In this document: positions 1 through 64,000 of the stretch, piece after piece
Layout: every line of letters starts with the position of its first letter
How positions within the stretch are numbered: the stretch's first letter is position 1
Assembly (NCBI RefSeq): GCF_031624635.1
Contig: NZ_JAMQOQ010000002.1
Location: 310,001 to 374,000, forward strand
From: Halogeometricum sp. S3BR5-2
GTDB lineage: Archaea; Halobacteriota; Halobacteria; Halobacteriales; Haloferacaceae
DNA: 64,000 bases
Direction: 5' to 3'
Notes under the pieces: model-generated
What the model was told of the DNA's origin: nothing
The model's input: the letters and a program-made list of their open reading frames with translations, nothing else
Databases searched by the model: none
Made by a program: the position numbers and the translations under genes

Positions 1-247
1 CGCCACGCCGAGCGCGCAGCACCTCGAAGAGGGCTGGAACCTGATCGGCCACTGGCAGGAGGGCTCGCAGTCGCAGATTCAGGCCCTCGGTACGATCGGT
101 CAGAGCGAATCGACCAACGTCTGGGAGCAGAACGTCGCCGGTTCCTACGGCTACGACGTCGCGAGCGACTTCGCTCCCGGCCACGCGTACTGGGTCTTCG
201 TCGAGGACGACGAGGTCTACACGGCCTCCGAGTACGCCCAGAACTGA
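1..247 (+). CDS. C-terminal end of a secreted or surface protein (5' truncated)
   Basis: The frame is open from base 2 to a TGA at 245-247 and gives 81 residues. It contains the run GWNLIGHWQEG followed by a Ser/Gln-rich stretch, aromatic residues and an acidic end (VEDDEVYTASEYAQN). Runs of the GWNLxG type occur in beta-rich secreted haloarchaeal proteins, so an extracellular protein is likely, but this is inference. No C-terminal membrane helix or sorting signal is present. The next gene, in the same direction 40 bp on, encodes a PGF-CTERM surface protein and has its own TATA-like box, so the two are probably separate transcripts with related location. Confidence 0.6.
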   Translation, partial: ATPSAQHLEEGWNLIGHWQEGSQSQIQALGTIGQSESTNVWEQNVAGSYGYDVASDFAPGHAYWVFVEDDEVYTASEYAQN

Positions 248-287
248 ACAGCCCGCTTCCCACCCATATTTCACATAATCCATTACA

Positions 288-992
288 ATGACACAAATCA
301 CGCGACAGACGAACGGCCTCCGGTACCTCACACTCGCCATCGTAGCGCTCTTGGTGGTCGCTCCGGCGACCGCTGCCGCCGTCCCGAGCCCCCCGCACGA
401 GGTGTTCGGTACGGTCACCGATCAGGACGGCGACCCCGTCGAAGGCGCGAGCGTCACGGTGACCGACGCTGACGGGAACAGCCACGCCGCGACGACCAAC
501 GCCGACGGCTACTACGAGATCAAGTTCCCCGCCGACGAGGGCGACGCCGGGGAGACGCTCACCGTCGAGGTGAGCGGCGAGTCAGAGACCACGTCCTTCG
601 CGAGCGGGAGTTCCGAACGGCTGGACGTCGAAGTGACCATCTCGTCCGACGACGGGCGAGACGAGAACGGCGACGACGACGACGACAGATACTCGTCCGG
701 CGGTTCCTCGTCCGGCGACAGTTCGTCGGCCGGCGATTCCTCCGATACGGCCGGAGAATCCGGCGATGGGACGGAGACGCCCGTCGACTCGGTGACGACC
801 ACCGAAGAGCCGTCGAGTCCCGAGCCGACGACCTCCGAATCGACGACCGAGCAATCCACCACCGAACGGCAGACGACTGAGCAGCCCGTCACCGAAGAGC
901 GAACGACTTCGACGGGCATCCCCGGATTCGGCCTCGTCGTCGCGGTGCTGGCGCTCGTCGCCGTCGCGTTCGTCGCCGCCCGACGCGAGTAA
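288..992 (+). CDS. Secreted PGF-CTERM surface protein with carboxypeptidase-regulatory-like domain
   Basis: 234 residues. An N-terminal signal peptide (hydrophobic core about residues 14-30, ending in an Ala-rich cleavage region) is followed by one CarboxypepD_reg-like beta-sandwich (about 38-100, starting VFGTVTDQDGDPVEGASV). Then comes an Asp-rich and Ser/Thr-rich low-complexity stalk (about 115-207), probably O-glycosylated. The C-terminus has PGFG, a hydrophobic helix and the basic tail ARRE, the PGF-CTERM tripartite signal processed by archaeosortase ArtA, so the protein is expected to be lipid-anchored on the S-layer side. A TATA-like catattt lies about 25 bp before the ATG, consistent with a leaderless mRNA. 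Ligand unknown. Confidence 0.85.
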   Translation: MTQITRQTNGLRYLTLAIVALLVVAPATAAAVPSPPHEVFGTVTDQDGDPVEGASVTVTDADGNSHAATTNADGYYEIKFPADEGDAGETLTVEVSGESETTSFASGSSERLDVEVTISSDDGRDENGDDDDDRYSSGGSSSGDSSSAGDSSDTAGESGDGTETPVDSVTTTEEPSSPEPTTSESTTEQSTTERQTTEQPVTEERTTSTGIPGFGLVVAVLALVAVAFVAARRE

Positions 993-1009
993 CGCGACGA
1001 CTCACCTCT

Positions 1010-1030
1010 CGGTTTCTCGTTTTTCGCACG
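1010..1030 (+). terminator. T-rich terminator between convergent genes
   Basis: The short gap between the stop of the PGF-CTERM gene and the end of the convergent beta-propeller gene carries the pyrimidine run tttctcgttttt without a strong hairpin. Archaeal termination commonly uses such U-tracts. Functional assignment is inference. Confidence 0.35.
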
Positions 1031-1089
1031 ACGAGCGGAACGCTCGGAGTCCGGCCGTCGAACCGGTCTCTCTCTCTTCGCGCTCTACT

Positions 1090-2433
1090 TCACGCCGTCC
1101 GCCGTTCGAGCACCGTCCCCGCCTCGCCGACGACGACGGCCGTCGACCCGTCGCACGCGACGCCCGACAGCGACTCGACGGCGGGCGGCGACGCTCGTTC
1201 CCACCCGGCGCCGAACCGCTCGTACACGGCGTCCTCCCCGGCGGCGACGCCGCTCGTTCCCGAGACGGCCACCGCCAGTATCGGGTCCTCCGAGAGCCGT
1301 TCCGGCGTCCACCGCGACCCGTCGTACCGGTGGAGCGCGCCGTCGTCGTCGCTGAGGAGGGGGACGTCGCCGCCGGCGGTCACGTCCGTGAGGGTGCCGT
1401 TCGCACCCTCGAAGTCGAGCGACTCGAACGTCCGGCCGGCGTCGTCCGTCCGGAACACGCCGTCGTTGCTGTCGCAGACGTACCCTTCCTCGCCGCGGAG
1501 TTCGACGCCGACGATACTGGACCCGCTGCCCGGCTTGGTCGACGACTCCCACGCCACGTCGCCGTCGCGGTAGCGGCCGCGGCGGACCTGCCCGGACCCG
1601 TCCGCGAGGAGGACCGTCTCGGTTCCGCCGGCCTCGGCGGCGGCGACGGCCGCGACGTCGTTCGTGTCGTCGTCGGGGGCGGAGAAGTCGACGTGCCGGC
1701 CGGATTCGGGGTCGATTCGTCCGACTGCGCCGCTCTCGCCGGCGACCCAGACGCCGCCGCCCGCGACGGCGTCGACGCCGGTGAGGTCGTTCGACGCCGC
1801 GCCGGGGCCGTCTTCGAGGACGACTTCCCACTCGGGCCCGTCTCGACTCCCGCCGCCCGCCTCGCGGACGACGACGCCATCCTCGCCGGCGGCGTACGCC
1901 CCCGTTCCGGTCACGACGGCGTCGAACAGGTCTCCGTCCGTCGGCGCGTCGGCGACGACCCACTCGGGTTCCGGAGATGCCTCCTCGTCGTCACCCGACT
2001 CGGCCTCCCCTGCGGCCTCCGCTTCGGAGTCGGCGGGTTCGGTCGAATCGGTCGAGTTTACGGAGTCGGTCGAATCGGCCGAACGGGGAGATTCGACCGC
2101 TTCGGCCCCCGCGCCTCCCCCGGCGGCCCCCGTTTCGTCCGCGGCCTCCGTTCGGCCCGCGGTTCCGGTTCCGTTCGCCTCCCCGCCCGTCGCGTCCGTT
2201 CGCTCGCCCTCGCTCTCGTCGCTCTCTTCCGCTTCCCGCCCCAAATCCGGCCGCCTGAAGTACTGGATTATCGGCGGGAGGACGTACGCCGCGATGGCGA
2301 CGGCGGCGAACGCCCGGTTGACGAACGTCAGCATCCCGAACGCCGTGAGCGCCGCCGTCGAGACGGTGTGCAGCGACGTCTTCGTGTACCGCCGGAAGAA
2401 CGCGACGAATCCATCGTCTTGACGACGAGTCAT
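1090..2433 (-). CDS. Membrane-anchored beta-propeller-like protein
   Basis: 447 residues. Two hydrophobic helices lie near the N-terminus (about 20-38 and 40-58), followed by a long acidic, low-complexity linker (about 65-155, Glu/Ser/Asp/Ala). The C-terminal 290 residues are a series of beta-rich repeats of the type VxGxxGxVxR (for example AAGEDGVVVREAGG, VAGESGAVGRID, VVGEAGTVLERR), resembling YCF48/BNR-type propellers. The helices would tether the propeller to the membrane. No catalytic motif is visible; a scaffold or sensing role is a guess. It converges on the PGF-CTERM gene. Confidence 0.75.
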   Translation of the reverse strand: MTRRQDDGFVAFFRRYTKTSLHTVSTAALTAFGMLTFVNRAFAAVAIAAYVLPPIIQYFRRPDLGREAEESDESEGERTDATGGEANGTGTAGRTEAADETGAAGGGAGAEAVESPRSADSTDSVNSTDSTEPADSEAEAAGEAESGDDEEASPEPEWVVADAPTDGDLFDAVVTGTGAYAAGEDGVVVREAGGGSRDGPEWEVVLEDGPGAASNDLTGVDAVAGGGVWVAGESGAVGRIDPESGRHVDFSAPDDDTNDVAAVAAAEAGGTETVLLADGSGQVRRGRYRDGDVAWESSTKPGSGSSIVGVELRGEEGYVCDSNDGVFRTDDAGRTFESLDFEGANGTLTDVTAGGDVPLLSDDDGALHRYDGSRWTPERLSEDPILAVAVSGTSGVAAGEDAVYERFGAGWERASPPAVESLSGVACDGSTAVVVGEAGTVLERRTA

Positions 2434-2652
2434 TACGAGGGTGTAGCACCCGAGGCCTGTTGAGTCCTTTCGCCGTCTCGGAGGCGTCTCCGGCCCGATG
2501 GGTCGGCCTCGCCGACAACCACCTGAATATACGTGCGTTTGGTTTTATGCCGATACGGCGTACAGAACCGGAGAGATGAGCCGTCAGACGGTCGTCCGAC
2601 GAACGGAGAGACAGTTAGTATTTACCTCCGCAACAGAAAGCGAAACCGAGGC

Positions 2653-2952
2653 ATGAAACTGGCAGTTCCCACGGATTTCGATATCCTCCGCGCCCTCTCC
2701 GACGGGAAGCGAAACACGGCAGTGAACCTCTCGCACATTCTCGACCGGGACCGTTCGTACATCAACACCCGACTGCCGGTGTTGGCCGACTACGACCTCG
2801 TCGGGCGCATCGGACCCGCGCAGAACTCCGGACTGTACGCCATCACCGAGAAAGGGCGCGTCGTCCTCTCACAGCGCGACCAGTATCGGACCGACGACGT
2901 GGACTTCGACGCGCTTGTGGCGACCCAGTTGAAGACGGCTCGCTCCGACTGA
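2653..2952 (+). CDS. Winged-helix DNA-binding protein (PhiH1-repressor-like)
   Basis: 99 residues from the ATG at 2653. I chose this start because a TATA-like agtatttacc lies about 30 bp upstream and the longer reading is not haloarchaeal-like upstream of it. The protein is one winged helix: helices about 8-45 (FDILRALSDGKRNTAVNLSHILDRDRSYINTRLPVLADYDLVGRIG), then the wing (NSGLYAITEKGRVVL). This layout matches the small PhiH1-repressor-like regulators common in haloarchaea. No effector domain is present. The target is unknown; autoregulation or control of the neighbouring genes is possible. Confidence 0.8.
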   Translation: MKLAVPTDFDILRALSDGKRNTAVNLSHILDRDRSYINTRLPVLADYDLVGRIGPAQNSGLYAITEKGRVVLSQRDQYRTDDVDFDALVATQLKTARSD

Positions 2953-3036
2953 ATCGGGGAGGACCGCGGTCCGGGGTTCGGAGCGCGCTGGACGGAGCGC
3001 GTCCACCTTTTTGTGCGGCGGAGTCAATCGATACGC

Positions 3037-3207
3037 ATGGTGGCAGGGAGCGGTCGCCTCGGGGCCGCGTTCGCGGTGCGAGCGACGCCGAGAGCGCGGC
3101 CCGACGGCGCCCGTGAGAGAGACGGGGCGACCGGATTCGAGGACGGGCGCCGCCTCGGCGTCCGTCTCCCCCGCGCCGCGCGAGGTGTGCGGGGCACCCG
3201 ACGGTGA
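3037..3207 (+). CDS. Small leaderless ORF overlapping the next gene start
   Basis: 56 codons, Arg-rich (starts MVAGSGRLGAAF, ends RGVRGTRR). A TATA-like cctttttgtgcg at about 3006-3016 lies 27 bp before the ATG, the spacing seen for leaderless genes throughout this window. The TGA at 3205-3207 shares a base with the ATG of the following gene (tgatg). The basic composition is unlike a haloarchaeal cytoplasmic protein, so a leader ORF that loads ribosomes for the next gene is more likely than a functional protein. It could also be non-coding 5' leader. Confidence 0.35.
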   Translation: MVAGSGRLGAAFAVRATPRARPDGARERDGATGFEDGRRLGVRLPRAARGVRGTRR

Positions 3208-3566
3208 TGATGGAGTCGCTCCCGCTGGACGGCGACGTGCTCATCCTCGCCGGGGGGCGGGCGAACGTCACGCCCGACAGACTCGTCCCCCTCGTGCGCC
3301 GCGCACAGGCCGCTCTCGGCCCGCGGTTCGACGATTACGACCGGCGGTTCGAGTGCGTCCACGCCGACGACGCCCGCGCCCTCTTTCTCGTCCCGCGCGG
3401 CCACTGGGCCGAACTCGGCGCCGAACTCGAAATCGAGGCCGAAGCGGCGGACGCGCTCCGCCGCGCGCACGAACAACAACTCCTCCGCGTCGGGTCGAAC
3501 CGCGGCCGCCGGGAGGAGTTCGAGACGGCGATGGAGATACGCGAAGTCGTCGTCGTCGGTCGGTAG
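3207..3566 (+). CDS. Conserved-looking haloarchaeal hypothetical protein
   Basis: 119 residues from the ATG at 3207 (a second in-frame ATG at 3210 is equally possible). The protein is acidic with mixed alpha/beta character: LPLDGDVLILAGG, an amphipathic helix RLVPLVRRAQAAL, then two helices rich in Glu and Arg (about 70-110). No motif, signal peptide or membrane segment is visible and I do not recognise the family. The only good promoter upstream is that of the preceding small ORF, so translation probably depends on coupling with it. Confidence 0.6.
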   Translation: MMESLPLDGDVLILAGGRANVTPDRLVPLVRRAQAALGPRFDDYDRRFECVHADDARALFLVPRGHWAELGAELEIEAEAADALRRAHEQQLLRVGSNRGRREEFETAMEIREVVVVGR

Positions 3567-4065
3567 GGCGGCTCGAAAACCGTTTGCCGAACGCTGAACC
3601 CACACTCGCCCCGCAGGCGAATCGCTCGCTTTCTCTCCTCGCCCGTCTCCTCTCGACCGACGGCCAGCGCGAAGCCGCGCCTCTCCCGCGTCGCGCGGTT
3701 TGATATCGCGGGAGCTGGTTTATCCCGCCGACCGCCGATGGCCTCCGAATCCGTCGACGTCGAGGAGGAGAGGTCCGAAAGGGCCGAAAGCCGTCCGAAC
3801 GACGCGAGTCGTCGGTTCGCCGTCGAGTCCGCCGCGCTTCAGACTGACCCCGCCTGTTCCGCGCCGTCGGGGGTCGGGGACCGACTGTCGACGCTATCGA
3901 CCGATTCGGCCGGGTACGCGGGTCAGTCCGAAGGACGCTTTCGGTCCGTCACCTCTCTGCCCTCCTTCGTCGCTCTCGCTCGACAACCGTGAACTCCATA
4001 GCGCGATATCGAACGGCATCTCGGCCGAGAAGAGCGGGTCGGTCCTGGGGCGCTCCGAAAGGAGG
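3567..4065. other. About 500 bp with at most one doubtful small gene
   Basis: The stretch holds an 8-bp inverted repeat (ctcccgcg around 3681, cgcgggag around 3706) enclosing an A/T-richer centre, and one doubtful ORF (3738-3992, listed separately). The rest has no recognisable gene or RNA. Confidence 0.5.
3738..3992 (+). CDS. Doubtful small ORF
   Basis: 84 codons. A TATA-like ggtttatcc lies about 20 bp upstream of the ATG, slightly too close for the usual leaderless spacing. The first half is acidic with Glu/Ser/Arg (MASESVDVEEERSERAE), as expected for a halophile, but the second half has mixed codon use and no fold pattern. It may be a degenerate gene or chance. Confidence 0.25.
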   Translation: MASESVDVEEERSERAESRPNDASRRFAVESAALQTDPACSAPSGVGDRLSTLSTDSAGYAGQSEGRFRSVTSLPSFVALARQP

Positions 4066-5367
4066 TCAGTCGCTCGATGACGGACTGGGTCCGGAGTCGG
4101 GCGAGGCGTTCGCCTGCACGGTCTCTTCGACCTGCGTGTACACGAGGACGAACCCGACGAGAGCGAGTAGCGCGCCGAAGACGAACGGCGTCGCGTACGG
4201 CTGACCGACCGGGAGTTCGACGCCCGAGAGGTAGCCCGCCGACAGGGGGCCGATGGCGACGCCGAGACCGAACGACATCGTCAGCACGGACATCGTCGTC
4301 CCGGAACTCCGCCCGGCGGCGATATCGCCCGCCAGCGCCATCGCCGGGGCGAGCACCGCCGCGCCGGCGACGCCCTGCACGAAGCGGGCGACGACCATGC
4401 CGAGCGGCGTCACGACGAAGCCCTCCACGAACGTCGCCGGAATCAACAGCAGCAGGCCGGCGAGGATGAACGGCCTCCGCCCGTACTCGTCGCTCCACAT
4501 CCCGATAGGTCGCTGCAGGAGTACCTGCGCCAGCGTGAACGAGGCGAACTCGATACCGAACATGGTCGCGCTCTGTCCGAGCGCGCTGTTGACCTGCGTC
4601 TGGAGCGGTTCGAGCAGCGCGATGCCGATGGCGATGAACAGCGAGGCCAACCCGAGCGTGAACACGGGGTCGAGCAGGTTGTCGCCGACGTGGTCGCGGA
4701 CGGCGATGTTCAGGTCCTCGCCGGCGCTGGCCTCCTCCTCCTCGCTCACCTCGGGGTCCGAGACGAGCAGGGTGACGAGCACCGCGCCGAGGAGGGCGCT
4801 CACCGTCGCCACGTAGAAGGCCGCCTCGAACCCGGTCAGCGCCCGACCGAACACCCGGTAGGGACCGCGGTTGATGACGGCGCCCGCGACGACGGGGCCC
4901 AGGCCGAACCCGACCATCCGGAACGTGTTGAACGTCCCCATCGACTCCCCGCGGGCGGTGTCGGCCGCCAGTTCGTTCACCAGGGCGACGGTGGCCGGAA
5001 TCGTGAACGCGACGCCGAGACCCTGTCCGAGGCGAATGAGGAGAATCGCGCCGTAGCTGTCGACCAGCGAGTACGCGAAGTTCGCCACCGTGAGCACGAG
5101 CAGTCCGACGACGACGAATATCCGCCGCTTGCCCGTCCGGTCGGAGAGTTTGCCGACGAACGGCTGGAGGGCGCTGTTGAAGAAGCCGTACGCCGAGAGG
5201 ATGATGCCCGTGACGAGCGCCGGCGCGAGGCCGAACGTCCCGCCGCCGACGACGCCGCTCGTGATGTACAGCGGCAGGACGACGATCAGGAAGGAGTTGC
5301 CCAGCGAGTCGGCCATCCGCGCGACTCCGAGCGCGAGGATGCGTCGGTCGACGTCGGTGATGCCCAC
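4066..5367 (-). CDS. Major facilitator superfamily transporter
   Basis: 434 residues from the GTG at 5367. About 12 membrane helices, with the MFS loop motif between helices 2 and 3 (GKLSDRTGKRR) and its second-half copy (GMWSDEYGRRP). The family pattern (drug:H+ antiporter-like) suggests efflux of a small molecule; the substrate is unknown. I prefer GTG 5367 because the protein then begins just before DVDRRILALGVARMADSLG, and because ggaggaggg stands 8 bases upstream. An in-frame GTG at 5442 would add 25 residues but lies inside a palindromic operator. A micro-ORF ends on this start codon. Regulation by a TetR-type repressor is likely. Confidence 0.85.
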   Translation of the reverse strand: MGITDVDRRILALGVARMADSLGNSFLIVVLPLYITSGVVGGGTFGLAPALVTGIILSAYGFFNSALQPFVGKLSDRTGKRRIFVVVGLLVLTVANFAYSLVDSYGAILLIRLGQGLGVAFTIPATVALVNELAADTARGESMGTFNTFRMVGFGLGPVVAGAVINRGPYRVFGRALTGFEAAFYVATVSALLGAVLVTLLVSDPEVSEEEEASAGEDLNIAVRDHVGDNLLDPVFTLGLASLFIAIGIALLEPLQTQVNSALGQSATMFGIEFASFTLAQVLLQRPIGMWSDEYGRRPFILAGLLLLIPATFVEGFVVTPLGMVVARFVQGVAGAAVLAPAMALAGDIAAGRSSGTTMSVLTMSFGLGVAIGPLSAGYLSGVELPVGQPYATPFVFGALLALVGFVLVYTQVEETVQANASPDSGPSPSSSD

Positions 5368-5423
5368 TACGGGGACCCTCCTCCGCGATGCGTGTACGAG
5401 TCGTAGATGCGTGTTTCTGTCAT
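5367..5423 (-). CDS. Micro-ORF coupled to the MFS gene
   Basis: 18 codons from the ATG at 5423: MTETRIYDSYTHRGGGSP, then TAG. The stop shares one base with the GTG of the MFS gene (tagtg). The codons for RGGGS form the Shine-Dalgarno-like ggaggaggg that precedes this GTG. It lies directly downstream of the operator at 5432-5449, so it would be the first ATG in the mRNA. Interpretation as a leader peptide is inference. Confidence 0.45.
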   Translation of the reverse strand: MTETRIYDSYTHRGGGSP

Positions 5424-5431
5424 AATCGGGT

Positions 5432-5449
5432 TGACTGACCACTCAGTCA
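5432..5449. promoter_or_regulatory. TetR-type palindromic operator before the MFS gene
   Basis: Perfect inverted repeat tgactga-ccac-tcagtca. Arms of this sequence are typical for TetR/AcrR-family operators. It sits between a TATA-like taaaat (about 5479-5484, read on the minus strand) and the first ATG of the transcript, so a bound repressor would block transcription start. No TetR gene lies in this window next to it, so the regulator is elsewhere or outside. Confidence 0.6.
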
Positions 5450-5592
5450 GTGCTCGTAGTCGCTAACTCCGTCTCGCGTAAAATGCTGTTGCGTCCGGCA
5501 ACCCGCGCCTCGGCCCGAAAGGACCGCGTTCGCCGACGGTCGTCCGTGCCGGAAGCGGTAGCGGTTTGGTCGGACGGCGACGAGGGGTAGCC

Positions 5593-6378
5593 GTGCCCGT
5601 CTCTCACGTCCCGCCCGCGGTCCGACGCGGCGTCCGCGACGCGACTCCCGTCGCGGTCGGCATCGTACCGTTCGGACTGATCACGGGCGTCGCTTCCGTC
5701 AAGGCGGGCCTCTCGCCGGCGCAGGCGGTCGGATTCTCCTTCCTCGCCTTCGCGGGCGCCTCGCAGTTGGCCGTCGTCGACCTCCTGGGCCGGAACGCGA
5801 CGCTGGCCGTGGCCGTCCTCACGGGCGTCGTCATCAACCTCCGGCTCCTGATGTTCTCGGCGTCCATCGCACCGTACTTCCGGCCGTTCGACTCGCGCCG
5901 GAAGACGCTCTCCTCGTACCTCCTCACGGACCAGGCCTACGCGCTCGCCGTCTCGTGGTACCGCGAGGCGGACCCGGATTCGACGGCGCGCTTCCGGTAC
6001 TTCGTCGCCGCCGGGGGGTGGCTGTGGGTCGTCTGGCAGGCGTCGCTGGTCGCCGGGGTGGTCGCGGGCGCGAACGTGCCCGAGTCGTGGGGGTTGGAGT
6101 TCGCCGTCCCCCTCGTGTTCTTGGGTCTTCTCGTCCCCGCCGTCTCGACCCGACCGACCCTCGCGGCGGCCGTCGTCGGCGGCGGCGTGGCCGTCGCGGG
6201 CGACGTCGTCACCGTGGGCGGAAGCCCGGGGCTGCCGTACAACCTCTCGCTCGTCGTCGGCGCCGTCGCGGGCGTCCTCGCCGGCGTCGCCGTCTCCGCG
6301 GCGGGCGGCGGAGGTGACGGGGACGCAGACGACGGGAGCGACGGCGACCCGGAGACGCCCGAGGAGGCGGGGGACTGA
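5593..6378 (+). CDS. azlC: AzlC family branched-chain amino acid exporter, large subunit
   Basis: 261 residues from the GTG at 5593, which lies 27 bp after a TATA-like ggtttgg. The AzlC pattern is clear: RRGVRDATPVAVGIVPFGLITGV near the start, then FAGASQLAVVDLL and NLRLLMFSASIAPYF. About 7-8 membrane helices and an acidic C-terminal tail (about 235-261). With AzlD it forms a two-component exporter for branched-chain amino acids or analogues; the substrate here is by family only. The stop codon overlaps the azlD start by one base (tgatg), so the two are translationally coupled. Confidence 0.88.
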   Translation: MPVSHVPPAVRRGVRDATPVAVGIVPFGLITGVASVKAGLSPAQAVGFSFLAFAGASQLAVVDLLGRNATLAVAVLTGVVINLRLLMFSASIAPYFRPFDSRRKTLSSYLLTDQAYALAVSWYREADPDSTARFRYFVAAGGWLWVVWQASLVAGVVAGANVPESWGLEFAVPLVFLGLLVPAVSTRPTLAAAVVGGGVAVAGDVVTVGGSPGLPYNLSLVVGAVAGVLAGVAVSAAGGGGDGDADDGSDGDPETPEEAGD

Positions 6379-6755
6379 TGCCCACCGAGTACGGTCCGGT
6401 CGCCGTCTGGGGCGTCGCCGTCGCCGTCGGCCTCGCCACGTTCGCCGTCCGCGGGTCGTTCGTCTACCTGTTCGGCCGCGTCGAGTCGGTGCCGCCGCGG
6501 GTGACGCAGGCGCTCCGGTTCGTCCCGCCCGCGGTGTTCGCCGCCCTCGTCGTCCCCTCGCTGGTGGTCGTCGACGGCTCGGCCGACCTCTCGCCCGTCG
6601 CCGTCTCCCTCTCACGGGGCTTCTCCGTCGCCGTCGGCAACGAGCGACTTCTCGCGGGCATCGTCGCGGCGGGCGCCGCGTGGGTCACGGAGGACGTCTT
6701 CGCCACCATCGCCGCCGGCATGGCGACGCTGTGGCTCCTCCGCTTCGTCGTCTGA
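6378..6755 (+). CDS. azlD: AzlD family branched-chain amino acid exporter, small subunit
   Basis: 125 residues with four hydrophobic segments (about 8-28, 42-65, 83-102, 105-123). FAVRGSFVYLF and RFVPPAVFAALVVPSL are the usual AzlD positions. Length matches the family (about 100-110) with a short extra loop. It starts on the azlC stop codon, so the products are made together and act as one transporter in the cytoplasmic membrane. Confidence 0.87.
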   Translation: MPTEYGPVAVWGVAVAVGLATFAVRGSFVYLFGRVESVPPRVTQALRFVPPAVFAALVVPSLVVVDGSADLSPVAVSLSRGFSVAVGNERLLAGIVAAGAAWVTEDVFATIAAGMATLWLLRFVV

Positions 6756-6790
6756 CTCGAAACGGCCGCCGCGGGCGCTGGCGACCCCGC

Positions 6791-6934
6791 CTACCGGCGG
6801 ACGAAGAACACGGCGATTCCGACCACCAACAGCAGGATTCCCCAGAACAGCGAACTCCCCGGGAGCACCGCGAGGAGGAGGGTGACGATACCGGACGTGA
6901 TGAGAGACCAACCGAGGGTCGTGCGATAGCCCAT
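6791..6934 (-). CDS. Small two-helix membrane protein
   Basis: 47 residues: MGYRTTLGWSLITSGI..., two hydrophobic helices (about 8-25 and 28-44) with a short polar turn (PGSS) and a basic end (VRR). Such tiny two-helix proteins are common and uncharacterised in haloarchaea. Start chosen as the only ATG; a weak A/C-rich box lies 27 bp upstream. Function unknown. It converges with azlD. Confidence 0.55.
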   Translation of the reverse strand: MGYRTTLGWSLITSGIVTLLLAVLPGSSLFWGILLLVVGIAVFFVRR

Positions 6935-6981
6935 GGGCGTGTTCGACCGCCGACGCGGTTGTGCGTTCTGCCGGTAGCTAC

Positions 6982-8130
6982 TTACAACCGCGACTGACTC
7001 ACCGACGCGCCCCCGGTGGCGTCGACGATGACGGTGGCCGGACCGCGCGGCGGGCACGACCACCACGACGAGTAGAAGGGGTCGCCGTCGTCGACGCGCA
7101 CGCGCAGGCCGTACCGGCCGGAGTCCTCGACGGGGACGACGCTGGCCCGTTCGTCGGGGGCGAGGTCCCAGCGCTCCGCGAACAGCGTCTCGTCTCCCCC
7201 GGACTCGACGGCGACGCTCACCGCGTGGGGTTCGTCGTCGGCGTTCAACACGACGAGTTCGGAGTTGGCCGGTCCGCACCCGGTCGTCCGCCCTTCGAGG
7301 TCGACGAACAGGCTCGGTTGGTCCGGCACGGACCACGGCCGCGTCAGCGTCTCGCCGTCGCTGTCGCCGTCGCCGTCGATGTCGACGCGGACCCGGTACT
7401 CCCCGGTCCGGTAGGTGACGGGTATCTCCACCTGCGTCCGCGCCGGCGCGTCGTAGGTCGCCGCGAGGACCGTCCGACCGTCGAGTTCGACGCCCACGCG
7501 CGCCGTCCGCGCCGCCGACGCGGGATTTCGGAGGACGAGGCTGGCGGGCGCGTACCACCGCCCGACGCCGCTCCCGGTCAGCGGCGGGCCTCCCTCGTCC
7601 TCTCCGCCCCCCGAGGCGAGGCGACAGGCGCCGCGGCAGACGGCGGTTCGCCAGAACTCGAACCCCTCCGCCGACAGCGTCAGCGAGAGGCCGTCGAGTC
7701 GCTCCTCGGCGTCCCACTCGAACGTCCCCCGCCTCCCGTCGACGGCCTCCGCGACGACGCGGTACGGCCCCGGAGCCGGCAGTCGCGCGACGACGGGCCG
7801 GCGCTCGCCGGGCGCCAGTTCGAGGCTCTCCACGAACGCCGTCTCCCCGGCGGGGGACTCGACGGCGACGGTGACGTACCCCGCCGTCGCGTGCGGGTTG
7901 CCCAGCGAGACGGTCTGCTCGAACGACGCCGTCGCGGCCGTCGTCCCCGCCGACGCCGACGTTCGGTCCGCCGCGCCTCCGGACCCCTCGCTTCCGCTCT
8001 CCGTTCCGTCCTCGCGCCGCGTTCCGTCGCTCTCGCCGTCGTCGAACAGCGCGTTGCACCCCGCCAGCCCCGCCGCTCCGAGCGTCGCCAGCGTCCCGAG
8101 GAGGGCGCGTCTGGTCGGCGTGCGTCCCAT
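6982..8130 (-). CDS. Tat-exported lipoprotein with Ig-like domains (paralog 1)
   Basis: 382 residues. The N-terminus has twin arginines (PTRRALLG), a hydrophobic stretch and the lipobox LAGC (Cys about 25), so it is a Tat-secreted lipoprotein. An acidic spacer follows, then three beta-sandwich-like repeats about 100 residues each, with recurring phrases (VESLELAPGERRPV, ERWDLAPDERASV, and YRVVAEAVDG / YGLRVRVDDG). Cys pairs (CRGAC, GCG) may form disulfides. The neighbour 8197-9366 has the same architecture. Leaderless start: TATA-like acttttct 28 bp upstream. Probably a surface binding or structural protein; ligand unknown. Confidence 0.75.
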   Translation of the reverse strand: MGRTPTRRALLGTLATLGAAGLAGCNALFDDGESDGTRREDGTESGSEGSGGAADRTSASAGTTAATASFEQTVSLGNPHATAGYVTVAVESPAGETAFVESLELAPGERRPVVARLPAPGPYRVVAEAVDGRRGTFEWDAEERLDGLSLTLSAEGFEFWRTAVCRGACRLASGGGEDEGGPPLTGSGVGRWYAPASLVLRNPASAARTARVGVELDGRTVLAATYDAPARTQVEIPVTYRTGEYRVRVDIDGDGDSDGETLTRPWSVPDQPSLFVDLEGRTTGCGPANSELVVLNADDEPHAVSVAVESGGDETLFAERWDLAPDERASVVPVEDSGRYGLRVRVDDGDPFYSSWWSCPPRGPATVIVDATGGASVSQSRL

Positions 8131-8196
8131 GGGAAGGGGTTCGGCGGTGCGGAGAAAAGTGCGTCGCGAACGCGGAACGCGGGTCGCCGAGCGACG

Positions 8197-9366
8197 CTAC
8201 CGCACGAGGAAGGCGTCGATTCCCTCGCGGGCGCGCACGAGGAGCGTGCTTCGGCGGGTGACGACGAGCGTCCGGACGTTCGTCACCGACTCCCCGCTCC
8301 CCTCCCCGTCCCCGCCGAGCGACATCTCCGCGCGGTAGAGGCCGGGTCCGGGGACGAAGCCGTCCACCGTCGCCGTCTCCCCGGGCGAGAGGTCCGACGA
8401 CCAGGCGGCCGCGCGTTCGCCGTCCCGTCGGAGGACGACGCCGGCGACCCGCCGCCCGCCCTCGTTCCGGAACCGAAGGTCCGCGCCCGCGTCGGGCCAC
8501 GCGTCGATTCGCACGCCGTCGGCGTCGGCGGCGAGAGGGAGGGCGACGTTCCGGTCCTCGTCCACCCGCCCGCTCCACCGGTCGCCGGCCGCCTCGACGG
8601 CGACGCGAAGGCGTCTGAGCGGCGGCACCGTTGGAAACGTGAGGACGCTGCCGGGGGGCGGGCGGTAGCGGTAGTCCAGCGCGGTCCGACCGTCTATCTC
8701 GAACTCGACTCGGACCTCCCTTTGTTCGGCACCGGCGTTGGCGACGGTGACGCCGTACCCCGCCCACGCGTCCACTTCGGGCCACCGAGGGTTACCGAAC
8801 GGTCGGGCGTCGCCGCCGACGGAGACCGGCCCGCAGTCGGGCGCGCAGCGGACGGCCTGCCGGACGCGCACCTCGCCGTCGAGTTCCACCGTCGCGTCGG
8901 CGTGGACGCCGTCGACGCGGAGCGTCCCGCGCCCCGTCGCGCCGTCGGCCGTCTCGGCGAACACGTCGTAGACGCCGCGCCGGGCGACGACGCTCGGGTA
9001 GCGCCGCGTGCGGTCGGTCCCCTCGGGGGCGTACTCGGCGCTGTCGACGAACAGCGTCTTCGCGCCCCGACTCACGACGACGGTGGCGAACCGCGTCTCC
9101 GAGCCGACGTTCCGCACGACCAGACCCAGCGGTCGCTCGACGTTCTCGGCGTCGTCGTCGGCGCGGTAGGGGAGCGACGACTCCTCGTCGGGGACCGCAC
9201 CGACCGACGGCCCGCCGGTCTCCGATCCGGTTTCGACGCCCCCGTCGGTCGGTTCGGCCGTCGTCCGTCGCGTCGTCGCTCGACCGCCGCCGAGGCCGTC
9301 GCATCCGGCGACACCGGCGCTTCCGGCGGCGGCGAGCGCTGCGAGGAGTCTGCGACGAGTTGGCAT
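8197..9366 (-). CDS. Tat-exported lipoprotein with Ig-like domains (paralog 2)
   Basis: 389 residues with the same plan as the downstream neighbour: twin Arg (PTRRRLLAAL), lipobox VAGC (Cys about 22), Thr/Gly-rich spacer, then three beta-rich repeats. Shared landmarks are a central Cys pair (CAPDC against CRGAC) and the phrase LSPGETATV against LAPDERASV. The two genes are 66 bp apart in the same direction and each has its own TATA-like box, so they are a tandem duplication that has diverged strongly. Function unknown. Confidence 0.75.
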   Translation of the reverse strand: MPTRRRLLAALAAAGSAGVAGCDGLGGGRATTRRTTAEPTDGGVETGSETGGPSVGAVPDEESSLPYRADDDAENVERPLGLVVRNVGSETRFATVVVSRGAKTLFVDSAEYAPEGTDRTRRYPSVVARRGVYDVFAETADGATGRGTLRVDGVHADATVELDGEVRVRQAVRCAPDCGPVSVGGDARPFGNPRWPEVDAWAGYGVTVANAGAEQREVRVEFEIDGRTALDYRYRPPPGSVLTFPTVPPLRRLRVAVEAAGDRWSGRVDEDRNVALPLAADADGVRIDAWPDAGADLRFRNEGGRRVAGVVLRRDGERAAAWSSDLSPGETATVDGFVPGPGLYRAEMSLGGDGEGSGESVTNVRTLVVTRRSTLLVRAREGIDAFLVR

Positions 9367-9451
9367 ACGCGAGGTTCGGAACGGAGCGACAAGACGCTTT
9401 CTCGCGCCGGCAGGCGAAGCGGATTTACGCGCCGGTCGGATACCACCGGTA

Positions 9452-10528
9452 ATGAGTCAGCCGAGCCCCGAGGTGTACGAGCGGGGGAAGGGCATGGACG
9501 CCCACAACGAAGTGATGCGCGAGATTCGCTCGCGCAAGGACCGCACGTACGACCCGCACGAACCCACGCGCGTTTGGTTGGACGAGGACAACACGCCGGA
9601 CGGCGTGAAACAGTCTCTCACCATCATCCTCAACACCGGCGGCTGTCGCTGGGCGCGGGCGGGCGGATGCACGATGTGCGGCTACGTCGCCGAGTCCGTC
9701 GAAGGCGGCAGCGTCGCCCACGAGGCGCTGATGGACCAGATACAGGTGTGTCTGGACCACGAGGCGGAGAACTCCGACGAAGAGGCCGACCTCATCAAGA
9801 TATACACCTCCGGGAGCTTCCTCGACGAGCGAGAGGTCGGCGCGGAGACGCGCCGCGCCATCGCCGAGACGTTCGGCGACCGGGAGCGAATCGTCGTCGA
9901 GTCGCTGCCCGACTTCGTCGAACGGGAACGACTGGAGGATTTCACCTCGCAGGGGCTCGAAACCGACGTCGCGGTGGGGTTGGAGACGGCGACCGACCGC
10001 GTGCGCCACGACTGCGTGAACAAGTACTTCGACTTCTCGGACTTCGAGGACGCCTGCGCGGAGGCGGGCGCCGTCGGCGCGGGCGTGAAGGCGTACCTCC
10101 TGATGAAGCCGCCGTTCCTCTCGGAATCCGAGGCAGTCGAGGACATGGAATCCTCTATTCGCCGGTGCGCCGGGGTCGAGCACTGCCACACCGTCTCGAT
10201 GAACCCGACGAACGTCCAGCGCTACACCATGGTAGACGAACTCTACTTCCAGGGCGGCTACCGTCCGCCGTGGCTCTGGTCGGTCGCCGAGGTGCTCGAA
10301 TCGACCGCGGACGTCGACGCAATCGTCGTCTCCGACCCCGTCGGTCACGGCTCCGACCGCGGCGCGCACAACTGCGGCGACTGCGACGACCTGGTGCAGA
10401 AGGCCATCAAGGACTTCGACCTGCGGCAGGACCCCGCGGTGTTCTCGCAGGTGTCCTGCGACTGCGAGGGGACGTGGGACGTCGTGATGGCCGAGGAGAC
10501 GTCCTACGCGATGCCGCTGGCGCGCTGA
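9452..10528 (+). CDS. Archaeosine biosynthesis radical SAM protein RaSEA
   Basis: 358 residues. The cluster-binding segment CRWARAGGCTMCGY (Cys 65, 73, 76) has the unusual CX7CX2C spacing of this family instead of CX3CX2C. Further family segments are KIYTSGSFLD, VGLETATD and a C-terminal Cys-rich region (NCGDCDD, SCDCEG). RaSEA converts lysine-modified preQ0 (made with ArcS) to archaeosine at position 15 of tRNA. ArcS and TgtA are not in this window. TATA-like gatttacg lies about 28 bp before the ATG (leaderless). Divergent from the lipoprotein pair. Confidence 0.87.
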   Translation: MSQPSPEVYERGKGMDAHNEVMREIRSRKDRTYDPHEPTRVWLDEDNTPDGVKQSLTIILNTGGCRWARAGGCTMCGYVAESVEGGSVAHEALMDQIQVCLDHEAENSDEEADLIKIYTSGSFLDEREVGAETRRAIAETFGDRERIVVESLPDFVERERLEDFTSQGLETDVAVGLETATDRVRHDCVNKYFDFSDFEDACAEAGAVGAGVKAYLLMKPPFLSESEAVEDMESSIRRCAGVEHCHTVSMNPTNVQRYTMVDELYFQGGYRPPWLWSVAEVLESTADVDAIVVSDPVGHGSDRGAHNCGDCDDLVQKAIKDFDLRQDPAVFSQVSCDCEGTWDVVMAEETSYAMPLAR

Positions 10529-10704
10529 GCGAGAGGCGTTAGGGGTTCGAAAACCCGCTCTATGCGGACCCATACTCCTCGTAACCGCCGGTTACGCTCC
10601 CCGAAGGCTGTGGATAGTAAGGGTGGTGTCCGCCCTCTTCGGAGATAGGCGCGGCGAAGCCATCGGAAGCGTTCCCGCGCGCCCGAGCGGCGTCGCGCCT
10701 CACT

Positions 10705-10818
10705 ATGACAACAACGTACAAGACGGTGTACTACGCCGACGGCTGGCTCGAAATCCGCGAGGACGACAACCCCGACGGATGGATAGCCACGAGCGACCCG
10801 CACGCGGTCGACCGGTAA
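10705..10818 (+). CDS. Very small conserved-looking protein (37 aa)
   Basis: 37 residues beginning MTTTYKTVYYADGWLEIRED and ending SDPHAVDR. The pattern Tyr-rich strand, ADGWLEIRE, NPDGWIATSDP resembles short haloarchaeal proteins with a DGWxxxxxxxNPxxWI signature. Acidic with strong codon use (GC-ending), which supports coding. No good TATA box at the leaderless distance is visible; the nearest, gatagtaa at about 10612, would leave a leader of about 65 bases. Downstream of RaSEA in the same direction. Function unknown. Confidence 0.65.
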   Translation: MTTTYKTVYYADGWLEIREDDNPDGWIATSDPHAVDR

Positions 10819-10998
10819 CCGACCTGATTCACGCCGATAGAACGGTTTGTTTCGCTCATGGGGTCGGAGACGGACACCGCGGACCGCGGTTCGACGTCGA
10901 CGATACATCGGTGACGCGACGCAACGCCACACAACGCGACGCGGCGTCGCGGCGCCTCGATTTTCGGGACCTCGCGCCTTCGAGCGACCGCTCCCGGC

Positions 10999-11682
10999 TC
11001 AGACGCGGTCGAATCCGCGGAGCACGCCCGCGCCGTCGGTGCTGCCGTTCAGGTCGGAGAGCGACGCGCGCTCGGGGTGCGGCATCAGCACGCCGACGCT
11101 CTCGGACTCCCCGCGAATCCCCGCCACGTTGCCGCGCGACCCGTTCGGGTTCGCCTCGGGCGTGACGTTCCCCTCGGCGTCGCAGTAGCGGAACAGGACG
11201 CGGTCCTCCTCGACCAGCGTCTCGTATCGCTCTTCGCTCACCTCGAAACGCCCCTCGCCGTGCGCGATGGGGAGTTCGATTACCTCGCCCTCCTCGTAGG
11301 CGGCCGTCCACGGCGTCCCGGCGTTCTCCACGCGCAGGTGGACGGATTCACACTGGAAGCGAGCGCTCTCGTTCGTCGTGAAGGCGCCCTCGGTGAGGCC
11401 GGACTCACAGCCGACCTGCGCGCCGTTGCAGACGCCGAGCACGGGCGTTCCGGCCGCCGCCGCCTCGCGGACCTCGTGCATGATCGGCGACCGGGCGGCC
11501 ATCGCGCCCGCGCGGAGGTAGTCGCCGTAGGAGAATCCGCCGGGGAGCATGACGCCGGTCGCGTCTTCGGGGAGACCGTCCTCGTGCCAGACGCGTTCGG
11601 CGTCGATTCCGAGGTGTTCGAGGGCGCGGACGGCGTCGCGGTCGCAGTTCGACCCGCCGAACTGGACGACGGCGACTGTCAT
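10999..11682 (-). CDS. purQ: Phosphoribosylformylglycinamidine synthase, glutaminase subunit PurQ
   Basis: 227 residues, the normal length. PurQ supplies ammonia from glutamine for FGAM synthesis, step 4 of purine synthesis, in complex with PurS and PurL. The class I amidotransferase triad is present: Cys85 in GVCNGAQVG and His202/Glu204 in MPHPERAS. The start is the ATG at 11682 (MTVAVVQFGGSN), preceded by ggagg 9 bases upstream and overlapped by the TGA of a micro-ORF. purS lies upstream in the same direction, but separated by a 168-bp array of three micro-ORFs rather than directly coupled. purL is not in the window. Confidence 0.95.
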   Translation of the reverse strand: MTVAVVQFGGSNCDRDAVRALEHLGIDAERVWHEDGLPEDATGVMLPGGFSYGDYLRAGAMAARSPIMHEVREAAAAGTPVLGVCNGAQVGCESGLTEGAFTTNESARFQCESVHLRVENAGTPWTAAYEEGEVIELPIAHGEGRFEVSEERYETLVEEDRVLFRYCDAEGNVTPEANPNGSRGNVAGIRGESESVGVLMPHPERASLSDLNGSTDGAGVLRGFDRV

Positions 11683-11738
11683 CGGGACCCGCCTCCGTGC
11701 GGGGCTTCGACAGTCGTCGTCGCAAGCGCGACCGTCAC
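11679..11738 (-). CDS. Micro-ORF 3 of the purS-purQ array
   Basis: 19 codons: (GTG start) MTVALATTTVEAPHGGGSR, then TGA at 11679-11681, which overlaps the purQ ATG (atga). The codons for HGG form the ggagg that lies 9 bases before the purQ start. Its own GTG overlaps the stop of the previous micro-ORF (gtga). Confidence 0.5.
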   Translation of the reverse strand: MTVALATTTVEAPHGGGSR

Positions 11739-11794
11739 CGGGACGCACCTCCGTGTGCGGCCTCGACGGGCGGGGTGAAGGCGGCGACCGTCAT
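11735..11794 (-). CDS. Micro-ORF 2 of the purS-purQ array
   Basis: 19 codons: MTVAAFTPPVEAAHGGASR, then TGA overlapping the GTG of micro-ORF 3. ATG at 11794 overlaps the stop of micro-ORF 1. A ggagg stands 9 bases before the ATG. Shares V-A, T, VEA, HGG and SR with the other two copies. Confidence 0.5.
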   Translation of the reverse strand: MTVAAFTPPVEAAHGGASR

Positions 11795-11850
11795 CGAGAC
11801 ATACCTCCGTGCGAGGCCTCGACGGGGGTCGTCGCAGGTGCGACGGCCAT
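11791..11850 (-). CDS. Micro-ORF 1 of the purS-purQ array
   Basis: 19 codons: MAVAPATTPVEASHGGMSR, then TGA overlapping the ATG of micro-ORF 2. Its ATG at 11850 follows the purS stop codon without a gap (tagatg), and the last purS codons provide ggagg 5 bases before it. A ribosome ending purS could thus pass through all three micro-ORFs to purQ. Confidence 0.5.
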   Translation of the reverse strand: MAVAPATTPVEASHGGMSR

Positions 11851-12102
11851 CTACGCCTCCGTCACGTCGACGTCGTAGTCGTGGATCGTCGGGTTGGCGA
11901 GGAGTCGCTGGGCCATCTCGTCGGCCCGGTCCTCGGCGTCGGACGCCGACGCCGCGTCCACGTCCACCTCGAACTGGTCGGCCGAGCGGAGCGCCTCCAA
12001 CTCGAACCCGAGGCGTTCGAGCGCCCGCTTCGTCGTCTCGGCTTCCGGGTCGAGGACGCCCCGCTTCAGGCGGACCGTCACCGTGGCGGTGTAGGTCGTC
12101 AT
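11851..12102 (-). CDS. purS: Phosphoribosylformylglycinamidine synthase subunit PurS
   Basis: 83 residues, typical length. PurS is the small scaffold subunit of the FGAM synthase complex. MTTYTATVTVRLKRGVLDPEAET and the middle phrase ALERLGFE fit the family beta-alpha-beta pattern; the C-terminal half is more acidic than usual. The ATG at 12102 lies about 27 bp from a TATA-like cttttac (minus strand), so purS is leaderless and heads the transcript that continues through the micro-ORF array to purQ. Confidence 0.92.
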   Translation of the reverse strand: MTTYTATVTVRLKRGVLDPEAETTKRALERLGFELEALRSADQFEVDVDAASASDAEDRADEMAQRLLANPTIHDYDVDVTEA

Positions 12103-12126
12103 CGGTTCGTGGTGCGCGGTCGTGCG

Positions 12127-12170
12127 TAAAAGCAGTTTTGGACTGCGTTTGGTGTGCACGAATGTGTGCA
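12127..12170. promoter_or_regulatory. purS promoter region with an inverted and a direct repeat
   Basis: The purS TATA-like box (taaaag on the plus strand, 12127-12132) abuts an inverted repeat gcagt-tttgg-actgc (12132-12146). Next to it, gtgtgca occurs twice 12 bp apart (12152-12158 and 12164-12170). Either could be a regulator site for purine genes; no such site is repeated before purC or purU that I can see. Confidence 0.3.
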
Positions 12171-12249
12171 TCGCCCGACGCGTCGAATCGGACGACCCTG
12201 TATCGCTCGTAACTGTCAGCAGATATACAAAGAGCCAATCGTTGCGCGG

Positions 12250-12327
12250 ATGGACATCCTTTTCACCGCCGGTCGTCTCCCTCCGTCGATGACTCCGCAG
12301 CACGGCAGTCGGAGGTGGCAGCGATGA
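12250..12327 (+). CDS. Leaderless micro-ORF coupled to purU
   Basis: 25 codons (starts MDILFTAGRL, ends QHGSRRWQR). The TATA-like atataca at 12223-12229 lies about 24 bp before its ATG. The TGA at 12325-12327 overlaps the purU ATG (atga). The codons for SRRW supply ggaggtgg, a strong match to the haloarchaeal anti-Shine-Dalgarno end, 8-9 bases before purU. Leader peptide role inferred. Confidence 0.5.
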   Translation: MDILFTAGRLPPSMTPQHGSRRWQR

Positions 12328-13355
12328 CAGAACTCACCGAGATCACGGTCATCGGAGGGGACAAGACCGGACTCATCGCCAACTTCACCACCCTGCTGTT
12401 CGAGCGCGGAATCAACGTCGAGGACCTCGATCAGGCCGTCCGCGACGGCGTCTTCCGGATGACGTTGAACGCGGACACGTCGGGGATGGTCTGCACGAAA
12501 GACACCCTCCGGGAGGCCCTGCACGACCTCGGAGACGACCTCGGCGTCGACGTGCAGGTTCGGTTCCCCTCCGACCGGGGAACCAAACAGATCGCCGTCC
12601 TCGCCACCCGGGAGAGCCACTGCCTCGAAGCGCTGTTCGAGGCGTGGGCGAACGACGACCTCGACGCGGAGATATCGGTCGTCATCGCCAACCGCAGCGA
12701 CCTGCGACCCCTCGCCGAGCACTACGACGTGCCGTTCCACGACGTCGGCGACGAGAAGGGGTCGCCCGACGAGGACGAACTCGTAGAGCGCTTGGACCAG
12801 TACGACGCGGACCTCGTCGTCCTCGCGCGCTACATGCGTATCCTCGGGCCGAACGTGGTGTTCCGCTACGAGGACCGCATCATCAACATCCATCCCTCCC
12901 TGCTCCCGGCGTTCCCCGGCGCGGCCGCCTACCGGCAGGCGAAAGAGGAGGGGGTCCGCATCGCGGGCGTCACCGCCCACTACGTGACGACGGACCTCGA
13001 TCAGGGCCCCATCATCACCCAACGGGCGTTCGACGTGCCCGACGACGCCTCCATCGAGGAGATAAAGTCGCTCGGCCAACCGCTCGAAGCCGACGCCCTG
13101 CTCGAGGCGGTCAACCTCCACCTCGACAACGCCGTGAGCGTCCACCGCGGCCGCACCAGCCTCCGCGAGGACGCCGACGCCCCGGCGTACCAACTCGGGG
13201 CGACCGACGAGGCCGTCGCGGCGAACCCGGACCGACCGGTAGACGGGCTCGCGCGCGCGCTCGACGGAACGGACGGCGGGACCGACGGCGATGCCGGCGA
13301 CGACGGCGAGGAGGCCGACGAAGCGGAGACGACGCCCGAACCGTCCGACGACTAG
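12324..13355 (+). CDS. purU: Formyltetrahydrofolate deformylase
   Basis: 343 residues; the first 285 match PurU and the last 55 are an acidic Gly/Asp/Glu tail not typical of the family. An N-terminal ACT domain (TEITVIGGDKTGLIANFTTLLFERGINVEDLDQ) is followed by the formyltransferase-fold hydrolase with SLLPAFPGAAAYRQA and GVTAHYVTTDLDQGPII (Asn/His/Asp catalytic set: NIHPS, TAHYV, DLDQGP). It releases formate from 10-formyl-THF, which can feed formate-dependent purine steps. Start ATG 12324 chosen for the ggaggtgg upstream; it overlaps the stop of a leader micro-ORF. Divergent from purS. Confidence 0.92.
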   Translation: MTELTEITVIGGDKTGLIANFTTLLFERGINVEDLDQAVRDGVFRMTLNADTSGMVCTKDTLREALHDLGDDLGVDVQVRFPSDRGTKQIAVLATRESHCLEALFEAWANDDLDAEISVVIANRSDLRPLAEHYDVPFHDVGDEKGSPDEDELVERLDQYDADLVVLARYMRILGPNVVFRYEDRIINIHPSLLPAFPGAAAYRQAKEEGVRIAGVTAHYVTTDLDQGPIITQRAFDVPDDASIEEIKSLGQPLEADALLEAVNLHLDNAVSVHRGRTSLREDADAPAYQLGATDEAVAANPDRPVDGLARALDGTDGGTDGDAGDDGEEADEAETTPEPSDD

Positions 13356-13404
13356 CTCGACGGCCTCTCTTCTGACACGACCCGAAAAATCGACCGCCGC
13401 GGCG

Positions 13405-14424
13405 TTACAGGTTCCGCACGCGGTCGACCGCGTCCGCGACCGGCGGCGCGTCGAACCACTCGGACCCGGTGTACGCGTTCGTCCCCGCGGCGTACAGTTC
13501 CGAGACGCCGGTGACGACGGCGGCCGGGAGCGGGTCGGGCGACTCCTCGCAGAGCGACCGCCAGTCGGCGACCCCCTCCTCGACCGCTCGCTCCTTCGCG
13601 TCGGCGACGGCGGCCACCCAGTCGGGGTCGGTCTTCTTGTAGTACTGGCGGACGACCTCTTTCGAGACCTCCTGTCCGTCGTAGGAGAAGCGGTTCTCGT
13701 CGAACGTGCCGACCACGTCGGCGACTTTTATCGCGCCGTCGTGGTACAGACACTCTATCTTCCCGTCCTCGTGGGCGAACCCCGCGCGCTCGGCGCGTTC
13801 GTTCAGGACGTGGTTGACGGCGAGGGCGAGTTCCTCTAATCTATCCAGTTCGGCGGCCCCGGCGATCGACTCCGCCTCCTCGCGGTCGAGATAGCGGTCC
13901 TGTTCCTCGTACTTCGTGGAGAACTCGACGACCGGTTCCGGGAGGTCGACGACGCCCTCGGGCCACACGTCGGCGTCCAGTCCGTAGTCGCGCGGCGAGC
14001 CCCGACTGCGGAGGCTGGACCCGACGGGGACGGTGTTGCGGAAGACGATTTCGAGCGGAATCAGGTAGTTCTCGCCCGCCTCGGCGTGGTAGGCGCCGTA
14101 GTCGTAGCTCCCGCCTTCGTACGGTAGGTCGGGCACCTGCGTGAGTTCGATGACCATCTCCGTCGGCGGCGACTCGCAGTCGCCGAGGTCCTTCACCTCG
14201 CCGTCCTCGCGCACCCCGAGGTAGTGCGTCGGGATGTGGTTGACGTCCAGAAGCTCGAAGTTGAACGCCCCCATCGTGCAGAGCGACGCCCCCTTCCCCG
14301 GGACGTGGTCGGGCATCTCCCCCCAGTCGAACACCGAGTACTGGTCGGTGAACACGAACCGGCCGCGTCCCGGTTCCGTCGCCGTCGGCTCCGCCTCCAC
14401 GCGGAACTCCTTCACGCTGGTCAT
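13405..14424 (-). CDS. purC: Phosphoribosylaminoimidazole-succinocarboxamide synthase
   Basis: 339 residues, matching the long archaeal form. SAICAR synthetase joins aspartate to CAIR in purine synthesis. Visible family segments: [31 protein letters not shown] (nucleotide-binding part), [36 protein letters not shown]. The Asp/Glu-rich strands are intact and no residue is obviously missing. ATG 14424 lies about 28 bp from a TATA-like gattctt (leaderless). The neighbouring purU is convergent, so purC is transcribed alone. Confidence 0.95.
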
Positions 14425-14501
14425 GCGAGAGGTGCGGTCGGCCTCTCACAAGAATCCTTCCACTCTCGTGCCTACTCCCATCGATTCGGCGCCCGATGTA
14501 A

Positions 14502-14513
14502 ACACGTACGTGT
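14502..14513. promoter_or_regulatory. 12-bp perfect palindrome between purC and sir2
   Basis: acacgtacgtgt is its own reverse complement and lies in an A/T-rich part of the divergent intergenic region, about 80 bp from each start codon. It may bind a dimeric regulator. Target unknown. Confidence 0.3.
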
Positions 14514-14584
14514 ATCATTAAAGTCACATACTACAGAATTAATGTCAGCGTGAAGTTTTTACACTTCGGATACGAGGAACGTCT

Positions 14585-15397
14585 ATGGACGAACAGGTGG
14601 CCGAACTGGCGGAGACGCTGGTCGCGGCCGATGGGGTGACCGTGCTGACCGGCGCGGGCGCGAGCGCCGCGTCCGGCGTCCCGACGTTCCGGGGCGACGG
14701 GGGAATCTGGGGAACCGAGTTCGACGTCGAGTCGTTCACGATCGAGCGCTTCGAGCGCGACCCGCGGGGGTTCTGGGAGGACCGCCTCGAACTGCACGAC
14801 CGGATGTTCGGCGACGTCTCCGGTCCGAACGAGGCCCACCGCGCGCTCGCGTGGTTGGAGGAACTCGGCGTCGTCGACGCCGTCGTGACGCAGAACACCG
14901 ACGGCCTCCACCGCGAGGCGGGGACGGAGCGACTCGTCGAACTGCACGGCGACGCGTCGCGGTCGGTCTGCGCGGCGTGCGGCGAGGCGGTGCCGACCGA
15001 AGAGGCCCTCGACGGGGTTCGCGCCGGCGACGCGCCGCCGTCGTGTCCCGAATACGGCTGTGAGGGCCACCTCCGACCGGACGTGGTCCTCTACGGTGAG
15101 GACCTCTCGGAGGCGGCCTACGGGTCGGCGCGCCGTCTCGCCTGGGAGAGCGACGTGCTCCTCGTCGTCGGGTCGTCGATGACGGTCGAACCCGCGGCGT
15201 CGCTCCCCGTCGAGGCGGCCGAGCGAGGGGAACTCGCCGTCTTCGACGCGGCGGAGACGGTCAACGACGGCCTCGCGGACTACCTCGTCCGCGGCGACGC
15301 GGCGGAGACCCTCCCGGCCCTCGTCGACGCGGTGCAGTCGCGGATGCCCGGCATGGAGGAGGCGCGTCCGACGCGAGAGGGGACGCGGGTCAGATAG
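14585..15397 (+). CDS. Sir2-family NAD-dependent protein deacylase
   Basis: 270 residues. Sirtuin motifs in order: GAGASAASGVPTFRG (23-37, NAD-binding Rossmann part), TQNTDGLH (102-109), catalytic His121 in ELHGDA, a structural zinc site with Cys129, 132, 154 and 159, then VVGSSMTVEPAASLP. All key residues are present. It would remove acyl groups from lysines, for example on chromatin or metabolic enzymes. TATA-like gtttttaca lies about 28 bp before the ATG (leaderless). Divergent from purC with a palindrome between. Confidence 0.9.
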   Translation: MDEQVAELAETLVAADGVTVLTGAGASAASGVPTFRGDGGIWGTEFDVESFTIERFERDPRGFWEDRLELHDRMFGDVSGPNEAHRALAWLEELGVVDAVVTQNTDGLHREAGTERLVELHGDASRSVCAACGEAVPTEEALDGVRAGDAPPSCPEYGCEGHLRPDVVLYGEDLSEAAYGSARRLAWESDVLLVVGSSMTVEPAASLPVEAAERGELAVFDAAETVNDGLADYLVRGDAAETLPALVDAVQSRMPGMEEARPTREGTRVR

Positions 15398-15448
15398 GGA
15401 CGCGAAGAACAGCGAACCGAACAACCGAACGGACGGGGCGTCGGCCCC

Positions 15449-15910
15449 TCAGAAGGTGGTGTCCGCGTCGGCGTTCCCCTCGACGCTCTCGCCGCGGCGG
15501 CGGGCGCCGTCTCCGTCTCGAGTCTCCTCGCGCACGTAGACGCCGAGGTAGCCGCCCACGGCGGACAACCCGGCCGAGAGCGCCACGACGATGAGCGTCA
15601 CGACGAACAGGAGGCCCGCGAAGAACACCGTCGCGCGGAACGCGTCCTCCACGATGGTGAAGAACCCGAGGCCGCCGAAGACGAGAGCGACGAGGAGGAC
15701 GACGGGAATCGCGGCGATGGCGCCCGAGACGGCGCCGACGCGGAGGCCGTCCTCGCGCGACCCGGCGTGCAGGTAGCCGGCAACCCCCCCGCCGAGGACG
15801 GGGGAGAGCGGGACGAAGGAGGTGACGACGCTCACCACCGCGCCGAGGAGGGCGCTGACCCAGAAGTCGGTTCCGCTCCGTTCCGCGTCGACGACCGAGT
15901 TGTCGGACAT
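15449..15910 (-). CDS. DUF5518-like four-helix membrane protein
   Basis: 153 residues with four hydrophobic segments (about 16-38, 50-80, 85-102, 105-128) and an Arg/Asp-rich tail. The Gly-rich GGGVAGYLHAGSREDGLRVGAVSGAIAAIP between helices 2 and 3 is the DUF5518 signature seen in many haloarchaea. Function unknown. Leaderless: ggtttatct about 28 bp from the ATG. It converges on the sirtuin gene. Confidence 0.75.
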   Translation of the reverse strand: MSDNSVVDAERSGTDFWVSALLGAVVSVVTSFVPLSPVLGGGVAGYLHAGSREDGLRVGAVSGAIAAIPVVLLVALVFGGLGFFTIVEDAFRATVFFAGLLFVVTLIVVALSAGLSAVGGYLGVYVREETRDGDGARRRGESVEGNADADTTF

Positions 15911-16042
15911 GGCGCTCTAGACGCGCGCCCAGGAGATAAACCGCGAGCGACGGGTGACAGCACTCGTCGGCGGGCCGGGGGGACGGCGCGAGAGCCGTTC
16001 CGCCGGGGCGTCTTCGGTCCCCCGGGTGACCGCTACCGCCCC

Positions 16043-16050
16043 ACTTTTGT
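16043..16050 (+). promoter_or_regulatory. TATA box of cofH
   Basis: acttttgt about 28 bp before the cofH ATG. With the following bases it reads cttttgtgcgccggc, almost the same as the cofG promoter (cttttgtgcgtcggc), suggesting matched expression of the two halves of FO synthase. Confidence 0.55.
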
Positions 16051-16073
16051 GCGCCGGCGCGGTGGTCGTGCGT

Positions 16074-17477
16074 ATGACCGACGCGCCGGTACCGAGCGGA
16101 GACGAGGTCGAGTTCGACCGCGTTCCCGACACCGACCAGTCGTTCGAGAACGCCCTGGCGAAGGCGCGCGCCGGCGACCGACTCGCCGTCGCCGACGGCG
16201 TCGAACTGATGACGACGGGGACGGACCGGACGGGCATCGACCTCCGGCGCAAAGAGCAGGTGCTGGAAGCCGCGGACCGCCGGCGCGCCGAGGTGGTCGG
16301 CGACGACGTGACCTTCGTCGCCAACATCAACAACAACGTCACGACGGCCTGCAACACGGGCTGTCTGTTCTGCAACTTCAAGAACACCGCCCACCAGTTC
16401 GAGTCCGACCACGAGGGCGAACACACCGGGTTCACGAAGACGCCAGCGGAGTCGCGCGACGTCGTCGAGGACGCCCTCGACACCGGCATCTACGAGGTGA
16501 CCTCCGTCTCGGGCCTGCACCCCGCGTTCGTCCTGAACGAGGAGCACCGCGAGATACTGGAGGGGTACGAGAACCCGTACGCCGAGGTGGACTACAAGCC
16601 GCCGGAGGCGTACGACAAGGACCCCGGCGCGTACGTCGACCAGATGCGCGCGATGTCCGTCGGCGGCGCCCACCTCCACTCGATGACGCCGGAGGAGGCC
16701 TACCACGCCCGCCGCGGCACCGACTGGTCCTACGAGGAGGTGTATCGGGAACTGAAGGCCGCGGGCCTCTCCTCGGCGCCCGGCACCGCCGCGGAGATTC
16801 TCGTCCCCGAAGTGCGCGACGTCATCTGTCCGGGGAAGATATCCACCGAGGAGTGGGTCGCGGGGATGGAGGGCGCCGTCGCCGCCGGCCTCGACGTCAC
16901 CGCGACCATCATGTACGGCCACGTCGAGAACGCCGCCCACCGCGTGCAACACCTGAAGGTGATTCGGGACTTACAGGACCGCACGGGCGGCATCACTGAG
17001 TTCGTCCCCCTGTCGTTCGTCCACCAGAACACGCCGCTGTACGAGCGCGGACTCGTCACCGAGGGCGCCTCCGACGCCGAGGACGAACTGATGGTCGCCG
17101 TCGCGCGCCTCTTCCTCGACAACGTGGACAACGTGCAGTCCTCGTGGGTGAAGTACGGCAACGCGAAGGGGCTGAAACTGCTCAACTGCGGCGCGAACGA
17201 CTTCATGGGCACCATCCTCTCGGAGGAGATAACGAAGCGCGCGGGCGGCGGCTACGGCGAGTACCGCTCGTTCGACGACTACGTGGACATGGTGTCGGCC
17301 ATCGGGCGCCCGCCGGTCGAGCGCTCGACCGACTACCGACAGATGCGGCCGCTCGACCCCGACGACGGCCCGCACGGCCCGACGCTCGGCCCCCGTGCGG
17401 ACGGGACGCCGATGCTCTCCGGTTCGGGTTCGGACTCCGGAGACGGCGGCGACAGCCCCGCCCCCGCGGACGACTGA
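16074..17477 (+). CDS. cofH: FO synthase subunit 2 (CofH), coenzyme F420 biosynthesis
   Basis: 467 residues. Radical SAM enzyme; the motif CNTGCLFC gives Cys93, 97, 100. CofH condenses 5-amino-6-ribitylaminouracil with tyrosine; CofG then completes the deazaflavin FO. Family segments: INNNVTTACNTGC, VSGLHPAF, MSVGGAHLHSMTPEEAYHARRG, LSSAPGTAAEIL, QSSWVKYGNAKGLKLLNCGANDFMGT. The last 45 residues are a Gly/Ser/Asp tail. ATG 16074 chosen because the TATA box is 28 bp upstream. cofG and cofC lie 1.4-3.4 kb downstream on the other strand. Confidence 0.95.
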   Translation: MTDAPVPSGDEVEFDRVPDTDQSFENALAKARAGDRLAVADGVELMTTGTDRTGIDLRRKEQVLEAADRRRAEVVGDDVTFVANINNNVTTACNTGCLFCNFKNTAHQFESDHEGEHTGFTKTPAESRDVVEDALDTGIYEVTSVSGLHPAFVLNEEHREILEGYENPYAEVDYKPPEAYDKDPGAYVDQMRAMSVGGAHLHSMTPEEAYHARRGTDWSYEEVYRELKAAGLSSAPGTAAEILVPEVRDVICPGKISTEEWVAGMEGAVAAGLDVTATIMYGHVENAAHRVQHLKVIRDLQDRTGGITEFVPLSFVHQNTPLYERGLVTEGASDAEDELMVAVARLFLDNVDNVQSSWVKYGNAKGLKLLNCGANDFMGTILSEEITKRAGGGYGEYRSFDDYVDMVSAIGRPPVERSTDYRQMRPLDPDDGPHGPTLGPRADGTPMLSGSGSDSGDGGDSPAPADD

Positions 17478-17573
17478 GTTTCCCCCATCCTCCGACTCTT
17501 CGACTCTCCGACCCACCGGCGAGCGGCGCCGACGGGCGCAGCCTGAAGTACGCGCCGCCCCTCCTCTCTCCCC

Positions 17574-18125
17574 ATGATGGTGACGACCCACGCGGCCGCG
17601 GCGCTCCTCCTCTTCGGCGCGCCGGCGTCGCTCCTCGCGCCGCAGTTCGCCGCGCCGGCGCTCGCAGGGGCGCTCCTCGGCGGCATCGCGCCCGACGTCG
17701 ACCTGTTCGTCGGGACGCACCGCAAGACGCTCCACTTCCCCGTCTACGCCTCGCTCGCGGGCGTCGCGGCCGCCGTCGTCGCCGCCCTCGTTCCCTCCGC
17801 GCTAACCGTCGCCGCGGCGACGTTCCTCCTCGGCGCGGGTCTGCACGCCGCCTCCGACTGGTTCGGCGCCAGCGACGAACTCCGGCCGTGGGAGCGCACG
17901 TCGTCCCGCGCGGTGTACCTGCACCCGGCGAAGCGGTGGCTGGCGCCGCGTCACGTCGTCCGCTACGACGGCGCCCCGGAGGATTTCCTGCTCACGCTCG
18001 CCTTCTCGCTGCCGGTCGCGTACCTCTTCGACGGCCCGGTCCGGGTCGTCGTCGGAATCGGCCTCCTCGTCGCGGCGACGTACACGCTCTTTCGCCGGCG
18101 CGTCCCCGACGTGTTCGGCATCTAA
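17574..18125 (+). CDS. YdjM-like membrane-bound metal-dependent hydrolase (paralog 1)
   Basis: 183 residues (a second ATG at 17577 is possible). The LexA-binding/YdjM (DUF457-like) pattern is seen: MVTTHAAAALLLFG at the start, then GGIAPDVDLFVGTHRKTLHF with Asp and His that could bind metal, GLHAASDWFGASDELRPWE and a later YLHPAKRWLAPRH. Four or five membrane helices. Substrate unknown; relatives in bacteria are annotated as metal-dependent hydrolases without firm activity. TATA-like ctgaagtac 26 bp upstream. A close paralog follows. Confidence 0.75.
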   Translation: MMVTTHAAAALLLFGAPASLLAPQFAAPALAGALLGGIAPDVDLFVGTHRKTLHFPVYASLAGVAAAVVAALVPSALTVAAATFLLGAGLHAASDWFGASDELRPWERTSSRAVYLHPAKRWLAPRHVVRYDGAPEDFLLTLAFSLPVAYLFDGPVRVVVGIGLLVAATYTLFRRRVPDVFGI

Positions 18126-18186
18126 ATCGGGAGCGGTCGGCGCCGACGCGCAAGAGCTATGCCTCCGTGCCGAACAGTTCTGACGA

Positions 18187-18237
18187 ATGAACCGATTCGA
18201 GACGCATCGCGCGCACCCGGCGGTGAGCGCGCCGTGA
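18187..18237 (+). CDS. Micro-ORF coupled to the second YdjM-like gene
   Basis: 16 codons: MNRFETHRAHPAVSAP, then TGA at 18235-18237 sharing a base with the ATG of the next gene (tgatg). A weak TATA-like gctat lies about 29 bp before its ATG, and ggtgag within its codons is 11 bases before the next start. Weaker case than the other micro-ORFs because an in-frame ATG at 18159 could extend the main gene instead. Confidence 0.3.
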   Translation: MNRFETHRAHPAVSAP

Positions 18238-18845
18238 TGGCGCCGACGCACGTCGCGGCCGGCGTGGCCCTCGCCGCGCCCGTCGCCCTCCTCGCGCCGG
18301 AGTTCGCTCCCGTCGTCGTCGCCGCCGCCGTCGCGGGCAGCGTGTTTCCCGACCTCGACATGGTGGCGGGCGAACACCGGCGCACGCTGCACGCCGTCGA
18401 GGCGTACGCCCTGCTCGCCGTCCTGACCGCGTTCGCGGCCGTCGTCGCGCCGTCGGCGCCGACCGTCGCCGTCACGACGTTCTTCGTCTCGGCGGCGCTG
18501 CATCCGCTGTTGGACCTCGCGGGCGGGAGTTCGGAGGCCCGACCGTGGGAGGCGGCGACCGACCGGGGGGTCTACCTCCGCTCGCGCGAGCGGTGGGTCG
18601 CGCCGAAGCGGTGGGCCAGATACGACGGCGCGCCCGAGGACCTGGCGCTGACCGCCGTCCTCCTCGTTCCGGGCGTCGTCGTCTTCGGCGACGCCGTCCG
18701 TGGGTTCGCGGCCGCCACGCTCGCCGTCGGCGTCGTCTACGCGCTCGCCAGAAAGCGGATTCCGCAGCTGTCCGGACGGATAAACCTCCCCGTCCCGCCG
18801 GTGCTGACCGCCGTACTGGCCGTTCTCTCGCTCTTCAGACGGTAG
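18237..18845 (+). CDS. YdjM-like membrane-bound metal-dependent hydrolase (paralog 2)
   Basis: 202 residues from ATG 18237, chosen to match the paralog start (MAPTHVAAGVALAAP against MVTTHAAAALLLFG). Conserved positions: VFPDLDMVAGEHRRTLH, ALHPLLDLAGGSSEARPWE, VYLRSRERWVAPKRWARYDGAPED. The pair shares the phrase RYDGAPED near the same place, so it arose by tandem duplication. The C-terminus has an extra hydrophobic segment. Possible coupling to a micro-ORF upstream. Function unknown. Confidence 0.75.
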   Translation: MAPTHVAAGVALAAPVALLAPEFAPVVVAAAVAGSVFPDLDMVAGEHRRTLHAVEAYALLAVLTAFAAVVAPSAPTVAVTTFFVSAALHPLLDLAGGSSEARPWEAATDRGVYLRSRERWVAPKRWARYDGAPEDLALTAVLLVPGVVVFGDAVRGFAAATLAVGVVYALARKRIPQLSGRINLPVPPVLTAVLAVLSLFRR

Positions 18846-18866
18846 CCCGCCTCGCGAGTTCTCTTC

Positions 18867-20024
18867 TCAGTCCGCCGACCCGACCGCTAGCGGCCCGTCT
18901 CGGCGGGCGACGCCGCGGTAGCGCTCCCCGTGCACGTCGTCGGCGCCCATCGCGCGCTCGACCCGGCCGGAGAGCCACGAGCGGTCCGTCTCGACGCCGT
19001 CGAAGCCGGTGCGGCGGTGTCGCTCCGGGAGGTAGCGCTCGTAGACCGGCAGGCGCTCGTACAGGGGGACGCCGGCGCCGTCGGCGATATCTCGGAGTTC
19101 CTCCAGCGCGGGCCACGCATAGTCGGGGTTGACGTAGTCGTCGGTGACCGGGGAGACGCCGCCCAGGTCGTCGACGCCGCAGTCCAAGAGGTCGCGCGTC
19201 GGCGAGAGGTTCGGCGGGACCTGCACGGATATCTCCTCGGGCAGGGCGACGCGCGCCATGGCGACGACGCGGCGCATCGTCTCGACGGAGGGCGTCTCGA
19301 AGTCGGAGCGCTCGTTCGGGACGACGTTCTGGACGATGACCTCCTGCACGTGGTCGTAGCGCTCGTGCAGTTCGCGGATGGCCAGGAGGCTCTCCGCGCG
19401 GTCGCGCCACGTCTCGCCGATGCCGACCAGGAGGCCGGTGGTGAACGGGACGCCGACTTCGCCCGCCGCGCGGAGGGTGTTGAGCCGCTGACCGGGCGTC
19501 TTCCGCCGCCCGCCGGAGTGGGCTCTCACGTCCGCCGTCGTCTCCAGCATGACGCCCATGCTCGCGTTGACGGGGGCGAGGCGCTCGAACTGGGCCTCGG
19601 AGAGGTCGCCGGGGTTCGAATGGGCCAAGAGACCCTCCTCCATCGCCATCTCGCAGCAGTCGACGAGGTAGTCGAGCACGTCGTCGTAGCCCCACTCGGC
19701 CAACTGGTCGTGAATCGCCGTGTAGCGCTCGTCGGGTTCGTCGCCGAAGGTGAAAAGCGCCTCCGTACAGCCCGCGTCGGCGCCGAGCCGAAGCGTCTCG
19801 CGGACGTCTTCGGGCGACATGAGCGTCGCCTCCCCGGGCACGTCGTAGTAGGTGCAGTAGGTGCAGGTGTAGCGACAGGCCGTGGTCAGCGGGAGGAAGA
19901 CGTTCCGAGAGAACGTGAGTTCGGACGCCGCGGAGACGTCCTCGGGCGTCGCGGCGAGCAGTCGCTCGACGTCGGCGTCGCCGGGTTCGAGTTCGATGCC
20001 GTATTTCTCGGCCGCGGGGAACAC
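18867..20024 (-). CDS. cofG: FO synthase subunit 1 (CofG), coenzyme F420 biosynthesis
   Basis: 385 residues from the GTG at 20024, about 27 bp after a TATA-like cttttgtg on the minus strand. Radical SAM motif CRYTCTYC (Cys50, 54, 57). Other family segments: LFTFGDEPDERY, AHSNPGDLSEAQ, SMGVMLETTADVRAHSGGRRKTPGQRL, TTGLLVGIGETW, DWGGVSPV-type loop as DDLGGVSPVTDDYVNP. CofG performs the second half of FO formation after CofH. cofC follows upstream on the same strand with a 254-bp gap in which I see no gene. Confidence 0.95.
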   Translation of the reverse strand: MFPAAEKYGIELEPGDADVERLLAATPEDVSAASELTFSRNVFLPLTTACRYTCTYCTYYDVPGEATLMSPEDVRETLRLGADAGCTEALFTFGDEPDERYTAIHDQLAEWGYDDVLDYLVDCCEMAMEEGLLAHSNPGDLSEAQFERLAPVNASMGVMLETTADVRAHSGGRRKTPGQRLNTLRAAGEVGVPFTTGLLVGIGETWRDRAESLLAIRELHERYDHVQEVIVQNVVPNERSDFETPSVETMRRVVAMARVALPEEISVQVPPNLSPTRDLLDCGVDDLGGVSPVTDDYVNPDYAWPALEELRDIADGAGVPLYERLPVYERYLPERHRRTGFDGVETDRSWLSGRVERAMGADDVHGERYRGVARRDGPLAVGSAD

Positions 20025-20278
20025 GATTCCGCGTGCGCGGCCGACGCACAAAAGGGTGTCACTTCCGGGGAGACCCGCCGCCTCGGCGACCGAGCGACGC
20101 GCGAACCGACGGAACGCCGCGGGCGAGTCCGCGGCGGACACCTGCGACGACGCCGTCCGCACGCGCGGACGAGGCGCCGCGCGCGACGCGCCGTTCCCCG
20201 TTCGTACCGGCGCCCGGCACACCCGACGCGTCGCGCACCGACCACGTTCTGTGCTTGAGTTGATATTTCTGCCGGCCG

Positions 20279-20923
20279 TCAGTCCGACCGGGCGACGCCG
20301 ACGCGTCCCTCCCGGAGGACCACCTCGAAGCCGGCGTCCGCGAGCCACTCGCGCGCCCGTCCCTCGCCGTGGAGGAAAACCTCGGCGATGTCGTCGGGTT
20401 CGTCGACGTCCGTCGCCAACCGCATCGAGTCGACGACGCCGACCGAGAGGCCGGCGTCGGCCGCGATTCGGCGGTGGTCGCGGTAGGACGCGCCGTGGTA
20501 GTCGACGCGGAAGTCCGGGTGGCGGACGACCAAGGCGTTCGTGCCCCCGCCTCGTCCCGGCGCGATGGCGACGTCACCGGCCGTCTCGAACAGCCGAGAC
20601 AGCGGCGCGGCCGTCGCCAGGGCGAGGTCGGCCATGACGACGGCCACCGCCTCGCCGGGTTCGTCCGGGAGCGCGTCGTTCACGGCGTCCGTGAGCGGTC
20701 TGTCGTCGACGACGACGGGGACGCCGTCGGTCCTCTCGGCGCCGCCGCCCGCGTCTCTCGGCGGTGCGGTCGTCAGGAGCGTCGGCTCGCCGCCCGCGTC
20801 GCGGACGGCGTCGACGACGTCCGCGCGCATCGCTCGGGCGAACGCCCGGCGCTCGTCGGCGTCGAGGACGCCGGCGAGGCGGCTCTTCGGGTCACGCGTC
20901 GCGTACGGGACGACGACCTGCAT
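20279..20923 (-). CDS. cofC: 2-phospho-L-lactate (or enolpyruvyl-phosphate) guanylyltransferase CofC
   Basis: 214 residues. [40 protein letters not shown] is the nucleotide-binding start of the family; [19 protein letters not shown] corresponds to the usual DxP loop but reads MADLAL, and [10 protein letters not shown] with SYRDHRR binds the phospho-acid. It activates phospholactate or PEP with GTP for attachment to FO, giving the F420 side chain. ATG 20923 with a TATA-like ttctttgt about 28 bp upstream. Same strand as cofG. Confidence 0.9.
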
Positions 20924-20985
20924 AACTGCATCCGCGTCGGCCGGAACAAAGAACAGAGCGGTCCGGCCGCGGGTCGGACCGGGCG

Positions 20986-21774
20986 TCAGCCCAGTTTGTC
21001 GTAGCCGGACTGCTGGGAGCGCCAGTAGAAGACGCCGCCCACCACGGCGCCGAGGGCGAGAAGCCCGCCGCCGGCGTAGATGGCCATCTGCATCGTCTGG
21101 CTCGACTGCTGGGCCTGCTGTGCCTGCGACTCGGCGTCGGCCGCCAGGTCGGTCGCCAGACCGAAGCTGTTCCCGCTCTCGAAGGCGCTGACGGCCTTCT
21201 CGAACGTGCTCCGTGCCTCCTCGGAGCCCGAGTCGGCGACGGCGGCCCGCGCCTCGTCGAGGGCGTCCCGCGCGTCGCCGCTCTCCTCGGTGAAGTGGTG
21301 CGCCGACCACGAGTCGATGTCGTTCGTCGACCCGCCCGCGCGGGTCTGTTCGAGGCTCAGCACCGCGAACGACTGGGCGGGGTCGTACGTGTACGACTCC
21401 ACCTCGGGCGCGGTGCCCGAGACGCTCACTTCCACCTCGCTCGTGCCGTCGGCGGCGGCGACGTTCGCGCCGCTGAAGTTCTGCCCGTCGAAGGACTCCT
21501 GTCCGACCTTCGCGCCGGTCTGGTCGTAGTAGGTGACGGTCCACGTCACGTCCTCTAACTCGGTCGAACCGGCGAGCGTCCACGACTCCAACTGCGGGTT
21601 CTTGTACAGTTCGTCGAGCGTCACCGACGCGGTGACCTTCGAGCCGACCTGCGCCTCCTCGGGCACGTCGTCCCCGCCGACCGAGACGGCGGCCGCGGGG
21701 GCCGCCGCGGTCACGAGGACGACCAGCGCCGCGAGGGCGAGCTTAGAACAGCGACTCCAACTCGTCTTCGTCAT
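20986..21774 (-). CDS. Exported protein with C-terminal membrane helix, overlapping cetZ1
   Basis: 262 residues: signal peptide (about 1-29, hydrophobic core [18 protein letters not shown]), a beta-rich domain (about 32-135), an Ala-rich helical segment (about 150-215, possibly coiled coil), one membrane helix (about 230-250) and a short cytoplasmic end (QQSGYDKLG). The ATG lies inside the last codons of cetZ1, giving a 32-base overlap, so the two are co-translated. This suggests a membrane partner for the CetZ1 cytoskeletal protein, but no known family is recognised. Confidence 0.8.
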
Positions 21775-22924
21775 CGTTGACTAAGTTCTCCAAGTTCTGG
21801 TCGCTCTCCTGTCTGATCTCGTCGATGTTCTCCTGCGCCTCGATGGCGACCTGCTGGAGTTCCTTGATGCGGGGCACGTTCGTGACGCCCGACAGCAGGA
21901 TGACCGACGCGACTTTGCCGGAGTTGCGGATGGGGTAGTCCCCGCCGCGGACCTCCATGCTGCCGGTCTGCTCTTCGATCCACTTCCGCCCGCGCTCTAT
22001 GCCTTTCCGGTTGAGGTGCTCCGGCGGACCGGCCATCACCAACAGCGCGCGTTCGGTGCCCTCTATCTCGCAGGGGAGCGTGAGGCGGCCGAGCGCGGCC
22101 TTCCGAACCAGCGACGTGATGCGGTTGGTCGTGTGGGCGGTGTCTATCTGCTCGTCCTCGCCCCCGCCCGTGATGCGCGAGAGGAGTCCGCCGCCCGAAC
22201 TCTTCTCCTCGACGGTCTCGGAGGCGTAGCCGACCGTGGAGACGCCGCCGCCCGCGAGGGTGTTGATGATCTCCGAGGAGTCGACGACGCTCTCTGCGAC
22301 CTCGCCCCCCTGTTCGACCTCGCCGGCCCCGAAGAGCACGCCGAAGCGCGTCACTATCTCCTCGTTAATCTCGTCGTAACCGCCCTGAACCGACTCTCCG
22401 GTCTTGCGCCAGGAGTCGTTGTCGAACACCATGAGGTTGTCCACCTCGCGGACGAACGTCTGGAACGACCGCGCGGCGTTGAGCGTGTAGATACCGCCCT
22501 CGTCCCCGCCCGGCAGGACGCCGATTCCGTAGACGGGTTCGGTGTAGATGCGCTTCAGGTGCTTCGCCAGTACCGGCGCGCCGCCGCTCCCGGTGCCGCC
22601 GCCGAGACCGGAGACGACGAGGAACGCGTCCACCTCGTGGACGGGGATGCTGTCGACGGCACCCTGTACCTCGTCGATGTCCTCCTCGGCGATTTCCGCG
22701 CCCAGTTCGTTGTCGGCGCCGACGCCGTGGCCCTTCACGCGGGACTGCCCGATCAGGACGCGCTGGTCCTGCGGGATGTGTTCGAGACCCATCAGGTCGG
22801 CTTTCGCCGAGTTGACGGCGACGGCCGCCCGGACGATACCGGACCCGTGTCGCTTGTCGTACTCGACGAACTTGTCGACGATCTTTCCCCCGGCCTGCCC
22901 GAATCCGATCATTGCGAGCTTCAT
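21743..22924 (-). CDS. cetZ1: Tubulin/FtsZ-superfamily cell-shape protein CetZ1
   Basis: 393 residues starting MKLAMIGFGQAGGKIVDKF, the CetZ1-type N-terminus. The GTP-binding loop GGGTGSG is at 108-114, preceded by FLVVSGL. The C-terminal tail is helical and acidic ([10 protein letters not shown]). CetZ proteins polymerise with GTP and control rod shape and motility in haloarchaea. The start codon does not lie at the leaderless distance from the TATA box (ggtttatg, minus strand, about 22974-22979); an 8-codon micro-ORF does. The next gene overlaps its end. Confidence 0.92.
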   Translation of the reverse strand: MKLAMIGFGQAGGKIVDKFVEYDKRHGSGIVRAAVAVNSAKADLMGLEHIPQDQRVLIGQSRVKGHGVGADNELGAEIAEEDIDEVQGAVDSIPVHEVDAFLVVSGLGGGTGSGGAPVLAKHLKRIYTEPVYGIGVLPGGDEGGIYTLNAARSFQTFVREVDNLMVFDNDSWRKTGESVQGGYDEINEEIVTRFGVLFGAGEVEQGGEVAESVVDSSEIINTLAGGGVSTVGYASETVEEKSSGGGLLSRITGGGEDEQIDTAHTTNRITSLVRKAALGRLTLPCEIEGTERALLVMAGPPEHLNRKGIERGRKWIEEQTGSMEVRGGDYPIRNSGKVASVILLSGVTNVPRIKELQQVAIEAQENIDEIRQESDQNLENLVNDDEDELESLF

Positions 22925-22947
22925 CGTTTCTTCGTTCCCCTCACCAT
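22921..22947 (-). CDS. Leaderless micro-ORF coupled to cetZ1
   Basis: 8 codons: MVRGTKKR, then TGA at 22921-22923 overlapping the cetZ1 ATG (atga). Its ATG at 22947 lies about 29 bp from the TATA box, so it is likely at the mRNA 5' end. The codons give ggtgagggg, complementary to part of the anti-Shine-Dalgarno sequence, 12 bases before cetZ1. Confidence 0.5.
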   Translation of the reverse strand: MVRGTKKR

Positions 22948-23172
22948 TGACTGTCAGGTATACGAACACGAACATAAACCTTGCGCTGCATTAATGTCTG
23001 AAAAATGTTACAATAACTCCAGAGGACGGCGGATTGGGCGGCCTCGACACGGGTTCTCACTCCGACCCCGCGCTAGTTCAGAGAACGGACACGTCCACCG
23101 TTAGTCCGACATTTCGGTGTCGTTAACGGCTCGAACGGACCGGTTTTCCGACCGGGCGGACGGCGACCGACG

Positions 23173-24069
23173 CTACCGTTCGCGCCGGTCGTTGAGATAC
23201 GCCTTGAGCGTCGTCAGTTCGCCGGTGGAGTAGTCGAAGGCGCCGATGTCGTTGTCGTCGGTGACGTTGTCGAACTTGAGCGAGCGGTACTGGTCGGCGC
23301 CCATGGGGAACCCGGGGACCGAACCGGCGACGGTGAGTCCGATCTTCGCGAGTCCCATCGGAACGGGGACTATCGTGGTCGACCGGCCGTCCGACTCGTG
23401 GATCAGCCTCGCTATCTCGGCCAGCGTCATCTTGTCCGGGCCGCCGATTTCGTACACCTGTCCGACGTGCTTCTCGTCCTCCACGGCGTCGCTCATCATC
23501 GGCACGAGGTCCCCGACCCAGATGGGTTGGAAGCGGGTCTTACCGCCGCCGGGGAGGGCGCTCACGTACGGGGGCGCGAGCGTCTTCGTGAACGAGACGA
23601 ACTCGCCGCCGTCGCCGAACACCACCGAGGGTCGGAACACGGTCCAGTCGAGGACGGACTCGGTGACTATCTCCTCGGCCCGCCCCTTCGCGCGGATGTA
23701 CGCGGTCGGACCGTCCGGGTCGGCGCCCAAGGCGCTCATGTGGACGAACCGGTCCACCTCGTGCTTCTCGGCGGCGCGCACGACGTTCTCGGTTCCCTGT
23801 CGGTGAATCTTGTCGTGCATCTCGTTGCCCCCGCTGGGTTTGAACAGCGGCGAGAGGGCGACGAGGTTGTAGACGGCGTCCATCCCCTCGAACGCCTCCT
23901 TGATGGAGTCGTACGCCGTGACGTTCCCCATCGCCTTGTTCACGCCCGCCGGGAGGTCCTCGCTGCTCGGACTCCGCGAGAGGGCCGTCACCTCGTGTCC
24001 CCGCGATTTCAGTTCGCGACACAGGTTCGTCCCGATGAAGCCGCTGCCGCCGACGACGAGAACTTTCAT
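23173..24069 (-). CDS. NDUFA9-like atypical short-chain dehydrogenase
   Basis: 298 residues. NAD(P)-binding GGSGFIGTNLCRELKSRGHEV at the start (GxxGxxG), then DAVYNLVALSP, HMSALGADPDGPTAYIRAKGRAEE (active-site Tyr replaced in the usual way for this group) and VFRPSVVFGDGGEF. This matches the complex I NDUFA9-subunit-like family in haloarchaea, whose members are probably not part of complex I. Substrate unknown. TATA-like catttacg about 28 bp upstream, leaderless. Divergent from tmk. Confidence 0.8.
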   Translation of the reverse strand: MKVLVVGGSGFIGTNLCRELKSRGHEVTALSRSPSSEDLPAGVNKAMGNVTAYDSIKEAFEGMDAVYNLVALSPLFKPSGGNEMHDKIHRQGTENVVRAAEKHEVDRFVHMSALGADPDGPTAYIRAKGRAEEIVTESVLDWTVFRPSVVFGDGGEFVSFTKTLAPPYVSALPGGGKTRFQPIWVGDLVPMMSDAVEDEKHVGQVYEIGGPDKMTLAEIARLIHESDGRSTTIVPVPMGLAKIGLTVAGSVPGFPMGADQYRSLKFDNVTDDNDIGAFDYSTGELTTLKAYLNDRRER

Positions 24070-24219
24070 CGCCTATAGTTGTCGCGGATACGACGTAAAT
24101 GTACCCCCGCTCGGGCCCGTTGTCCCTCGATTTCGCGTCCGGATTCGGAGCTGACCGATGCCCCCGTGCTATCGCTTGGATTCGGTTCGTTTTAATCGCC
24201 CCACCGTTCACTCCGAAGC

Positions 24220-24831
24220 ATGCTCATCACGCTGGAGGGGTTGGACGGGAGCGGGAAGACCACCGTCTGGGAGGCGCTACAGGACGTCTACCCCGACGCG
24301 GTGTTCACCCGCGAACCCACCGAGTCGTGGTACGGCGACGCCGTCTACCGCTCGATGGCCGACGAGGACGCCGACCCGCTCGCGGAGCTGTTCCTCTTCA
24401 CGGCGGACCACGCCGACCACCTCTCGCGGAAGGTCCGACCCGCTCTCGCCGAGGGCAACCTCGTCATCTCGGACCGCTACTCGGACTCGCGGTTCGCCTA
24501 TCAGGCGGCGTCGCTCGAAGACTCCGAACTGCGCCGTCCGCTGGAGTTCGTCCGGGGCATCCACGCCGCCTTCTCCCGGACGCCCGACGCGACCATCTAC
24601 CTCGACGTCGACCCGGAGACGGCCGCCGCTCGCGCCGGCGCGACGAACAAGTTCGAGCGCGCCTCCTTCCTGGCGCGAGTGCGGGAGAACTACGAGCGAC
24701 TCGTCGACGCCGAACCGCACCGCTTCGTCCGGGTCGACGCGACCCAACCCCCGGAGGACGTCGTCGAGATGGTCGAACGCAGCGTCGAGCGACTCGTCCG
24801 CGAGGGCGAGAGCGCGGGCGCGAGTAACTGA
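24220..24831 (+). CDS. tmk: Thymidylate kinase
   Basis: 203 residues, normal length. P-loop GLDGSGKTT at 7-15, DR(Y)S motif in [18 protein letters not shown]-binding REPTESWYG, and a LID region with [17 protein letters not shown]. It phosphorylates dTMP to dTDP. All key residues are present. TATA-like tttaat 27 bp before the ATG, leaderless. The downstream gene is convergent. Confidence 0.93.
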
Positions 24832-24850
24832 ACTCGGGCGTAACGACCTC

Positions 24851-25171
24851 TCAGTTCCCCGTCTCGGGCAGGTCGTACTCCTCCGGCGGCGGGACGTACA
24901 GCGTGTCGACGGTGAACCCGAGCGCCAGCGGCATGCCGACCATCACCGCCAGCGCCGCCACCGGGTCGCCGAGGTTCGGCCCGATGCCGAGGACGCCGGT
25001 GAACACCAGCGTCGTGACTAACAGGGCGAGGGGGATGAGCGTCAGCGAGTAGACGACGTACCCCCACTGCGTCTTCAGTCGGATGCGGAAGAACCGCGTC
25101 ATCACCGCCGCGAGGAGGGTGTGGCCGGCCAGCACCACACCGAACAGCACGAGGTTGAGGACCGAGACCAT
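24851..25171 (-). CDS. Three-helix membrane protein, uncharacterised
   Basis: 106 residues with three hydrophobic segments (about 3-24, 38-58, 68-88) and a Pro/Glu-rich end (PPPEEYDLPETGN). Acidic tail and GC-ending codons support coding. TATA-like gtaaagtt about 27 bp before ATG 25171. No family recognised. Convergent to tmk, divergent from the E1-alpha gene. Confidence 0.65.
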   Translation of the reverse strand: MVSVLNLVLFGVVLAGHTLLAAVMTRFFRIRLKTQWGYVVYSLTLIPLALLVTTLVFTGVLGIGPNLGDPVAALAVMVGMPLALGFTVDTLYVPPPEEYDLPETGN

Positions 25172-25265
25172 ACCGGACGTAGGGCGCCTGCGAACTTTAC
25201 ACTCCCGGGTCGGGACGACCGGTCGCCCGCGCGAATCGCGGGCGTTTATCACGGACGACAGCGAG

Positions 25266-26321
25266 ATGGCCGACATGCACCGACTCATCGGCGAGGGCTC
25301 GCTCGCCGACTCGTGGCTCGACGAGGGGGACGCGCGCGCCGCGTTCCGGGATATGGTCCGGACGCGGCGCTTCGACGAACGCGCGCTCGCGCTTCAGCGG
25401 CGCGGGTGGATGAGCGGCTATCCGCCGTTTCGCGGGCAGGAGGCCTCGCAGGTGGGCGCCGCGCACGCGATGCGCGAGGACGACGTGCTCTTTCCGACGT
25501 ACCGCTCGAACGCCCTCCAGATAGCCCGCGGCGTGCCGATGAGCGACGTGTTCGCCTTCCGCCGCGGCCACCCGGAGTTCACCTCGGGCCACGACGTACC
25601 CGTCTTCCCGCAGGCCGTCCCCATCGCCACGCAGATCCCGCTGGCGACGGGCGCGGGGATGGCGGCGACGTACCTCGACGACCCGCACGCGATTCTCGTC
25701 TGCTTCGGCGACGGCGCCACCTCGGAGGGCGACTTCCACGAGGGGCTGAACTTCGCGGGCGTGTTCGACGCGCCCGTCGTCTTCTTCTGCGAGAACAACG
25801 ACTGGGCCATCTCGCTGCCGCGGGAGCGACAGACGGCCAGCGACTCCATCGCCGTGAAGGCCGAGGCGTACGGGTTCGAGGGCGTGCAGGTCGACGGCAA
25901 CGACCCGTTCGCCGTCCGCGAGACGGTCACGGAGGCGCTGGCGGACGCGCGCGACGGCAGCCCCGTCCTCGTCGAGAGCCTCACGTACCGACGGGGGCCG
26001 CACACGACGGCCGACGACCCGAGCGCCTACCGCGACGACGACCCGGACCTGCCGGAGTGGCGCGTCCGCGACCCCCTCGAACGGGTCGAGGAGTTCCTGC
26101 GCGAGGAGGGCGTGATAGACGACGCGTTCGTGGAGTCGACGTACGAGGCGGCCGACGAGGAACTCCGCGAGGCCGTCGAGACGGTGGAGGACCTGCCGGA
26201 ACCCGACCCCGACGACGTGTTCGAGCACGCCTACGAGACCCTACCGCCGGACGTGGTGGCTCAGCGGGAGGGGATGCGCGAGTTCCTGACGCGACACGAC
26301 CCGAACGAACTGGAGCGCTGA
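25266..26321 (+). CDS. Thiamine-diphosphate-dependent dehydrogenase E1 alpha subunit
   Basis: 351 residues. The TPP motif GDGATSEGDFHEGLNFA...CENNDWAIS spans about 156-185, and FPTYRSNALQIARG, FTSGHDVPVF and TYRRGPHTTADDP are typical for pyruvate or branched-chain 2-oxoacid E1 alpha. Beta, E2 and E3 genes are not adjacent, so this is a solitary alpha subunit; its true partner or substrate is unknown. TATA-like tttatc is 19 bp before ATG 25266 and 28 bp before an in-frame ATG at 25275, which may be the real start. Confidence 0.85.
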   Translation: MADMHRLIGEGSLADSWLDEGDARAAFRDMVRTRRFDERALALQRRGWMSGYPPFRGQEASQVGAAHAMREDDVLFPTYRSNALQIARGVPMSDVFAFRRGHPEFTSGHDVPVFPQAVPIATQIPLATGAGMAATYLDDPHAILVCFGDGATSEGDFHEGLNFAGVFDAPVVFFCENNDWAISLPRERQTASDSIAVKAEAYGFEGVQVDGNDPFAVRETVTEALADARDGSPVLVESLTYRRGPHTTADDPSAYRDDDPDLPEWRVRDPLERVEEFLREEGVIDDAFVESTYEAADEELREAVETVEDLPEPDPDDVFEHAYETLPPDVVAQREGMREFLTRHDPNELER

Positions 26322-26327
26322 CGGGGT

Positions 26328-26735
26328 TCACGCGGCGGAGACGCCCCCCTCCTCGCCGGCGTACTCGACGCCCGCGACGGCGTACAGGTAGTAGTTTCCG
26401 GCGCCGACGCCGAGGAGAAACGAGACGACGCCGAGGCGGACGCCGGGCGCGCCCCCGAGGGCGAGGAACACGAGCGACAGCGAGAAGGAGAGGGTGAACA
26501 GGAACCGGACGCCGCGGTTCGTCATCACCTCCACGACCCGGCGGGAACTCTGCCCGAGCGCGAACTGTGCGCCGAGCGGAACCGGGACGAGCGAGGCGGT
26601 GAGGAGCGTCGTCGGCGACAGCCCGAACAGCGCGACGTGCAGACCGCCGAAGACGAAGAACACCGCGGCTGCGCCGGCGCTCGTCCACGCTTCGGTCTTC
26701 AGCGACGTCCGGGCGGCGCGGGGGAGGTGCGACAT
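26328..26735 (-). CDS. Four-helix membrane protein, uncharacterised
   Basis: 135 residues with four hydrophobic segments (about 18-38, 40-52, 73-92, 95-120). Basic N-terminus (RAARTSLKTEAW). No catalytic motif. TATA-like ctgaagtac about 28 bp upstream of ATG 26735, the same box as before the first YdjM-like gene. Ends 6 bp after the convergent E1-alpha gene. Function unknown. Confidence 0.65.
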   Translation of the reverse strand: MSHLPRAARTSLKTEAWTSAGAAAVFFVFGGLHVALFGLSPTTLLTASLVPVPLGAQFALGQSSRRVVEVMTNRGVRFLFTLSFSLSLVFLALGGAPGVRLGVVSFLLGVGAGNYYLYAVAGVEYAGEEGGVSAA

Positions 26736-26773
26736 AGACGACGGTTCGGCGGGTCCGTACTTCAGCTCTCGGC

Positions 26774-27007
26774 TCAGTCCTCCATCGAGATGTACGTCTT
26801 CGTGTCGGTGACGCCGTCGAGGCCCTGAATCCCGCTGGAGGCCGTCCGAAGGACCTCGTACACTTCGTCGGACTCCACCTCCGCGATGATGTCGTACGCG
26901 CCCGCGACGACGTGCGCCTCCGACACCGTCTCCAACTCCCGAATCGGGTCGAGCAGCGTCTCGGAGACCCCCGCTCCCGTCTTCACCATGATGTAGGCGT
27001 GTACCAT
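26774..27007 (-). CDS. Stand-alone Lrp/AsnC ligand-binding (RAM) domain protein 1
   Basis: 77 residues from ATG 27007: MVHAYIMVKTGAG..., then VSEAHVVAGAYDIIAEVE and GLDGVTDTKTYISMED. This is the RAM domain of Lrp/AsnC regulators without a DNA-binding part. Such proteins form octameric rings that bind amino acids or other ligands. It is divergently transcribed from trkA, beyond which a second RAM protein lies, so both may sense a signal for K+ uptake. TATA-like gctatgtc about 25-28 bp upstream. Confidence 0.85.
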   Translation of the reverse strand: MVHAYIMVKTGAGVSETLLDPIRELETVSEAHVVAGAYDIIAEVESDEVYEVLRTASSGIQGLDGVTDTKTYISMED

Positions 27008-27098
27008 GGCACACTGGTGCACGGCACGCGACATAGCGTTTGCGCCGACCGGTCCGGCGGGGGAAGCTTATTCATCTCAGACGGCGTACCGCTTTCCC

Positions 27099-27785
27099 AT
27101 GCGGTTCGTTATCATTGGGTCAGGACGTGTCGGGCTTCGAACGGCCCGTGTTCTCAGAGAGGAGGGACACGACGTGACGCTCGTAGAGATAGACGAGGAC
27201 CGGGCCGAACGCGCCCGCGAGGCGGACTTCGAGGTCGTGGAGGGCGACGGCTCGCGGGAGGAGGTGCTCGAACGGGCGGGGCTCGTCGACGCCGACGCTC
27301 TCGGAGCGCTCACGAGCGACCTGAACGTGAACTTCGCGGCGTGCTCCATCGCCAAGCATCACGGGCTTCGGACGGTGCTCCGCGTGGACGAGGACTACCG
27401 CGAGGAGGTGTACCAGCAGTACGCCGACCAGGTCGACGAGGTGGTCTACCCCGAGCGACTCGGCGCCATCGGCGCGAAGAACGCCCTGCTCGGCGGGTCG
27501 GTCCGCGCCATCGCGGACATCGCACAAAACCTCCAGGTCGTCCTCATGACGGTCACCGACGACTCCCCCATGCGCGGCTATTCCATCGAGGAGGTGGCGC
27601 TGCCGGCGCAGGCGCGCGTGATAGCGTTCGGGAAGGCCGACCGGCCGATGGGCATCCCGATGACCGACGACTCCCTGGAGACGGGCGACCGACTGGCCGT
27701 CCTCGCCGACTTCGAGGTGCTCGAGGAGGTCCGTCAACTGATCGTCGGCGAGAGCGGCGTCGCCGCCGCCGCGGGGGGTGCCTGA
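27099..27785 (+). CDS. trkA: TrkA-type potassium uptake regulator (RCK_N plus RCK_C)
   Basis: 228 residues. Rossmann RCK_N domain (about 1-125): VIIGSGRVGLRTARVL with the NAD motif GxGxxG, and LVEIDED ending strand 2. A TrkA-C/RCK_C domain follows (about 140-219: MRGYSIEEVALPAQARVIAFGKADRPMGIPMTDDSLETGDRLAVLADFEVLEEV). It would gate a TrkH-type channel in response to nucleotides; trkH is not in the window. Leaderless with agcttattc 28-30 bp upstream. A RAM protein gene follows one base after the stop. Confidence 0.88.
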   Translation: MRFVIIGSGRVGLRTARVLREEGHDVTLVEIDEDRAERAREADFEVVEGDGSREEVLERAGLVDADALGALTSDLNVNFAACSIAKHHGLRTVLRVDEDYREEVYQQYADQVDEVVYPERLGAIGAKNALLGGSVRAIADIAQNLQVVLMTVTDDSPMRGYSIEEVALPAQARVIAFGKADRPMGIPMTDDSLETGDRLAVLADFEVLEEVRQLIVGESGVAAAAGGA

Positions 27786-27786
27786 G

Positions 27787-28017
27787 ATGGTGACCGCCTA
27801 CGTGATGGTGAAGGCGTCGACGGGCGACGTGGACGGGCTGAAACACTCGATGCTGAACCTCCACGATGGCGTCGAGAGCGTCAGCATCGTCGCCGGCGAC
27901 GTGGACTTCATCGTCAAGACGAGCGTGGACGACACCGCGCAGGTCAAAGAGATAGCCGCGTCCATCCACGAGATGTCCGGTATCGAGGACACCCAGACGT
28001 ACATCGCGATGGATTAG
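27787..28017 (+). CDS. Stand-alone Lrp/AsnC ligand-binding (RAM) domain protein 2
   Basis: 76 residues: MVTAYVMVKASTGDVDGLKHSMLNLHDGVESVSIVAGDVDFIVKTSV..., ending MSGIEDTQTYIAMD. Same fold as the RAM protein on the other side of trkA, with clear shared positions (AYxMVK, VxGxxDxI, TQTYI/TKTYI). It begins one base after the trkA stop (tgagatg), so it is in the trkA operon. Probably a small-molecule sensor acting with TrkA. Confidence 0.85.
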   Translation: MVTAYVMVKASTGDVDGLKHSMLNLHDGVESVSIVAGDVDFIVKTSVDDTAQVKEIAASIHEMSGIEDTQTYIAMD

Positions 28018-28030
28018 AGACCGGCCGAAC

Positions 28031-28531
28031 TCAGAGCGGCGTCCCTTCGCCGTTCGCCGCGTCGGTCGCGCGGTTGATGAGGCCCGCGACGGGTTCGGTG
28101 TACTCGTAGCCCGGAATTATCCCCTGCACGTACGTCCCCTCCACGTAGTCGACGACGGCGCCGGCGTCTTCGACGCCCCGCCGCTCGTTGATGTCCGAGA
28201 ACGACGTTCTGACGACGGCCGACGTCCCCTCGCGGGTCACGTCCACGTCGAGTTCGCGCTCCTTCTTCGTCACGCCGCCCACGTCCTCGACGCGCAACTC
28301 GAACGTCTCGTACCAGCCGTCCTCGACGACGGGCGCCACTCCCCCTTCCACGACGTCGCCGAGCATCGGCACGCGGACGGTCACGTCGAACGTTATCTTC
28401 CCTTCTCTCTCTCCGACGTCGACTCGGCCGTCGAACGCCGTCGCGGTCCACTCGTAGGCAGACCCGTCTCGCTCCTCGAAGGAGTCGTGGTCGCGGAGGG
28501 CGCGCCGCGCCCTGTCGGGTAGTTCGCTCAT
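28031..28531 (-). CDS. DUF5813-like haloarchaeal protein
   Basis: 166 residues, acidic. An N-terminal helix (LPDRARRALRDHDSF) leads to a beta-rich core (YEWTATAFDGRVDVGEREGKITFDVTVRVPML...). No membrane segment. The layout matches the haloarchaea-specific DUF5813 group as far as I can recall. TATA-like gcttttgtc about 28 bp before ATG 28531. Convergent to the RAM gene. Function unknown. Confidence 0.7.
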   Translation of the reverse strand: MSELPDRARRALRDHDSFEERDGSAYEWTATAFDGRVDVGEREGKITFDVTVRVPMLGDVVEGGVAPVVEDGWYETFELRVEDVGGVTKKERELDVDVTREGTSAVVRTSFSDINERRGVEDAGAVVDYVEGTYVQGIIPGYEYTEPVAGLINRATDAANGEGTPL

Positions 28532-28634
28532 GAATCTCGGGAGGCGTTCACGGGACAAAAGCCCCTCGCGTCCGCCGTTCGACCCGTTCCCGAGAGCGGG
28601 CACGCAACCGGCGAATTTGCGAGCGTGCGGCACG

Positions 28635-28640
28635 CTTAAG
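28635..28640 (+). promoter_or_regulatory. TATA box of the candidate RNA gene
   Basis: cttaag within cacgcttaagtgg, of the kind seen before stable RNA genes in haloarchaea. Predicted start about 26 bp downstream, at 28661-28664, coincides with the first base of a perfect hairpin. Confidence 0.4.
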
Positions 28641-28660
28641 TGGTTGCCTGCCATGGTTGC

Positions 28661-28760
28661 AAGTGACGCTTCGCTTTGGAGGGCCGAAGCGTCAGCGGGG
28701 ACCAATTCAGGGCGGCAGCGTCCGTTCGGGCTGTTCCCGAACGGGCGCTACCTTTTCCCA
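28661..28760 (+). ncRNA. Candidate structured small RNA
   Basis: Two strong hairpins follow a TATA-like box. Hairpin 1: 10 perfect pairs, tgacgcttcg (28664-28673) with cgaagcgtca (28685-28694). Hairpin 2: 14 pairs with one T-G wobble, agcgtccgttcggg (28717-28730) with cccgaacgggcgct (28736-28749), 5-base loop, then cctttt (28751-28756) as a likely termination tract. A linker of 22 bases joins them. The overlapping ORF (ATG 28657) has codon use unlike the neighbouring genes, so I read this as RNA. It does not match SRP RNA, RNase P RNA or a tRNA by eye. Confidence 0.4.
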
Positions 28761-28898
28761 CGATACTCACGTCCCGAGCGTACCGTCCATCCTATTCCGA
28801 CGTCGATACATACCGGCAGAAGGCAGAAAAACGCACGCCGACGGCGCTCGGGGAGTCGATTTTGTAACTGTCGAGAAGCGGAACGGGGCGTTACCGAA
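28761..28898. other. Intergenic sequence without recognised feature
   Basis: Relatively A/T-rich for this genome. I see no gene, repeat or promoter reading into the neighbouring gene, which ends here. Confidence 0.5.
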
Positions 28899-29084
28899 CT
28901 ACAGGTACTCTCCGAGCGTCCCGCCAACGAGGACGCCCGCGGCGAGGATGGACCCGGCGCTGGCCGCGAGGTGGACGGGAACCGAAGAGAGGACGCCCAA
29001 CACGGCGGCGCAGGCGAGACTGACTCCCATCACCGCGAGGAGGTAGTCGAAGCGCGTGGGTTCGTTGGCGGGCATCACCGACAT
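28899..29084 (-). CDS. Small two-helix membrane protein
   Basis: 61 residues from ATG 29084 (an in-frame ATG at 29075 is possible). A TATA-like cctaattac lies 24 bp upstream of 29084. Two hydrophobic segments (about 12-32 and 36-58) after a polar start (MSVMPANEPTRFDY). Function unknown. Confidence 0.6.
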   Translation of the reverse strand: MSVMPANEPTRFDYLLAVMGVSLACAAVLGVLSSVPVHLAASAGSILAAGVLVGGTLGEYL

Positions 29085-29133
29085 GGTGTAATGAGATGTA
29101 ATTAGGCCAGCCGGGAATAAGTTGCGGCGCGAG

Positions 29134-29865
29134 TCACTCCTCGCGGAGACGGTTCAGCGAGCGGGTTTCCAGACCGCTCCGCGCCCGCTCCTCGACTTCG
29201 GCGGCGCGGTCGAACTCCCCCAGCGCTTCCAGCGCCCGGCGTCGCTCGTCGGCGACCCACGCCGTCCGCAGGCCGAGCGAGACGGCCGCATCGAGACACC
29301 GGAGCGCCTCCTCGTGCTGGCCGCGTTCGTTCAGCAGGTAGCCGCGGTTGTACCACGCCTCGGCCAGTCGCGGGTCGCGTTCGACGGCCGCCTCGGCGTG
29401 CTCCAACGGCGCCGTGCTCTCGCCGGACTCCCACAGCGCCGCCGCGAGGTTCGTCTCCGCCGCGGCCGAGAGGCCGTCGTCGGCGTCGATGCGAAGCGCC
29501 TCGCGGTGCGAACTCGCCGCCTCGTCCCACTCGCTCAACTCGCCGTGCGCGATGCCTTTGCTCACCCACGCCTCCGCCGCCGCGGCCGACTCCTCGGGCG
29601 CGTAGAACGCCGCCCGCGCGAACGAGTCGATGGCCTGTTCGTACTGCTCGATGGCGAGGTACTCGATTCCCACTTCTATCAGCGCCGCGACGTCCACGTC
29701 GTCGGGGCGCACCTGGGACTCCTCAACGACGTCCGCGAGGACGTAGTCGTCCACGGGGTCCACGTCGGCCACCGGGCCGTCGGCGCCGAGGCCGAACCCC
29801 TCGTACGGGTCGCCGAACCCCTGTCCGTCGGAGTACCGGTGCGGGCGGTCGTTTCTAGTAGTCAT
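29134..29865 (-). CDS. Tetratricopeptide repeat protein
   Basis: 243 residues from ATG 29865. An acidic, Gly/Tyr-rich N-terminal part (about 1-60) precedes four TPR units (about 62-205): for example EYLAIEQYEQAIDSFARAA, AWVSKGIAHGELSEWDEAAS, NLAAALWESGESTAPLEHAEAAVERDPR, AWYNRGYLLNERGQHEEALRCLDAAV. A scaffold for protein interactions; partners unknown. TATA-like ggttatctc 28 bp upstream, leaderless. tRNA-Leu lies upstream on the same strand. Confidence 0.85.
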   Translation of the reverse strand: MTTRNDRPHRYSDGQGFGDPYEGFGLGADGPVADVDPVDDYVLADVVEESQVRPDDVDVAALIEVGIEYLAIEQYEQAIDSFARAAFYAPEESAAAAEAWVSKGIAHGELSEWDEAASSHREALRIDADDGLSAAAETNLAAALWESGESTAPLEHAEAAVERDPRLAEAWYNRGYLLNERGQHEEALRCLDAAVSLGLRTAWVADERRRALEALGEFDRAAEVEERARSGLETRSLNRLREE

Positions 29866-29960
29866 TCCTATACGTTGGCCCGAAGAGGAGATAACCACGT
29901 CGGCGAGCGTCGGCTAACGGGAGTCAGAGGCTCTAACACGTAGGTCGTGGGGAACAGAGC

Positions 29961-30072
29961 GTGTCGGGCGATGGATTCGAACCACGGTCGCTTCGCTCAC
30001 TCCGTTCGCTGCGCTCCCTGCTTCGAATCCCACCGGAGAACCGAACCGCTCGCTGACGCTCGCGGATTCGAG
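29961..30072 (-). other. tRNA-3'-end-like remnant and hairpin downstream of tRNA-Leu
   Basis: Read on the minus strand, the sequence near 29962-29984 (ggttcgaatccatcgcccg, then aca) resembles the T-arm and acceptor end of the adjacent tRNA-Leu (ggttcgaatcccatccccc, then gca). A 9-bp inverted repeat, ggattcgaa (29973-29981) with ttcgaatcc (30022-30030), encloses the low-complexity run cgcttcgctcactccgttcg. This could be an old attachment-site duplication; no integrase is nearby. Confidence 0.35.
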
Positions 30073-30157
30073 TGCGGGGGATGGGATTCGAACCCATGAA
30101 CTCCTACGAGAGCGGATCTTAAGTCCGCCGCCTTTGGCCTGGCTCAGCCACCCCCGC
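30073..30157 (-). tRNA. tRNA-Leu (anticodon UAA)
   Basis: 85 bases. Acceptor gcggggg pairs with cccccgc; anticodon stem gcgga/tccgc encloses the loop cttaaga, anticodon TAA. A long variable arm (tctcgtaggag) shows the class II leucine type. T-arm atggg-ttcgaat-cccat is perfect. Discriminator A; CCA is not encoded. TATA-like catattgg about 37 bp upstream on the minus strand. Confidence 0.95.
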
Positions 30158-30368
30158 TCGTCTGGGACTTTCCTGCCGTCACCAATATGGTTTCGCTTCG
30201 CCGCCGCGCGGGGACGGCGTCGGTCGGTTCGACACCGTCGAGCCGTTCGCCTCCCCCCCGCTCCGCCGCGACGTTCGTCTACTTTCGGTCGCGGCGCAGT
30301 CCGAGACGGTGGAAATTCCCGCTTCTGGCGCCAAGTTTTTTACGTCCCATCCGCCAATCCGCGAGAGA

Positions 30369-32039
30369 ATGACCGAAAAGAGCGACACTCGTTCGAGGCG
30401 GAGGGTGCTACAGGGAATCGGCGCGGCCGGAATCGCGGGGTTCGCCGGCTGTGCGGGCGGCGACGGCGGCGACGGCACCGAAGCGGGCACCGCGACGTCG
30501 ACGGAGGGGCCCGGAGGCACGGCGACGGAGGAGGCGACGACGTCGGCGGGCGAGTCGAGCGGGCAGACGCTCAACTTCGCGCAGACGAAGTCGCCGCTGG
30601 ACCTCGACCCGATGAAGGCCAACGACATCCCGTCGTTGCAGGTGGTCGAGCAGCTGTTCGACGGCCTGTACACCTACGAGGAGGGGACGACGCTGACCCC
30701 CCAACTCGCCGACGGCGAACCCGAAGTGAGCAAAGGCGGCACGCGGTACGTCGTCTCGCTGAAGGACGGCGTCACGTTCCACAACGGCGACCCCATCACC
30801 GCCGAGGACGTGAAGTACTCGTTCCTCGCGCCGGGCCGCGAGGAGACGGAGAACGGCTCGGAGTTCACGATGATAGACTCCATCACCGTCGTCGACGAGG
30901 CGACGGTGCAGTTCGACCTGAAGTACCCGTTCGGGCCGTTCCGTCACAAACTCTCGTGGTATCCCGTGCCGAAGTCCGTCCGCGAGGGGAACAAGCAGGC
31001 GTTCAACACCTCGGCGCCCGTCGGCAGCGGCCCCTACGAGTTCGTCGAGTGGCAGGAGGGAAGCTACGTCCGCATGCGGCGGTACGACGACTACTGGGGC
31101 GACCCCCTCCCGGAGGTAGAGAATCTGGAGTTCACGCCCATCACGGAGCCCACCACCCGAGTCACGACGCTCCGCAACGGCGAGAACCACATCGTCCAGA
31201 CGGTGCCGCCGAAACTGTACTCGACGGTCGAGGGAATCGGGGAGGCGAGCGTCGCCGAGCGCGGCGGCCTCGGCTACTACTACCTCTCCTTCAACTGCAA
31301 CGAGGGGCCGACGGCCGACAAGAAGGTGCGCGAGGCCATCGACTACGCCGTCTCGATGGACGAGGCCGTCTCCAACTACGTCGAACCCGCGGGGGTCCGC
31401 ATGACGAGTCCCCTGCCGCAGAGCCTCATCGAGTCGTGGGGCTTCCCCGGCGAGGAGTGGTCCCAGATTCCCCACGAGAAGGACCAGAACAAGGCCGAAC
31501 AGCTGATGGAGGAGGCCGGCGTCGACAAGGACTACGACTGGACCATCATCGTCCCGCCGGACGACAAGCGCGAACAGATCGGTATCACCGTCTCGAACGC
31601 CCTCGACAGCATGGGCTTCTCGAACGCCTCCGTCCAGCGTCTCGACTGGGGGGCGTTCCTCGACAAGTACGCGACCGGAAACGAGGACGACTACAACATG
31701 TACACGCTCGGCTGGGTGGACGAAGTCGACCCGGACGGCTACCTCTACTACATGTTCCACGAGTCCGAAGAGGGCTCGACCAACGGCTGTTACTACGAGA
31801 ACGACGAGGTGATGAACCAACTCGACCAAGCGCGCGAGTCCCCGGACCGCGAGGAGCGCAAACAGTTGTACACCGACGCCATCACGACGATTCTGGAGGA
31901 CCGCCCGCACCTGCCGGCGTACAACCTCAAGAACAGCTTCGGCGTCCGGAACGAGGTGCAGGGCTTCCGCCCGCACACCATCTCCGGCATCAACCCGCGC
32001 ATGGCCGGCCCCCTCGGGACGGTCACGCTGGACGAGTAA
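30369..32039 (+). CDS. ABC transporter substrate-binding lipoprotein, peptide/nickel (family 5)
   Basis: 556 residues. Twin-Arg signal (SRRRVLQGIGAAGIAG) and lipobox FAGC (Cys about 28), then a Gly/Thr/Glu spacer and a SBP_bac_5 domain (about 65-545): LDLDPMKANDIPSLQVVEQLFDGLYTYEE, VTFHNGDPITAEDVKYSFL, GSGPYEFVEW, VREAIDYAVSMDEAV. It would bind oligopeptides or related ligands outside the cell. No permease or ATPase genes are adjacent, so it is an orphan. TATA-like ttttttacg about 30 bp upstream, leaderless. Confidence 0.9.
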   Translation: MTEKSDTRSRRRVLQGIGAAGIAGFAGCAGGDGGDGTEAGTATSTEGPGGTATEEATTSAGESSGQTLNFAQTKSPLDLDPMKANDIPSLQVVEQLFDGLYTYEEGTTLTPQLADGEPEVSKGGTRYVVSLKDGVTFHNGDPITAEDVKYSFLAPGREETENGSEFTMIDSITVVDEATVQFDLKYPFGPFRHKLSWYPVPKSVREGNKQAFNTSAPVGSGPYEFVEWQEGSYVRMRRYDDYWGDPLPEVENLEFTPITEPTTRVTTLRNGENHIVQTVPPKLYSTVEGIGEASVAERGGLGYYYLSFNCNEGPTADKKVREAIDYAVSMDEAVSNYVEPAGVRMTSPLPQSLIESWGFPGEEWSQIPHEKDQNKAEQLMEEAGVDKDYDWTIIVPPDDKREQIGITVSNALDSMGFSNASVQRLDWGAFLDKYATGNEDDYNMYTLGWVDEVDPDGYLYYMFHESEEGSTNGCYYENDEVMNQLDQARESPDREERKQLYTDAITTILEDRPHLPAYNLKNSFGVRNEVQGFRPHTISGINPRMAGPLGTVTLDE

Positions 32040-32051
32040 TCGACGGCGACG

Positions 32052-32414
32052 CTACCAGTCGACGCTCAGCGACCCGTCGCCGTTCGGGTCCGGGGCAATC
32101 TCCTCGTCCTTCCGCCGGTCGATGACGTGGATGACGCCGCGGTCCTTCTTCGCCGGGCACACCTCGGCGGCGCGGACGTTCTCGTCTAACTCCTCTTCGC
32201 CGATGAAGTACGACTTCGGCCGGGCGAGCCCCGACGCCATGTCCATCTCCCAGTTGTCGGCGACTTCGGCGCACCGGCCCGCCCCGAAGCACTTGTTCGC
32301 CTCGAAGATTATCTTGTAGGGCTTCTCGTCTATCGGCGGCGCGTTCGCCTCGTCGCCCACGTCGCTCGGGCGGAGTGGCCCGTCGGCGTTCTCCGCGTCT
32401 TCGGAGTCGCTCAT
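32052..32414 (-). CDS. Ferredoxin, probably single [3Fe-4S] or [4Fe-4S] cluster
   Basis: 120 residues. The cluster part is EANKCFGAGRCAEVADNWEMD...AAEVCPAKKDRGVIHVID: Cys-x5-Cys, then CP far downstream. Only three Cys are at cluster positions, as in [3Fe-4S] ferredoxins that serve P450s and similar enzymes. An acidic N-terminal extension (about 1-30) and C-terminal extension are halophilic additions. Electron partner unknown. The cyclophilin gene is 72 bp upstream on the same strand. Confidence 0.82.
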   Translation of the reverse strand: MSDSEDAENADGPLRPSDVGDEANAPPIDEKPYKIIFEANKCFGAGRCAEVADNWEMDMASGLARPKSYFIGEEELDENVRAAEVCPAKKDRGVIHVIDRRKDEEIAPDPNGDGSLSVDW

Positions 32415-32486
32415 GGGGTCACCTAGCGGAGAGGCGGACTTTGCGCTGTCGGTTAGCGCGTCGAATCGAGAAGGGGGCGAGAGCGG

Positions 32487-32999
32487 TTATCGGTCGACGT
32501 CGACGGACTCGATTTCGACGTCCTTCATCGGCTTGTCGTTGCGGTCCGTCGGGAGCGACCCGATTTCCTCGACCACGTCCATCCCCTCGACGACCTCGCC
32601 GAAGACGGCGTGGCGGTCGTCGAGGTGCGGTTGGGCGTCGAGGGTGATGAAGAACTGCGAGCCGTTCGTGTTCGGACCGCTGTTGGCCATCGACAGCTTG
32701 CCCGCGCTGTCGTGGCGCAGTTCGTCGTGGAACTCGTCGTCGAACTGGTAGCCGGGGCCGCCGCGGCCGGTCCCCTCGGGGTCCCCGCCCTGAATCATGA
32801 AGTCGCTGATGACGCGGTGGAAGACGGTGCCCTCGTACAGCGAGTCCGTCCGCTCCTCGCCGGTCTCGGGGTCTTTCCACTCCTTCTCGCCCGTCGCGAG
32901 GCCGATGAAGTTCTCCACCGTCCGCGGCGCGCGCTCTTCGAACAGTTCGACGACGATGTCGCCTCGGGTCGTGTGGAGCGTCGCAGTCGGGTTGCTCAT
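32487..32999 (-). CDS. Cyclophilin-type peptidyl-prolyl cis-trans isomerase
   Basis: 170 residues. All cyclophilin landmarks are present: [65 protein letters not shown]. Catalytic Arg in FHRV and Phe in QFFIT are kept; the Trp for cyclosporin binding is replaced (PHLDD). No signal peptide, so cytoplasmic; it helps protein folding. ATG 32999 has both a TATA-like gttttcac 28 bp upstream and gaggaggt next to the start. Confidence 0.93.
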
Positions 33000-33087
33000 A
33001 CCTCCTCGGATGCGGTGGGGAGTGAAAACGTTGGTGAGTCGCCCGCCGGCCGGTAACGCCATACCAGTTGCATCCCGGGTACACAGT

Positions 33088-33300
33088 ATGTCCGAAGAGA
33101 CGACGCGCTGGGAGTACCACACGCTCCGCCCGCCCCGCGGGTCGGCGAGAGCGGAAGCGTCCGACCCCGTCGAGGAGTTGAACGAACTCGGCGACGACGG
33201 CTGGGAACTGGTCTGCGGCGTCGACTACGTGGAGGGGGGAACGAAGTACCTCGTCCTCAAACGGCCGAAACCGGCCGACGACGCGGAGCGTCATGACTGA
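33088..33300 (+). CDS. DUF4177-like small protein
   Basis: 70 residues: [18 protein letters not shown]..., [27 protein letters not shown]. The pattern WEY...LNELGxxGWELV...LKR defines DUF4177, a small beta-alpha-beta protein of unknown function. ATG 33088 is about 28 bp from a TATA-like cataccag. Its stop overlaps the next gene by 8 bases (atgactga), so both are translated together. Confidence 0.8.
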
Positions 33301-34366
33301 CGGCACCGAACGCTCGGAGATTCTCGACCGGACGTACGACCCGAGCGAGGACGACGACGCGACGGTCGGGTCGGCGAACACGATGCGCGAACGGGCGGGC
33401 GAGTCCCGACTGAAACTGTGGATACTCCTGGAGGCCAACCGCCTCGTCGCCACGGGGGTGCTCGCCGCCCTCTTCTTCGTCCTCCTCGTCATCGGCGGCA
33501 TCGCGCTCGACCCGCCGTTCCTGACGACGGTGCGCTCGGGCGACGTGCTGGACTCCATCTTCTCGACGATGGCCAGCGCCACCATCACCGGCGTCACCCT
33601 CGTCGTCACCATCACGCAGGTGGTCATCTCCCAGGAACTCGGTCCGTTCGGCGACCAGCGCTCGCGGATGAGCGGCGCGATGGACACCCGCGAGTACATC
33701 CGCGAACTCACCGGCCTCAACTCCGCGCCGGCGGACCCCTCGGCGCTCCTCTCGGCGCTCGTCGCGGCGGCGCAGGTTCAGGCCGCGAACGTAAAGGAGG
33801 CCACCGAGCGAATCGACGACGAGGACGCCACCGAGGAGTTGACGGAGTTCTGCGACAGCGCGTCCGAGAACGCCGACGTGGTGCTCGACAGACTGCACGG
33901 CGCGACGTTCGGGACGTTCGACCTCCTCTCGGCGGCGCTGGATTTCAACTACGGACGGAAGGTGTTCGAGGTGGACCGACTGCTCGCCCGGCACAACGAC
34001 GCCGTCGACGAGCAGACGCGGACGGCGCTGAACGACCTGCGGGACGCCCTCGTCATGTTCGGCCCCGCCCGCGAGCACGTGAAGACGCTGTACTTCCAGT
34101 GGGCGCTGACCAGCCTCTCCCAACTCGTCGCCTACGCCGCCATCCCGGCGCTGCTCGTCTCCGTCGGCATGCTGGCGTTCGTCGACTACACGACGTTCAC
34201 GGGGTCGTTCCTCGCCGTCGACAACATCGTCTGGGTGACGATGCTCGCGTTCTCCATCTCGGTGCTGCCGTTCCTTCTCCTCCTGTCGTACGTGCTCCGC
34301 ATCGCCACCGTCGCCAAGCGGACGCTCTCCATCGGCCCGTTCGTCCTCCGCGACAGCCAGCGCTAG
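33293..34366 (+). CDS. Membrane protein with central helical domain, uncharacterised
   Basis: 357 residues. Two helices near the N-terminus (about 42-66 and 82-108), a long soluble helical part (about 115-270, rich in Glu/Asp/Ala, with TREYIRELTGLNSAPADPSALLSALVAAAQ), then two helices (about 280-300 and 310-337). Slight resemblance to DUF2254-type membrane proteins (TITGVTLVVTITQVVISQELGP). Co-translated with the DUF4177-like protein. Function unknown. Confidence 0.75.
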   Translation: MTDGTERSEILDRTYDPSEDDDATVGSANTMRERAGESRLKLWILLEANRLVATGVLAALFFVLLVIGGIALDPPFLTTVRSGDVLDSIFSTMASATITGVTLVVTITQVVISQELGPFGDQRSRMSGAMDTREYIRELTGLNSAPADPSALLSALVAAAQVQAANVKEATERIDDEDATEELTEFCDSASENADVVLDRLHGATFGTFDLLSAALDFNYGRKVFEVDRLLARHNDAVDEQTRTALNDLRDALVMFGPAREHVKTLYFQWALTSLSQLVAYAAIPALLVSVGMLAFVDYTTFTGSFLAVDNIVWVTMLAFSISVLPFLLLLSYVLRIATVAKRTLSIGPFVLRDSQR

Positions 34367-34425
34367 CGCGAACACCGCGCCCCGCTTTCCGTAGCTACAA
34401 AGCCCCGCCTCACCAACCGTCGGAC

Positions 34426-35403
34426 ATGCACACCGCCGAGACGGTCACCCTCGCGCGCCTCCCCTCGGGAATCGACGTGGAGACGACGGTCCACACGTAC
34501 GACCCGGGCGACGCCGACGGAGACGGCGGCCCCACCGTCTACGTCCAAGCGGCCCAACACGGCCGCGAGATAAACGGCACCGAGACGCTCCGCCGCGTCC
34601 ACGAGCGACTCGATTCCGAGGAGCTATCGGGCACGCTCGTCGCCGTCCCCGTCGCGGACCCGCTGACGTTCGACCACGTCTCCTACACGACGCCGGAGTC
34701 GCTGGACTCGGTCAACTCGAACATGAACCGCGTCTGGCCGGGCGACGCGGAGGGGTCGCTGCACGAGCGGATGGCCGCGGCGCTGTGGGAGTACGCCGGC
34801 GGGGCGGACTACATCGTCGACCTGCACACCGGCAGCCCCGAGATGCTGACTCACTCGGTGTACCTGAAGGGCGATTCCGAGAGCCGTCGCCTCGCGGAGG
34901 CGTTCGGCACGGACCTGCTGCTCGCGGAGGCGGCGGGCGACGACGCCGACACCGAGTGGACCGAGCGCAACTTCGGCGGGAAGCTCCGCGTCGCCGCCAC
35001 GCGGGAGGGCATCCCCTCCATCACGCCCGAACTCGCGCACAACAAGCAGTTGGTCGAGACGGCCGTCGAGACGGGCGTCCGGGGCGTGTTCAACGTCCTG
35101 CGCGAACTCGGCATGCTCCCCGGCGACCCCGAAGTCCCGGCCGAGCAGACGACGGCCCGGAACCACCTCGGGCGCGTCACCGCCGCCGACTCCGGCCTGT
35201 TCCACGCCGCTCCCGAGGCCGAACTGGGTCGGGACGTCGCCGAGGGCGACCACCTCGGCCGCGTCTACGACCCGACGACGTACGAGGTGTTACAGGAGGC
35301 GACGGCCGACCGCGCCGGCGTCGTCTACTCCGTCTGTCGCGAGGCGACGGTGACGGCCGGCCAGACGCTCGTCGGCGTTGCGATGCCGCTGGACGGGGCG
35401 TAG
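34426..35403 (+). CDS. Succinylglutamate desuccinylase/aspartoacylase family deacylase
   Basis: 325 residues. Zinc ligands are His45 and Glu48 in AAQHGREINGTE, and the His in IVDLHTGS (about 128). Further segments: NMNRVWPGD (substrate Arg) and TPELAHN near residue 205 (catalytic Glu). The C-terminal part is a beta-rich cap. It hydrolyses an N-acyl or amide bond; the exact substrate cannot be told. TATA-like gctacaaag about 28 bp upstream of ATG 34426, leaderless. All catalytic residues present. Confidence 0.87.
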   Translation: MHTAETVTLARLPSGIDVETTVHTYDPGDADGDGGPTVYVQAAQHGREINGTETLRRVHERLDSEELSGTLVAVPVADPLTFDHVSYTTPESLDSVNSNMNRVWPGDAEGSLHERMAAALWEYAGGADYIVDLHTGSPEMLTHSVYLKGDSESRRLAEAFGTDLLLAEAAGDDADTEWTERNFGGKLRVAATREGIPSITPELAHNKQLVETAVETGVRGVFNVLRELGMLPGDPEVPAEQTTARNHLGRVTAADSGLFHAAPEAELGRDVAEGDHLGRVYDPTTYEVLQEATADRAGVVYSVCREATVTAGQTLVGVAMPLDGA

Positions 35404-35478
35404 CGAACGCGTAGCGCACCGAACTAGTAAGCGAATCGCCCAAACCTCCTACGGTCGTCCCTCCCTTATCTCAGTTCG

Positions 35479-36537
35479 ATGAAAGCCGTCCAGATTCCGG
35501 AGCCCGGAGCGGAGTTCGAAGTCGTCGAGCGAGATGTCCCCGAACCGGACGCCGAGGAGGTCAGAGTCGCCGTCGAGGCCTGCGGCATCTGCCACAGCGA
35601 CGCGTTCGTCAAGGAGGGCCAGTGGCCCGGCGTGGAGTACCCGCGCGTCCCCGGCCACGAAGTCGCCGGCCGCGTCGACAGCGAGGCGCTACGCGCCTCG
35701 GGCAGCCGGGCGTAGCCCGGCGACGCCGTCGGCGAGGACGTGACCGAGTGGGAAGAGGGGGAGCGAGTCGGCGTCGGCTGGCACGGCGGGCACTGCTTCA
35801 CCTGCGAGGCGTGCCGCCGCGGCGACTTCATCGCCTGCGAGAACGCGAAAGTGACCGGATTCGACTACGACGGCGGCTACGCCGAGTACCTGACCGCCCC
35901 GCACGAGGCGCTGGCGCGGATTCCCGACGAACTGGACGCCGTCGACGCCGCGCCCCTCCTCTGTGCGGGCATCACGACGTTCAATTCGCTCAGAAACTCC
36001 GACGCTCGGCCGGGGGACCTCGTCGCGGTGCAGGGCGTCGGCGGCCTCGGCCACCTCGGCATCCAGTACGCCCGCGCCGCCGGGTTCGAGACGGTCGCCG
36101 TCTCCACGTCGCCGGAGAAGGAGGACCTCGCCCGCGACCTCGGTGCCGACCACTTCGTCGACGCCAGCGAGGTCGACGCCGGCGAGGAACTCCAGTCGAT
36201 GGGCGGCGCGAAGGTCGTCCTCGCCACCGCGCCCAGCGCCGACGCGATGTCCTCCATCGCCGACGGCGTCGGCGTCGACGGCAAACTGCTCACCATCGCC
36301 GTGCCCGGCGAACCGCTCTCGGTCGACGTGCAACCCCTCGTCACCGGACGGCGGAGCGTCGGCGGGTGGCCCTCGGGGACGCCGCACGCCTCCGAGGACA
36401 CCCTCGACTTCAGCGCCCTGCGCGACGTGACGCCGACGGTCGAGACGTTCTCGCTGGACGAAGCGGAGGAAGCCTACGGGGCGATGATGGAGAACGAAGT
36501 TCGGTTCCGGTCCGTGCTGGTGCCGGACTCGGCGTAA
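35479..36537 (+). pseudogene. Zinc-dependent alcohol dehydrogenase interrupted by an in-frame stop in a palindromic insertion
   Basis: The first part (35479-35715) has ACGICHSD with catalytic zinc Cys35 and GHE (His60, Glu61) and ends at TAG 35713-35715. The same frame continues 35716-36537 with the structural zinc Cys set (CFTCEACRRGDFIACEN), the second active-site Cys (LLCAGIT) and the NAD site GVGGLGHLG. Removing the 45 bases 35680-35724 restores a normal GRVD-AVGEDVTEW junction of an intact family protein (about 337 aa). Restart at GTG 35740 could give a fragment of 265 residues lacking the catalytic start. So it is probably recently inactivated, unless the TAG is read through. Confidence 0.8.
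35680..35724 (+). repeat. 45-bp palindromic mini-insertion (two hairpins) in the dehydrogenase gene
   Basis: Two perfect hairpins in tandem: cgaggcgc-tac-gcgcctcg (35682-35700) and gccgggc-gta-gcccggc (35705-35721). The insertion is flanked by gac on the left (35677-35679) and ends in gac (35722-35724), consistent with a short target duplication. Length is 15 codons, so the frame is kept, but one codon is TAG. No second copy is visible in this window. Confidence 0.7.
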
Positions 36538-36538
36538 G

Positions 36539-37813
36539 TCAGCGAAGGTCGCCCGCGACCCGCCGAATCGACTCGGTCACCACGTCGACGGCGATGTCCA
36601 GCGACTCCTCCTCGATGTCGAAGTAGGCGGTGTGGTGACCCGCGGGGTTGCTCGCGCCCACGCCGACGTAGGCGGCGACGCCGCCGTTCTCCTGTACCTT
36701 CCTGATGAGAAAAGAGGCGTCCTCGCTGCCGCCGAACGGACTCCGCCCGCAGATCTGGTCCACGCCGTCGACCCCCTCGGCGGCCGCCATCACCGCGTCC
36801 ACCATCGACTGGTCGTTCTCGAACGTCGTCGTCATGCCGTACAGACTCGTCTCGTGTTCCACCTCGTGCATGTCGGCGGCGGCGTCGACGACGCGGTCGG
36901 CCTTCGCCATCATGTAGTCGTTCAGGTCGGCGTCGCCGCCGCGCACCTCCACGCGCATCCGCGCCTCCTCGCAGATGACGTTCTGGGCGTTGTCGGCGCT
37001 GACCCGGCCCACGTTGATTCGAGTCATCCCGTCGGCGTGCCGCGGGATGGCGTAGAGGTTCTGAATCGCCGTGCTCATCGCCTGCAGGGCGTTCCGTCCC
37101 TCGTTCGGCGCGCCGCCGGCGTGGGCGGGTTCGCCCTCGAACGTCACGTCTATCTTCGCGTTCGACAGCGGCCGGTCGTAGCCGCCGACGATGGTGCCCG
37201 TCTCCTCGTCGAGGCCGAGGTGGAGGGCGAACAGGGCGTCCACGTCGTCGAGGTGGTCGGTCTCGCTCATCGGCTTGCCGCCGCGGCCGCCCTCCTCGGC
37301 GGGTTGGAAGAACAGTTTCAGCGTGCCGTCGAACCCCTCCTCGTCGAAGGCGCGGGCGATGCCGACGCCGATGGCGGTGTGGCCGTCGTGGCCGCAGGCG
37401 TGCATCTCGCCGGGGTGGGTGCTGGCGAACCCCTCGCGGGCGGGGCGGTGGTCGTCGTCCATCGCCTCCGACCGTTCGAGGGCGTCGATGTCGACGCGGA
37501 CGCCTATCGTCGGCCCGTCGCCGTAGCGCTTCTCGGCGACGAGACCGGTCACGTCGTCCATGTACTCCAGGTACTCCTCGGGGGCGCCCTCGCGCTTCGC
37601 GCGTTCGCGCGCGGCGGCGACGTCGTCGTCGTCCGGGACGCCGAGTCGCTCCGCGACGTCCACGGCGTCGGCTCCGAGCGAGAGGTCGAAGCCCAGGGCG
37701 TCCAGTTCCTCGGCGACGAGCGCGGTGGTTCGGAACTCCTTCCACCCCGCCTCGGGGTGACGGTGGAGGTCCCTGCGAATCTCGGTCAGCGTCAGGTCGG
37801 CGAACGAGGTCAT
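36539..37813 (-). CDS. M20-family amidohydrolase (AbgB-like)
   Basis: 424 residues from ATG 37813. Metal-binding HACGHDGHTAIG (about 137-148) and FQPAEEGGRGG, lid domain AKIDVTFEGEPAHAGGAPNEGRNAL, and a late GASNPAGHHTAYFDIEE with the last metal His. Typical for aminobenzoyl-glutamate or amino-acid amidohydrolases; the insertion about 50-105 (Asp/Glu-rich) is longer than usual. Substrate unknown. TATA-like ttttttgtcc about 27 bp upstream, leaderless. Convergent to the broken dehydrogenase, with one base between stop codons. Confidence 0.88.
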   Translation of the reverse strand: MTSFADLTLTEIRRDLHRHPEAGWKEFRTTALVAEELDALGFDLSLGADAVDVAERLGVPDDDDVAAARERAKREGAPEEYLEYMDDVTGLVAEKRYGDGPTIGVRVDIDALERSEAMDDDHRPAREGFASTHPGEMHACGHDGHTAIGVGIARAFDEEGFDGTLKLFFQPAEEGGRGGKPMSETDHLDDVDALFALHLGLDEETGTIVGGYDRPLSNAKIDVTFEGEPAHAGGAPNEGRNALQAMSTAIQNLYAIPRHADGMTRINVGRVSADNAQNVICEEARMRVEVRGGDADLNDYMMAKADRVVDAAADMHEVEHETSLYGMTTTFENDQSMVDAVMAAAEGVDGVDQICGRSPFGGSEDASFLIRKVQENGGVAAYVGVGASNPAGHHTAYFDIEEESLDIAVDVVTESIRRVAGDLR

Positions 37814-37887
37814 ACCCGTCGCTCGCCGTCCGGACAAAAAAGCGCGCGGGAAGCGGAGAGCGCGGTGGCGGTGCCTGTGTCGCCGGT

Positions 37888-38961
37888 TCAGAACGCCCGC
37901 AGGTCTTCGAGAACCGCCTCGGCCGCGCCGGAGTCGAGGCTCTCGCGGGCCATCTCCAGGCCCTCGCTCAGCGACTCGGCGTCCTCGCGGGCGTAGATGC
38001 GGAACGCCGCGTTGAGTTCGACGGCGTCGGCGAACTGGTCGTCTCGGTCGCCGGCGACGACGTCCTCGGTTATCGCCGCGGAGTCGCCCGCCACGTCCTC
38101 GGGGTCCACCTCGAGGTCCTCCGTCTCGAAGTCCATCCCGTACTCGGCCGTCTCTATCTCGAAGTCGGTGAACACGCCGTCGGTGGACTCGCCGACCTTC
38201 GTGTACCCCGGCCGGATGTCGTCGTACCCCTCCATCCCCTGGAACATGACGACGCGGCGCGGGCCGAGTGTCTCCGAGCGCTCGAAGGTGTCGACTATCT
38301 TCTTCGCGAAGGAGAGGTGGTAGAAGCTCCCGAGGTGGACGTCGGCGTTCGCCGGGTTGGCGATGGTCTCGATGGTGTTGACGAACGTCCGCACGCCCAT
38401 CTGGTCGCGGCGGTCGAACAGGTCGTGAATCGCGGGGTTGAACGCCGGTTGGTAGTAGAAACCGAACCCCGTCTCGTCCACCTGGTCGGCGCTCTCCTCG
38501 GGGGAGAGTTCCGTTCGAATCCCGAGTTCGTCGAGGACGTGCTTGTAGGCGTCCTGCTTCTGCGTCGGCACTCGGTCCCCCGAGTGGACGACGACGGGCG
38601 TACCGGCGCCCGCGGCGACGATGCCCGCGGCGGCGCCGAGGATGGCGGTCTCCCCCTTCCCGTCGTAGTTCGCCCCGCAGTCGACCGGGTCGGCGTCAGG
38701 TTCGGCGTACTCGACGTACTCGCACATCACGTCGGCGTAGGCGGCGAGTTCCTCGGCGACGTTGTGCTTCCAGCGGTTCGCCAGCCAGAACGCCCCCAGC
38801 GTCGTGTGGTCCGGTTCGTCCGCGAGGATGCGCCGCATCGCCTCGGTCGCCTGCTCGCGGTTCATGTCCTCGGCGGACTTCGTTCCCGTCCCGACTACTT
38901 CGGTCATGAGTCGCTTCAGCGGCCACTCCCCGAACTCCCGTCGCTCCGGTACCTGTGACAT
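37888..38961 (-). CDS. TrpD-like (anthranilate phosphoribosyltransferase family) protein
   Basis: 357 residues from ATG 38961. The fold of nucleoside phosphorylase/TrpD family is visible: N-terminal helical part (MTEVVGTGTKSAEDMNREQATEAMRRIL), then the glycine-rich phosphoribosyl loop GANYDGKGETAILGAAAG, VVVHSGDRVPTQK and the Gly-rich MFQGMEGYDD. Position of this gene away from other trp genes, and loop differences from true TrpD (usually GGDGxxTxN), suggest a TrpD2-like enzyme with another role. TATA-like cttttcac about 28 bp upstream, leaderless. Confidence 0.78.
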   Translation of the reverse strand: MSQVPERREFGEWPLKRLMTEVVGTGTKSAEDMNREQATEAMRRILADEPDHTTLGAFWLANRWKHNVAEELAAYADVMCEYVEYAEPDADPVDCGANYDGKGETAILGAAAGIVAAGAGTPVVVHSGDRVPTQKQDAYKHVLDELGIRTELSPEESADQVDETGFGFYYQPAFNPAIHDLFDRRDQMGVRTFVNTIETIANPANADVHLGSFYHLSFAKKIVDTFERSETLGPRRVVMFQGMEGYDDIRPGYTKVGESTDGVFTDFEIETAEYGMDFETEDLEVDPEDVAGDSAAITEDVVAGDRDDQFADAVELNAAFRIYAREDAESLSEGLEMARESLDSGAAEAVLEDLRAF

Positions 38962-39064
38962 GGTCTGACGTTGGACAGCGCGCGTGAAAAGTCGTACGTT
39001 AGCGTGAGCTGAATCGCCGCTCGAACCCGAAATAGGTACGTTCACCGAGTCCTCATAGTCGACG

Positions 39065-40123
39065 ATGAGCGCACTGACCGACGACTGGCGCTCGGACCTC
39101 GACGCCGTGGACGCGCGCCTCGTCGACGAGTACCAGAGCGGTTTCCCGGTCGTCGAACGTCCGTTTCGCGCCGTCGGCGAGGAACTCGGCGTCTCCGAGG
39201 ACGAGGCGCTCGCGCGCGTCCGAACCCTCTCGGAGCGAGGTATCTTCCGGCGGTTCGGCGCGGTGTTGAACCCCCCCGTCATCGGCAGTTCGACGCTGGC
39301 GGCCGTCTCGGCGCCAGAGGACCGGTTCGCCGAGGTGGCGGCGATAATCAACGACCACCGGCAGGTGAACCACAACTACCGGCGGGACCACGAGTGGAAC
39401 ATGTGGTTCGTCGTCACCGCCGCCTCCCGCGAGAAGCGCGACGAGATTCTGGCCGACATCGAGGAACGCACCGGCTTGGAGGTGTTGAACCTCCCGATGC
39501 TGACGGACTACTACATCGACCTCGAATTCCCGGTCGTCAACGACGACCGCTTCGCCCGCGAGAGCCTCGCGGCGACGGACGTGAACGCCACGCGCATCTC
39601 CGAGGAGGCGGCGGGGGACCTCTCGGCCCTCGACGCCGCCCTCCTGGTCGAGATTCAGGACGGCTTCCCGCTCTCGGCGACGCCGTACCGCGACATCGCG
39701 GAGACGCTCTCCGCGTCCGGCATCAACGCGAGTACGGAGGGCGTGCTCGCGGCCGTCCGGCGACTCCTCGACGACGGCTGCATCAAGCGCGTCGGCTGCG
39801 TCGTCAACCACGTCGTCACCGGCTTCGACGCCAACTGCATGGTCGTCTGGGACGTCCCCGACGACGAACTCGACGAGAGGGGGGAAGCGGTGGGTCGCCT
39901 GCCGTACGTCACGCTCTGTTACCACCGGCCGCGCCGCCCGGAGCAGAACTGGCCGTACAGCCTCTTCACGATGATTCACGGCCGGGAGGCCGACGCCGTC
40001 GACGAGAAGATAGACGAACTCGCCTCGGAGTACCTGCCGTTCGACCACGAGCGCCTCTACTCGACGGAGACGCTGAAACAGACCGGCGCGCAGTACGAGA
40101 AACTGGTCGGGTCGGACGAGTAA
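39065..40123 (+). CDS. Siroheme decarboxylase, AhbA and AhbB fused
   Basis: 352 residues made of two copies of the Lrp-like AhbA/AhbB unit. Copy 1 (about 15-160): FPVVERPFRAVGEELGVSEDEALARVRTLSERGIFRRFGAVLNPP...NYRRDHEWNMWFVV. Copy 2 (about 190-345): FPLSATPYRDIAETL...VLAAVRRLLDDGCIKRVGCVVNH...CYHRPRRPEQNWPYSLFTMIHG. Siroheme decarboxylase removes two acetate side chains (C12, C18) in the alternative heme route of archaea; elsewhere the subunits are separate. His and Tyr in YRRDHEWN and CYHRP are the expected catalytic region. Leaderless. Confidence 0.88.
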   Translation: MSALTDDWRSDLDAVDARLVDEYQSGFPVVERPFRAVGEELGVSEDEALARVRTLSERGIFRRFGAVLNPPVIGSSTLAAVSAPEDRFAEVAAIINDHRQVNHNYRRDHEWNMWFVVTAASREKRDEILADIEERTGLEVLNLPMLTDYYIDLEFPVVNDDRFARESLAATDVNATRISEEAAGDLSALDAALLVEIQDGFPLSATPYRDIAETLSASGINASTEGVLAAVRRLLDDGCIKRVGCVVNHVVTGFDANCMVVWDVPDDELDERGEAVGRLPYVTLCYHRPRRPEQNWPYSLFTMIHGREADAVDEKIDELASEYLPFDHERLYSTETLKQTGAQYEKLVGSDE

Positions 40124-40187
40124 CTCATTCCGTTGTCCCAGTCGCCGTCCCGAATTTTCTTTGCTGTCTGACACGAACCGGGAGCGC

Positions 40188-40760
40188 GTGCCCTCCGAAT
40201 CCGACGACGAGAGACGCGGCGAGTCGGGCGATTCGACCGACGACCGCTCGCCCGAAGAACGCGCCCGCGTGGCCGCCGCCGCGATAGAGACCATCGGCGT
40301 CGACCGACTGGCCGACCTCGTGACTCAGGCGTGGGAGGAAGCCGGTCTGCCGCCGTTTGACGAGGACGAAGGCCGCCCGGCCTACGGACGGCGACGAAAC
40401 GGGCGGCGAAAATCCCCGATGAACCGGGAGGACGTGGACGCCGAGTGGCTTCTCGTCGCCGCGTTCGTCGTTCTCGGGTTCGCCGTCCTCGACGTGCCGA
40501 CGACGCCCGTCGAGTACGCCACGCACGGTGCGGTCCTCGTCGCCGCCGTTCTCGCCGTCTTCGACCCTATCCGGGAGCGCGAGACGTTCCTCGCGGCCGC
40601 GATGGTGGCGCTGCTCGCCGTGGCCGCCGTCTCGATGGTAGACTGGTATGACAGGAGAACCGTCGTCAGCATCGGTCTCGACGGGATGTTCGCGATGGTG
40701 CTCCTCGTCAGCCTCCTGCGCGAGTCCCACCGGCGGCACCGACGGGACGTTTCGGGATGA
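40188..40760 (+). CDS. Haloarchaeal membrane protein, uncharacterised
   Basis: 190 residues from GTG 40188, about 32 bp after a TATA-like gaatttt (a TTG at 40161 would also be in frame). A polar N-terminal half (Asp/Glu/Arg; helix ARVAAAAIETIGVDRLADLVTQAWEEAG), then four hydrophobic segments (about 90-108, 112-128, 138-152, 158-178). No family recognised. The next gene is convergent. Confidence 0.65.
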   Translation: MPSESDDERRGESGDSTDDRSPEERARVAAAAIETIGVDRLADLVTQAWEEAGLPPFDEDEGRPAYGRRRNGRRKSPMNREDVDAEWLLVAAFVVLGFAVLDVPTTPVEYATHGAVLVAAVLAVFDPIRERETFLAAAMVALLAVAAVSMVDWYDRRTVVSIGLDGMFAMVLLVSLLRESHRRHRRDVSG

Positions 40761-40774
40761 ATCCGACGCGACGG

Positions 40775-41176
40775 TCAGCGCTTCGCTCGGTGGGCGAGGA
40801 TTCTGTAGACGATATAGCAGTCCAGCGCGACCATCGACCCGAACACGGCGCTCTGCGTCCACACGACGGGTACGCCGAACCGGAGTGTGGCGGCGACGAC
40901 GCCCGTTCCGAGGGCGAGCATAATCCCGACGCGGGCCGCGCCGCCGATGGCCTCGAACCACGCGCCGACTCGTCGCCCGAAATCGCTCGACGCCACCGGA
41001 CCGACTCCGACGGCCGTCGCCGCGAATCCGGCGACGACCAGCACGGGGGAGGCGTCGCCCATCTCGTACAGTCCGCCCCCGGCGCTCAGCGTGACGAGTC
41101 CCGCCATCAGGAGGTTGAACACCGGGCGGTTCTCGGGACTGAAGTCCCGACTTCCGCTCGTCGCGTTGGAGGGCAA
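40775..41176 (-). CDS. Four-helix membrane protein, uncharacterised
   Basis: 133 residues from a TTG at 41176; an internal GTG (PVFNLL) would drop the polar start. Four hydrophobic segments (about 20-36, 43-60, 78-96, 102-122) and a basic end (HRAKR). The 5' part contains a 16-bp palindrome (41134-41149). Start uncertain because no ATG is available. Function unknown. Confidence 0.55.
   Translation of the reverse strand: MPSNATSGSRDFSPENRPVFNLLMAGLVTLSAGGGLYEMGDASPVLVVAGFAATAVGVGPVASSDFGRRVGAWFEAIGGAARVGIMLALGTGVVAATLRFGVPVVWTQSAVFGSMVALDCYIVYRILAHRAKR
41134..41149. repeat. 16-bp palindrome cgggact-ga-agtcccg
   Basis: Perfect 7-bp arms with a 2-base centre, inside the first codons of the gene 40775-41176. 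Hairpins of this form occur at ends of IS200/IS605-type elements, but no transposase or second end is here; a regulatory site is also possible. Confidence 0.35.
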
Positions 41177-41232
41177 CGGATTTCACTAACGATTGACAGG
41201 ACAAGTAGCTTCGGCCTCGACGGCGGGCGAGG

Positions 41233-42009
41233 CTACCGGAACGGCGAGACGCGGTAGAGCGTCCGCGCCATCTGCGCGACGCCCGTCTTCGCGAGCGACC
41301 CGCTCTTGAGCGCGCCCTGTTTGGCGAAGTAACCGCTCTTGCGGACGCCCGCGCCGGCGTAGTGGCGCGCGCTGGTCGGGATGGGCGTCCGTCGGCCCTC
41401 GACGCGGGTGGACCCGCCGCGGATGGCGTCGAGAATGACCTCCTCGGAGAGGCCCGCGCGGGTGGCGTTCGGGATGTCTATCTCGGTGTAGGCGCGGCCG
41501 ACGTACCCCACTTTGTGCGCGTCGCTGCCGGCGACGCCGGGGTAGCCGCGGCCCTTCGCGAACCGGCGCGCGCGGCGGTTCTTCCACCCCGTGAACAGCC
41601 ACGAGTTGTACACCTCGATGGCGTCGGGGTCGACGCCGCGCAGGCGCTTCTTCCGGACGCCGTGGCGACTCCGCTGGAACGGGTGCGGGACGATGGCGAC
41701 GCCGCCCCGGTCGCGCACCCACTCGACCGTCTCCTTCATCGGCGCGCGCCGCGGCGGCATCTCCCGGACGCCGAGACAGAGGAGGTGGCCGTCCGCGGTG
41801 GAGACTTCGACGCCGGGGATGCCGACGAGGCCGTACATCGGGGCCAACTCGGCCGCGCGGACCGACTCGTGGACGACGTCGTGGTCGGTGATGACCACGG
41901 CGTCGAGGCCGATTTCGGCGGCCTGCTCCAGTATCAGCTCCACGGGGTCTTCGGCGTCGTACGACGCTTCCGAGTGGACGTGGGGGTCGATACGGACGGT
42001 GAGGGACAC
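41233..42009 (-). CDS. PHP-domain phosphoesterase
   Basis: 258 residues from GTG 42009 (MSLTVRIDPHVHSEASYD). The PHP metal ligands are present: DPHVHS, VITDHD, HPFQRS and GSDAHKVG. This makes a polymerase-and-histidinol-phosphatase-type hydrolase of phosphorylated substrates; the family in haloarchaea is not assigned. The C-terminal 50 residues are basic and Ala/Gly-rich, unusual for a halophile protein, perhaps for nucleic acid or membrane contact. TATA-like ttttttgtcc about 30 bp upstream. Confidence 0.82.
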   Translation of the reverse strand: MSLTVRIDPHVHSEASYDAEDPVELILEQAAEIGLDAVVITDHDVVHESVRAAELAPMYGLVGIPGVEVSTADGHLLCLGVREMPPRRAPMKETVEWVRDRGGVAIVPHPFQRSRHGVRKKRLRGVDPDAIEVYNSWLFTGWKNRRARRFAKGRGYPGVAGSDAHKVGYVGRAYTEIDIPNATRAGLSEEVILDAIRGGSTRVEGRRTPIPTSARHYAGAGVRKSGYFAKQGALKSGSLAKTGVAQMARTLYRVSPFR

Positions 42010-42211
42010 ACGAGAACGTTCGCGTTGCCGGACAAAAAACCGTCGGAGCGTATGACAACATGGCGCACAGAAACGCTATACCGGGCTCTCTCGGTCGTCT
42101 GCGGGTTCTCTCGGGGTATCGTCTGTTTTATTCAATTATCTGTATTACCAGAATAATTACGGTAACGATCTTCAGCGAACGCTTACCTCGGGGTGCGTGC
42201 TATCGACGCCC

Positions 42212-43987
42212 ATGAGTTCGACAGACCGATTCCGCGAAGTCGTCCCCGTGGACGAACTCGAACGCGAGGGGCGGGTACAGACCACCGTCGACGGCCGGTC
42301 GCTCGCCCTCTTTCACCACGAGGGAGAGGTGCGCGTCGTCGACAACCGCTGTCCCCACATGGGGTTTCCGCTGTCGGAGGGCAGCGTCGAGGACGGCGTG
42401 CTGACGTGCCACTGGCACCACGCCCGCTTCGAACTCTCGTGCGGCGACACGTTCGACCCGTGGGCCGACGACGTGCGGACGTTCCCCGTGGAGGTGCGCG
42501 AGGGGAGCGTCTACGTCGACCCGCACCCCGAACCGGACGAACCGCCCGCCGAGCACTGGGCCGCGCGACTGGAGGACGGGATGGAGCAGAACCTCCGTCT
42601 CGTCGTCGCCAAGTCCGCCATCGGCCTCGTCGACGCGGGCGTCTCCGCCGACGAGATAACCGAACGGGGGGTGCGCTTCGGCGCGCGTTACCGCGAGAGC
42701 GGGTGGGGGTCGGGGCTCACCATCCTCGCGGCGATGCGGAACGTCCTCCCCGACCTGAGAGACGAAGACCGCAAGCGGGCGCTGTATCAGGGCCTCGTCC
42801 ACGTCGGCGACGACTGCGCGGGCGAACCGCCGCGGTTCGACCAGGAACCGTTCGACACCGACGATGTGTCGTTCGCCCGTCTGAAGGAGTGGTTCCGCGA
42901 GAACGTCGAGGTACGCGATTCGGACGGCGCGGAGCGAGTGCTTCGAACGGCCATCGCGAACGGCGCGGACGACGCCCGCCTCGCGGAGATGCTGGCCGCG
43001 GCGGCGACGGACCACCGCTACCTCGACACGGGTCACACGCTCGACTTCGTGAACAAAGCGTGCGAGGCGCTGGACCGCATCGGCTGGGAGCACGCGGACG
43101 ATGTCCTGCCGAGTCTCGTGGACGGATTAGCGACGGCGGCGCGCGCCGAGGAGACGTCCTCGTGGCGTCAGCCCGTGGACCTCGCGGCGACGCTGGAGGA
43201 GACGTTCGCTGACCTCGACTCGCTGGTCGCCGAGGGCTCCGAATCGCACTGGTCCGTTCCCGACGATTTCACCGAGACGCTCCTGTCCGACGACCCCGAA
43301 ACCGTGGTCTCGGCGCTCGAAGACGCGATTCGGGCGGGGGCGTCCGTCGACGAACTGGCGGGCGAAGTCGCCTTCGCCGCCGCCACCCGCGTCGCGCGGT
43401 TCGCCACCGTCAACGAGTTCTCGGATTGGAACACGGTCCACCACACGTTCACCTACGCGAACGCCGTCCACCAGTTGGCTCGGAGAACCGAGTCGAGCGA
43501 CCTCTACCGCGGCGTGTTCGACGCTGCGGTGAACGTCTACCTCGACCGCTTCCTCAACACGCCGCCCGCGCCGCTTCCGGACCCGGCGTCGGACTCGGAC
43601 GCCGACCCCGAGGCCCACCTCGACGCCCTCCTCGGGACGTTCGACGCGGAGGGGGAGGTGAACGAGGCGGGCGCGCGCGCCGCGCACTTCCTCGACTGCG
43701 GCGGCGAGATGTCGGTTCTCCGCGAGCGACTCGGCGAGGCCCTCCTCCGGGAGGACGCCGGCTTCCACACCTACCAGGCGCTCGAAGCCGGGTTCGCGCA
43801 GGCGGACCTCCGGGAGGACCCCGAGGAGGTGAGGACCCTACTGGTCGCCGTCGCGCGTTACCTCGGCGCGCACTTCCCGACGCGCCGGGAACGCGAGCAG
43901 ACGTTCACTATCGCCGCGCGGTTGCAACGCGGCGAGAAACTCCACGTCGACGGCGGGAACCGGGACGGGACCGAGGGCGGAGCGTAG
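42212..43987 (+). CDS. Rieske [2Fe-2S] protein with large C-terminal helical domain
   Basis: 591 residues from ATG 42212. Rieske domain about 5-110: CPHMG (Cys47, His49) and CHWH (Cys66, His69), the CxH and CxxH pairs. The remaining 480 residues are almost wholly alpha-helical with several His-containing phrases (SDWNTVHHTFTYANAVHQL, TDHRYLDTGHTLDFVNKACEAL). No mononuclear iron oxygenase domain of the classical type is seen. Its stop is directly next to the stop of an FAD oxidoreductase on the other strand, suggesting a redox pairing (inference). Leaderless. Confidence 0.8.
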   Translation: MSSTDRFREVVPVDELEREGRVQTTVDGRSLALFHHEGEVRVVDNRCPHMGFPLSEGSVEDGVLTCHWHHARFELSCGDTFDPWADDVRTFPVEVREGSVYVDPHPEPDEPPAEHWAARLEDGMEQNLRLVVAKSAIGLVDAGVSADEITERGVRFGARYRESGWGSGLTILAAMRNVLPDLRDEDRKRALYQGLVHVGDDCAGEPPRFDQEPFDTDDVSFARLKEWFRENVEVRDSDGAERVLRTAIANGADDARLAEMLAAAATDHRYLDTGHTLDFVNKACEALDRIGWEHADDVLPSLVDGLATAARAEETSSWRQPVDLAATLEETFADLDSLVAEGSESHWSVPDDFTETLLSDDPETVVSALEDAIRAGASVDELAGEVAFAAATRVARFATVNEFSDWNTVHHTFTYANAVHQLARRTESSDLYRGVFDAAVNVYLDRFLNTPPAPLPDPASDSDADPEAHLDALLGTFDAEGEVNEAGARAAHFLDCGGEMSVLRERLGEALLREDAGFHTYQALEAGFAQADLREDPEEVRTLLVAVARYLGAHFPTRREREQTFTIAARLQRGEKLHVDGGNRDGTEGGA

Positions 43988-45064
43988 TCAGTTCCCGTCC
44001 TCGGCCGCGTCGCCGGCGCCGTCCCCGATTCGCTCGCCGACGTCGTGACCGCTCCAGAGCGCCCGGTGGACGCGGCCCTCGCCGACCGTCCAGTCGCCGG
44101 CGAAGAAGAGGCCGGCGTCCTCGGCGCTCCGGACCGTCTCCTCGTCGGCGCCGCCCTCGGGGAGGGCGTAGCGCCAGCCTTGGTCGTCCATCCACTCGGG
44201 GTCGGCGTACCGTCCGTCGCCCAGGAGGTCCGCGACCAGTTCCGCGGCGTCGGCGCCCGCCTCCTCTATCGGGTCGTCGTAGCGGTCGGCCGACCAGTCG
44301 GGCGCCATCTGCGCGACGAGGAGGCTCTCGCCGTCGGGGACGTGGCCCTCTTTGCACTCCTCGCGGGAGAGCCACCCCACCTCGTGGCCGTCGTCGACGT
44401 TGACGGCGCCGTACCACGGGTACGACTCGCGGAAGTCGTAGTCCAGCACGAACGTGCGGATGGTGCGGTAGTCGACGTCGGAGACGGCGTCGGTCAGCGT
44501 TTCGAGTCGGTCGTCGTCCCACTCCGTCGCCTCCAGCAGGGCGGCCGTCTGCGGCGCGGGCGGGGTCAGGAGGAGGACGTCGAACGGGCCGTGCGTCTCC
44601 CCGTCGGTGTCGGCGAGGGTCCACGTCTCCGCGTCGGTCCCGTCTCCCGACCCCTCGCGGGCGATTCGCTCGACGCGCGTCCCCTTCCGCACCTCGGCGT
44701 CCGTCCGGTCGAGGAGGCGTTTGCCCAACTGAGTGATGCCCTCGGTCCACGTCCACTTGTGCGCCTCGTCGTCGTCGCCCTCGCGTATCTCCCCGTCGCC
44801 CCCGAATATCCAGACGGGTTCTTCGACGTCGACCAACCCGTCGTCGCCGAGTTCGCGGAGCAGCGAGTCGGTCCGCTCGCCGCCGTCCTTGACGTAGTTG
44901 GCGCCGTGGTCGTAGCGGCAGTCGTTCTTCCTCCGAGTCGCCGCGCGCCCGCCGACGCCGCGGCTCTTCTCCAGTATCGTCACTTCGGCGTCCGCCTCGC
45001 GCAGGGCGTACGCCGCCCCGGCGCCCGACGCGCCCGCGCCGACGATGCCGACGCGGGTGGTCAT
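43988..45064 (-). CDS. FAD-dependent oxidoreductase (renalase/amine oxidase-like)
   Basis: 358 residues. GAGASGAGAAYAL (about 9-21) and EKSRGVGGRAATRR are the dinucleotide-binding and GG motifs, and LFFAGDWTVGEGRVHRALWSG near the end is the FAD C-terminal motif. This matches renalase-like NAD(P)/FAD-dependent oxidoreductases; the substrate is unknown. The ATG 45064 is not at leaderless distance from the TATA-like ggtaaag (minus strand, about 45131-45138); a 14-codon micro-ORF is, and its stop overlaps this start. gagg lies 7 bases before the ATG. Confidence 0.85.
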   Translation of the reverse strand: MTTRVGIVGAGASGAGAAYALREADAEVTILEKSRGVGGRAATRRKNDCRYDHGANYVKDGGERTDSLLRELGDDGLVDVEEPVWIFGGDGEIREGDDDEAHKWTWTEGITQLGKRLLDRTDAEVRKGTRVERIAREGSGDGTDAETWTLADTDGETHGPFDVLLLTPPAPQTAALLEATEWDDDRLETLTDAVSDVDYRTIRTFVLDYDFRESYPWYGAVNVDDGHEVGWLSREECKEGHVPDGESLLVAQMAPDWSADRYDDPIEEAGADAAELVADLLGDGRYADPEWMDDQGWRYALPEGGADEETVRSAEDAGLFFAGDWTVGEGRVHRALWSGHDVGERIGDGAGDAAEDGN

Positions 45065-45105
45065 CGCTTCGCCTCGCCGTCGTCCGATGTCGTCCTGTCG
45101 GTCAC
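45061..45105 (-). CDS. Leaderless micro-ORF coupled to the FAD oxidoreductase gene
   Basis: 14 codons from GTG 45105: MTDRTTSDDGEAKR, then TGA overlapping the main ATG (atga). GTG lies about 29 bp after the TATA-like box. The codons GEAK include gagg as a weak Shine-Dalgarno element. Confidence 0.45.
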   Translation of the reverse strand: MTDRTTSDDGEAKR

Positions 45106-45199
45106 GAACGCGGCTTAGGACCCTCCCCGCTTTACCGTTTTCCCGGACGGTCGCGCCCGAATCCGGGCAGCTATTGCCCCGGCGTCCCCGTCACTTCCC

Positions 45200-45889
45200 A
45201 TGCAGTACGACGCGGTCATCTTCGACAACGACGGCGTCCTCGTGCGTCTCACGACGCTGGACGTGCTCCGGCGGGCCTCCCGCGCGGCGTTCGAGGACGT
45301 GGGCATCTCCGACCCGGCGACCGAACACGTCGAGCGCATGATGCTCGGCGTGACGCCCGCCGACGTGCGCGAGGTGTGCGAGACGTACGAACCCGCCCCC
45401 GCGGAGTTCTGGGCCGCGCGCGACGGCGCGGCCTCCGACGCGCAGATTCGGGAGATGCGCGACGGCCGTATGGCGCGCTACGACGACGTGAGCGCGCTGG
45501 AACGAATCGACGCCCCGCGCGGCGTCGTGAGCACGAACCAGCAGGCGACGGTCGACGCCGTTCTCGACCATCACAGCCTCTCGCACCTGTTCGAGACGGC
45601 GTACGGCCGCGACCCGACCGTCGAGAGTCTCCGTCTGAAGAAGCCCGAACCCCACTACCTCGAACGCGCGATGGCCGACTTGGACGCGGAGACGGCGCTG
45701 TTCGTCGGCGATAGCGAGACGGACGTGCTCGCGGCGCACCGCGCGGGCGTCGACTCCGCGTTCATCCGGCGGGGGCACCGCGCGGACGCGGTGCTGGACG
45801 AGCGACCGACGTACGAGATAGAGACGCTGTACGACCTGCACGACGTGGACGGCGTTCCGCTCGCCGCCGCCGACGGGGGTGCGCGATGA
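45200..45889 (+). CDS. HAD-superfamily hydrolase
   Basis: 229 residues. HAD motif I FDNDGV (Asp9, Asp11), motif II VVSTNQ, motif III with KKPEP, and motif IV GDSETDV. A helical cap lies about 15-85. Likely phosphatase of the phosphoglycolate-phosphatase-like group; substrate unknown. TATA-like gctattgcc about 28 bp upstream, leaderless. Its stop overlaps the start of the aldo/keto reductase (atga), so the two are one operon. Confidence 0.87.
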   Translation: MQYDAVIFDNDGVLVRLTTLDVLRRASRAAFEDVGISDPATEHVERMMLGVTPADVREVCETYEPAPAEFWAARDGAASDAQIREMRDGRMARYDDVSALERIDAPRGVVSTNQQATVDAVLDHHSLSHLFETAYGRDPTVESLRLKKPEPHYLERAMADLDAETALFVGDSETDVLAAHRAGVDSAFIRRGHRADAVLDERPTYEIETLYDLHDVDGVPLAAADGGAR

Positions 45890-46695
45890 CGGACGACGCG
45901 TCGGGTTCCACCGTCGGCGAGGCGGGCGTCCCCGCCGTCGGACTCGGGACGATGGGCCTCGAAACCACCAAAGAAGCCCGCGCGGTCACGACGGCGCTGG
46001 AGATGGGCTACCGCCACGTCGACACCGCGCAGATATACGACAACGAAGCGGTCGTCGGCGACGCCGCGGCCGCCGCGGACGTGCCGCGCGAGGACGTTTT
46101 CCTCGCGACGAAGGTGTGGGCCGACAAACTCGGGTACGACGACGTGCTGTCGAGCACGCGCGCGAGTCTGGAACGACTGAGGACGGACTACGTCGACCTG
46201 CTGTACGTCCACCGGCCCATCGACGCCTACGACCCGGAGACGACGCTCGCGGCGTTCGACCGTCTGCGCGAGGAGGGTCTGATTCGCCGCGTCGGCGTGA
46301 GCAACTTCACCGTCGAGGAACTCGCGACGGCGCGCGACCACCTCGACGCGCCGATAGCCGCCCACCAGACGGAGTTCCACCCGCTGTTCAATCGACCCGA
46401 ACTGCTCGCGGACGCGCGGGAGCACGGCGAGGCAGTCGTCGCCTACTCGCCGATGGCGGGCGGTCTCGTCTCGGAGGTCGAAGAAGTGGTCGCCGTGGCC
46501 GAGAAACACGACACCACGCCGCACGCCGTCTCGCTGGCGTGGGCGCGCGCGAAGGGATGCGCCGTCGTCCCGAAGGCGAGTTCGGAGTCGCACCTCCGGG
46601 CCAACCTCGCGGCGGCGACGACGCTCGAACTCGACGACGAGGACGTGGCCCGCATCGACGGTATCGACCGGGAGCGGGAACTGTTCCCCGAGTGA
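45886..46695 (+). CDS. Aldo/keto reductase
   Basis: 269 residues. The catalytic tetrad is Asp46, Tyr51, Lys76 and His109 (HVDTAQIYDNE, LATKVW, LLYVHRP). Later segments: RVGVSNFTVEEL, QTEFHPLFNRPELL, GCAVVPKASSESHLRANL, for NADPH binding. TIM-barrel oxidoreductase acting on carbonyls with NADPH. Translation coupled to the HAD hydrolase by a four-base overlap. Confidence 0.9.
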   Translation: MTDDASGSTVGEAGVPAVGLGTMGLETTKEARAVTTALEMGYRHVDTAQIYDNEAVVGDAAAAADVPREDVFLATKVWADKLGYDDVLSSTRASLERLRTDYVDLLYVHRPIDAYDPETTLAAFDRLREEGLIRRVGVSNFTVEELATARDHLDAPIAAHQTEFHPLFNRPELLADAREHGEAVVAYSPMAGGLVSEVEEVVAVAEKHDTTPHAVSLAWARAKGCAVVPKASSESHLRANLAAATTLELDDEDVARIDGIDRERELFPE

Positions 46696-46743
46696 TAGCG
46701 AATTTCCCGGAACGGTTATAAGTCAGACAATAGTGAATAGGGT

Positions 46744-47448
46744 ATGCGGATTCCGAGTGGGGTCAGCGGTTTCGATCACCTCATCCAGGGGGGGTTCCTC
46801 CCCGGTCGACTCTACGTACTGTCGGGTCCTCCGGGAAGTGGGAAGACGACGTTCACCGCCCAGTTCGTCGCAGAGGGACTACGTAACGGGGAGAATTGTA
46901 TGTACATCACGATGCACGAGACGCGCGAGGAACTCGTCAACGACATGTCGAGCTACGACTTCGGCTTCGAGACGCTCACCTCGTCGGACCAGTTCCGGTT
47001 CATCAATCTCGCGAGCCAGAAAGGCAAGCACATCCTGAACCAGTTCTCGGGAAGCGGCAACACCTCGGGCGTGCAGAGCCTGACGGACAAAATCGTCGCG
47101 TTCGTGAACTCGCGGAAGGTCGACCGCCTCGTCATCGACTCGACGATGCTGCTGCAACTCCTGTTCACCGGGGACGACCAGGAGATGACGCGGTTTCTGA
47201 CCGCGCTGAAACAGGGGGATGCGACGACGCTCCTCATCTCCGAGATGACCGACCCGAGTTCCTACTCCGACGAGCACTTCCTCGCTCACGGGGTCGTCTT
47301 CTTCCACAACTACCTCGAAGCGACGGGGATGACGCGGGGGATTCAGGTGGTGAAGATGCGCGGAACGAACATCGACTGCGACATCCGGTCGCTGACGTTC
47401 ACGGACGGAGGGTTGAGCGTGGACCCGATGGACCACGTGAACTTCTGA
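46744..47448 (+). CDS. KaiC/RadA-like single-domain ATPase
   Basis: 234 residues. Walker A GPPGSGKTT at 28-36 and Walker B as DRLVIDSTML (about 125-135), with the KaiC-type start (IPSGVSGFDHLIQGGFLPGRLYVLSG). Only one RecA-like domain is present. Related haloarchaeal proteins are annotated RAD55- or HTR-like ATPases; signalling or gene control rather than recombination is likely, as no DNA-binding part is visible. TATA-like ggttataag 25 bp upstream, leaderless. A small gene follows 3 bp after the stop. Confidence 0.82.
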   Translation: MRIPSGVSGFDHLIQGGFLPGRLYVLSGPPGSGKTTFTAQFVAEGLRNGENCMYITMHETREELVNDMSSYDFGFETLTSSDQFRFINLASQKGKHILNQFSGSGNTSGVQSLTDKIVAFVNSRKVDRLVIDSTMLLQLLFTGDDQEMTRFLTALKQGDATTLLISEMTDPSSYSDEHFLAHGVVFFHNYLEATGMTRGIQVVKMRGTNIDCDIRSLTFTDGGLSVDPMDHVNF

Positions 47449-47451
47449 ACC

Positions 47452-47865
47452 ATGTACGAACGCGCCTTCGACTTGGAGTGGGACTCCCTCGGCGCCGAGG
47501 AGGCCCTCCGTCGGATGTACGCGCTGGGGACCGCCGCCGAGTTGGGCCACGAGTACGAGGTCGAACGCGCGCGCATCCTGCGGAGAGCCACCACGGCGTA
47601 CCAGCGGAGCGTGCTCGACCTGGCGTACGCGGAGGGACGAAACGCCGTCCGGGACCACCGCGAGGAGTACGATTCCGACGCGGAGACGTGGGAGGCGCTC
47701 ATCGAGGCGAAGGGCATCGCGGTCGACCCCGAGTCGGACGCCGCCGACGGCGACGACCCTGGTCGACGCCTCCCGAACGCCATCGACCGGGCGTCGATGC
47801 TCGAACTCGACGTCGACGACCTCGAACGGCTCAGACTGCCGAAGTTCCTCCGCCGGGAGGAGTGA
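47452..47865 (+). CDS. Uncharacterised helical protein, partner of the KaiC-like ATPase
   Basis: 137 residues, mostly helical and acidic (FDLEWDSLGAEEALRRMYALGTAAELGHEYEVERARILRRATTAYQRSVLDLAYAEG...). It begins 3 bp after the ATPase stop and has no promoter of its own, so the two are co-expressed. No family recognised. Possibly a partner of the ATPase. Confidence 0.7.
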   Translation: MYERAFDLEWDSLGAEEALRRMYALGTAAELGHEYEVERARILRRATTAYQRSVLDLAYAEGRNAVRDHREEYDSDAETWEALIEAKGIAVDPESDAADGDDPGRRLPNAIDRASMLELDVDDLERLRLPKFLRREE

Positions 47866-47943
47866 GCCGACTCGGTACGAATCGACCCGGTTCGATTCGA
47901 CGCGGACCGTGGATTCTTCGGTGTCGGGCGCCTACCGTCGAGT

Positions 47944-48348
47944 ATGTCTCAACAGGGCTCGGACGCTCCGACGAGCGACGACGAGTGGCGCGAGCGACTC
48001 ACCGACGAGGAGTACGAGATACTCCGCGAACGCGGGACCGAACCCAAGTTCAGCGGCGAGCACCTCGACCGCGACGAGGACGGCGTCTACCGCTGTGCGG
48101 GATGCGGCGCCGAACTGTTCGAGGCCGAGACGAAGTACGACTCCGGGTGCGGGTGGCCCGCCTTCTTCGCGGCGAACGACGACGCCGTCGAGACCGAGAC
48201 GGACACCCGCCACGGGATGCGCCGCATCGAGGTCACCTGCAAGAACTGCGGCGGCCACCTCGGCCACGTCTTCGACGACGGTCCCGACCCGACCGGCAAG
48301 CGCTACTGCATCAACTCCGTCGCCCTCGACTTCGACCCCGAGGAGTGA
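47944..48348 (+). CDS. msrB: Peptide-methionine (R)-S-oxide reductase
   Basis: 134 residues. Zinc Cys51, 54, 99 and 102 (CAGC, CKNC); catalytic Cys122 in RYCINSVAL; Cys69 in SGCGWPAF is a possible resolving residue. Repairs methionine-R-sulfoxide in oxidised proteins. All catalytic positions intact, including HLGHVFDDGP. TATA-like gattctt 28 bp before the ATG, leaderless. Confidence 0.95.
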   Translation: MSQQGSDAPTSDDEWRERLTDEEYEILRERGTEPKFSGEHLDRDEDGVYRCAGCGAELFEAETKYDSGCGWPAFFAANDDAVETETDTRHGMRRIEVTCKNCGGHLGHVFDDGPDPTGKRYCINSVALDFDPEE

Positions 48349-48525
48349 CGCTCCGAACCGGCCGTTAAGCCGCACCCGGGGCGCTCGCTTCCGCTCGGCG
48401 ACCGAACCGCCGCGCCGACGCCATCCGGAGCCTCTGCGTTACAGCGCCCGTAACGCCGCGTAACGACTCGATTCGACCGAGCTACCGGGTTCGTACTGAA
48501 TACTCCTCCGGCGAGTGAGTCCCCA

Positions 48526-48780
48526 ATGACTCACGGCACTCCCGGGCGGGCGCTCTCGCTCTCGGCGTACGGACTCGTGTTCTTCGGGTTCATCGTCGTC
48601 GCCGCCGGCGTGCTCTACCCCGCGCAGGCGCTCCTCTCGGAGACGACGGCGTGGACGCTCGTCTCCTCGGGGGCGACGTTCGACGGCCGGCCCGTCGTCG
48701 CCGGCGCCGGCCTCGTCCTCGTCGGCCTGACGTGGGTGTTCCTCGGCGAGATGCTCGTCCTCGCGCGCGGTCGCTCCTGA
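48526..48780 (+). CDS. Two-helix membrane protein, uncharacterised
   Basis: 84 residues with two hydrophobic helices (about 10-32 and 52-78) and a central polar loop. Acidic or basic residues are few. TATA-like gaatac about 28 bp upstream of ATG 48526, leaderless. No family recognised. Confidence 0.6.
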   Translation: MTHGTPGRALSLSAYGLVFFGFIVVAAGVLYPAQALLSETTAWTLVSSGATFDGRPVVAGAGLVLVGLTWVFLGEMLVLARGRS

Positions 48781-48838
48781 CGGGCGACTCACTCCTTACG
48801 GACGACTCACTTTTGTCCTCGCCGCGAGCAGTCGCGGT

Positions 48839-49870
48839 ATGCACGTGCTCATCGTCGGCGGCACCGGTCTCATCAGCACGGGAATCACTCGACAACTCGT
48901 CGCCTCGGGTCACGACGTGACGACGGTCACGCGCGGCGAGACGGACGCCGAGGTTCCCGATGAGGTTCGCGAAATCCACGCGGACCGCACCGACTACGAC
49001 GCGTTCGAGCGGACGATGCGCGGACTTGACCCCGCGCCCGACGCGGTCATCGACATGGTCTGCTTCTCGGAGGCCGACGCCGAGAGCGCCGTCCGCGCGT
49101 TCGAGGGACGAACCGACCGCTTCGTCTTCTGCTCGACCATCGACGTCTACCACCGGCCGCCGCCGTCGAATCCCGTCGACGAGACGGCGCCGCGGAACCC
49201 GCCCGTCAGCGACTACGCCGCGGGGAAGATAGCCGCCGAGGACGTGTTCTTCGCGGCCGACGGCGACGCCTTCGACGCCGTCGTCGTCCGCCCGTGGAGC
49301 ACCTACGGCGAGGGGGGCACGCTCCTGCACACGTTCGGGACCGACACCTCCTATGTCTCCAGAATCCGCGAGGGGCGACCGGTCGTCGTCCACGGCGACG
49401 GCACGTCGCTGTGGGGGCCGTGTCACCGCGACGACGTGGCCCGCGCGTTCGTCGGGGCCGTCGAGGCCGACGCCGAGGCGGTGGCCGGCGAGCCGTACAA
49501 CGTCACCAGCGAGGAGACGATGACGTGGAACCAGTACCACCGGCGCGTGGCCGAGGCCCTCGACGCGCCCGACCCGGACCTCGTCCACGTCCCGACGGAC
49601 GTGCTCCGCGCCGTCGCGCCCGACCGGACGGAGATGCTCCGCGACCACTTCCAGTACAGCACCGTCTTCGACAACGCGAAGGCGAAACGGGACCTCGGAT
49701 TCGAGTACACCGTCGACTTCGTCGCGGGGGCGCGGCGGACCGTCGAGTGGTTGGACGAACGCGACGCCGTCGACTCACCGGACGAACGGGCGTTCGAGGA
49801 CCGACTCGCGGCGGCGTGGCGCGAGTCGACCGACGAGTTCGTCGCGTCGTTCGGCGCCGAAGGGGTCTGA
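48839..49870 (+). CDS. NAD-dependent epimerase/dehydratase family protein
   Basis: 343 residues. NAD(P) site GGTGLISTGITRQL (about 7-20), FVFCSTIDVYH and YAAGKIAAED with the YxxxK pair, then VVRPWSTYGEGGTLL and GPCHRDDVARAFVGA. Extended SDR related to mRNA-binding-like epimerases; substrate unknown. TATA-like acttttgtc 27 bp upstream, like the cofH box. Convergent with the next gene. Confidence 0.85.
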   Translation: MHVLIVGGTGLISTGITRQLVASGHDVTTVTRGETDAEVPDEVREIHADRTDYDAFERTMRGLDPAPDAVIDMVCFSEADAESAVRAFEGRTDRFVFCSTIDVYHRPPPSNPVDETAPRNPPVSDYAAGKIAAEDVFFAADGDAFDAVVVRPWSTYGEGGTLLHTFGTDTSYVSRIREGRPVVVHGDGTSLWGPCHRDDVARAFVGAVEADAEAVAGEPYNVTSEETMTWNQYHRRVAEALDAPDPDLVHVPTDVLRAVAPDRTEMLRDHFQYSTVFDNAKAKRDLGFEYTVDFVAGARRTVEWLDERDAVDSPDERAFEDRLAAAWRESTDEFVASFGAEGV

Positions 49871-49877
49871 GTCGGAC

Positions 49878-50426
49878 TCAGGCGTCGCCGGCCTCGTCGT
49901 CCGCCGCCGCCTCCACCGTCGCCTCCGCGTCGCTCCGTCTCTCCGTCGAGGCACCTTCATCCCGTTCGTTCGCGGCGTCTATCCAGCGTTCCGCCCTGCT
50001 CTCGGAGACGCCCGCCGCGGCCGCCACGCGCGCGGCGTCGGCGCGGCGCATCGCCGACAGCGAGTCGACGCCCTCCTCGTGGAGTCGCTCCGCGTACGTC
50101 TCGCCGAGGCCGCCGAGCACGGTCAGTTCGCTGCGGAAGCCGCCTCCGTCGCTCGACTTCGGAGACGAGGACGCCGACTTCCCCTGCGCTCCCGGGTCGT
50201 CCGCCGCGCCGGCGTCCCAGACGTTCTCGCCCGCCCGCGTCGTCGCGTCGGCGGGAAGAACGTACTTCAGTTCCGCCGACGGGACGAACCCCGAGACGCG
50301 GTTTCGCTTCACGTCCTCGAAGAGGAGGACGCCCCCGTCTATCGCTTTGAAGTTCCCGCATCCGACCGTCAGCCCGGATTTCGTGACGGCGTACATCCCG
50401 GATTCGGCCTCGTCGTCGTCTCCCAT
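49878..50426 (-). CDS. Helix-hairpin-helix domain protein
   Basis: 182 residues from ATG 50426. An N-terminal beta-rich part (YAVTKSGLTVGCGNFKAIDGGVLLFED), a low-complexity linker, and a HhH unit (about 98-150: LTVLGGLGETYAERLHEEGVDSLSAMRRADAARVAAAAGVSESRAERWI), as in DNA-binding or polymerase-associated proteins. DNA binding is probable but not proven. TATA-like ggtttatc about 27 bp upstream, leaderless. Confidence 0.78.
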   Translation of the reverse strand: MGDDDEAESGMYAVTKSGLTVGCGNFKAIDGGVLLFEDVKRNRVSGFVPSAELKYVLPADATTRAGENVWDAGAADDPGAQGKSASSSPKSSDGGGFRSELTVLGGLGETYAERLHEEGVDSLSAMRRADAARVAAAAGVSESRAERWIDAANERDEGASTERRSDAEATVEAAADDEAGDA

Positions 50427-50504
50427 GTCTGATTGTGAATAGGACGCCGACCGATAAACCCCCTGCGGCGGGACTACTTTCTCGCTCGCGCCCGTCCGGA
50501 GGGT

Positions 50505-50897
50505 ATGACCGACGGCGTACCCGACGAGGTGGAGTCGCTGCTGACGAGCGAACCGCTGATGGCGCACCTGGCGACGTGCCGCGACGGCCGACCCCACGTC
50601 GCGCCCGTCTGGTACCGCTACGAGGACGGCGTCGTCGAACTCGTCACCACGGGGACGAAACTGCGGAACCTGCGCGAGAACCCCTACGTCTCGCTGTCGG
50701 TGCAGAAGGACGAGGGCGGGAACGCGCGGTGGGCGGTGACGCTCCTCGGGACGGCCGAGATAGTCGAGGACGAGAGCGAGACGCGCGAGGCGACCCGGAA
50801 GATAAACCGGAAGTACGGCGCCGCTGAGGACGCCTACTCGGAGAACGTCCTCGTCCGCGTCGACGTCGGCACGGCGACGCACAGTACGTACGACTGA
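50505..50897 (+). CDS. Pyridoxamine 5'-phosphate oxidase-related flavin protein
   Basis: 130 residues. PNPOx-like split barrel: PLMAHLATCRDGRPHVAPVWYRYEDGVVELVTTGTKLRNLRENPYVSLSVQ, then GTAEIVEDESE. Probably binds FMN or F420; F420 would fit the cof genes, but this cannot be decided. TATA-like tactttc 27 bp upstream, leaderless; ggaggg also precedes the ATG. Confidence 0.83.
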   Translation: MTDGVPDEVESLLTSEPLMAHLATCRDGRPHVAPVWYRYEDGVVELVTTGTKLRNLRENPYVSLSVQKDEGGNARWAVTLLGTAEIVEDESETREATRKINRKYGAAEDAYSENVLVRVDVGTATHSTYD

Positions 50898-50959
50898 GCG
50901 GAAGGCGGCCGACCGAACCCCGACGAACGTTTTTATCAGATGCGGTGAATAGACGTCCC

Positions 50960-51700
50960 GTGACGGTGGACTCGGACAGACGCGCGGACGTCGATAGGCT
51001 GTACGCCCTCCTCGCCCGACTCGACGCGCGGGTCGGCGGCGCGCGCCGCCTCGGCGACTGCACGGGCCGCATGGACTGGCCCGACCGCGGGGTGTACCTC
51101 TTCCTCGCGCCGGGCGAGACGCGCGCGGAAAGCGGGGCGCTCCGGGTGACGCGCGTCGGCACGCACGCCGTCTCCGCGGGGAGTTCGACGACGATGTGGG
51201 ACCGGGTGAAACAGCACTACGGCACCGGCGCGCGCAGTTCGGCGCACCCGCACGGCGGCAACCACCGCGGCTCCGTCTACCGCCGCCGCGTCGGCGAGGC
51301 GTTCGTCGAGCAGTACGCCCTCCACGACCGGTATCCGGATTGGGGGACGCCGCGGGTTCCCGAGGGACGCGAGCGCAGCGAGGTGCGCGACGAGGAGTAC
51401 CCGCTGGAGCGACGCGTCAGCGCGTTCCTCCGCGACCAGCCGTTCCTCTGGGTCGACGCGGACGACGAACCGGGACCCGACAGCGAGCGGGCGTTCCTCG
51501 AACGGAATCTCGTCGCCCTGCTCAGTAACTACGACCGGCGACCGGTCGACCCGCGGCGGAGCGATTGGCTCGGCGGGTACGCCCGGAGCGCGAAGATACG
51601 GGCCTCGGGGCTGTGGAACGTCGAACACGTCGAAGAGTCGCACGACTCGGCCTTTCTCGACGCGTTCGAGGCGGCCGTCGAGCGGACCGGGCCGGTCTGA
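50960..51700 (+). CDS. GIY-YIG-like nuclease-fold protein, putative
   Basis: 246 residues from GTG 50960, about 28 bp after ttttatca (a GTG at 50945 is too close to the box). RGVYLFLAPGE and LRVTRVGTHAV resemble the GIY and YIG strands; MWDRVKQHYG and GNHRGSVYRRRVGEAF continue the pattern, as in a group of bacterial GIY-YIG-like proteins. The C-terminal part (about 150-246) is alpha/beta with WLGGYARSAKIRASGLWNVEHV. Nuclease activity is inference. Context gives no pathway. Confidence 0.6.
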   Translation: MTVDSDRRADVDRLYALLARLDARVGGARRLGDCTGRMDWPDRGVYLFLAPGETRAESGALRVTRVGTHAVSAGSSTTMWDRVKQHYGTGARSSAHPHGGNHRGSVYRRRVGEAFVEQYALHDRYPDWGTPRVPEGRERSEVRDEEYPLERRVSAFLRDQPFLWVDADDEPGPDSERAFLERNLVALLSNYDRRPVDPRRSDWLGGYARSAKIRASGLWNVEHVEESHDSAFLDAFEAAVERTGPV

Positions 51701-51709
51701 ACGACCGCA

Positions 51710-51934
51710 CTACTCCGCCGACTCGCCGTCGGACAGCACCGCGACGCCGGTCAGGACGAACCAGGTCATCCACAGCGAGAACGCGAGCAGGGCCAGCGCG
51801 TACCGGGCCGTCGACTCGGCGGCCCCGTCGAGCAGGGCGGGGACGACGAGTTCGGTGGCCGCGAGGAGCGCCGTCGCGCAGGCCGCTCCGACCGCGGCGT
51901 TGCGTCTGACGGCGGGCGCGCCGGCGAGCGACAT
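51710..51934 (-). CDS. Small two-helix membrane protein
   Basis: 74 residues, two or three hydrophobic segments (about 12-36 and 42-66). Start ATG 51934 has a strong gaggaggg upstream and a TATA-like ggtttct about 29 bp away. Convergent with the GIY-YIG-like gene. Function unknown. Confidence 0.6.
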   Translation of the reverse strand: MSLAGAPAVRRNAAVGAACATALLAATELVVPALLDGAAESTARYALALLAFSLWMTWFVLTGVAVLSDGESAE

Positions 51935-52030
51935 CGTTCCCTCCTCGCACAGCGCGGAGAAACCGTTTGCGCCGGGGGCGGCCCGCGAGCGGTGGCTCCG
52001 GCGGACGACAGCGGGGGACCGACGAGCGCG

Positions 52031-52038
52031 CTATATAG
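52031..52038 (+). promoter_or_regulatory. TATA box before the ABC exporter
   Basis: ctatatag, one of the best TATA matches in the window. Its centre is 25 bp before the GTG of the micro-ORF (52060), not the exporter start. Confidence 0.65.
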
Positions 52039-52059
52039 CTCGGGCGACACGGTTCGAAC

Positions 52060-52095
52060 GTGAGACTGACGCGCGGCGCCGGCGGTGAGGACTGA
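52060..52095 (+). CDS. Leaderless micro-ORF before the ABC exporter
   Basis: 11 codons from GTG 52060: MRLTRGAGGED, then TGA at 52093-52095, one base before GTG 52097. The codons GGE form ggtgag as Shine-Dalgarno-like element 7 bases before this GTG. Position at 25 bp from the TATA box indicates a leaderless start. Confidence 0.45.
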   Translation: MRLTRGAGGED

Positions 52096-52096
52096 C

Positions 52097-54082
52097 GTGA
52101 CGAGCGAGACGGAGGCGTCGGCCCCTCCCGCCAACGGGGGGTCGATGTGGCGGCTGTACGCCGAGTACGGCCGCGACAACGGCGGCGACGCGGTCCTCGG
52201 GACGGTGATGACGCTCGTCTCCCGGGCGACGGGGCTCGTCCCGCCGCTGGTGTTGGGGCTCGCTATCGACGCCATCCTGCTGGGGACTCGCCCCTTCGGG
52301 TTCCCGTTCGTCCCCGACTCGTGGCTCCCGACGGCGCCCGACGCGCAGGTGTGGTTCACCGTCGGCGTGCTCCTCGCGGCGACGCTCCTCGGCGGCGCGG
52401 CGTCGTGGCTCCAGAGCTACGGCTGGAACCGGTTCGCACAGGACATCCAGCACGCGCTCCGCGTCGACGCCTACGAACGGCTCCAGCTACAGGACCGCGC
52501 GTTCTTCGACCAATCGAGGACGGGCGAACTGCTGTCGGTGCTGAACAACGACGTGAACCAACTGGAGTCGTTCCTGACCGACGGCGTGAGTTCGGCGCTC
52601 CGACTCGTCGCCCTCGTCGTCGGCGTCGGCGTCGTGTTGGCCGCGCTGAACCCGTGGCTGGCGCTGGTGTCGATGGCGGCGGTGCCGCTCCTGGCCGTCT
52701 TCACGCTCCTGTTCGTCCGGCGCGTCCAGCCGAAGTACGCGCGGATGCGGCGGAGCGTGGGCGAGTTGAACGCCCGACTGGAGAACAACGTCGGCGGCAT
52801 CGAGGTCATCAAGACCGAACACACCGAGCGGTACGAACTCGACCGCGTCCGCGAGGCGTCCCGGTCGTACTACGACGCCAACTGGGACGCCATCCGGACG
52901 CGCATCACGTTCTTCCCCGGCCTCGCGGTCATCTCGGGGCTGAGTTTCGCGCTGACGTTCGCCGTCGGCGCACTCTGGGTGCTGAACGGGCCGCCGGCGT
53001 TCCTCTCGGGCACCGTCTCGCCCGGCGAGTTCGTCACGTTCATGCTGTACACTCAGCAGTTCATCTGGCCGCTGGCGCAGTTCGGACAGATCGTCAACAG
53101 CTACCAGCGCGCGAAGGCGTCGAGCGACCGCGTGTACGGCCTACTCCGCGCCGAGCGAGCGGTGGCGGAGCGGCCGGACGCCGTCGCCCTCGATTCGGTC
53201 GCGGGCCGAATCGACTACGAGGGCGTGACGTTCGGGTACGAGACGGGGTACGACGAGGCGGAGGCGAATGCCGCGGAGGACGCGGAGAACGCGGGTACGG
53301 ACCCGAACTCGGATTCCGACTCCCCCGCGCCGGTCCTCCGGGACGTCTCCTTCTCGGTCGAACCGGGCCACACCGTCGGCGTCGTCGGCCCCACGGGCAG
53401 CGGGAAGTCGACGCTCGTGAAACTGCTCGTCCGCCTGTACGACCCCGACGAGGGCGTCGTCCGCGTCGACGGCCGAGACGTGCGCGACGCGACGCTGTCG
53501 AGTCTGCGCCGGGCGGTCGGCTACGTCTCCCAGGAGCCGTTCCTGTTCTACGGCACCGTCCGCGAGAACATCGCCTACGGGACGTTCGGCGCCACCGACG
53601 AGGACGTGCGGGCGGCGGCCGAACGGGCGGCGGCCCGCGAGTTCATCGAGAACCTGCCCGACGGCTACGACACGCTGGTCGGAGAACGCGGGGTGAAACT
53701 CTCGGGCGGCCAGCGCCAGCGCATCGCCCTCGCGCGGACGCTCCTGAAGGAGCCCGCAATCTTGGTGTTGGACGAGGCGACGAGCCACGTCGACACCGAG
53801 ACGGAGGCGCTCATCCGCCGCAGCCTCGACCGGTTCGCGGCCGACCGGACCACCGTCGCCATCGCGCACCGCCTCTCGACGGTGAAGGACGCCGACGAGA
53901 TTCTCGTCCTCGAAGCCGGACGAGTCGTCGAGCGCGGGACGCACGGGGAACTGCTCGCCGAGGACGGTCTGTACGCCAACCTCTGGCGGGTGCAGGCCGG
54001 CGACATCGACTCGCTGCCCGAGTCGTTCTTCGAGGCGGCCGTCGCGCGGCGGGCGGCGCTGGAGAGCGACGGGGGCGAGTGA
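52097..54082 (+). CDS. ABC exporter, fused membrane and ATPase domains
   Basis: 661 residues from GTG 52097 (GTG 52085 is also in frame). Six membrane helices in the first 340 residues, with an ABC exporter loop (DRAFFDQSRTGELLSVLNNDVNQLESFL). ATPase part: Walker A GPTGSGKST (about 431-439), Q-loop YVSQEPFLFYG, signature LSGGQRQRIALARTLL, Walker B ILVLDEATS, H-loop AHRLST. An Asp/Glu/Asn-rich insertion (about 385-410) is unusual. Homodimeric or heterodimeric lipid or drug exporter; substrate unknown. Start coupled to a micro-ORF. Confidence 0.9.
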   Translation: MTSETEASAPPANGGSMWRLYAEYGRDNGGDAVLGTVMTLVSRATGLVPPLVLGLAIDAILLGTRPFGFPFVPDSWLPTAPDAQVWFTVGVLLAATLLGGAASWLQSYGWNRFAQDIQHALRVDAYERLQLQDRAFFDQSRTGELLSVLNNDVNQLESFLTDGVSSALRLVALVVGVGVVLAALNPWLALVSMAAVPLLAVFTLLFVRRVQPKYARMRRSVGELNARLENNVGGIEVIKTEHTERYELDRVREASRSYYDANWDAIRTRITFFPGLAVISGLSFALTFAVGALWVLNGPPAFLSGTVSPGEFVTFMLYTQQFIWPLAQFGQIVNSYQRAKASSDRVYGLLRAERAVAERPDAVALDSVAGRIDYEGVTFGYETGYDEAEANAAEDAENAGTDPNSDSDSPAPVLRDVSFSVEPGHTVGVVGPTGSGKSTLVKLLVRLYDPDEGVVRVDGRDVRDATLSSLRRAVGYVSQEPFLFYGTVRENIAYGTFGATDEDVRAAAERAAAREFIENLPDGYDTLVGERGVKLSGGQRQRIALARTLLKEPAILVLDEATSHVDTETEALIRRSLDRFAADRTTVAIAHRLSTVKDADEILVLEAGRVVERGTHGELLAEDGLYANLWRVQAGDIDSLPESFFEAAVARRAALESDGGE

Positions 54083-54135
54083 GCGCGGGCGCGAACGGGT
54101 CGCGGGACGCCGCCCCGTCCCGTCCCCGGCCGCGC

Positions 54136-54951
54136 TCAGAGGACGAACGCGCCCTCTGGGAGCAGTTCCCGCTCGGTCCGCGCGGCCTCCGGCCCCGCCT
54201 CGACGAGGCCGGGTCGGGTCGGCGCCGCCGCGAACCGGTCCGGGTCGGGTTCGACCCGTTCGAGCATCGAGGAGAACACCGTCTCCTTCCGCCCGCCGGC
54301 AGTGACGATGCCGCCGTACTTCCGCTCCTCGAACGGCGCCTCGTCGGGGTCGGGAAACTCCTCGCGGATGATTCCCGCCGTGTCGCCGATGAGCTTCGCC
54401 GCCTCGCGCTGGGTGTACAGGCTCTCCTCGACGTACGTCGCGGCGTGTTTCGCCTCCAACCCCTCGGTGAGGTGCTCGGGCGACTCGTACAGCACGGAAC
54501 GCGTCGTTCGGTGGCCGCTGGCGAACCGGACGTTGACCGTGAAGCAGTCCGGGTAGCGGAGGATGATCGGAAAGAACAGGACGTCCGAGACGGTGATCCG
54601 CTGTTGCATCCGCCAGATGGCCTCGGTGTAGTAGGCCGCGATGGCCCCGGCGTCGTCGTCGCGTTCGCCGCGCGCGTAAGCGAGGGCGACCGACTCGTAG
54701 TCGTCGCCGACGACGCTCCGCAGTCGGGTCCGGTAGGCGTCGGCGATGCCCTCCATCTCGCGCTCGTACGCCGACAGCAGCGGTACGTCCGGGTCGGCGA
54801 GCATCGCCGCCTTCCGCTCCTGCGCGTCCGCGACCCGCATCATGTTCCGGTGAAACTCCCGCTCCGCGTCCCCGTCCGGCAAGGGCGTCACCACCGCCCG
54901 TCCGTGTAGCACGTCCAGACTCCCGTTGTACCGCTCCCGCTGTTTCCCCAT
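54136..54951 (-). CDS. Haloarchaeal hypothetical protein, helical
   Basis: 271 residues, alpha-helical with charged surfaces. Segments: EREFHRNMMRVADAQERKAAML, YRTRLRSVVGDDYESVALAYARGERDD, ITVSDVLFFPIILRYPDCFTVNVRFASG. No signal peptide or membrane segment. No known family. TATA-like gtttaatac about 28-30 bp upstream, leaderless. Function unknown. Confidence 0.65.
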   Translation of the reverse strand: MGKQRERYNGSLDVLHGRAVVTPLPDGDAEREFHRNMMRVADAQERKAAMLADPDVPLLSAYEREMEGIADAYRTRLRSVVGDDYESVALAYARGERDDDAGAIAAYYTEAIWRMQQRITVSDVLFFPIILRYPDCFTVNVRFASGHRTTRSVLYESPEHLTEGLEAKHAATYVEESLYTQREAAKLIGDTAGIIREEFPDPDEAPFEERKYGGIVTAGGRKETVFSSMLERVEPDPDRFAAAPTRPGLVEAGPEAARTERELLPEGAFVL

Positions 54952-55058
54952 TCGAACGGTGAGATGTCGGCTATCTGTATTAAACTCTCGTACCTGCGCG
55001 CGAGTGCGTGTTTCTGCGTGTCACGCGTACGTCCGGTCACGCGTCTCCGCGTTCCCCT

Positions 55059-55808
55059 TCACCGCATCGCCGCCCTGACGTTCGCCTCGGCCTCTCGGAG
55101 CGCCTCGACCGCTCGGTCCTCGGGCAGTTCGTACTCGATGACGAGCGGCGCGGTCAGGTGGGCGTGGTCGTCCAGCAACGCGACGAGGGTGGACAGGTCC
55201 AACCGCCCGGCACCCGGCAGGTCCTCTATCTCCGCCTCGCTCGTGTCCTTCAGGTGGACCGCGACGATGCGGTCGCCGAGTTCCCGAATCACGTCCGCGG
55301 GGTCGACGTCCTCGACGAGGAAGTGGCCGGTGTCGACGCAGACGCCGAGTCGCGGGTCGTCGTACCGGTCCAGCACGGCCCGCACGTCGTCGATGGAGGA
55401 GAAGACCGTCGAGAGGTCGTCGTGGTGGACCGACGAGTAGTTGTGTATCGCCACGTCGACGCCGAACTCCTCGGCGGCCGCGACGAGGGCCTCCGTCACG
55501 TCGTCGCGGTCCGGCGGGTAGTTGACCGCGAGGTACGACGCGCCGAGTCGGTCGGCGAACGCGACGTGCTCGCGGACCTCCTCGGGACCCTCGATGTCGA
55601 CGACGCCGCACCCGCAGACGGAGACGCCGGCCGCTTCGAGGGCCTCCTCGGCGGCCGCGACCGTCTCTTCGTCGTCGTCCGCCGAGAGGTGTCCGTCCCA
55701 GAGGTCGATGGTGTCGATGCCCGTCTCCGCGAGGTCCGACAGGAGTTCCTCGAGCGTCCGGTGCTGAAAGACGACGGTCTGCACGCCGACGGCGTACTCG
55801 GTGCTCAT
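55059..55808 (-). CDS. Sugar phosphate isomerase/epimerase-like TIM barrel protein
   Basis: 249 residues from ATG 55808. AP-endonuclease-2/xylose-isomerase-like barrel: GIDTIDLWDGHL, VAIHNYSSVHHDDLSTVF, LGVCVDTGHFLVEDVDP, DRIVAVHLKD, LVIEYELPED. Metal ligands (His, Asp, Glu) are in the usual places. Substrate unknown, perhaps a sugar or inositol derivative. TATA-like agttttcc about 28 bp upstream. Divergent from the next gene. Confidence 0.85.
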   Translation of the reverse strand: MSTEYAVGVQTVVFQHRTLEELLSDLAETGIDTIDLWDGHLSADDDEETVAAAEEALEAAGVSVCGCGVVDIEGPEEVREHVAFADRLGASYLAVNYPPDRDDVTEALVAAAEEFGVDVAIHNYSSVHHDDLSTVFSSIDDVRAVLDRYDDPRLGVCVDTGHFLVEDVDPADVIRELGDRIVAVHLKDTSEAEIEDLPGAGRLDLSTLVALLDDHAHLTAPLVIEYELPEDRAVEALREAEANVRAAMR

Positions 55809-55892
55809 GGCTCCCCCTGTGCGCGGCGGGGGAAAACTGTTCGCGCGCGGCGGCGTCCAACAGTTAACCCCCTGCGGCCCTTCGAACCCCCA

Positions 55893-57596
55893 ATGAGTGC
55901 GATCCGCTCCCTCGACGCCCTCCGACTGACGAAGCCGGAACTCGCGGTGTTCGTCTCCGGCGTCGCCAGCATGGGACTGGAGATTCTCGCCGGTCGGATG
56001 ATAGCGCCGCAGTTCGGCAGCAGCATCTACACCTGGGGCAGCATCATCGGCGTCTTCCTCGCGGCGCTGAGTTACGGCTACCACCGCGGCGGCAAACTCG
56101 CGGCCGAACGGGCGACGAACGCGCGGATGGCCCGCGTGTTCCTCCTGACGGGGGCGTACGTCGCCGGTCTCATCTTCCTCGGCGACCTCCTCCTCCGGTC
56201 GGCGGCCGGCTTCCCGCTCCCGAGCCGATTCGCCTCGCTGCCGGCCATCACGCTGCTGTTCGGCCCGCCAACCTTCCTGCTCGGCTACGTCAGCCCCTAC
56301 GCCGCGCAGTTGTCCGCGAAGGAGGGCCTCGGGGAGGCGTCGGGGCACGTGTACGCCCTCGGCACCGTCGGGAGCATCGTCGGCGCGTTCGCCACGACGT
56401 ACTTTCTCGTTCCCGCGCTGGGGATAAACCAAATCGCGCTCGTCTTCGGCCTACTGTCGGTGGGGACGGCGCTCGTCCTCGTCCGCCCGCGCGCCGACGG
56501 CGACCACGCCGTCGCCAGCGCGCTCGTGGCAATCATGCTCCTCGCGGCCGCCGGCAGCGGCGCGGCCGGCCTCACCGTCGAAGGACAGGTCGTCTACGAG
56601 ACGCAGACGCCGTATCAGGAGCTCCGGGTGGTCGACAGCGGCGAGGTGCGGACGCTCTACCTCGACGGCCAGCGGCACAGCGCGATGGACCTCGAAGAGC
56701 CCTACCGCCACGTGTTCGACTACACGCGCTACTTCCACCTGCCGCTCCTGATGACCGACGAGGCCGACGACGTGGACCGCGTGCTGTTCGTCGGCGGGGG
56801 CGGATTCACCGGCCCGAAGCGGTTCGTCCACGACTACCCGAACGTCACCGTCGACGTCGTGGAGATAGACCCGGCGGTCGTCTCGACGGCCAAGCGGTAC
56901 TTCTCGGTCGAGGAGTCCGAGCGGCTGAACATCTACACGCAGGGCGGCCGACAGTACCTGCGGGAGACGAACCGGACGTACGACCTCATCGTCCTCGACG
57001 CCTACCGGAAGGACAAGGTGCCGTTCGAGTTGACGACGGTCGAGTTCATGGAACTGACGAACGACAGACTCGACGAGGACGGCGTCCTCTTCGCGAACCT
57101 CATCTCCGCGCCGTCCGGACCGGCCTCGGAGTTCTACCGCGCGGAGTACGCGACGATATCTCGGGCGTACCCCGAAGTGTACGCGTTCCCCACCGTCGGC
57201 GGCACCGTCGTCCAGAACATCGAAGTCGTGGCGACGAAAGACGGAACCCGACTCACTGAGGAGGAACTGCTCGACCGGAACGCCGAGCGCGAGATAGGAA
57301 TCGACCTGTCGAGCGAGATACGGAACTACCGCGAGGCGCCGCCGACGGACGACGTGCCCGTCCTGCGCGACGACCGCGCGCCCGTCGACAGCCTGCTCGA
57401 CCCGATGGTCGGTCAGCGCTACGTCCTACAGGAGTCGAACGAATCGAACGAGTCGGACGGCGGGAACGCGACGGCCGAGGCGGCGACGGACCGCCCGTCC
57501 CTCGCCGCGCCGTCGCTCGGTCCGGCGGCGTCCGCGGAGACGCCGTGGACGCCGGCCGCGCGCGACGCGGCGACGGTCGCCGGCGGGTCCACATAA
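55893..57596 (+). CDS. Membrane protein fused to a spermidine-synthase-like domain
   Basis: 567 residues from ATG 55893. Seven or eight hydrophobic segments (about 10-235), then a spermidine-synthase-like methyltransferase-fold domain (about 240-480): VLFVGGGGFTGPKRFVHDYPNVTVDVVEIDPAVV is the nucleotide/propylamine-donor loop and LIVLDAYRKDKVPFELTTVEFMELT follows. A low-complexity tail (about 505-567) ends it. Fusions of this form are frequent in archaea and bacteria; true polyamine synthesis is doubtful. TATA-like gttaac 27 bp upstream, leaderless. Confidence 0.85.
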   Translation: MSAIRSLDALRLTKPELAVFVSGVASMGLEILAGRMIAPQFGSSIYTWGSIIGVFLAALSYGYHRGGKLAAERATNARMARVFLLTGAYVAGLIFLGDLLLRSAAGFPLPSRFASLPAITLLFGPPTFLLGYVSPYAAQLSAKEGLGEASGHVYALGTVGSIVGAFATTYFLVPALGINQIALVFGLLSVGTALVLVRPRADGDHAVASALVAIMLLAAAGSGAAGLTVEGQVVYETQTPYQELRVVDSGEVRTLYLDGQRHSAMDLEEPYRHVFDYTRYFHLPLLMTDEADDVDRVLFVGGGGFTGPKRFVHDYPNVTVDVVEIDPAVVSTAKRYFSVEESERLNIYTQGGRQYLRETNRTYDLIVLDAYRKDKVPFELTTVEFMELTNDRLDEDGVLFANLISAPSGPASEFYRAEYATISRAYPEVYAFPTVGGTVVQNIEVVATKDGTRLTEEELLDRNAEREIGIDLSSEIRNYREAPPTDDVPVLRDDRAPVDSLLDPMVGQRYVLQESNESNESDGGNATAEAATDRPSLAAPSLGPAASAETPWTPAARDAATVAGGST

Positions 57597-57625
57597 CTTC
57601 CTAGCCTCCGTCGCCCCGCCACCGC

Positions 57626-57907
57626 CTACCGCAGGTTCATCTTCTTCGCCGTCTCGGCGGCGTGCTGCGCCACCTGGTCGATGCTCGCGCCCGACTGCTC
57701 GGAGAGCACGCGCGCCAGCATGCCGAGTTGGCGGGTGGCCATCTCCTGTAACTCGTCTTCGTCCACGTCGTTGGCGAAGTAGTACTCGTCGTCGACGCTG
57801 TCGCCGACGAGGCCGACGTACACCGACTCGGCGTCGCTGTCGCGGACCGCGGCGGCCGCCTGCTCTCGGACCTCGTCGAACTCCATGGGTTCCTCGCGTT
57901 CACTCAT
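57626..57907 (-). CDS. Small haloarchaeal helical protein
   Basis: 93 residues, acidic. A strand-rich start (VYVGLVGDSVDDEYYFANDVDEDEL) and two helices (EMATRQLGMLARVLSEQSGASIDQVAQHAAETAKKM). The pattern is that of conserved haloarchaeal small proteins of unknown function. TATA-like cactttacc about 28 bp upstream of ATG 57907, leaderless. Divergent from the LMF-like gene. Confidence 0.7.
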   Translation of the reverse strand: MSEREEPMEFDEVREQAAAAVRDSDAESVYVGLVGDSVDDEYYFANDVDEDELQEMATRQLGMLARVLSEQSGASIDQVAQHAAETAKKMNLR

Positions 57908-58050
57908 GCGGGGACGGACGGCCGCCGGCGGGTAAAGTGGACGGGCCGCGGCGAGTCGGGTCCGGGGGTCCGGTCGAGTCGGACCGGGTCCCCACCGCTC
58001 CCCCGTCGTCCGCCGCCAACCATTAGCCGCCGCCCCGCGCACGCCCCGAC

Positions 58051-59544
58051 GTGCCGGACGCGTTCGCGTGGACCGAGAGCTACTGGCTGGTGCGCCTCGT
58101 CTTCCAGCGAGCGCTGGCCGTCGTCTACCTCCTCGCCTTCCTCGTCGCGGCGCGGCAGTTCCGGGCGCTGGCGGGCGAGGACGGCCTGCTCCCCCTCGAC
58201 GAGTACGTCGAACGTGCCGAGTTTCGGGAGCGTCCGAGCCTCTTTCACCTGTTCCCGAGCGACCGGGTCGTCGGCGCGGCGGCGTGGACGGGCGTCGCCC
58301 TCTCCCTCCTCGCCCTCCTCGGCGTTCCCTACTTGCTCCCCGACCCGTACGCCGTCCCCGCCTCGATGCTGCTGTGGGGACTCATGTGGGCGCTGTACCT
58401 CTCTTTCGTCAACGCCGGCCGGGTGTTCTACGGCTACGGCTGGGAGTCGATGCTGTTGGAGACGGGCTTTCTCGCCGTCTTCCTCGGCGCGGGGGCGAGC
58501 GGTCCGCCCGTCGTCGTGATGTGGCTCCTGAAGTGGGTGCTGTTCCGCAACATGTTCGGCGCGGGTCTCATCAAGATACGCGGCGACGACTGCTGGCGCG
58601 AGTTGACCTGCCTCGACTACCACTACGAGACCCAACCGATGCCGAACCCCGGAAGCTGGTTCGTCCACCACCTCCCCGAGCGGTTCCACCGTCTCGAAGC
58701 GCTCGGCAACCACGTCGTCGAACTCGCCGTCCCGTTCCTCTTCTTCGCGCCGCAACCCTACGCGGCGATAGGCGGCGCCGCCACCGTCTGCTTCCAACTG
58801 TGGCTGATGGTCTCGGGCAACTTCTCGTGGCTGAACGCCCTGTCGGCGGTGCAGGCGATAGCGACGTTCGGAGACGGCGTGCTGACGGGCGCCGTCTCGC
58901 TGCTGCCCGGCGTCTCCGCCGCGGCGCCCGCGGCCGCGCCCGCGCCGCTCCCCCTCCGAATCGCGGCGTGGCTCGTCGCCCTCGTCGTCCTCGCGCTGAG
59001 CGTCAAACCGGTGAAGAACCTCCTCTCGGAGTCGCAGGCGATGAACACGTCGTTCGACCCGCTCAGCCTCGTCAACACCTACGGCGCGTTCGGCTCGGTC
59101 ACGAGAGAACGCTACCAACTCGTCGTCGAGGGGACGAACGCCGAGGACCCGGACGAGGGCGACTGGACCGCCTACGAGTTCGCGGGCCAACCCGTCCGGA
59201 CGGACGAGCGACCGCCGCAGTGGGCGCCGTACCACCTCCGATTGGACTGGCAGCTCTGGTTCGCCGCGATGCGGCCCCGCCCCGGCCCCCGGCAGCGCTG
59301 GGTCGCGCCGTTCCTCGCCGGCCTCCTCGACGGCGACGAGGCGACGCTGTCGCTCGTGGGGGAGAATCCGTTCGACGGCGACCCGCCCGAACGAGTGCGG
59401 GTACTCCGCTATCGCTACCGGTTCACGACGCCCGAGGAGCGCGCCGAGACGGGCGAGTGGTGGCGCCGCGAGCGACTCGGAACCTACGTCGCCCCCGTCT
59501 CCGGTCGGGAGTTCGAGCGCCGGGGACAGCGGGCGATTCGGTGA
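58051..59544 (+). CDS. Lipase maturation factor (LMF)-like membrane protein
   Basis: 497 residues from GTG 58051, 28 bp after a TATA-like cattag. About eight hydrophobic segments in the first 330 residues. LMF landmarks: FYGYGWESMLLETGFLAVFL, LLKWVLFRNMFGAGLIKIRGDDCWRELTCLDYHYETQPMPNPGSWFVHHLP, NFSWLNALSAVQAI; the C-terminal domain (about 340-497) is soluble with GTNAEDPDEGDWTAYEFAGQP. In animals LMF1 assists lipase folding in the ER; the archaeal role is unknown, perhaps folding of exported proteins. Confidence 0.88.
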   Translation: MPDAFAWTESYWLVRLVFQRALAVVYLLAFLVAARQFRALAGEDGLLPLDEYVERAEFRERPSLFHLFPSDRVVGAAAWTGVALSLLALLGVPYLLPDPYAVPASMLLWGLMWALYLSFVNAGRVFYGYGWESMLLETGFLAVFLGAGASGPPVVVMWLLKWVLFRNMFGAGLIKIRGDDCWRELTCLDYHYETQPMPNPGSWFVHHLPERFHRLEALGNHVVELAVPFLFFAPQPYAAIGGAATVCFQLWLMVSGNFSWLNALSAVQAIATFGDGVLTGAVSLLPGVSAAAPAAAPAPLPLRIAAWLVALVVLALSVKPVKNLLSESQAMNTSFDPLSLVNTYGAFGSVTRERYQLVVEGTNAEDPDEGDWTAYEFAGQPVRTDERPPQWAPYHLRLDWQLWFAAMRPRPGPRQRWVAPFLAGLLDGDEATLSLVGENPFDGDPPERVRVLRYRYRFTTPEERAETGEWWRRERLGTYVAPVSGREFERRGQRAIR

Positions 59545-59571
59545 ATCGCGTCGGCTCCGGCGTCTCCCGCG

Positions 59572-59937
59572 CTACGCCCGCGTCGGCTTCGAGAGGAACT
59601 TGCCGAGAATGTCGCGGTTGTCCGCGCCGCGGCGGTACGCCCACTCGCGGGCGTTTCGGTAGGCGCCGTACTCCCGGAGCTTCGAGACGAGGGGGCGCGC
59701 GAACCGCCCGTACTCGGTCCGGAGCAGCGACTCCTCTATCGAGGCGCCGCAGGAGTACCGCTCCTCGCCGACGAGGAGGTGCGCGCAGTTCTCGTACGAC
59801 GGCGGCAGTCGCTCGCGGAGCGAGTCGTCGAGTTCGGAGAAGCCGACGATGCGCACGTCCGCGTTGTCGTCGAGCCACTCCGCACACCACGTGCAGAAAC
59901 CGCAGTCGTCGTCGTAGACGAGGGTCGGTCGTGTCAC
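59572..59937 (-). CDS. DCC-family thiol-disulfide oxidoreductase
   Basis: 121 residues from GTG 59937. LVYDDDCGFCTWCAEWL carries the DCC motif and a CxxC (CGFC). The DUF393-like layout continues with RIVGFSELDDSLRERLPP and YSCGASIEESLLR. A thiol-disulfide role is predicted by family. It is convergent with the LMF-like gene and related families often neighbour each other, perhaps both for folding of exported proteins (inference). Confidence 0.82.
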   Translation of the reverse strand: MTRPTLVYDDDCGFCTWCAEWLDDNADVRIVGFSELDDSLRERLPPSYENCAHLLVGEERYSCGASIEESLLRTEYGRFARPLVSKLREYGAYRNAREWAYRRGADNRDILGKFLSKPTRA

Positions 59938-60043
59938 GCGCGGGAGTTGGGGCCGCAGAGGGAAACCTCTGTGTCTCCCGGCGCCTGACGGACCCCCTCC
60001 CGCGGAGCGGTGGACCTTCCCGTCGCCGGCGCGACGGGCGCCC

Positions 60044-60220
60044 ATGGAACGGTTCGTCCGGTACGTCGTCGGCGGCGGCGCGGCGCTGGTCGCGGGACTC
60101 TGGACGGTCACGCTCTCGGAGGGCCAGTCGCTCGCGTGGGCGGCGGGCGCCGGACTCGTCCTCTTCGGCGTCGCCGCCCTCGCGGGCGGTATCCGGCGCG
60201 AACTCGACGTCGGCCGCTGA
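60044..60220 (+). CDS. Small two-helix membrane protein
   Basis: 58 residues: MERFVRYVVGGGAALVAGLW..., two hydrophobic helices (about 6-22 and 30-50) and a basic tail (GIRRELDVGR). Codon use fits the neighbours. No clear TATA box. Convergent with the ion channel gene. Function unknown. Confidence 0.5.
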   Translation: MERFVRYVVGGGAALVAGLWTVTLSEGQSLAWAAGAGLVLFGVAALAGGIRRELDVGR

Positions 60221-60244
60221 CGCGCGCGGCTCTCCGACGGCGGG

Positions 60245-61087
60245 CTACCCCTCCCGTCCGTCGAACTCCTGATAGATGACGTGACCGCAGGCCTTGCAGT
60301 GGGAGGCGTTCGGGTCGTGGCCGGTGAGCCCGCAGTCCGGACAGGTGACGTCGACCGTCTCCTTGCGCGTCCACTCGCGGACGATTTTGCTCGCCTGCCA
60401 CGGGACGAGGATGATGGCGGTGAGGACGGCCGCGACGGTGACCCACCGTCCCGCCCGCGTGACCGGGGTGATGTCGCCGAAGCCGACGGTCGTGAGGGCG
60501 ACGACGACGTAGTAGAACGCGTCGCCGAAGTTCCCGATATCCGGGTTCGTCCGGACCTCGACGCCGTAGAACAGTCCCGCCGAGACGAAGAACAGGACCA
60601 GGACGGTCAGGAGCAGTTTCGTCACTCGGAGCGACTGGACGGAGACGGTGCCGAAGAAGAACTCCTCGTCCTGCGTGAACCGGTAGAACCGCAGCACGCG
60701 GACGATGCGAACGGCCCGGAGAAAGCCGGTGACCGTGACGATGGCCGGGATGGGGAGGAGGAGAACCGCCAGCGTGGGGAGTATCGACAGCAGGTCGACC
60801 GCCGCGTACGGATCGGTGAACTCTCCGAAGCGGTCGCGGGCGCCGTACAGTCTGAGCACGTACTCGACGAGGAACACGGCCGCGATGACGACCTCCGCGT
60901 CCCAGAGCAGCGACCGGGCCGCCGCCGAGAGGGCGTACGTCTGCGCGACGAAGACGCCGACGAACACCGTGTTCAGCGCCAACAGCGCGACGTCGATGGC
61001 CTTGCCCGTCGGCGTCCGGTGGTCGAGGAGGTAGAAGCGCACCCGCTCTCGGTGACCCTCCGGCGCCCGCGCCGCGTGGTCGGTCAT
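60245..61087 (-). CDS. Voltage-gated-type potassium channel with C-terminal zinc ribbon
   Basis: 280 residues. Six membrane helices; S4-like FLRAVRIVRVLRFYRF carries regularly spaced Arg, and the selectivity filter is TTVGFGD (about 210-216), that of K+ channels. The C-terminus has CPDC...HCKAC with Cys249, 252, 264 and 267, a zinc ribbon facing the cytoplasm, which is unusual in this family and may sense metal, redox or bind a partner. ATG 61087 about 32 bp from a weak A-rich box. Confidence 0.88.
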   Translation of the reverse strand: MTDHAARAPEGHRERVRFYLLDHRTPTGKAIDVALLALNTVFVGVFVAQTYALSAAARSLLWDAEVVIAAVFLVEYVLRLYGARDRFGEFTDPYAAVDLLSILPTLAVLLLPIPAIVTVTGFLRAVRIVRVLRFYRFTQDEEFFFGTVSVQSLRVTKLLLTVLVLFFVSAGLFYGVEVRTNPDIGNFGDAFYYVVVALTTVGFGDITPVTRAGRWVTVAAVLTAIILVPWQASKIVREWTRKETVDVTCPDCGLTGHDPNASHCKACGHVIYQEFDGREG

Positions 61088-61241
61088 CGTGGGGCGTTGG
61101 AACCCACGGTAGATGGGTTTTTCAGGTGACGGTCGCTCCGGGGGGCGGAACCGCGGCGGAGTGTAAAAGTGACGGACGAAACGGGTATTCGAGCGCGCGA
61201 ACGGGGCGCTCGTCGGTCCGGTTTCGATTACCGAGACCGAA
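61088..61241. other. Intergenic, no gene seen
   Basis: Apart from the weak promoter of the channel gene I see no feature. Confidence 0.5.
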
Positions 61242-61898
61242 TCACGCCGCGGGCGCGGCGACGGTGTCGACCGTCCGCTCGGTCGACCGGCGCGCGTAGC
61301 CGTAGACGGCCCACGCGACGGGGAGCGCGAGGAACGCGGTCAACGCGACCGATTCGGGGGCGACGCCGCGGGTCAGGAAGAACCCGACGAACGTTGCCGC
61401 GGCGAGGGCGAGGAACGCGCCCGCGTACCGGGTCGTCGCGTCGGCCGACTCGCGGGCGACGGCGGCGCCCAACAGGAGCGACCCGGGGCCGACGCCGAGC
61501 ATCATGCTCATACCGGCGACCATGTTCGCGAGGTCGGAGGCGGGCATTCCGCCGAGGAGCGACGCGAAGACGACGCCGACGAACCCGGCGGTGACGGCGC
61601 CGAAGCCGACGGCCGTCCACGCGGCGCCGACGCGCCAGAGGAGTCCGTGCGCGCGCCACTCGCGGAGCGCGAGGGCCGTCGCGACGAACAGCAGGCCCCA
61701 CCCGACGAGCAACGGCGCGTTGCTCAGGTAGTAGGCGAACGCCGTCGGGTCGTCCCATCCGGCGTCGAGGCCGAACGAGGGCATGGCGAAGTTGAGCGCT
61801 AACGCGGCCGAGAGGGTGAGGCCGCCGGCGAGCGTCACCGTCCCGACGGACGGGGCGCGCGAGGTGGCGGGCGTGGTGTAAGTCTGAACAGCGGTCAT
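61242..61898 (-). CDS. Six-helix membrane protein, uncharacterised
   Basis: 218 residues with about six hydrophobic segments (about 20-42, 55-80, 88-112, 120-140, 150-178, 180-198). An N-terminal polar start and an Ala-rich end. No family recognised by eye. The TATA-like ggtatttatc (61949-61958, minus strand) would start transcription near 61928; a near-perfect palindrome (61905-61928) covers that point, so it is probably repressor-controlled. Confidence 0.7.
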   Translation of the reverse strand: MTAVQTYTTPATSRAPSVGTVTLAGGLTLSAALALNFAMPSFGLDAGWDDPTAFAYYLSNAPLLVGWGLLFVATALALREWRAHGLLWRVGAAWTAVGFGAVTAGFVGVVFASLLGGMPASDLANMVAGMSMMLGVGPGSLLLGAAVARESADATTRYAGAFLALAAATFVGFFLTRGVAPESVALTAFLALPVAWAVYGYARRSTERTVDTVAAPAA

Positions 61899-61904
61899 CG
61901 TGTA

Positions 61905-61928
61905 TCGACTCTACGGACGTAGAATCGA
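61905..61928. promoter_or_regulatory. 24-bp palindromic operator candidate
   Basis: tcgactctacg-ga-cgtagaatcga: 11-bp arms with one mismatch. It lies between the TATA box and the start codon of the 61242-61898 gene, over the predicted transcription start. Confidence 0.5.
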
Positions 61929-62044
61929 CAGCTAATGGCGTCATGACGGGATAAATACCGTCTTGCGCCGCGCGTGAACATTCCGCGTCGAGGAGTGTCG
62001 GCCGACGACCGCGAGTCCGCGGCCGCGGCCGTCGCTCGCCCCGG

Positions 62045-63784
62045 TCACGCCGCGAACTCGTCGGTCACGTCCGTCAGTTCGACCTCCCCCTCGGGGACGC
62101 GGTAGGCGGCGACGACGTGCCGGTCGGCGTCCGGGGAGTTCTCCGTCTTGTCGACGGCGTAGCCGACGTACGTGCAGTCCTCCGGCGTGAACTCGACGAC
62201 GGAGTAGCCCCAGTGGTGGCTGTCGAAGAACTCGATGTGGGGGTTCATCGCCGTGATGAGCGTCGTGAGCAGCGGTTCGGTGAGGCGGCCGCGCAGGCCG
62301 CGGGTGAGGTGAAGCGCTTCGGCGACGTTCACCGACGTTATCGCGGGCGTCATGAACTCCACGCCGATGCGCTCGCCCTGCGCGACGCCCTCGCCGCCGG
62401 AGACGCGTCCGGGGTAGGAGGTCTGCTGGTAGGCGGCGACGTAGCAGTGCATGTCGCCGGTGAGCGTCACGAAGTTGTCGACGTCGGCCGCGCCGATGGC
62501 CTCCGTGATTCGCTGTCGCTCGCGCGTGTAGCCGTCCCACCCGCCCTGTACCGGGAACACGGAGAGCGGTCCCGAACCCAGACGGAACGGTACCGTGAGC
62601 ACCTCGTCGGCCCAGACGGTCCACGTCGACGCCGACCCGGTGACGGCGTCTATCAGCCACTCCCGCTGTTCTTCGCCCAGCATCGTCCGCCCCGGCGGTT
62701 CGTACTGCGGGCCGACGTTGTCGGGCGTGGGGATGGCCTCCCGCGGCGGGTCGCGGTAGAGTCGCTCGTCGGTCATCGCCAGCGTGACCAAGTCGCCGAA
62801 CTCGAAGGAACGCCACAGCCGAAAGCGCTCCTGCAGCGACTCGCCCTCGGGGTCGTAGGACACCCGCGCGGGCAGGTACTCCCACCACGCGTGCATCGCG
62901 TCGGCCACCAACTCGGTCATGAACTCGGGGTCGTCGGCGCGCGGGTGGTCGCCCGACGGCGCGCCCGTCCGCCGGTCCCAGTAGACGTCGTTGACGAGTT
63001 CGTGGTCGTCCCAGCCGACGACGAGCGTGTGCGACTCCAGCGCCTCCTGCATGAACCGGTCCTTTCGATACGTCCGATAGAGGTAGCGGTAGTCGTCCAG
63101 CGACTGCACGCGGTCGTGTCCGCTCGGGAACGCGAGGTCCCTGTCCTCGTACTCGTACGACCCGAGCCCTTTGAAGTCGCCGGCGCTGGACTCGTAGACG
63201 AAGTCGCCGACGTGGACGAGGAAGTCCACGTCCGCCTCCGCGACGCGGTGGTAGGCGGGGTAGTAGCCGTTCTGGTAGTCCTGACACGCCAGCACCGCGA
63301 ACCGGACGGAGTCGGGCGAGGCGTCGGCGGCGGGCAGGGTCCGGCACCGACCGACGCGCGAGGAGACTCCTCGGTGGACGAAGCGGTAGTAGTACGTCGA
63401 ATCCGGTTCGAGTTCGCCGTCGAGGTCGATTCGCACCGTGTGGTCGTGCGCGCGAATCGACGTCTCGTCGCTCACGACGCCCTCGAAGGCCACCTCGTCG
63501 AACGCCTCGTCGGCCGCGACGCGGACCGCGAGTGGCGCCTCGGGGTCGTAGGCGTCGGGGTCGACGCGCGTCCAGAGGACGACGCCCGCCGGCGTCGGGC
63601 CGCCGCTAGCGACGGACTGCGGGAACGTCCCGTCCGGGTCGCCGTCGGCGTCGAACGCGAAGGGGTCGCCGTCGGCCGCCTCGCCGACGCGCGCGTCGAA
63701 CGCCAGGTCGTGGGAGTCGAGTTCCGAGAGGAGGGTTCCGTGGTCGTCGGTGCGGCCCGCCGTCGGCGGGAAGTCGCCGGCCAT
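62045..63784 (-). CDS. PhoD-like alkaline phosphatase
   Basis: 579 residues from ATG 63784 (GTG 63796 is possible). Beta-sandwich start (about 55-150: SGGPTPAGVVLWTRVDPDAYDPEAPL), then the metal-dependent phosphoesterase with ACQDYQNGYYP, HVGDFVYES, GWDDHELVNDVYW, GDMHCYVA and NPHIEFFDSHHWGY. Hydrolyses phosphate mono- or diesters. No Tat signal peptide is seen before MAGDFPPTAG or in the upstream frame, unlike typical secreted PhoD; the protein may be cytoplasmic or the start lies elsewhere. TATA-like acgtttacc about 70 bp upstream. Confidence 0.87.
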   Translation of the reverse strand: MAGDFPPTAGRTDDHGTLLSELDSHDLAFDARVGEAADGDPFAFDADGDPDGTFPQSVASGGPTPAGVVLWTRVDPDAYDPEAPLAVRVAADEAFDEVAFEGVVSDETSIRAHDHTVRIDLDGELEPDSTYYYRFVHRGVSSRVGRCRTLPAADASPDSVRFAVLACQDYQNGYYPAYHRVAEADVDFLVHVGDFVYESSAGDFKGLGSYEYEDRDLAFPSGHDRVQSLDDYRYLYRTYRKDRFMQEALESHTLVVGWDDHELVNDVYWDRRTGAPSGDHPRADDPEFMTELVADAMHAWWEYLPARVSYDPEGESLQERFRLWRSFEFGDLVTLAMTDERLYRDPPREAIPTPDNVGPQYEPPGRTMLGEEQREWLIDAVTGSASTWTVWADEVLTVPFRLGSGPLSVFPVQGGWDGYTRERQRITEAIGAADVDNFVTLTGDMHCYVAAYQQTSYPGRVSGGEGVAQGERIGVEFMTPAITSVNVAEALHLTRGLRGRLTEPLLTTLITAMNPHIEFFDSHHWGYSVVEFTPEDCTYVGYAVDKTENSPDADRHVVAAYRVPEGEVELTDVTDEFAA

Positions 63785-63993
63785 GGGGTCCGTCACTCGG
63801 CAGGGGGCGATGGGAGTTTCGGTCGAGGACCCCGAATGCGGCGGGACCGTCCGGTAAACGTGTGATTTCGACGGAGAAAGGCTCCCCTTGTGACGGCGAC
63901 CGTCCCGCCGGGAACGACCGTCTGCGACCGGTCGGCCCGGGGAGCGTCGAAAGTGGAGGCATAACGAATACCGCTCCGCCACTCGACCGGACC

Positions 63994-64000
63994 ATGCCTC
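63994..64000 (+). CDS. Possible start of the next gene (3' truncated)
   Basis: An ATG at 63994 lies about 30 bp after an A/T-rich cataacgaata, the leaderless spacing seen elsewhere. Only two codons are in the window. Confidence 0.3.

Follow-up and report, generated by a model that had tools for sequence, protein, structure and literature searches.

Between two protein-coding genes in the window, the 64,000-nucleotide stretch of Halogeometricum sp. S3BR5-2 DNA analysed here, lies a short region that the initial annotation singled out as a candidate structured small RNA, raising the questions of whether it is a gene and, if so, what its product does. Positions 28661-28757 of the forward strand are very probably a real gene. 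The reading to which we lean, with a little more belief than doubt, is that it specifies an independently transcribed noncoding RNA of ~95 nt, one of two paralogues of a family found throughout the Halobacteria, which would act in trans as a post-transcriptional regulator. Comparison between genomes demonstrates, at the level of sequence, the promoter, the hairpin-linker-terminator anatomy, the lack of a conserved frame, the class-wide range and, within the window's family, the usual presence of two copies per genome; the regulatory role is suggested by analogy. The locus and its neighbours comprise the following elements.

28031-28531, reverse strand: flanking gene for a DUF5813 protein (PF19130, E 1e-55)
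28628-28641, forward strand: promoter with BRE-like CGGCAC and TATA-like CTTAAGT, a motif shared across 154 copies
28635-28640, forward strand: CTTAAG box, present in the window
28661-28757, forward strand: predicted sRNA transcript of ~95 nt, its ends placed (+/- 3 nt) from TATA spacing and terminator
28664-28694, forward strand: 5' hairpin 1 (arms listed as 28665-28673 and 28685-28693), with UGGAGGGC invariant and compensatory changes in diverged copies
28694-28703, forward strand: near-invariant single-stranded linker AGCGGGGACC, with changes in the two copies that have diverged most
28704-28716, forward strand: moderately conserved linker AAUUCAGGGCGGC (74-97% per position)
28717-28749, forward strand: 3' terminator-like hairpin 2 (loop of 5; one of its 14 pairs is G-U)
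28753-28756, forward strand: terminator T-run TTTT, read in the window
28899-29084, reverse strand: open reading frame for a 61-aa hydrophobic protein, 3' of the sRNA
29134-29865, reverse strand: flanking gene for a TPR-repeat protein

The anatomy described in the initial annotation is largely borne out. Both the CTTAAG box and the TTTT are where they were reported, the first stem is a perfect 10-bp helix (TGACGCTTCG/CGAAGCGTCA) closing an 11-nt loop (28674-28684, CUUUGGAGGGC), and a start at the base of this stem with a length of ~100 nt agrees with the TATA spacing of 29-30 nt and with the terminator. The second stem, said to be a perfect 14-bp helix, does have 14 pairs, but one of them is G-U. 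For the 126-nt stretch the folding energy is -64.9 kcal/mol, whereas its shuffles average -47.7 +/- 3.6 (z -4.73; none of 200 as low). The claim that both stems exceed chance holds for the pair, since finding both inside ~90 nt is rare, but not for the first stem taken singly across the window: Watson-Crick stems of at least 10 bp number two in the 64 kb, compared with 2.0 in shuffles, and the first stem is therefore not rare at that scale.

The comparative evidence is stronger than these statistics of fold and stem, as the copies become conserved close to the predicted start, 29-30 nt downstream of the TATA box. Among 154 copies the core, which runs from stem 1 to the end of AGCGGGGACC, is almost invariant, unlike the flanks, and conservation falls off past the GGGCGGC stretch; because these copies were chosen partly by a core pattern, conservation of the positions it covers is overestimated. 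The same picture is seen in copies found by BLASTN alone, and the core is invariant among 20 diverse copies. Upstream, the 154 copies share C (94%), G (88%) and A (95%) followed by a TTTAAGT-like box placed 29-30 nt ahead of stem 1, so that the RNA has BRE/TATA elements of its own, as do haloarchaeal intergenic sRNAs. The 3' hairpin is retained although its sequence differs greatly from copy to copy: 148 of 151 copies have z < -2 against mononucleotide shuffles. An open reading frame (MVASDASLW...) covers the region and could be taken for a small protein gene, yet its ATG lacks conservation, and indels of 1 and 2 nt in the loop put copies out of frame with one another, making this reading barely credible. 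As the nucleotides before UGGAGGG number two, three or four among the copies, there is no shared reading frame and no conserved protein, in keeping with the earlier judgement that the sequence is not coding and with what is expected of haloarchaeal intergenic sRNAs.

Compensatory changes in relatives, whose absence would have spoken against the candidate, are seen in stem 1 of diverged copies. In the genomes G025, G104 and G304, such copies exchange U-A for C-G and C-G for U-A with the loop UGGAGGGC unchanged, and in plasmid-borne diverged copies the stem is altered on both sides around a fixed loop. Fourteen chosen sequences contain four cells with both-side changes, more than any of 500 shuffles, and two pairs with double changes, a number that 25 of 500 attained; as divergence was the basis on which the sequences were chosen, the support from covariation is modest, though positive. 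The two arms of stem 1 show little variation among chromosomal copies. A helix with a purely structural role would not usually be so constant, and this constancy would be compatible, too, with a protein binding to the specific sequence.

The haloarchaeal covariance search proposed with the initial annotation was run with a model built from the 5' core, which matches 289 of the 292 sampled genomes of the class (Halobacteria); outside the order no convincing match to the model was obtained (best E 0.0048). Of 60 related genomes, 55 give a BLASTN match to the RNA, mostly with two copies in the window's family, as in the window's genome itself, and with one in other families. Five genomes in three families (f2, f9 and f11) have no copy or only chance-level scores, and two of these five are less than 80% complete. 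The exact core pattern occurs in at least 119 stretches of named genomes; the matches listed bear haloarchaeal titles, except for two uncultured archaeon scaffolds. Viral contigs and phage records contain no match to this pattern, and plasmid records contain two haloarchaeal matches and a weak one that is probably due to chance. Some genomes (G304, G025 and G104) have four or more copies, the extra ones being diverged. Such diverged copies occur at L294 (9881-9999), L295, L296, L297, L293, L292 and L127, and at L274/L248 (G082), and two of them are on plasmid pHLAC01 of Halorubrum lacusprofundi. Separated from them by ~115-155 bp, and divergently oriented, is a gene whose product is a ~325-aa protein of a virus-type family (phrog_35116), homologues of this protein being found in 130 of 242 sampled genomes; the sRNA adjoins that gene in only two of the best 30 loci, and the AlphaFold model of this plasmid neighbour is poor (pLDDT 55). 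A separate observation concerns genome G054, where three intergenic places (L189, L195 and L216) share GGGTTCTGGTCCCCGCT and the resemblance extends further between two of the three; this may be a dispersed repeat.

As the initial annotation had supposed by eye, the sequence matches no known stable RNA: in Rfam 15 no family exceeds its gathering threshold (the top score being 18 bits where 45 are required), and a literature text search for the core sequence gave no match. The family thus has no Rfam entry and no described function, yet one copy seems already to be known as an RNA seen in Haloferax volcanii. The window copy lies between the DUF5813 gene and the small open reading frame, which has no Pfam or NCBIfam match, followed by the TPR gene; the corresponding Haloferax copy has an MCP gene in place of the latter two. 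The other paralogue is located between DUF7117 and amphi-Trp/PadR genes and, in Haloferax, ~5 kb from a gene resembling that of the flap endonuclease, which we take to be fen1, with HVO_2873 as its presumed H. volcanii counterpart. At the Haloferax locus L126 the order is oadhA4, small protein, TrkA, 78-aa protein, DUF5813, sRNA and MCP. With oadhA4 being HVO_2209 (PMC8305020), the 78-aa protein HVO_2212 (PMC12850539) and sRNAhts10 HVO_2213s (PMC3956466), counting along this order assigns HVO_2213 to the DUF5813 gene and HVO_2214 to the MCP gene. The place is thus that of HVO_2213s by gene order alone, through the Haloferax locus, and the window copy is very likely the orthologue of sRNAhts10 by synteny (HVO_2209 to HVO_2214). 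Since the syntenic Haloferax copy corresponds to an RNA that has been sequenced, we strongly infer that the window sRNA is transcribed. sRNAhts10 was found by sequencing, is intergenic, was reported in 18 other haloarchaeal genomes and has mild effects when deleted (PMC3956466), perhaps because the paralogue remains. Its listed length of 161 nt (PMC3956466), against the ~95 nt predicted, counts against the explanation favoured here. It is very unlikely that the element is instead a leader or cis-regulatory part of a downstream gene: many genomes do have a same-strand PadR gene downstream in one of the two contexts, but the next genes in the window are on the opposite strand, downstream neighbours vary between copies and a terminator-like hairpin closes the RNA.

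Regulation in trans by way of the loop and linker is the reading we prefer, because haloarchaeal sRNAs already known offer an analogy. The rigid 5' hairpin would present the loop UGGAGGGC, the linker AGCGGGGACC would lie open and single-stranded, and the G-rich loop and linker together could contact mRNAs at short C-rich sites, or else a protein that binds RNA, with the 3' hairpin merely terminating and stabilising the RNA; the two copies are probably redundant. From the sequence one can tell where constraint acts but not which partners are contacted. In six genomes searched for the 10-nt complement of the linker, matching sites clearly exceed the control in only two, and none recurs in orthologous mRNAs across the six. 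The lone orthologous pair was SRP RNA; it contains the 10-mer of the sRNA itself, not the complement, and was rejected as a shared mRNA target. A 13-bp match of the linker near the sarcin-ricin loop of 23S rRNA (-22.9 kcal/mol in the window's genome; 3 of 1000 shuffles as good) was likewise set aside, since the other haloarchaea that were checked have a poorer match or none, and no conserved complementarity to 16S or 23S rRNA was found. The invariant GGAGG of the loop could alternatively mimic a Shine-Dalgarno sequence and modulate initiation by pairing with the anti-SD CCUCC of 16S rRNA, whose 3' end reads ...GGATCACCTCCT; this is improbable, as the U preceding GGAGG and the GC following it, both invariant, do not lengthen the anti-SD match and the loop-16S duplex is no better in energy than shuffles (30/60).

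The main rival to a trans-acting regulator is protein binding, whereby loop and linker would be bound by a conserved haloarchaeal RNA-binding protein that the RNA titrates or scaffolds, as decoy or RNP component, with no mRNA pairing. It is held tentatively, as a minority view: the loop UGGAGGGC is invariant despite stem changes, both stem 1 arms are nearly frozen in chromosomal copies and no complementary target is shared by the six genomes, yet there is no known protein partner. A gene for a TRAM-domain protein, a type that binds RNA, is often near the diverged copies, some of them plasmid-borne, but only some mobile copies show this linkage, and it is not seen at the chromosomal loci L031 and L126. 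A somewhat more doubtful formulation is that this near-universal haloarchaeal RNA is a stable RNP or protein decoy acting through the invariant UGGAGGGC loop, of which plasmids carry diverged versions beside a virus-type protein gene; we know of no archaeal example of such an RNA.

In the 2014 deletion study haloarchaeal sRNAs were described as poorly conserved, with only three of 27 occurring in more than 10 species (PMC3956466), whereas the near-invariant core described here is present in ~99% of the sampled genomes of the class. Two copies in many genomes could explain the small effect of deleting one, and a defined gene pair with two short invariant motifs offers an entry to the function of a core archaeal sRNA. 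The family merits an Rfam entry.

Of the systems compared, sRNAhts10 (HVO_2213s; Heyer 2012, Jaschinski 2014, PMC3956466) shares with the window copy its intergenic position and, by synteny, its genomic place; it differs in its listed 161 nt, and neither the class-wide range, the invariant core nor the second copy was found described in its literature. The H. volcanii sRNA132 (PMC6560208) is alike in being intergenic, with two stems, a single-stranded linker and its own promoter, but is confined to Haloferax, is 138 nt long, has a pyrimidine-rich linker and belongs to the phosphate regulon; by location and distribution it is a different RNA. The archaeal SRP RNA (RF01857) has the 10-mer AGCGGGGACC in common with the sRNA in two sampled genomes but differs in gene, size and fold, and the shared 10-mer is taken as chance because only two of six genomes show it. 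RNAs of the CsrB/RsmZ type titrate a protein through a GGA-containing motif in hairpin loops, and to our knowledge no CsrA exists in archaea. A possible working likeness to them would lie only in the GGA-containing loop motif, which is carried here by one loop and there by many.
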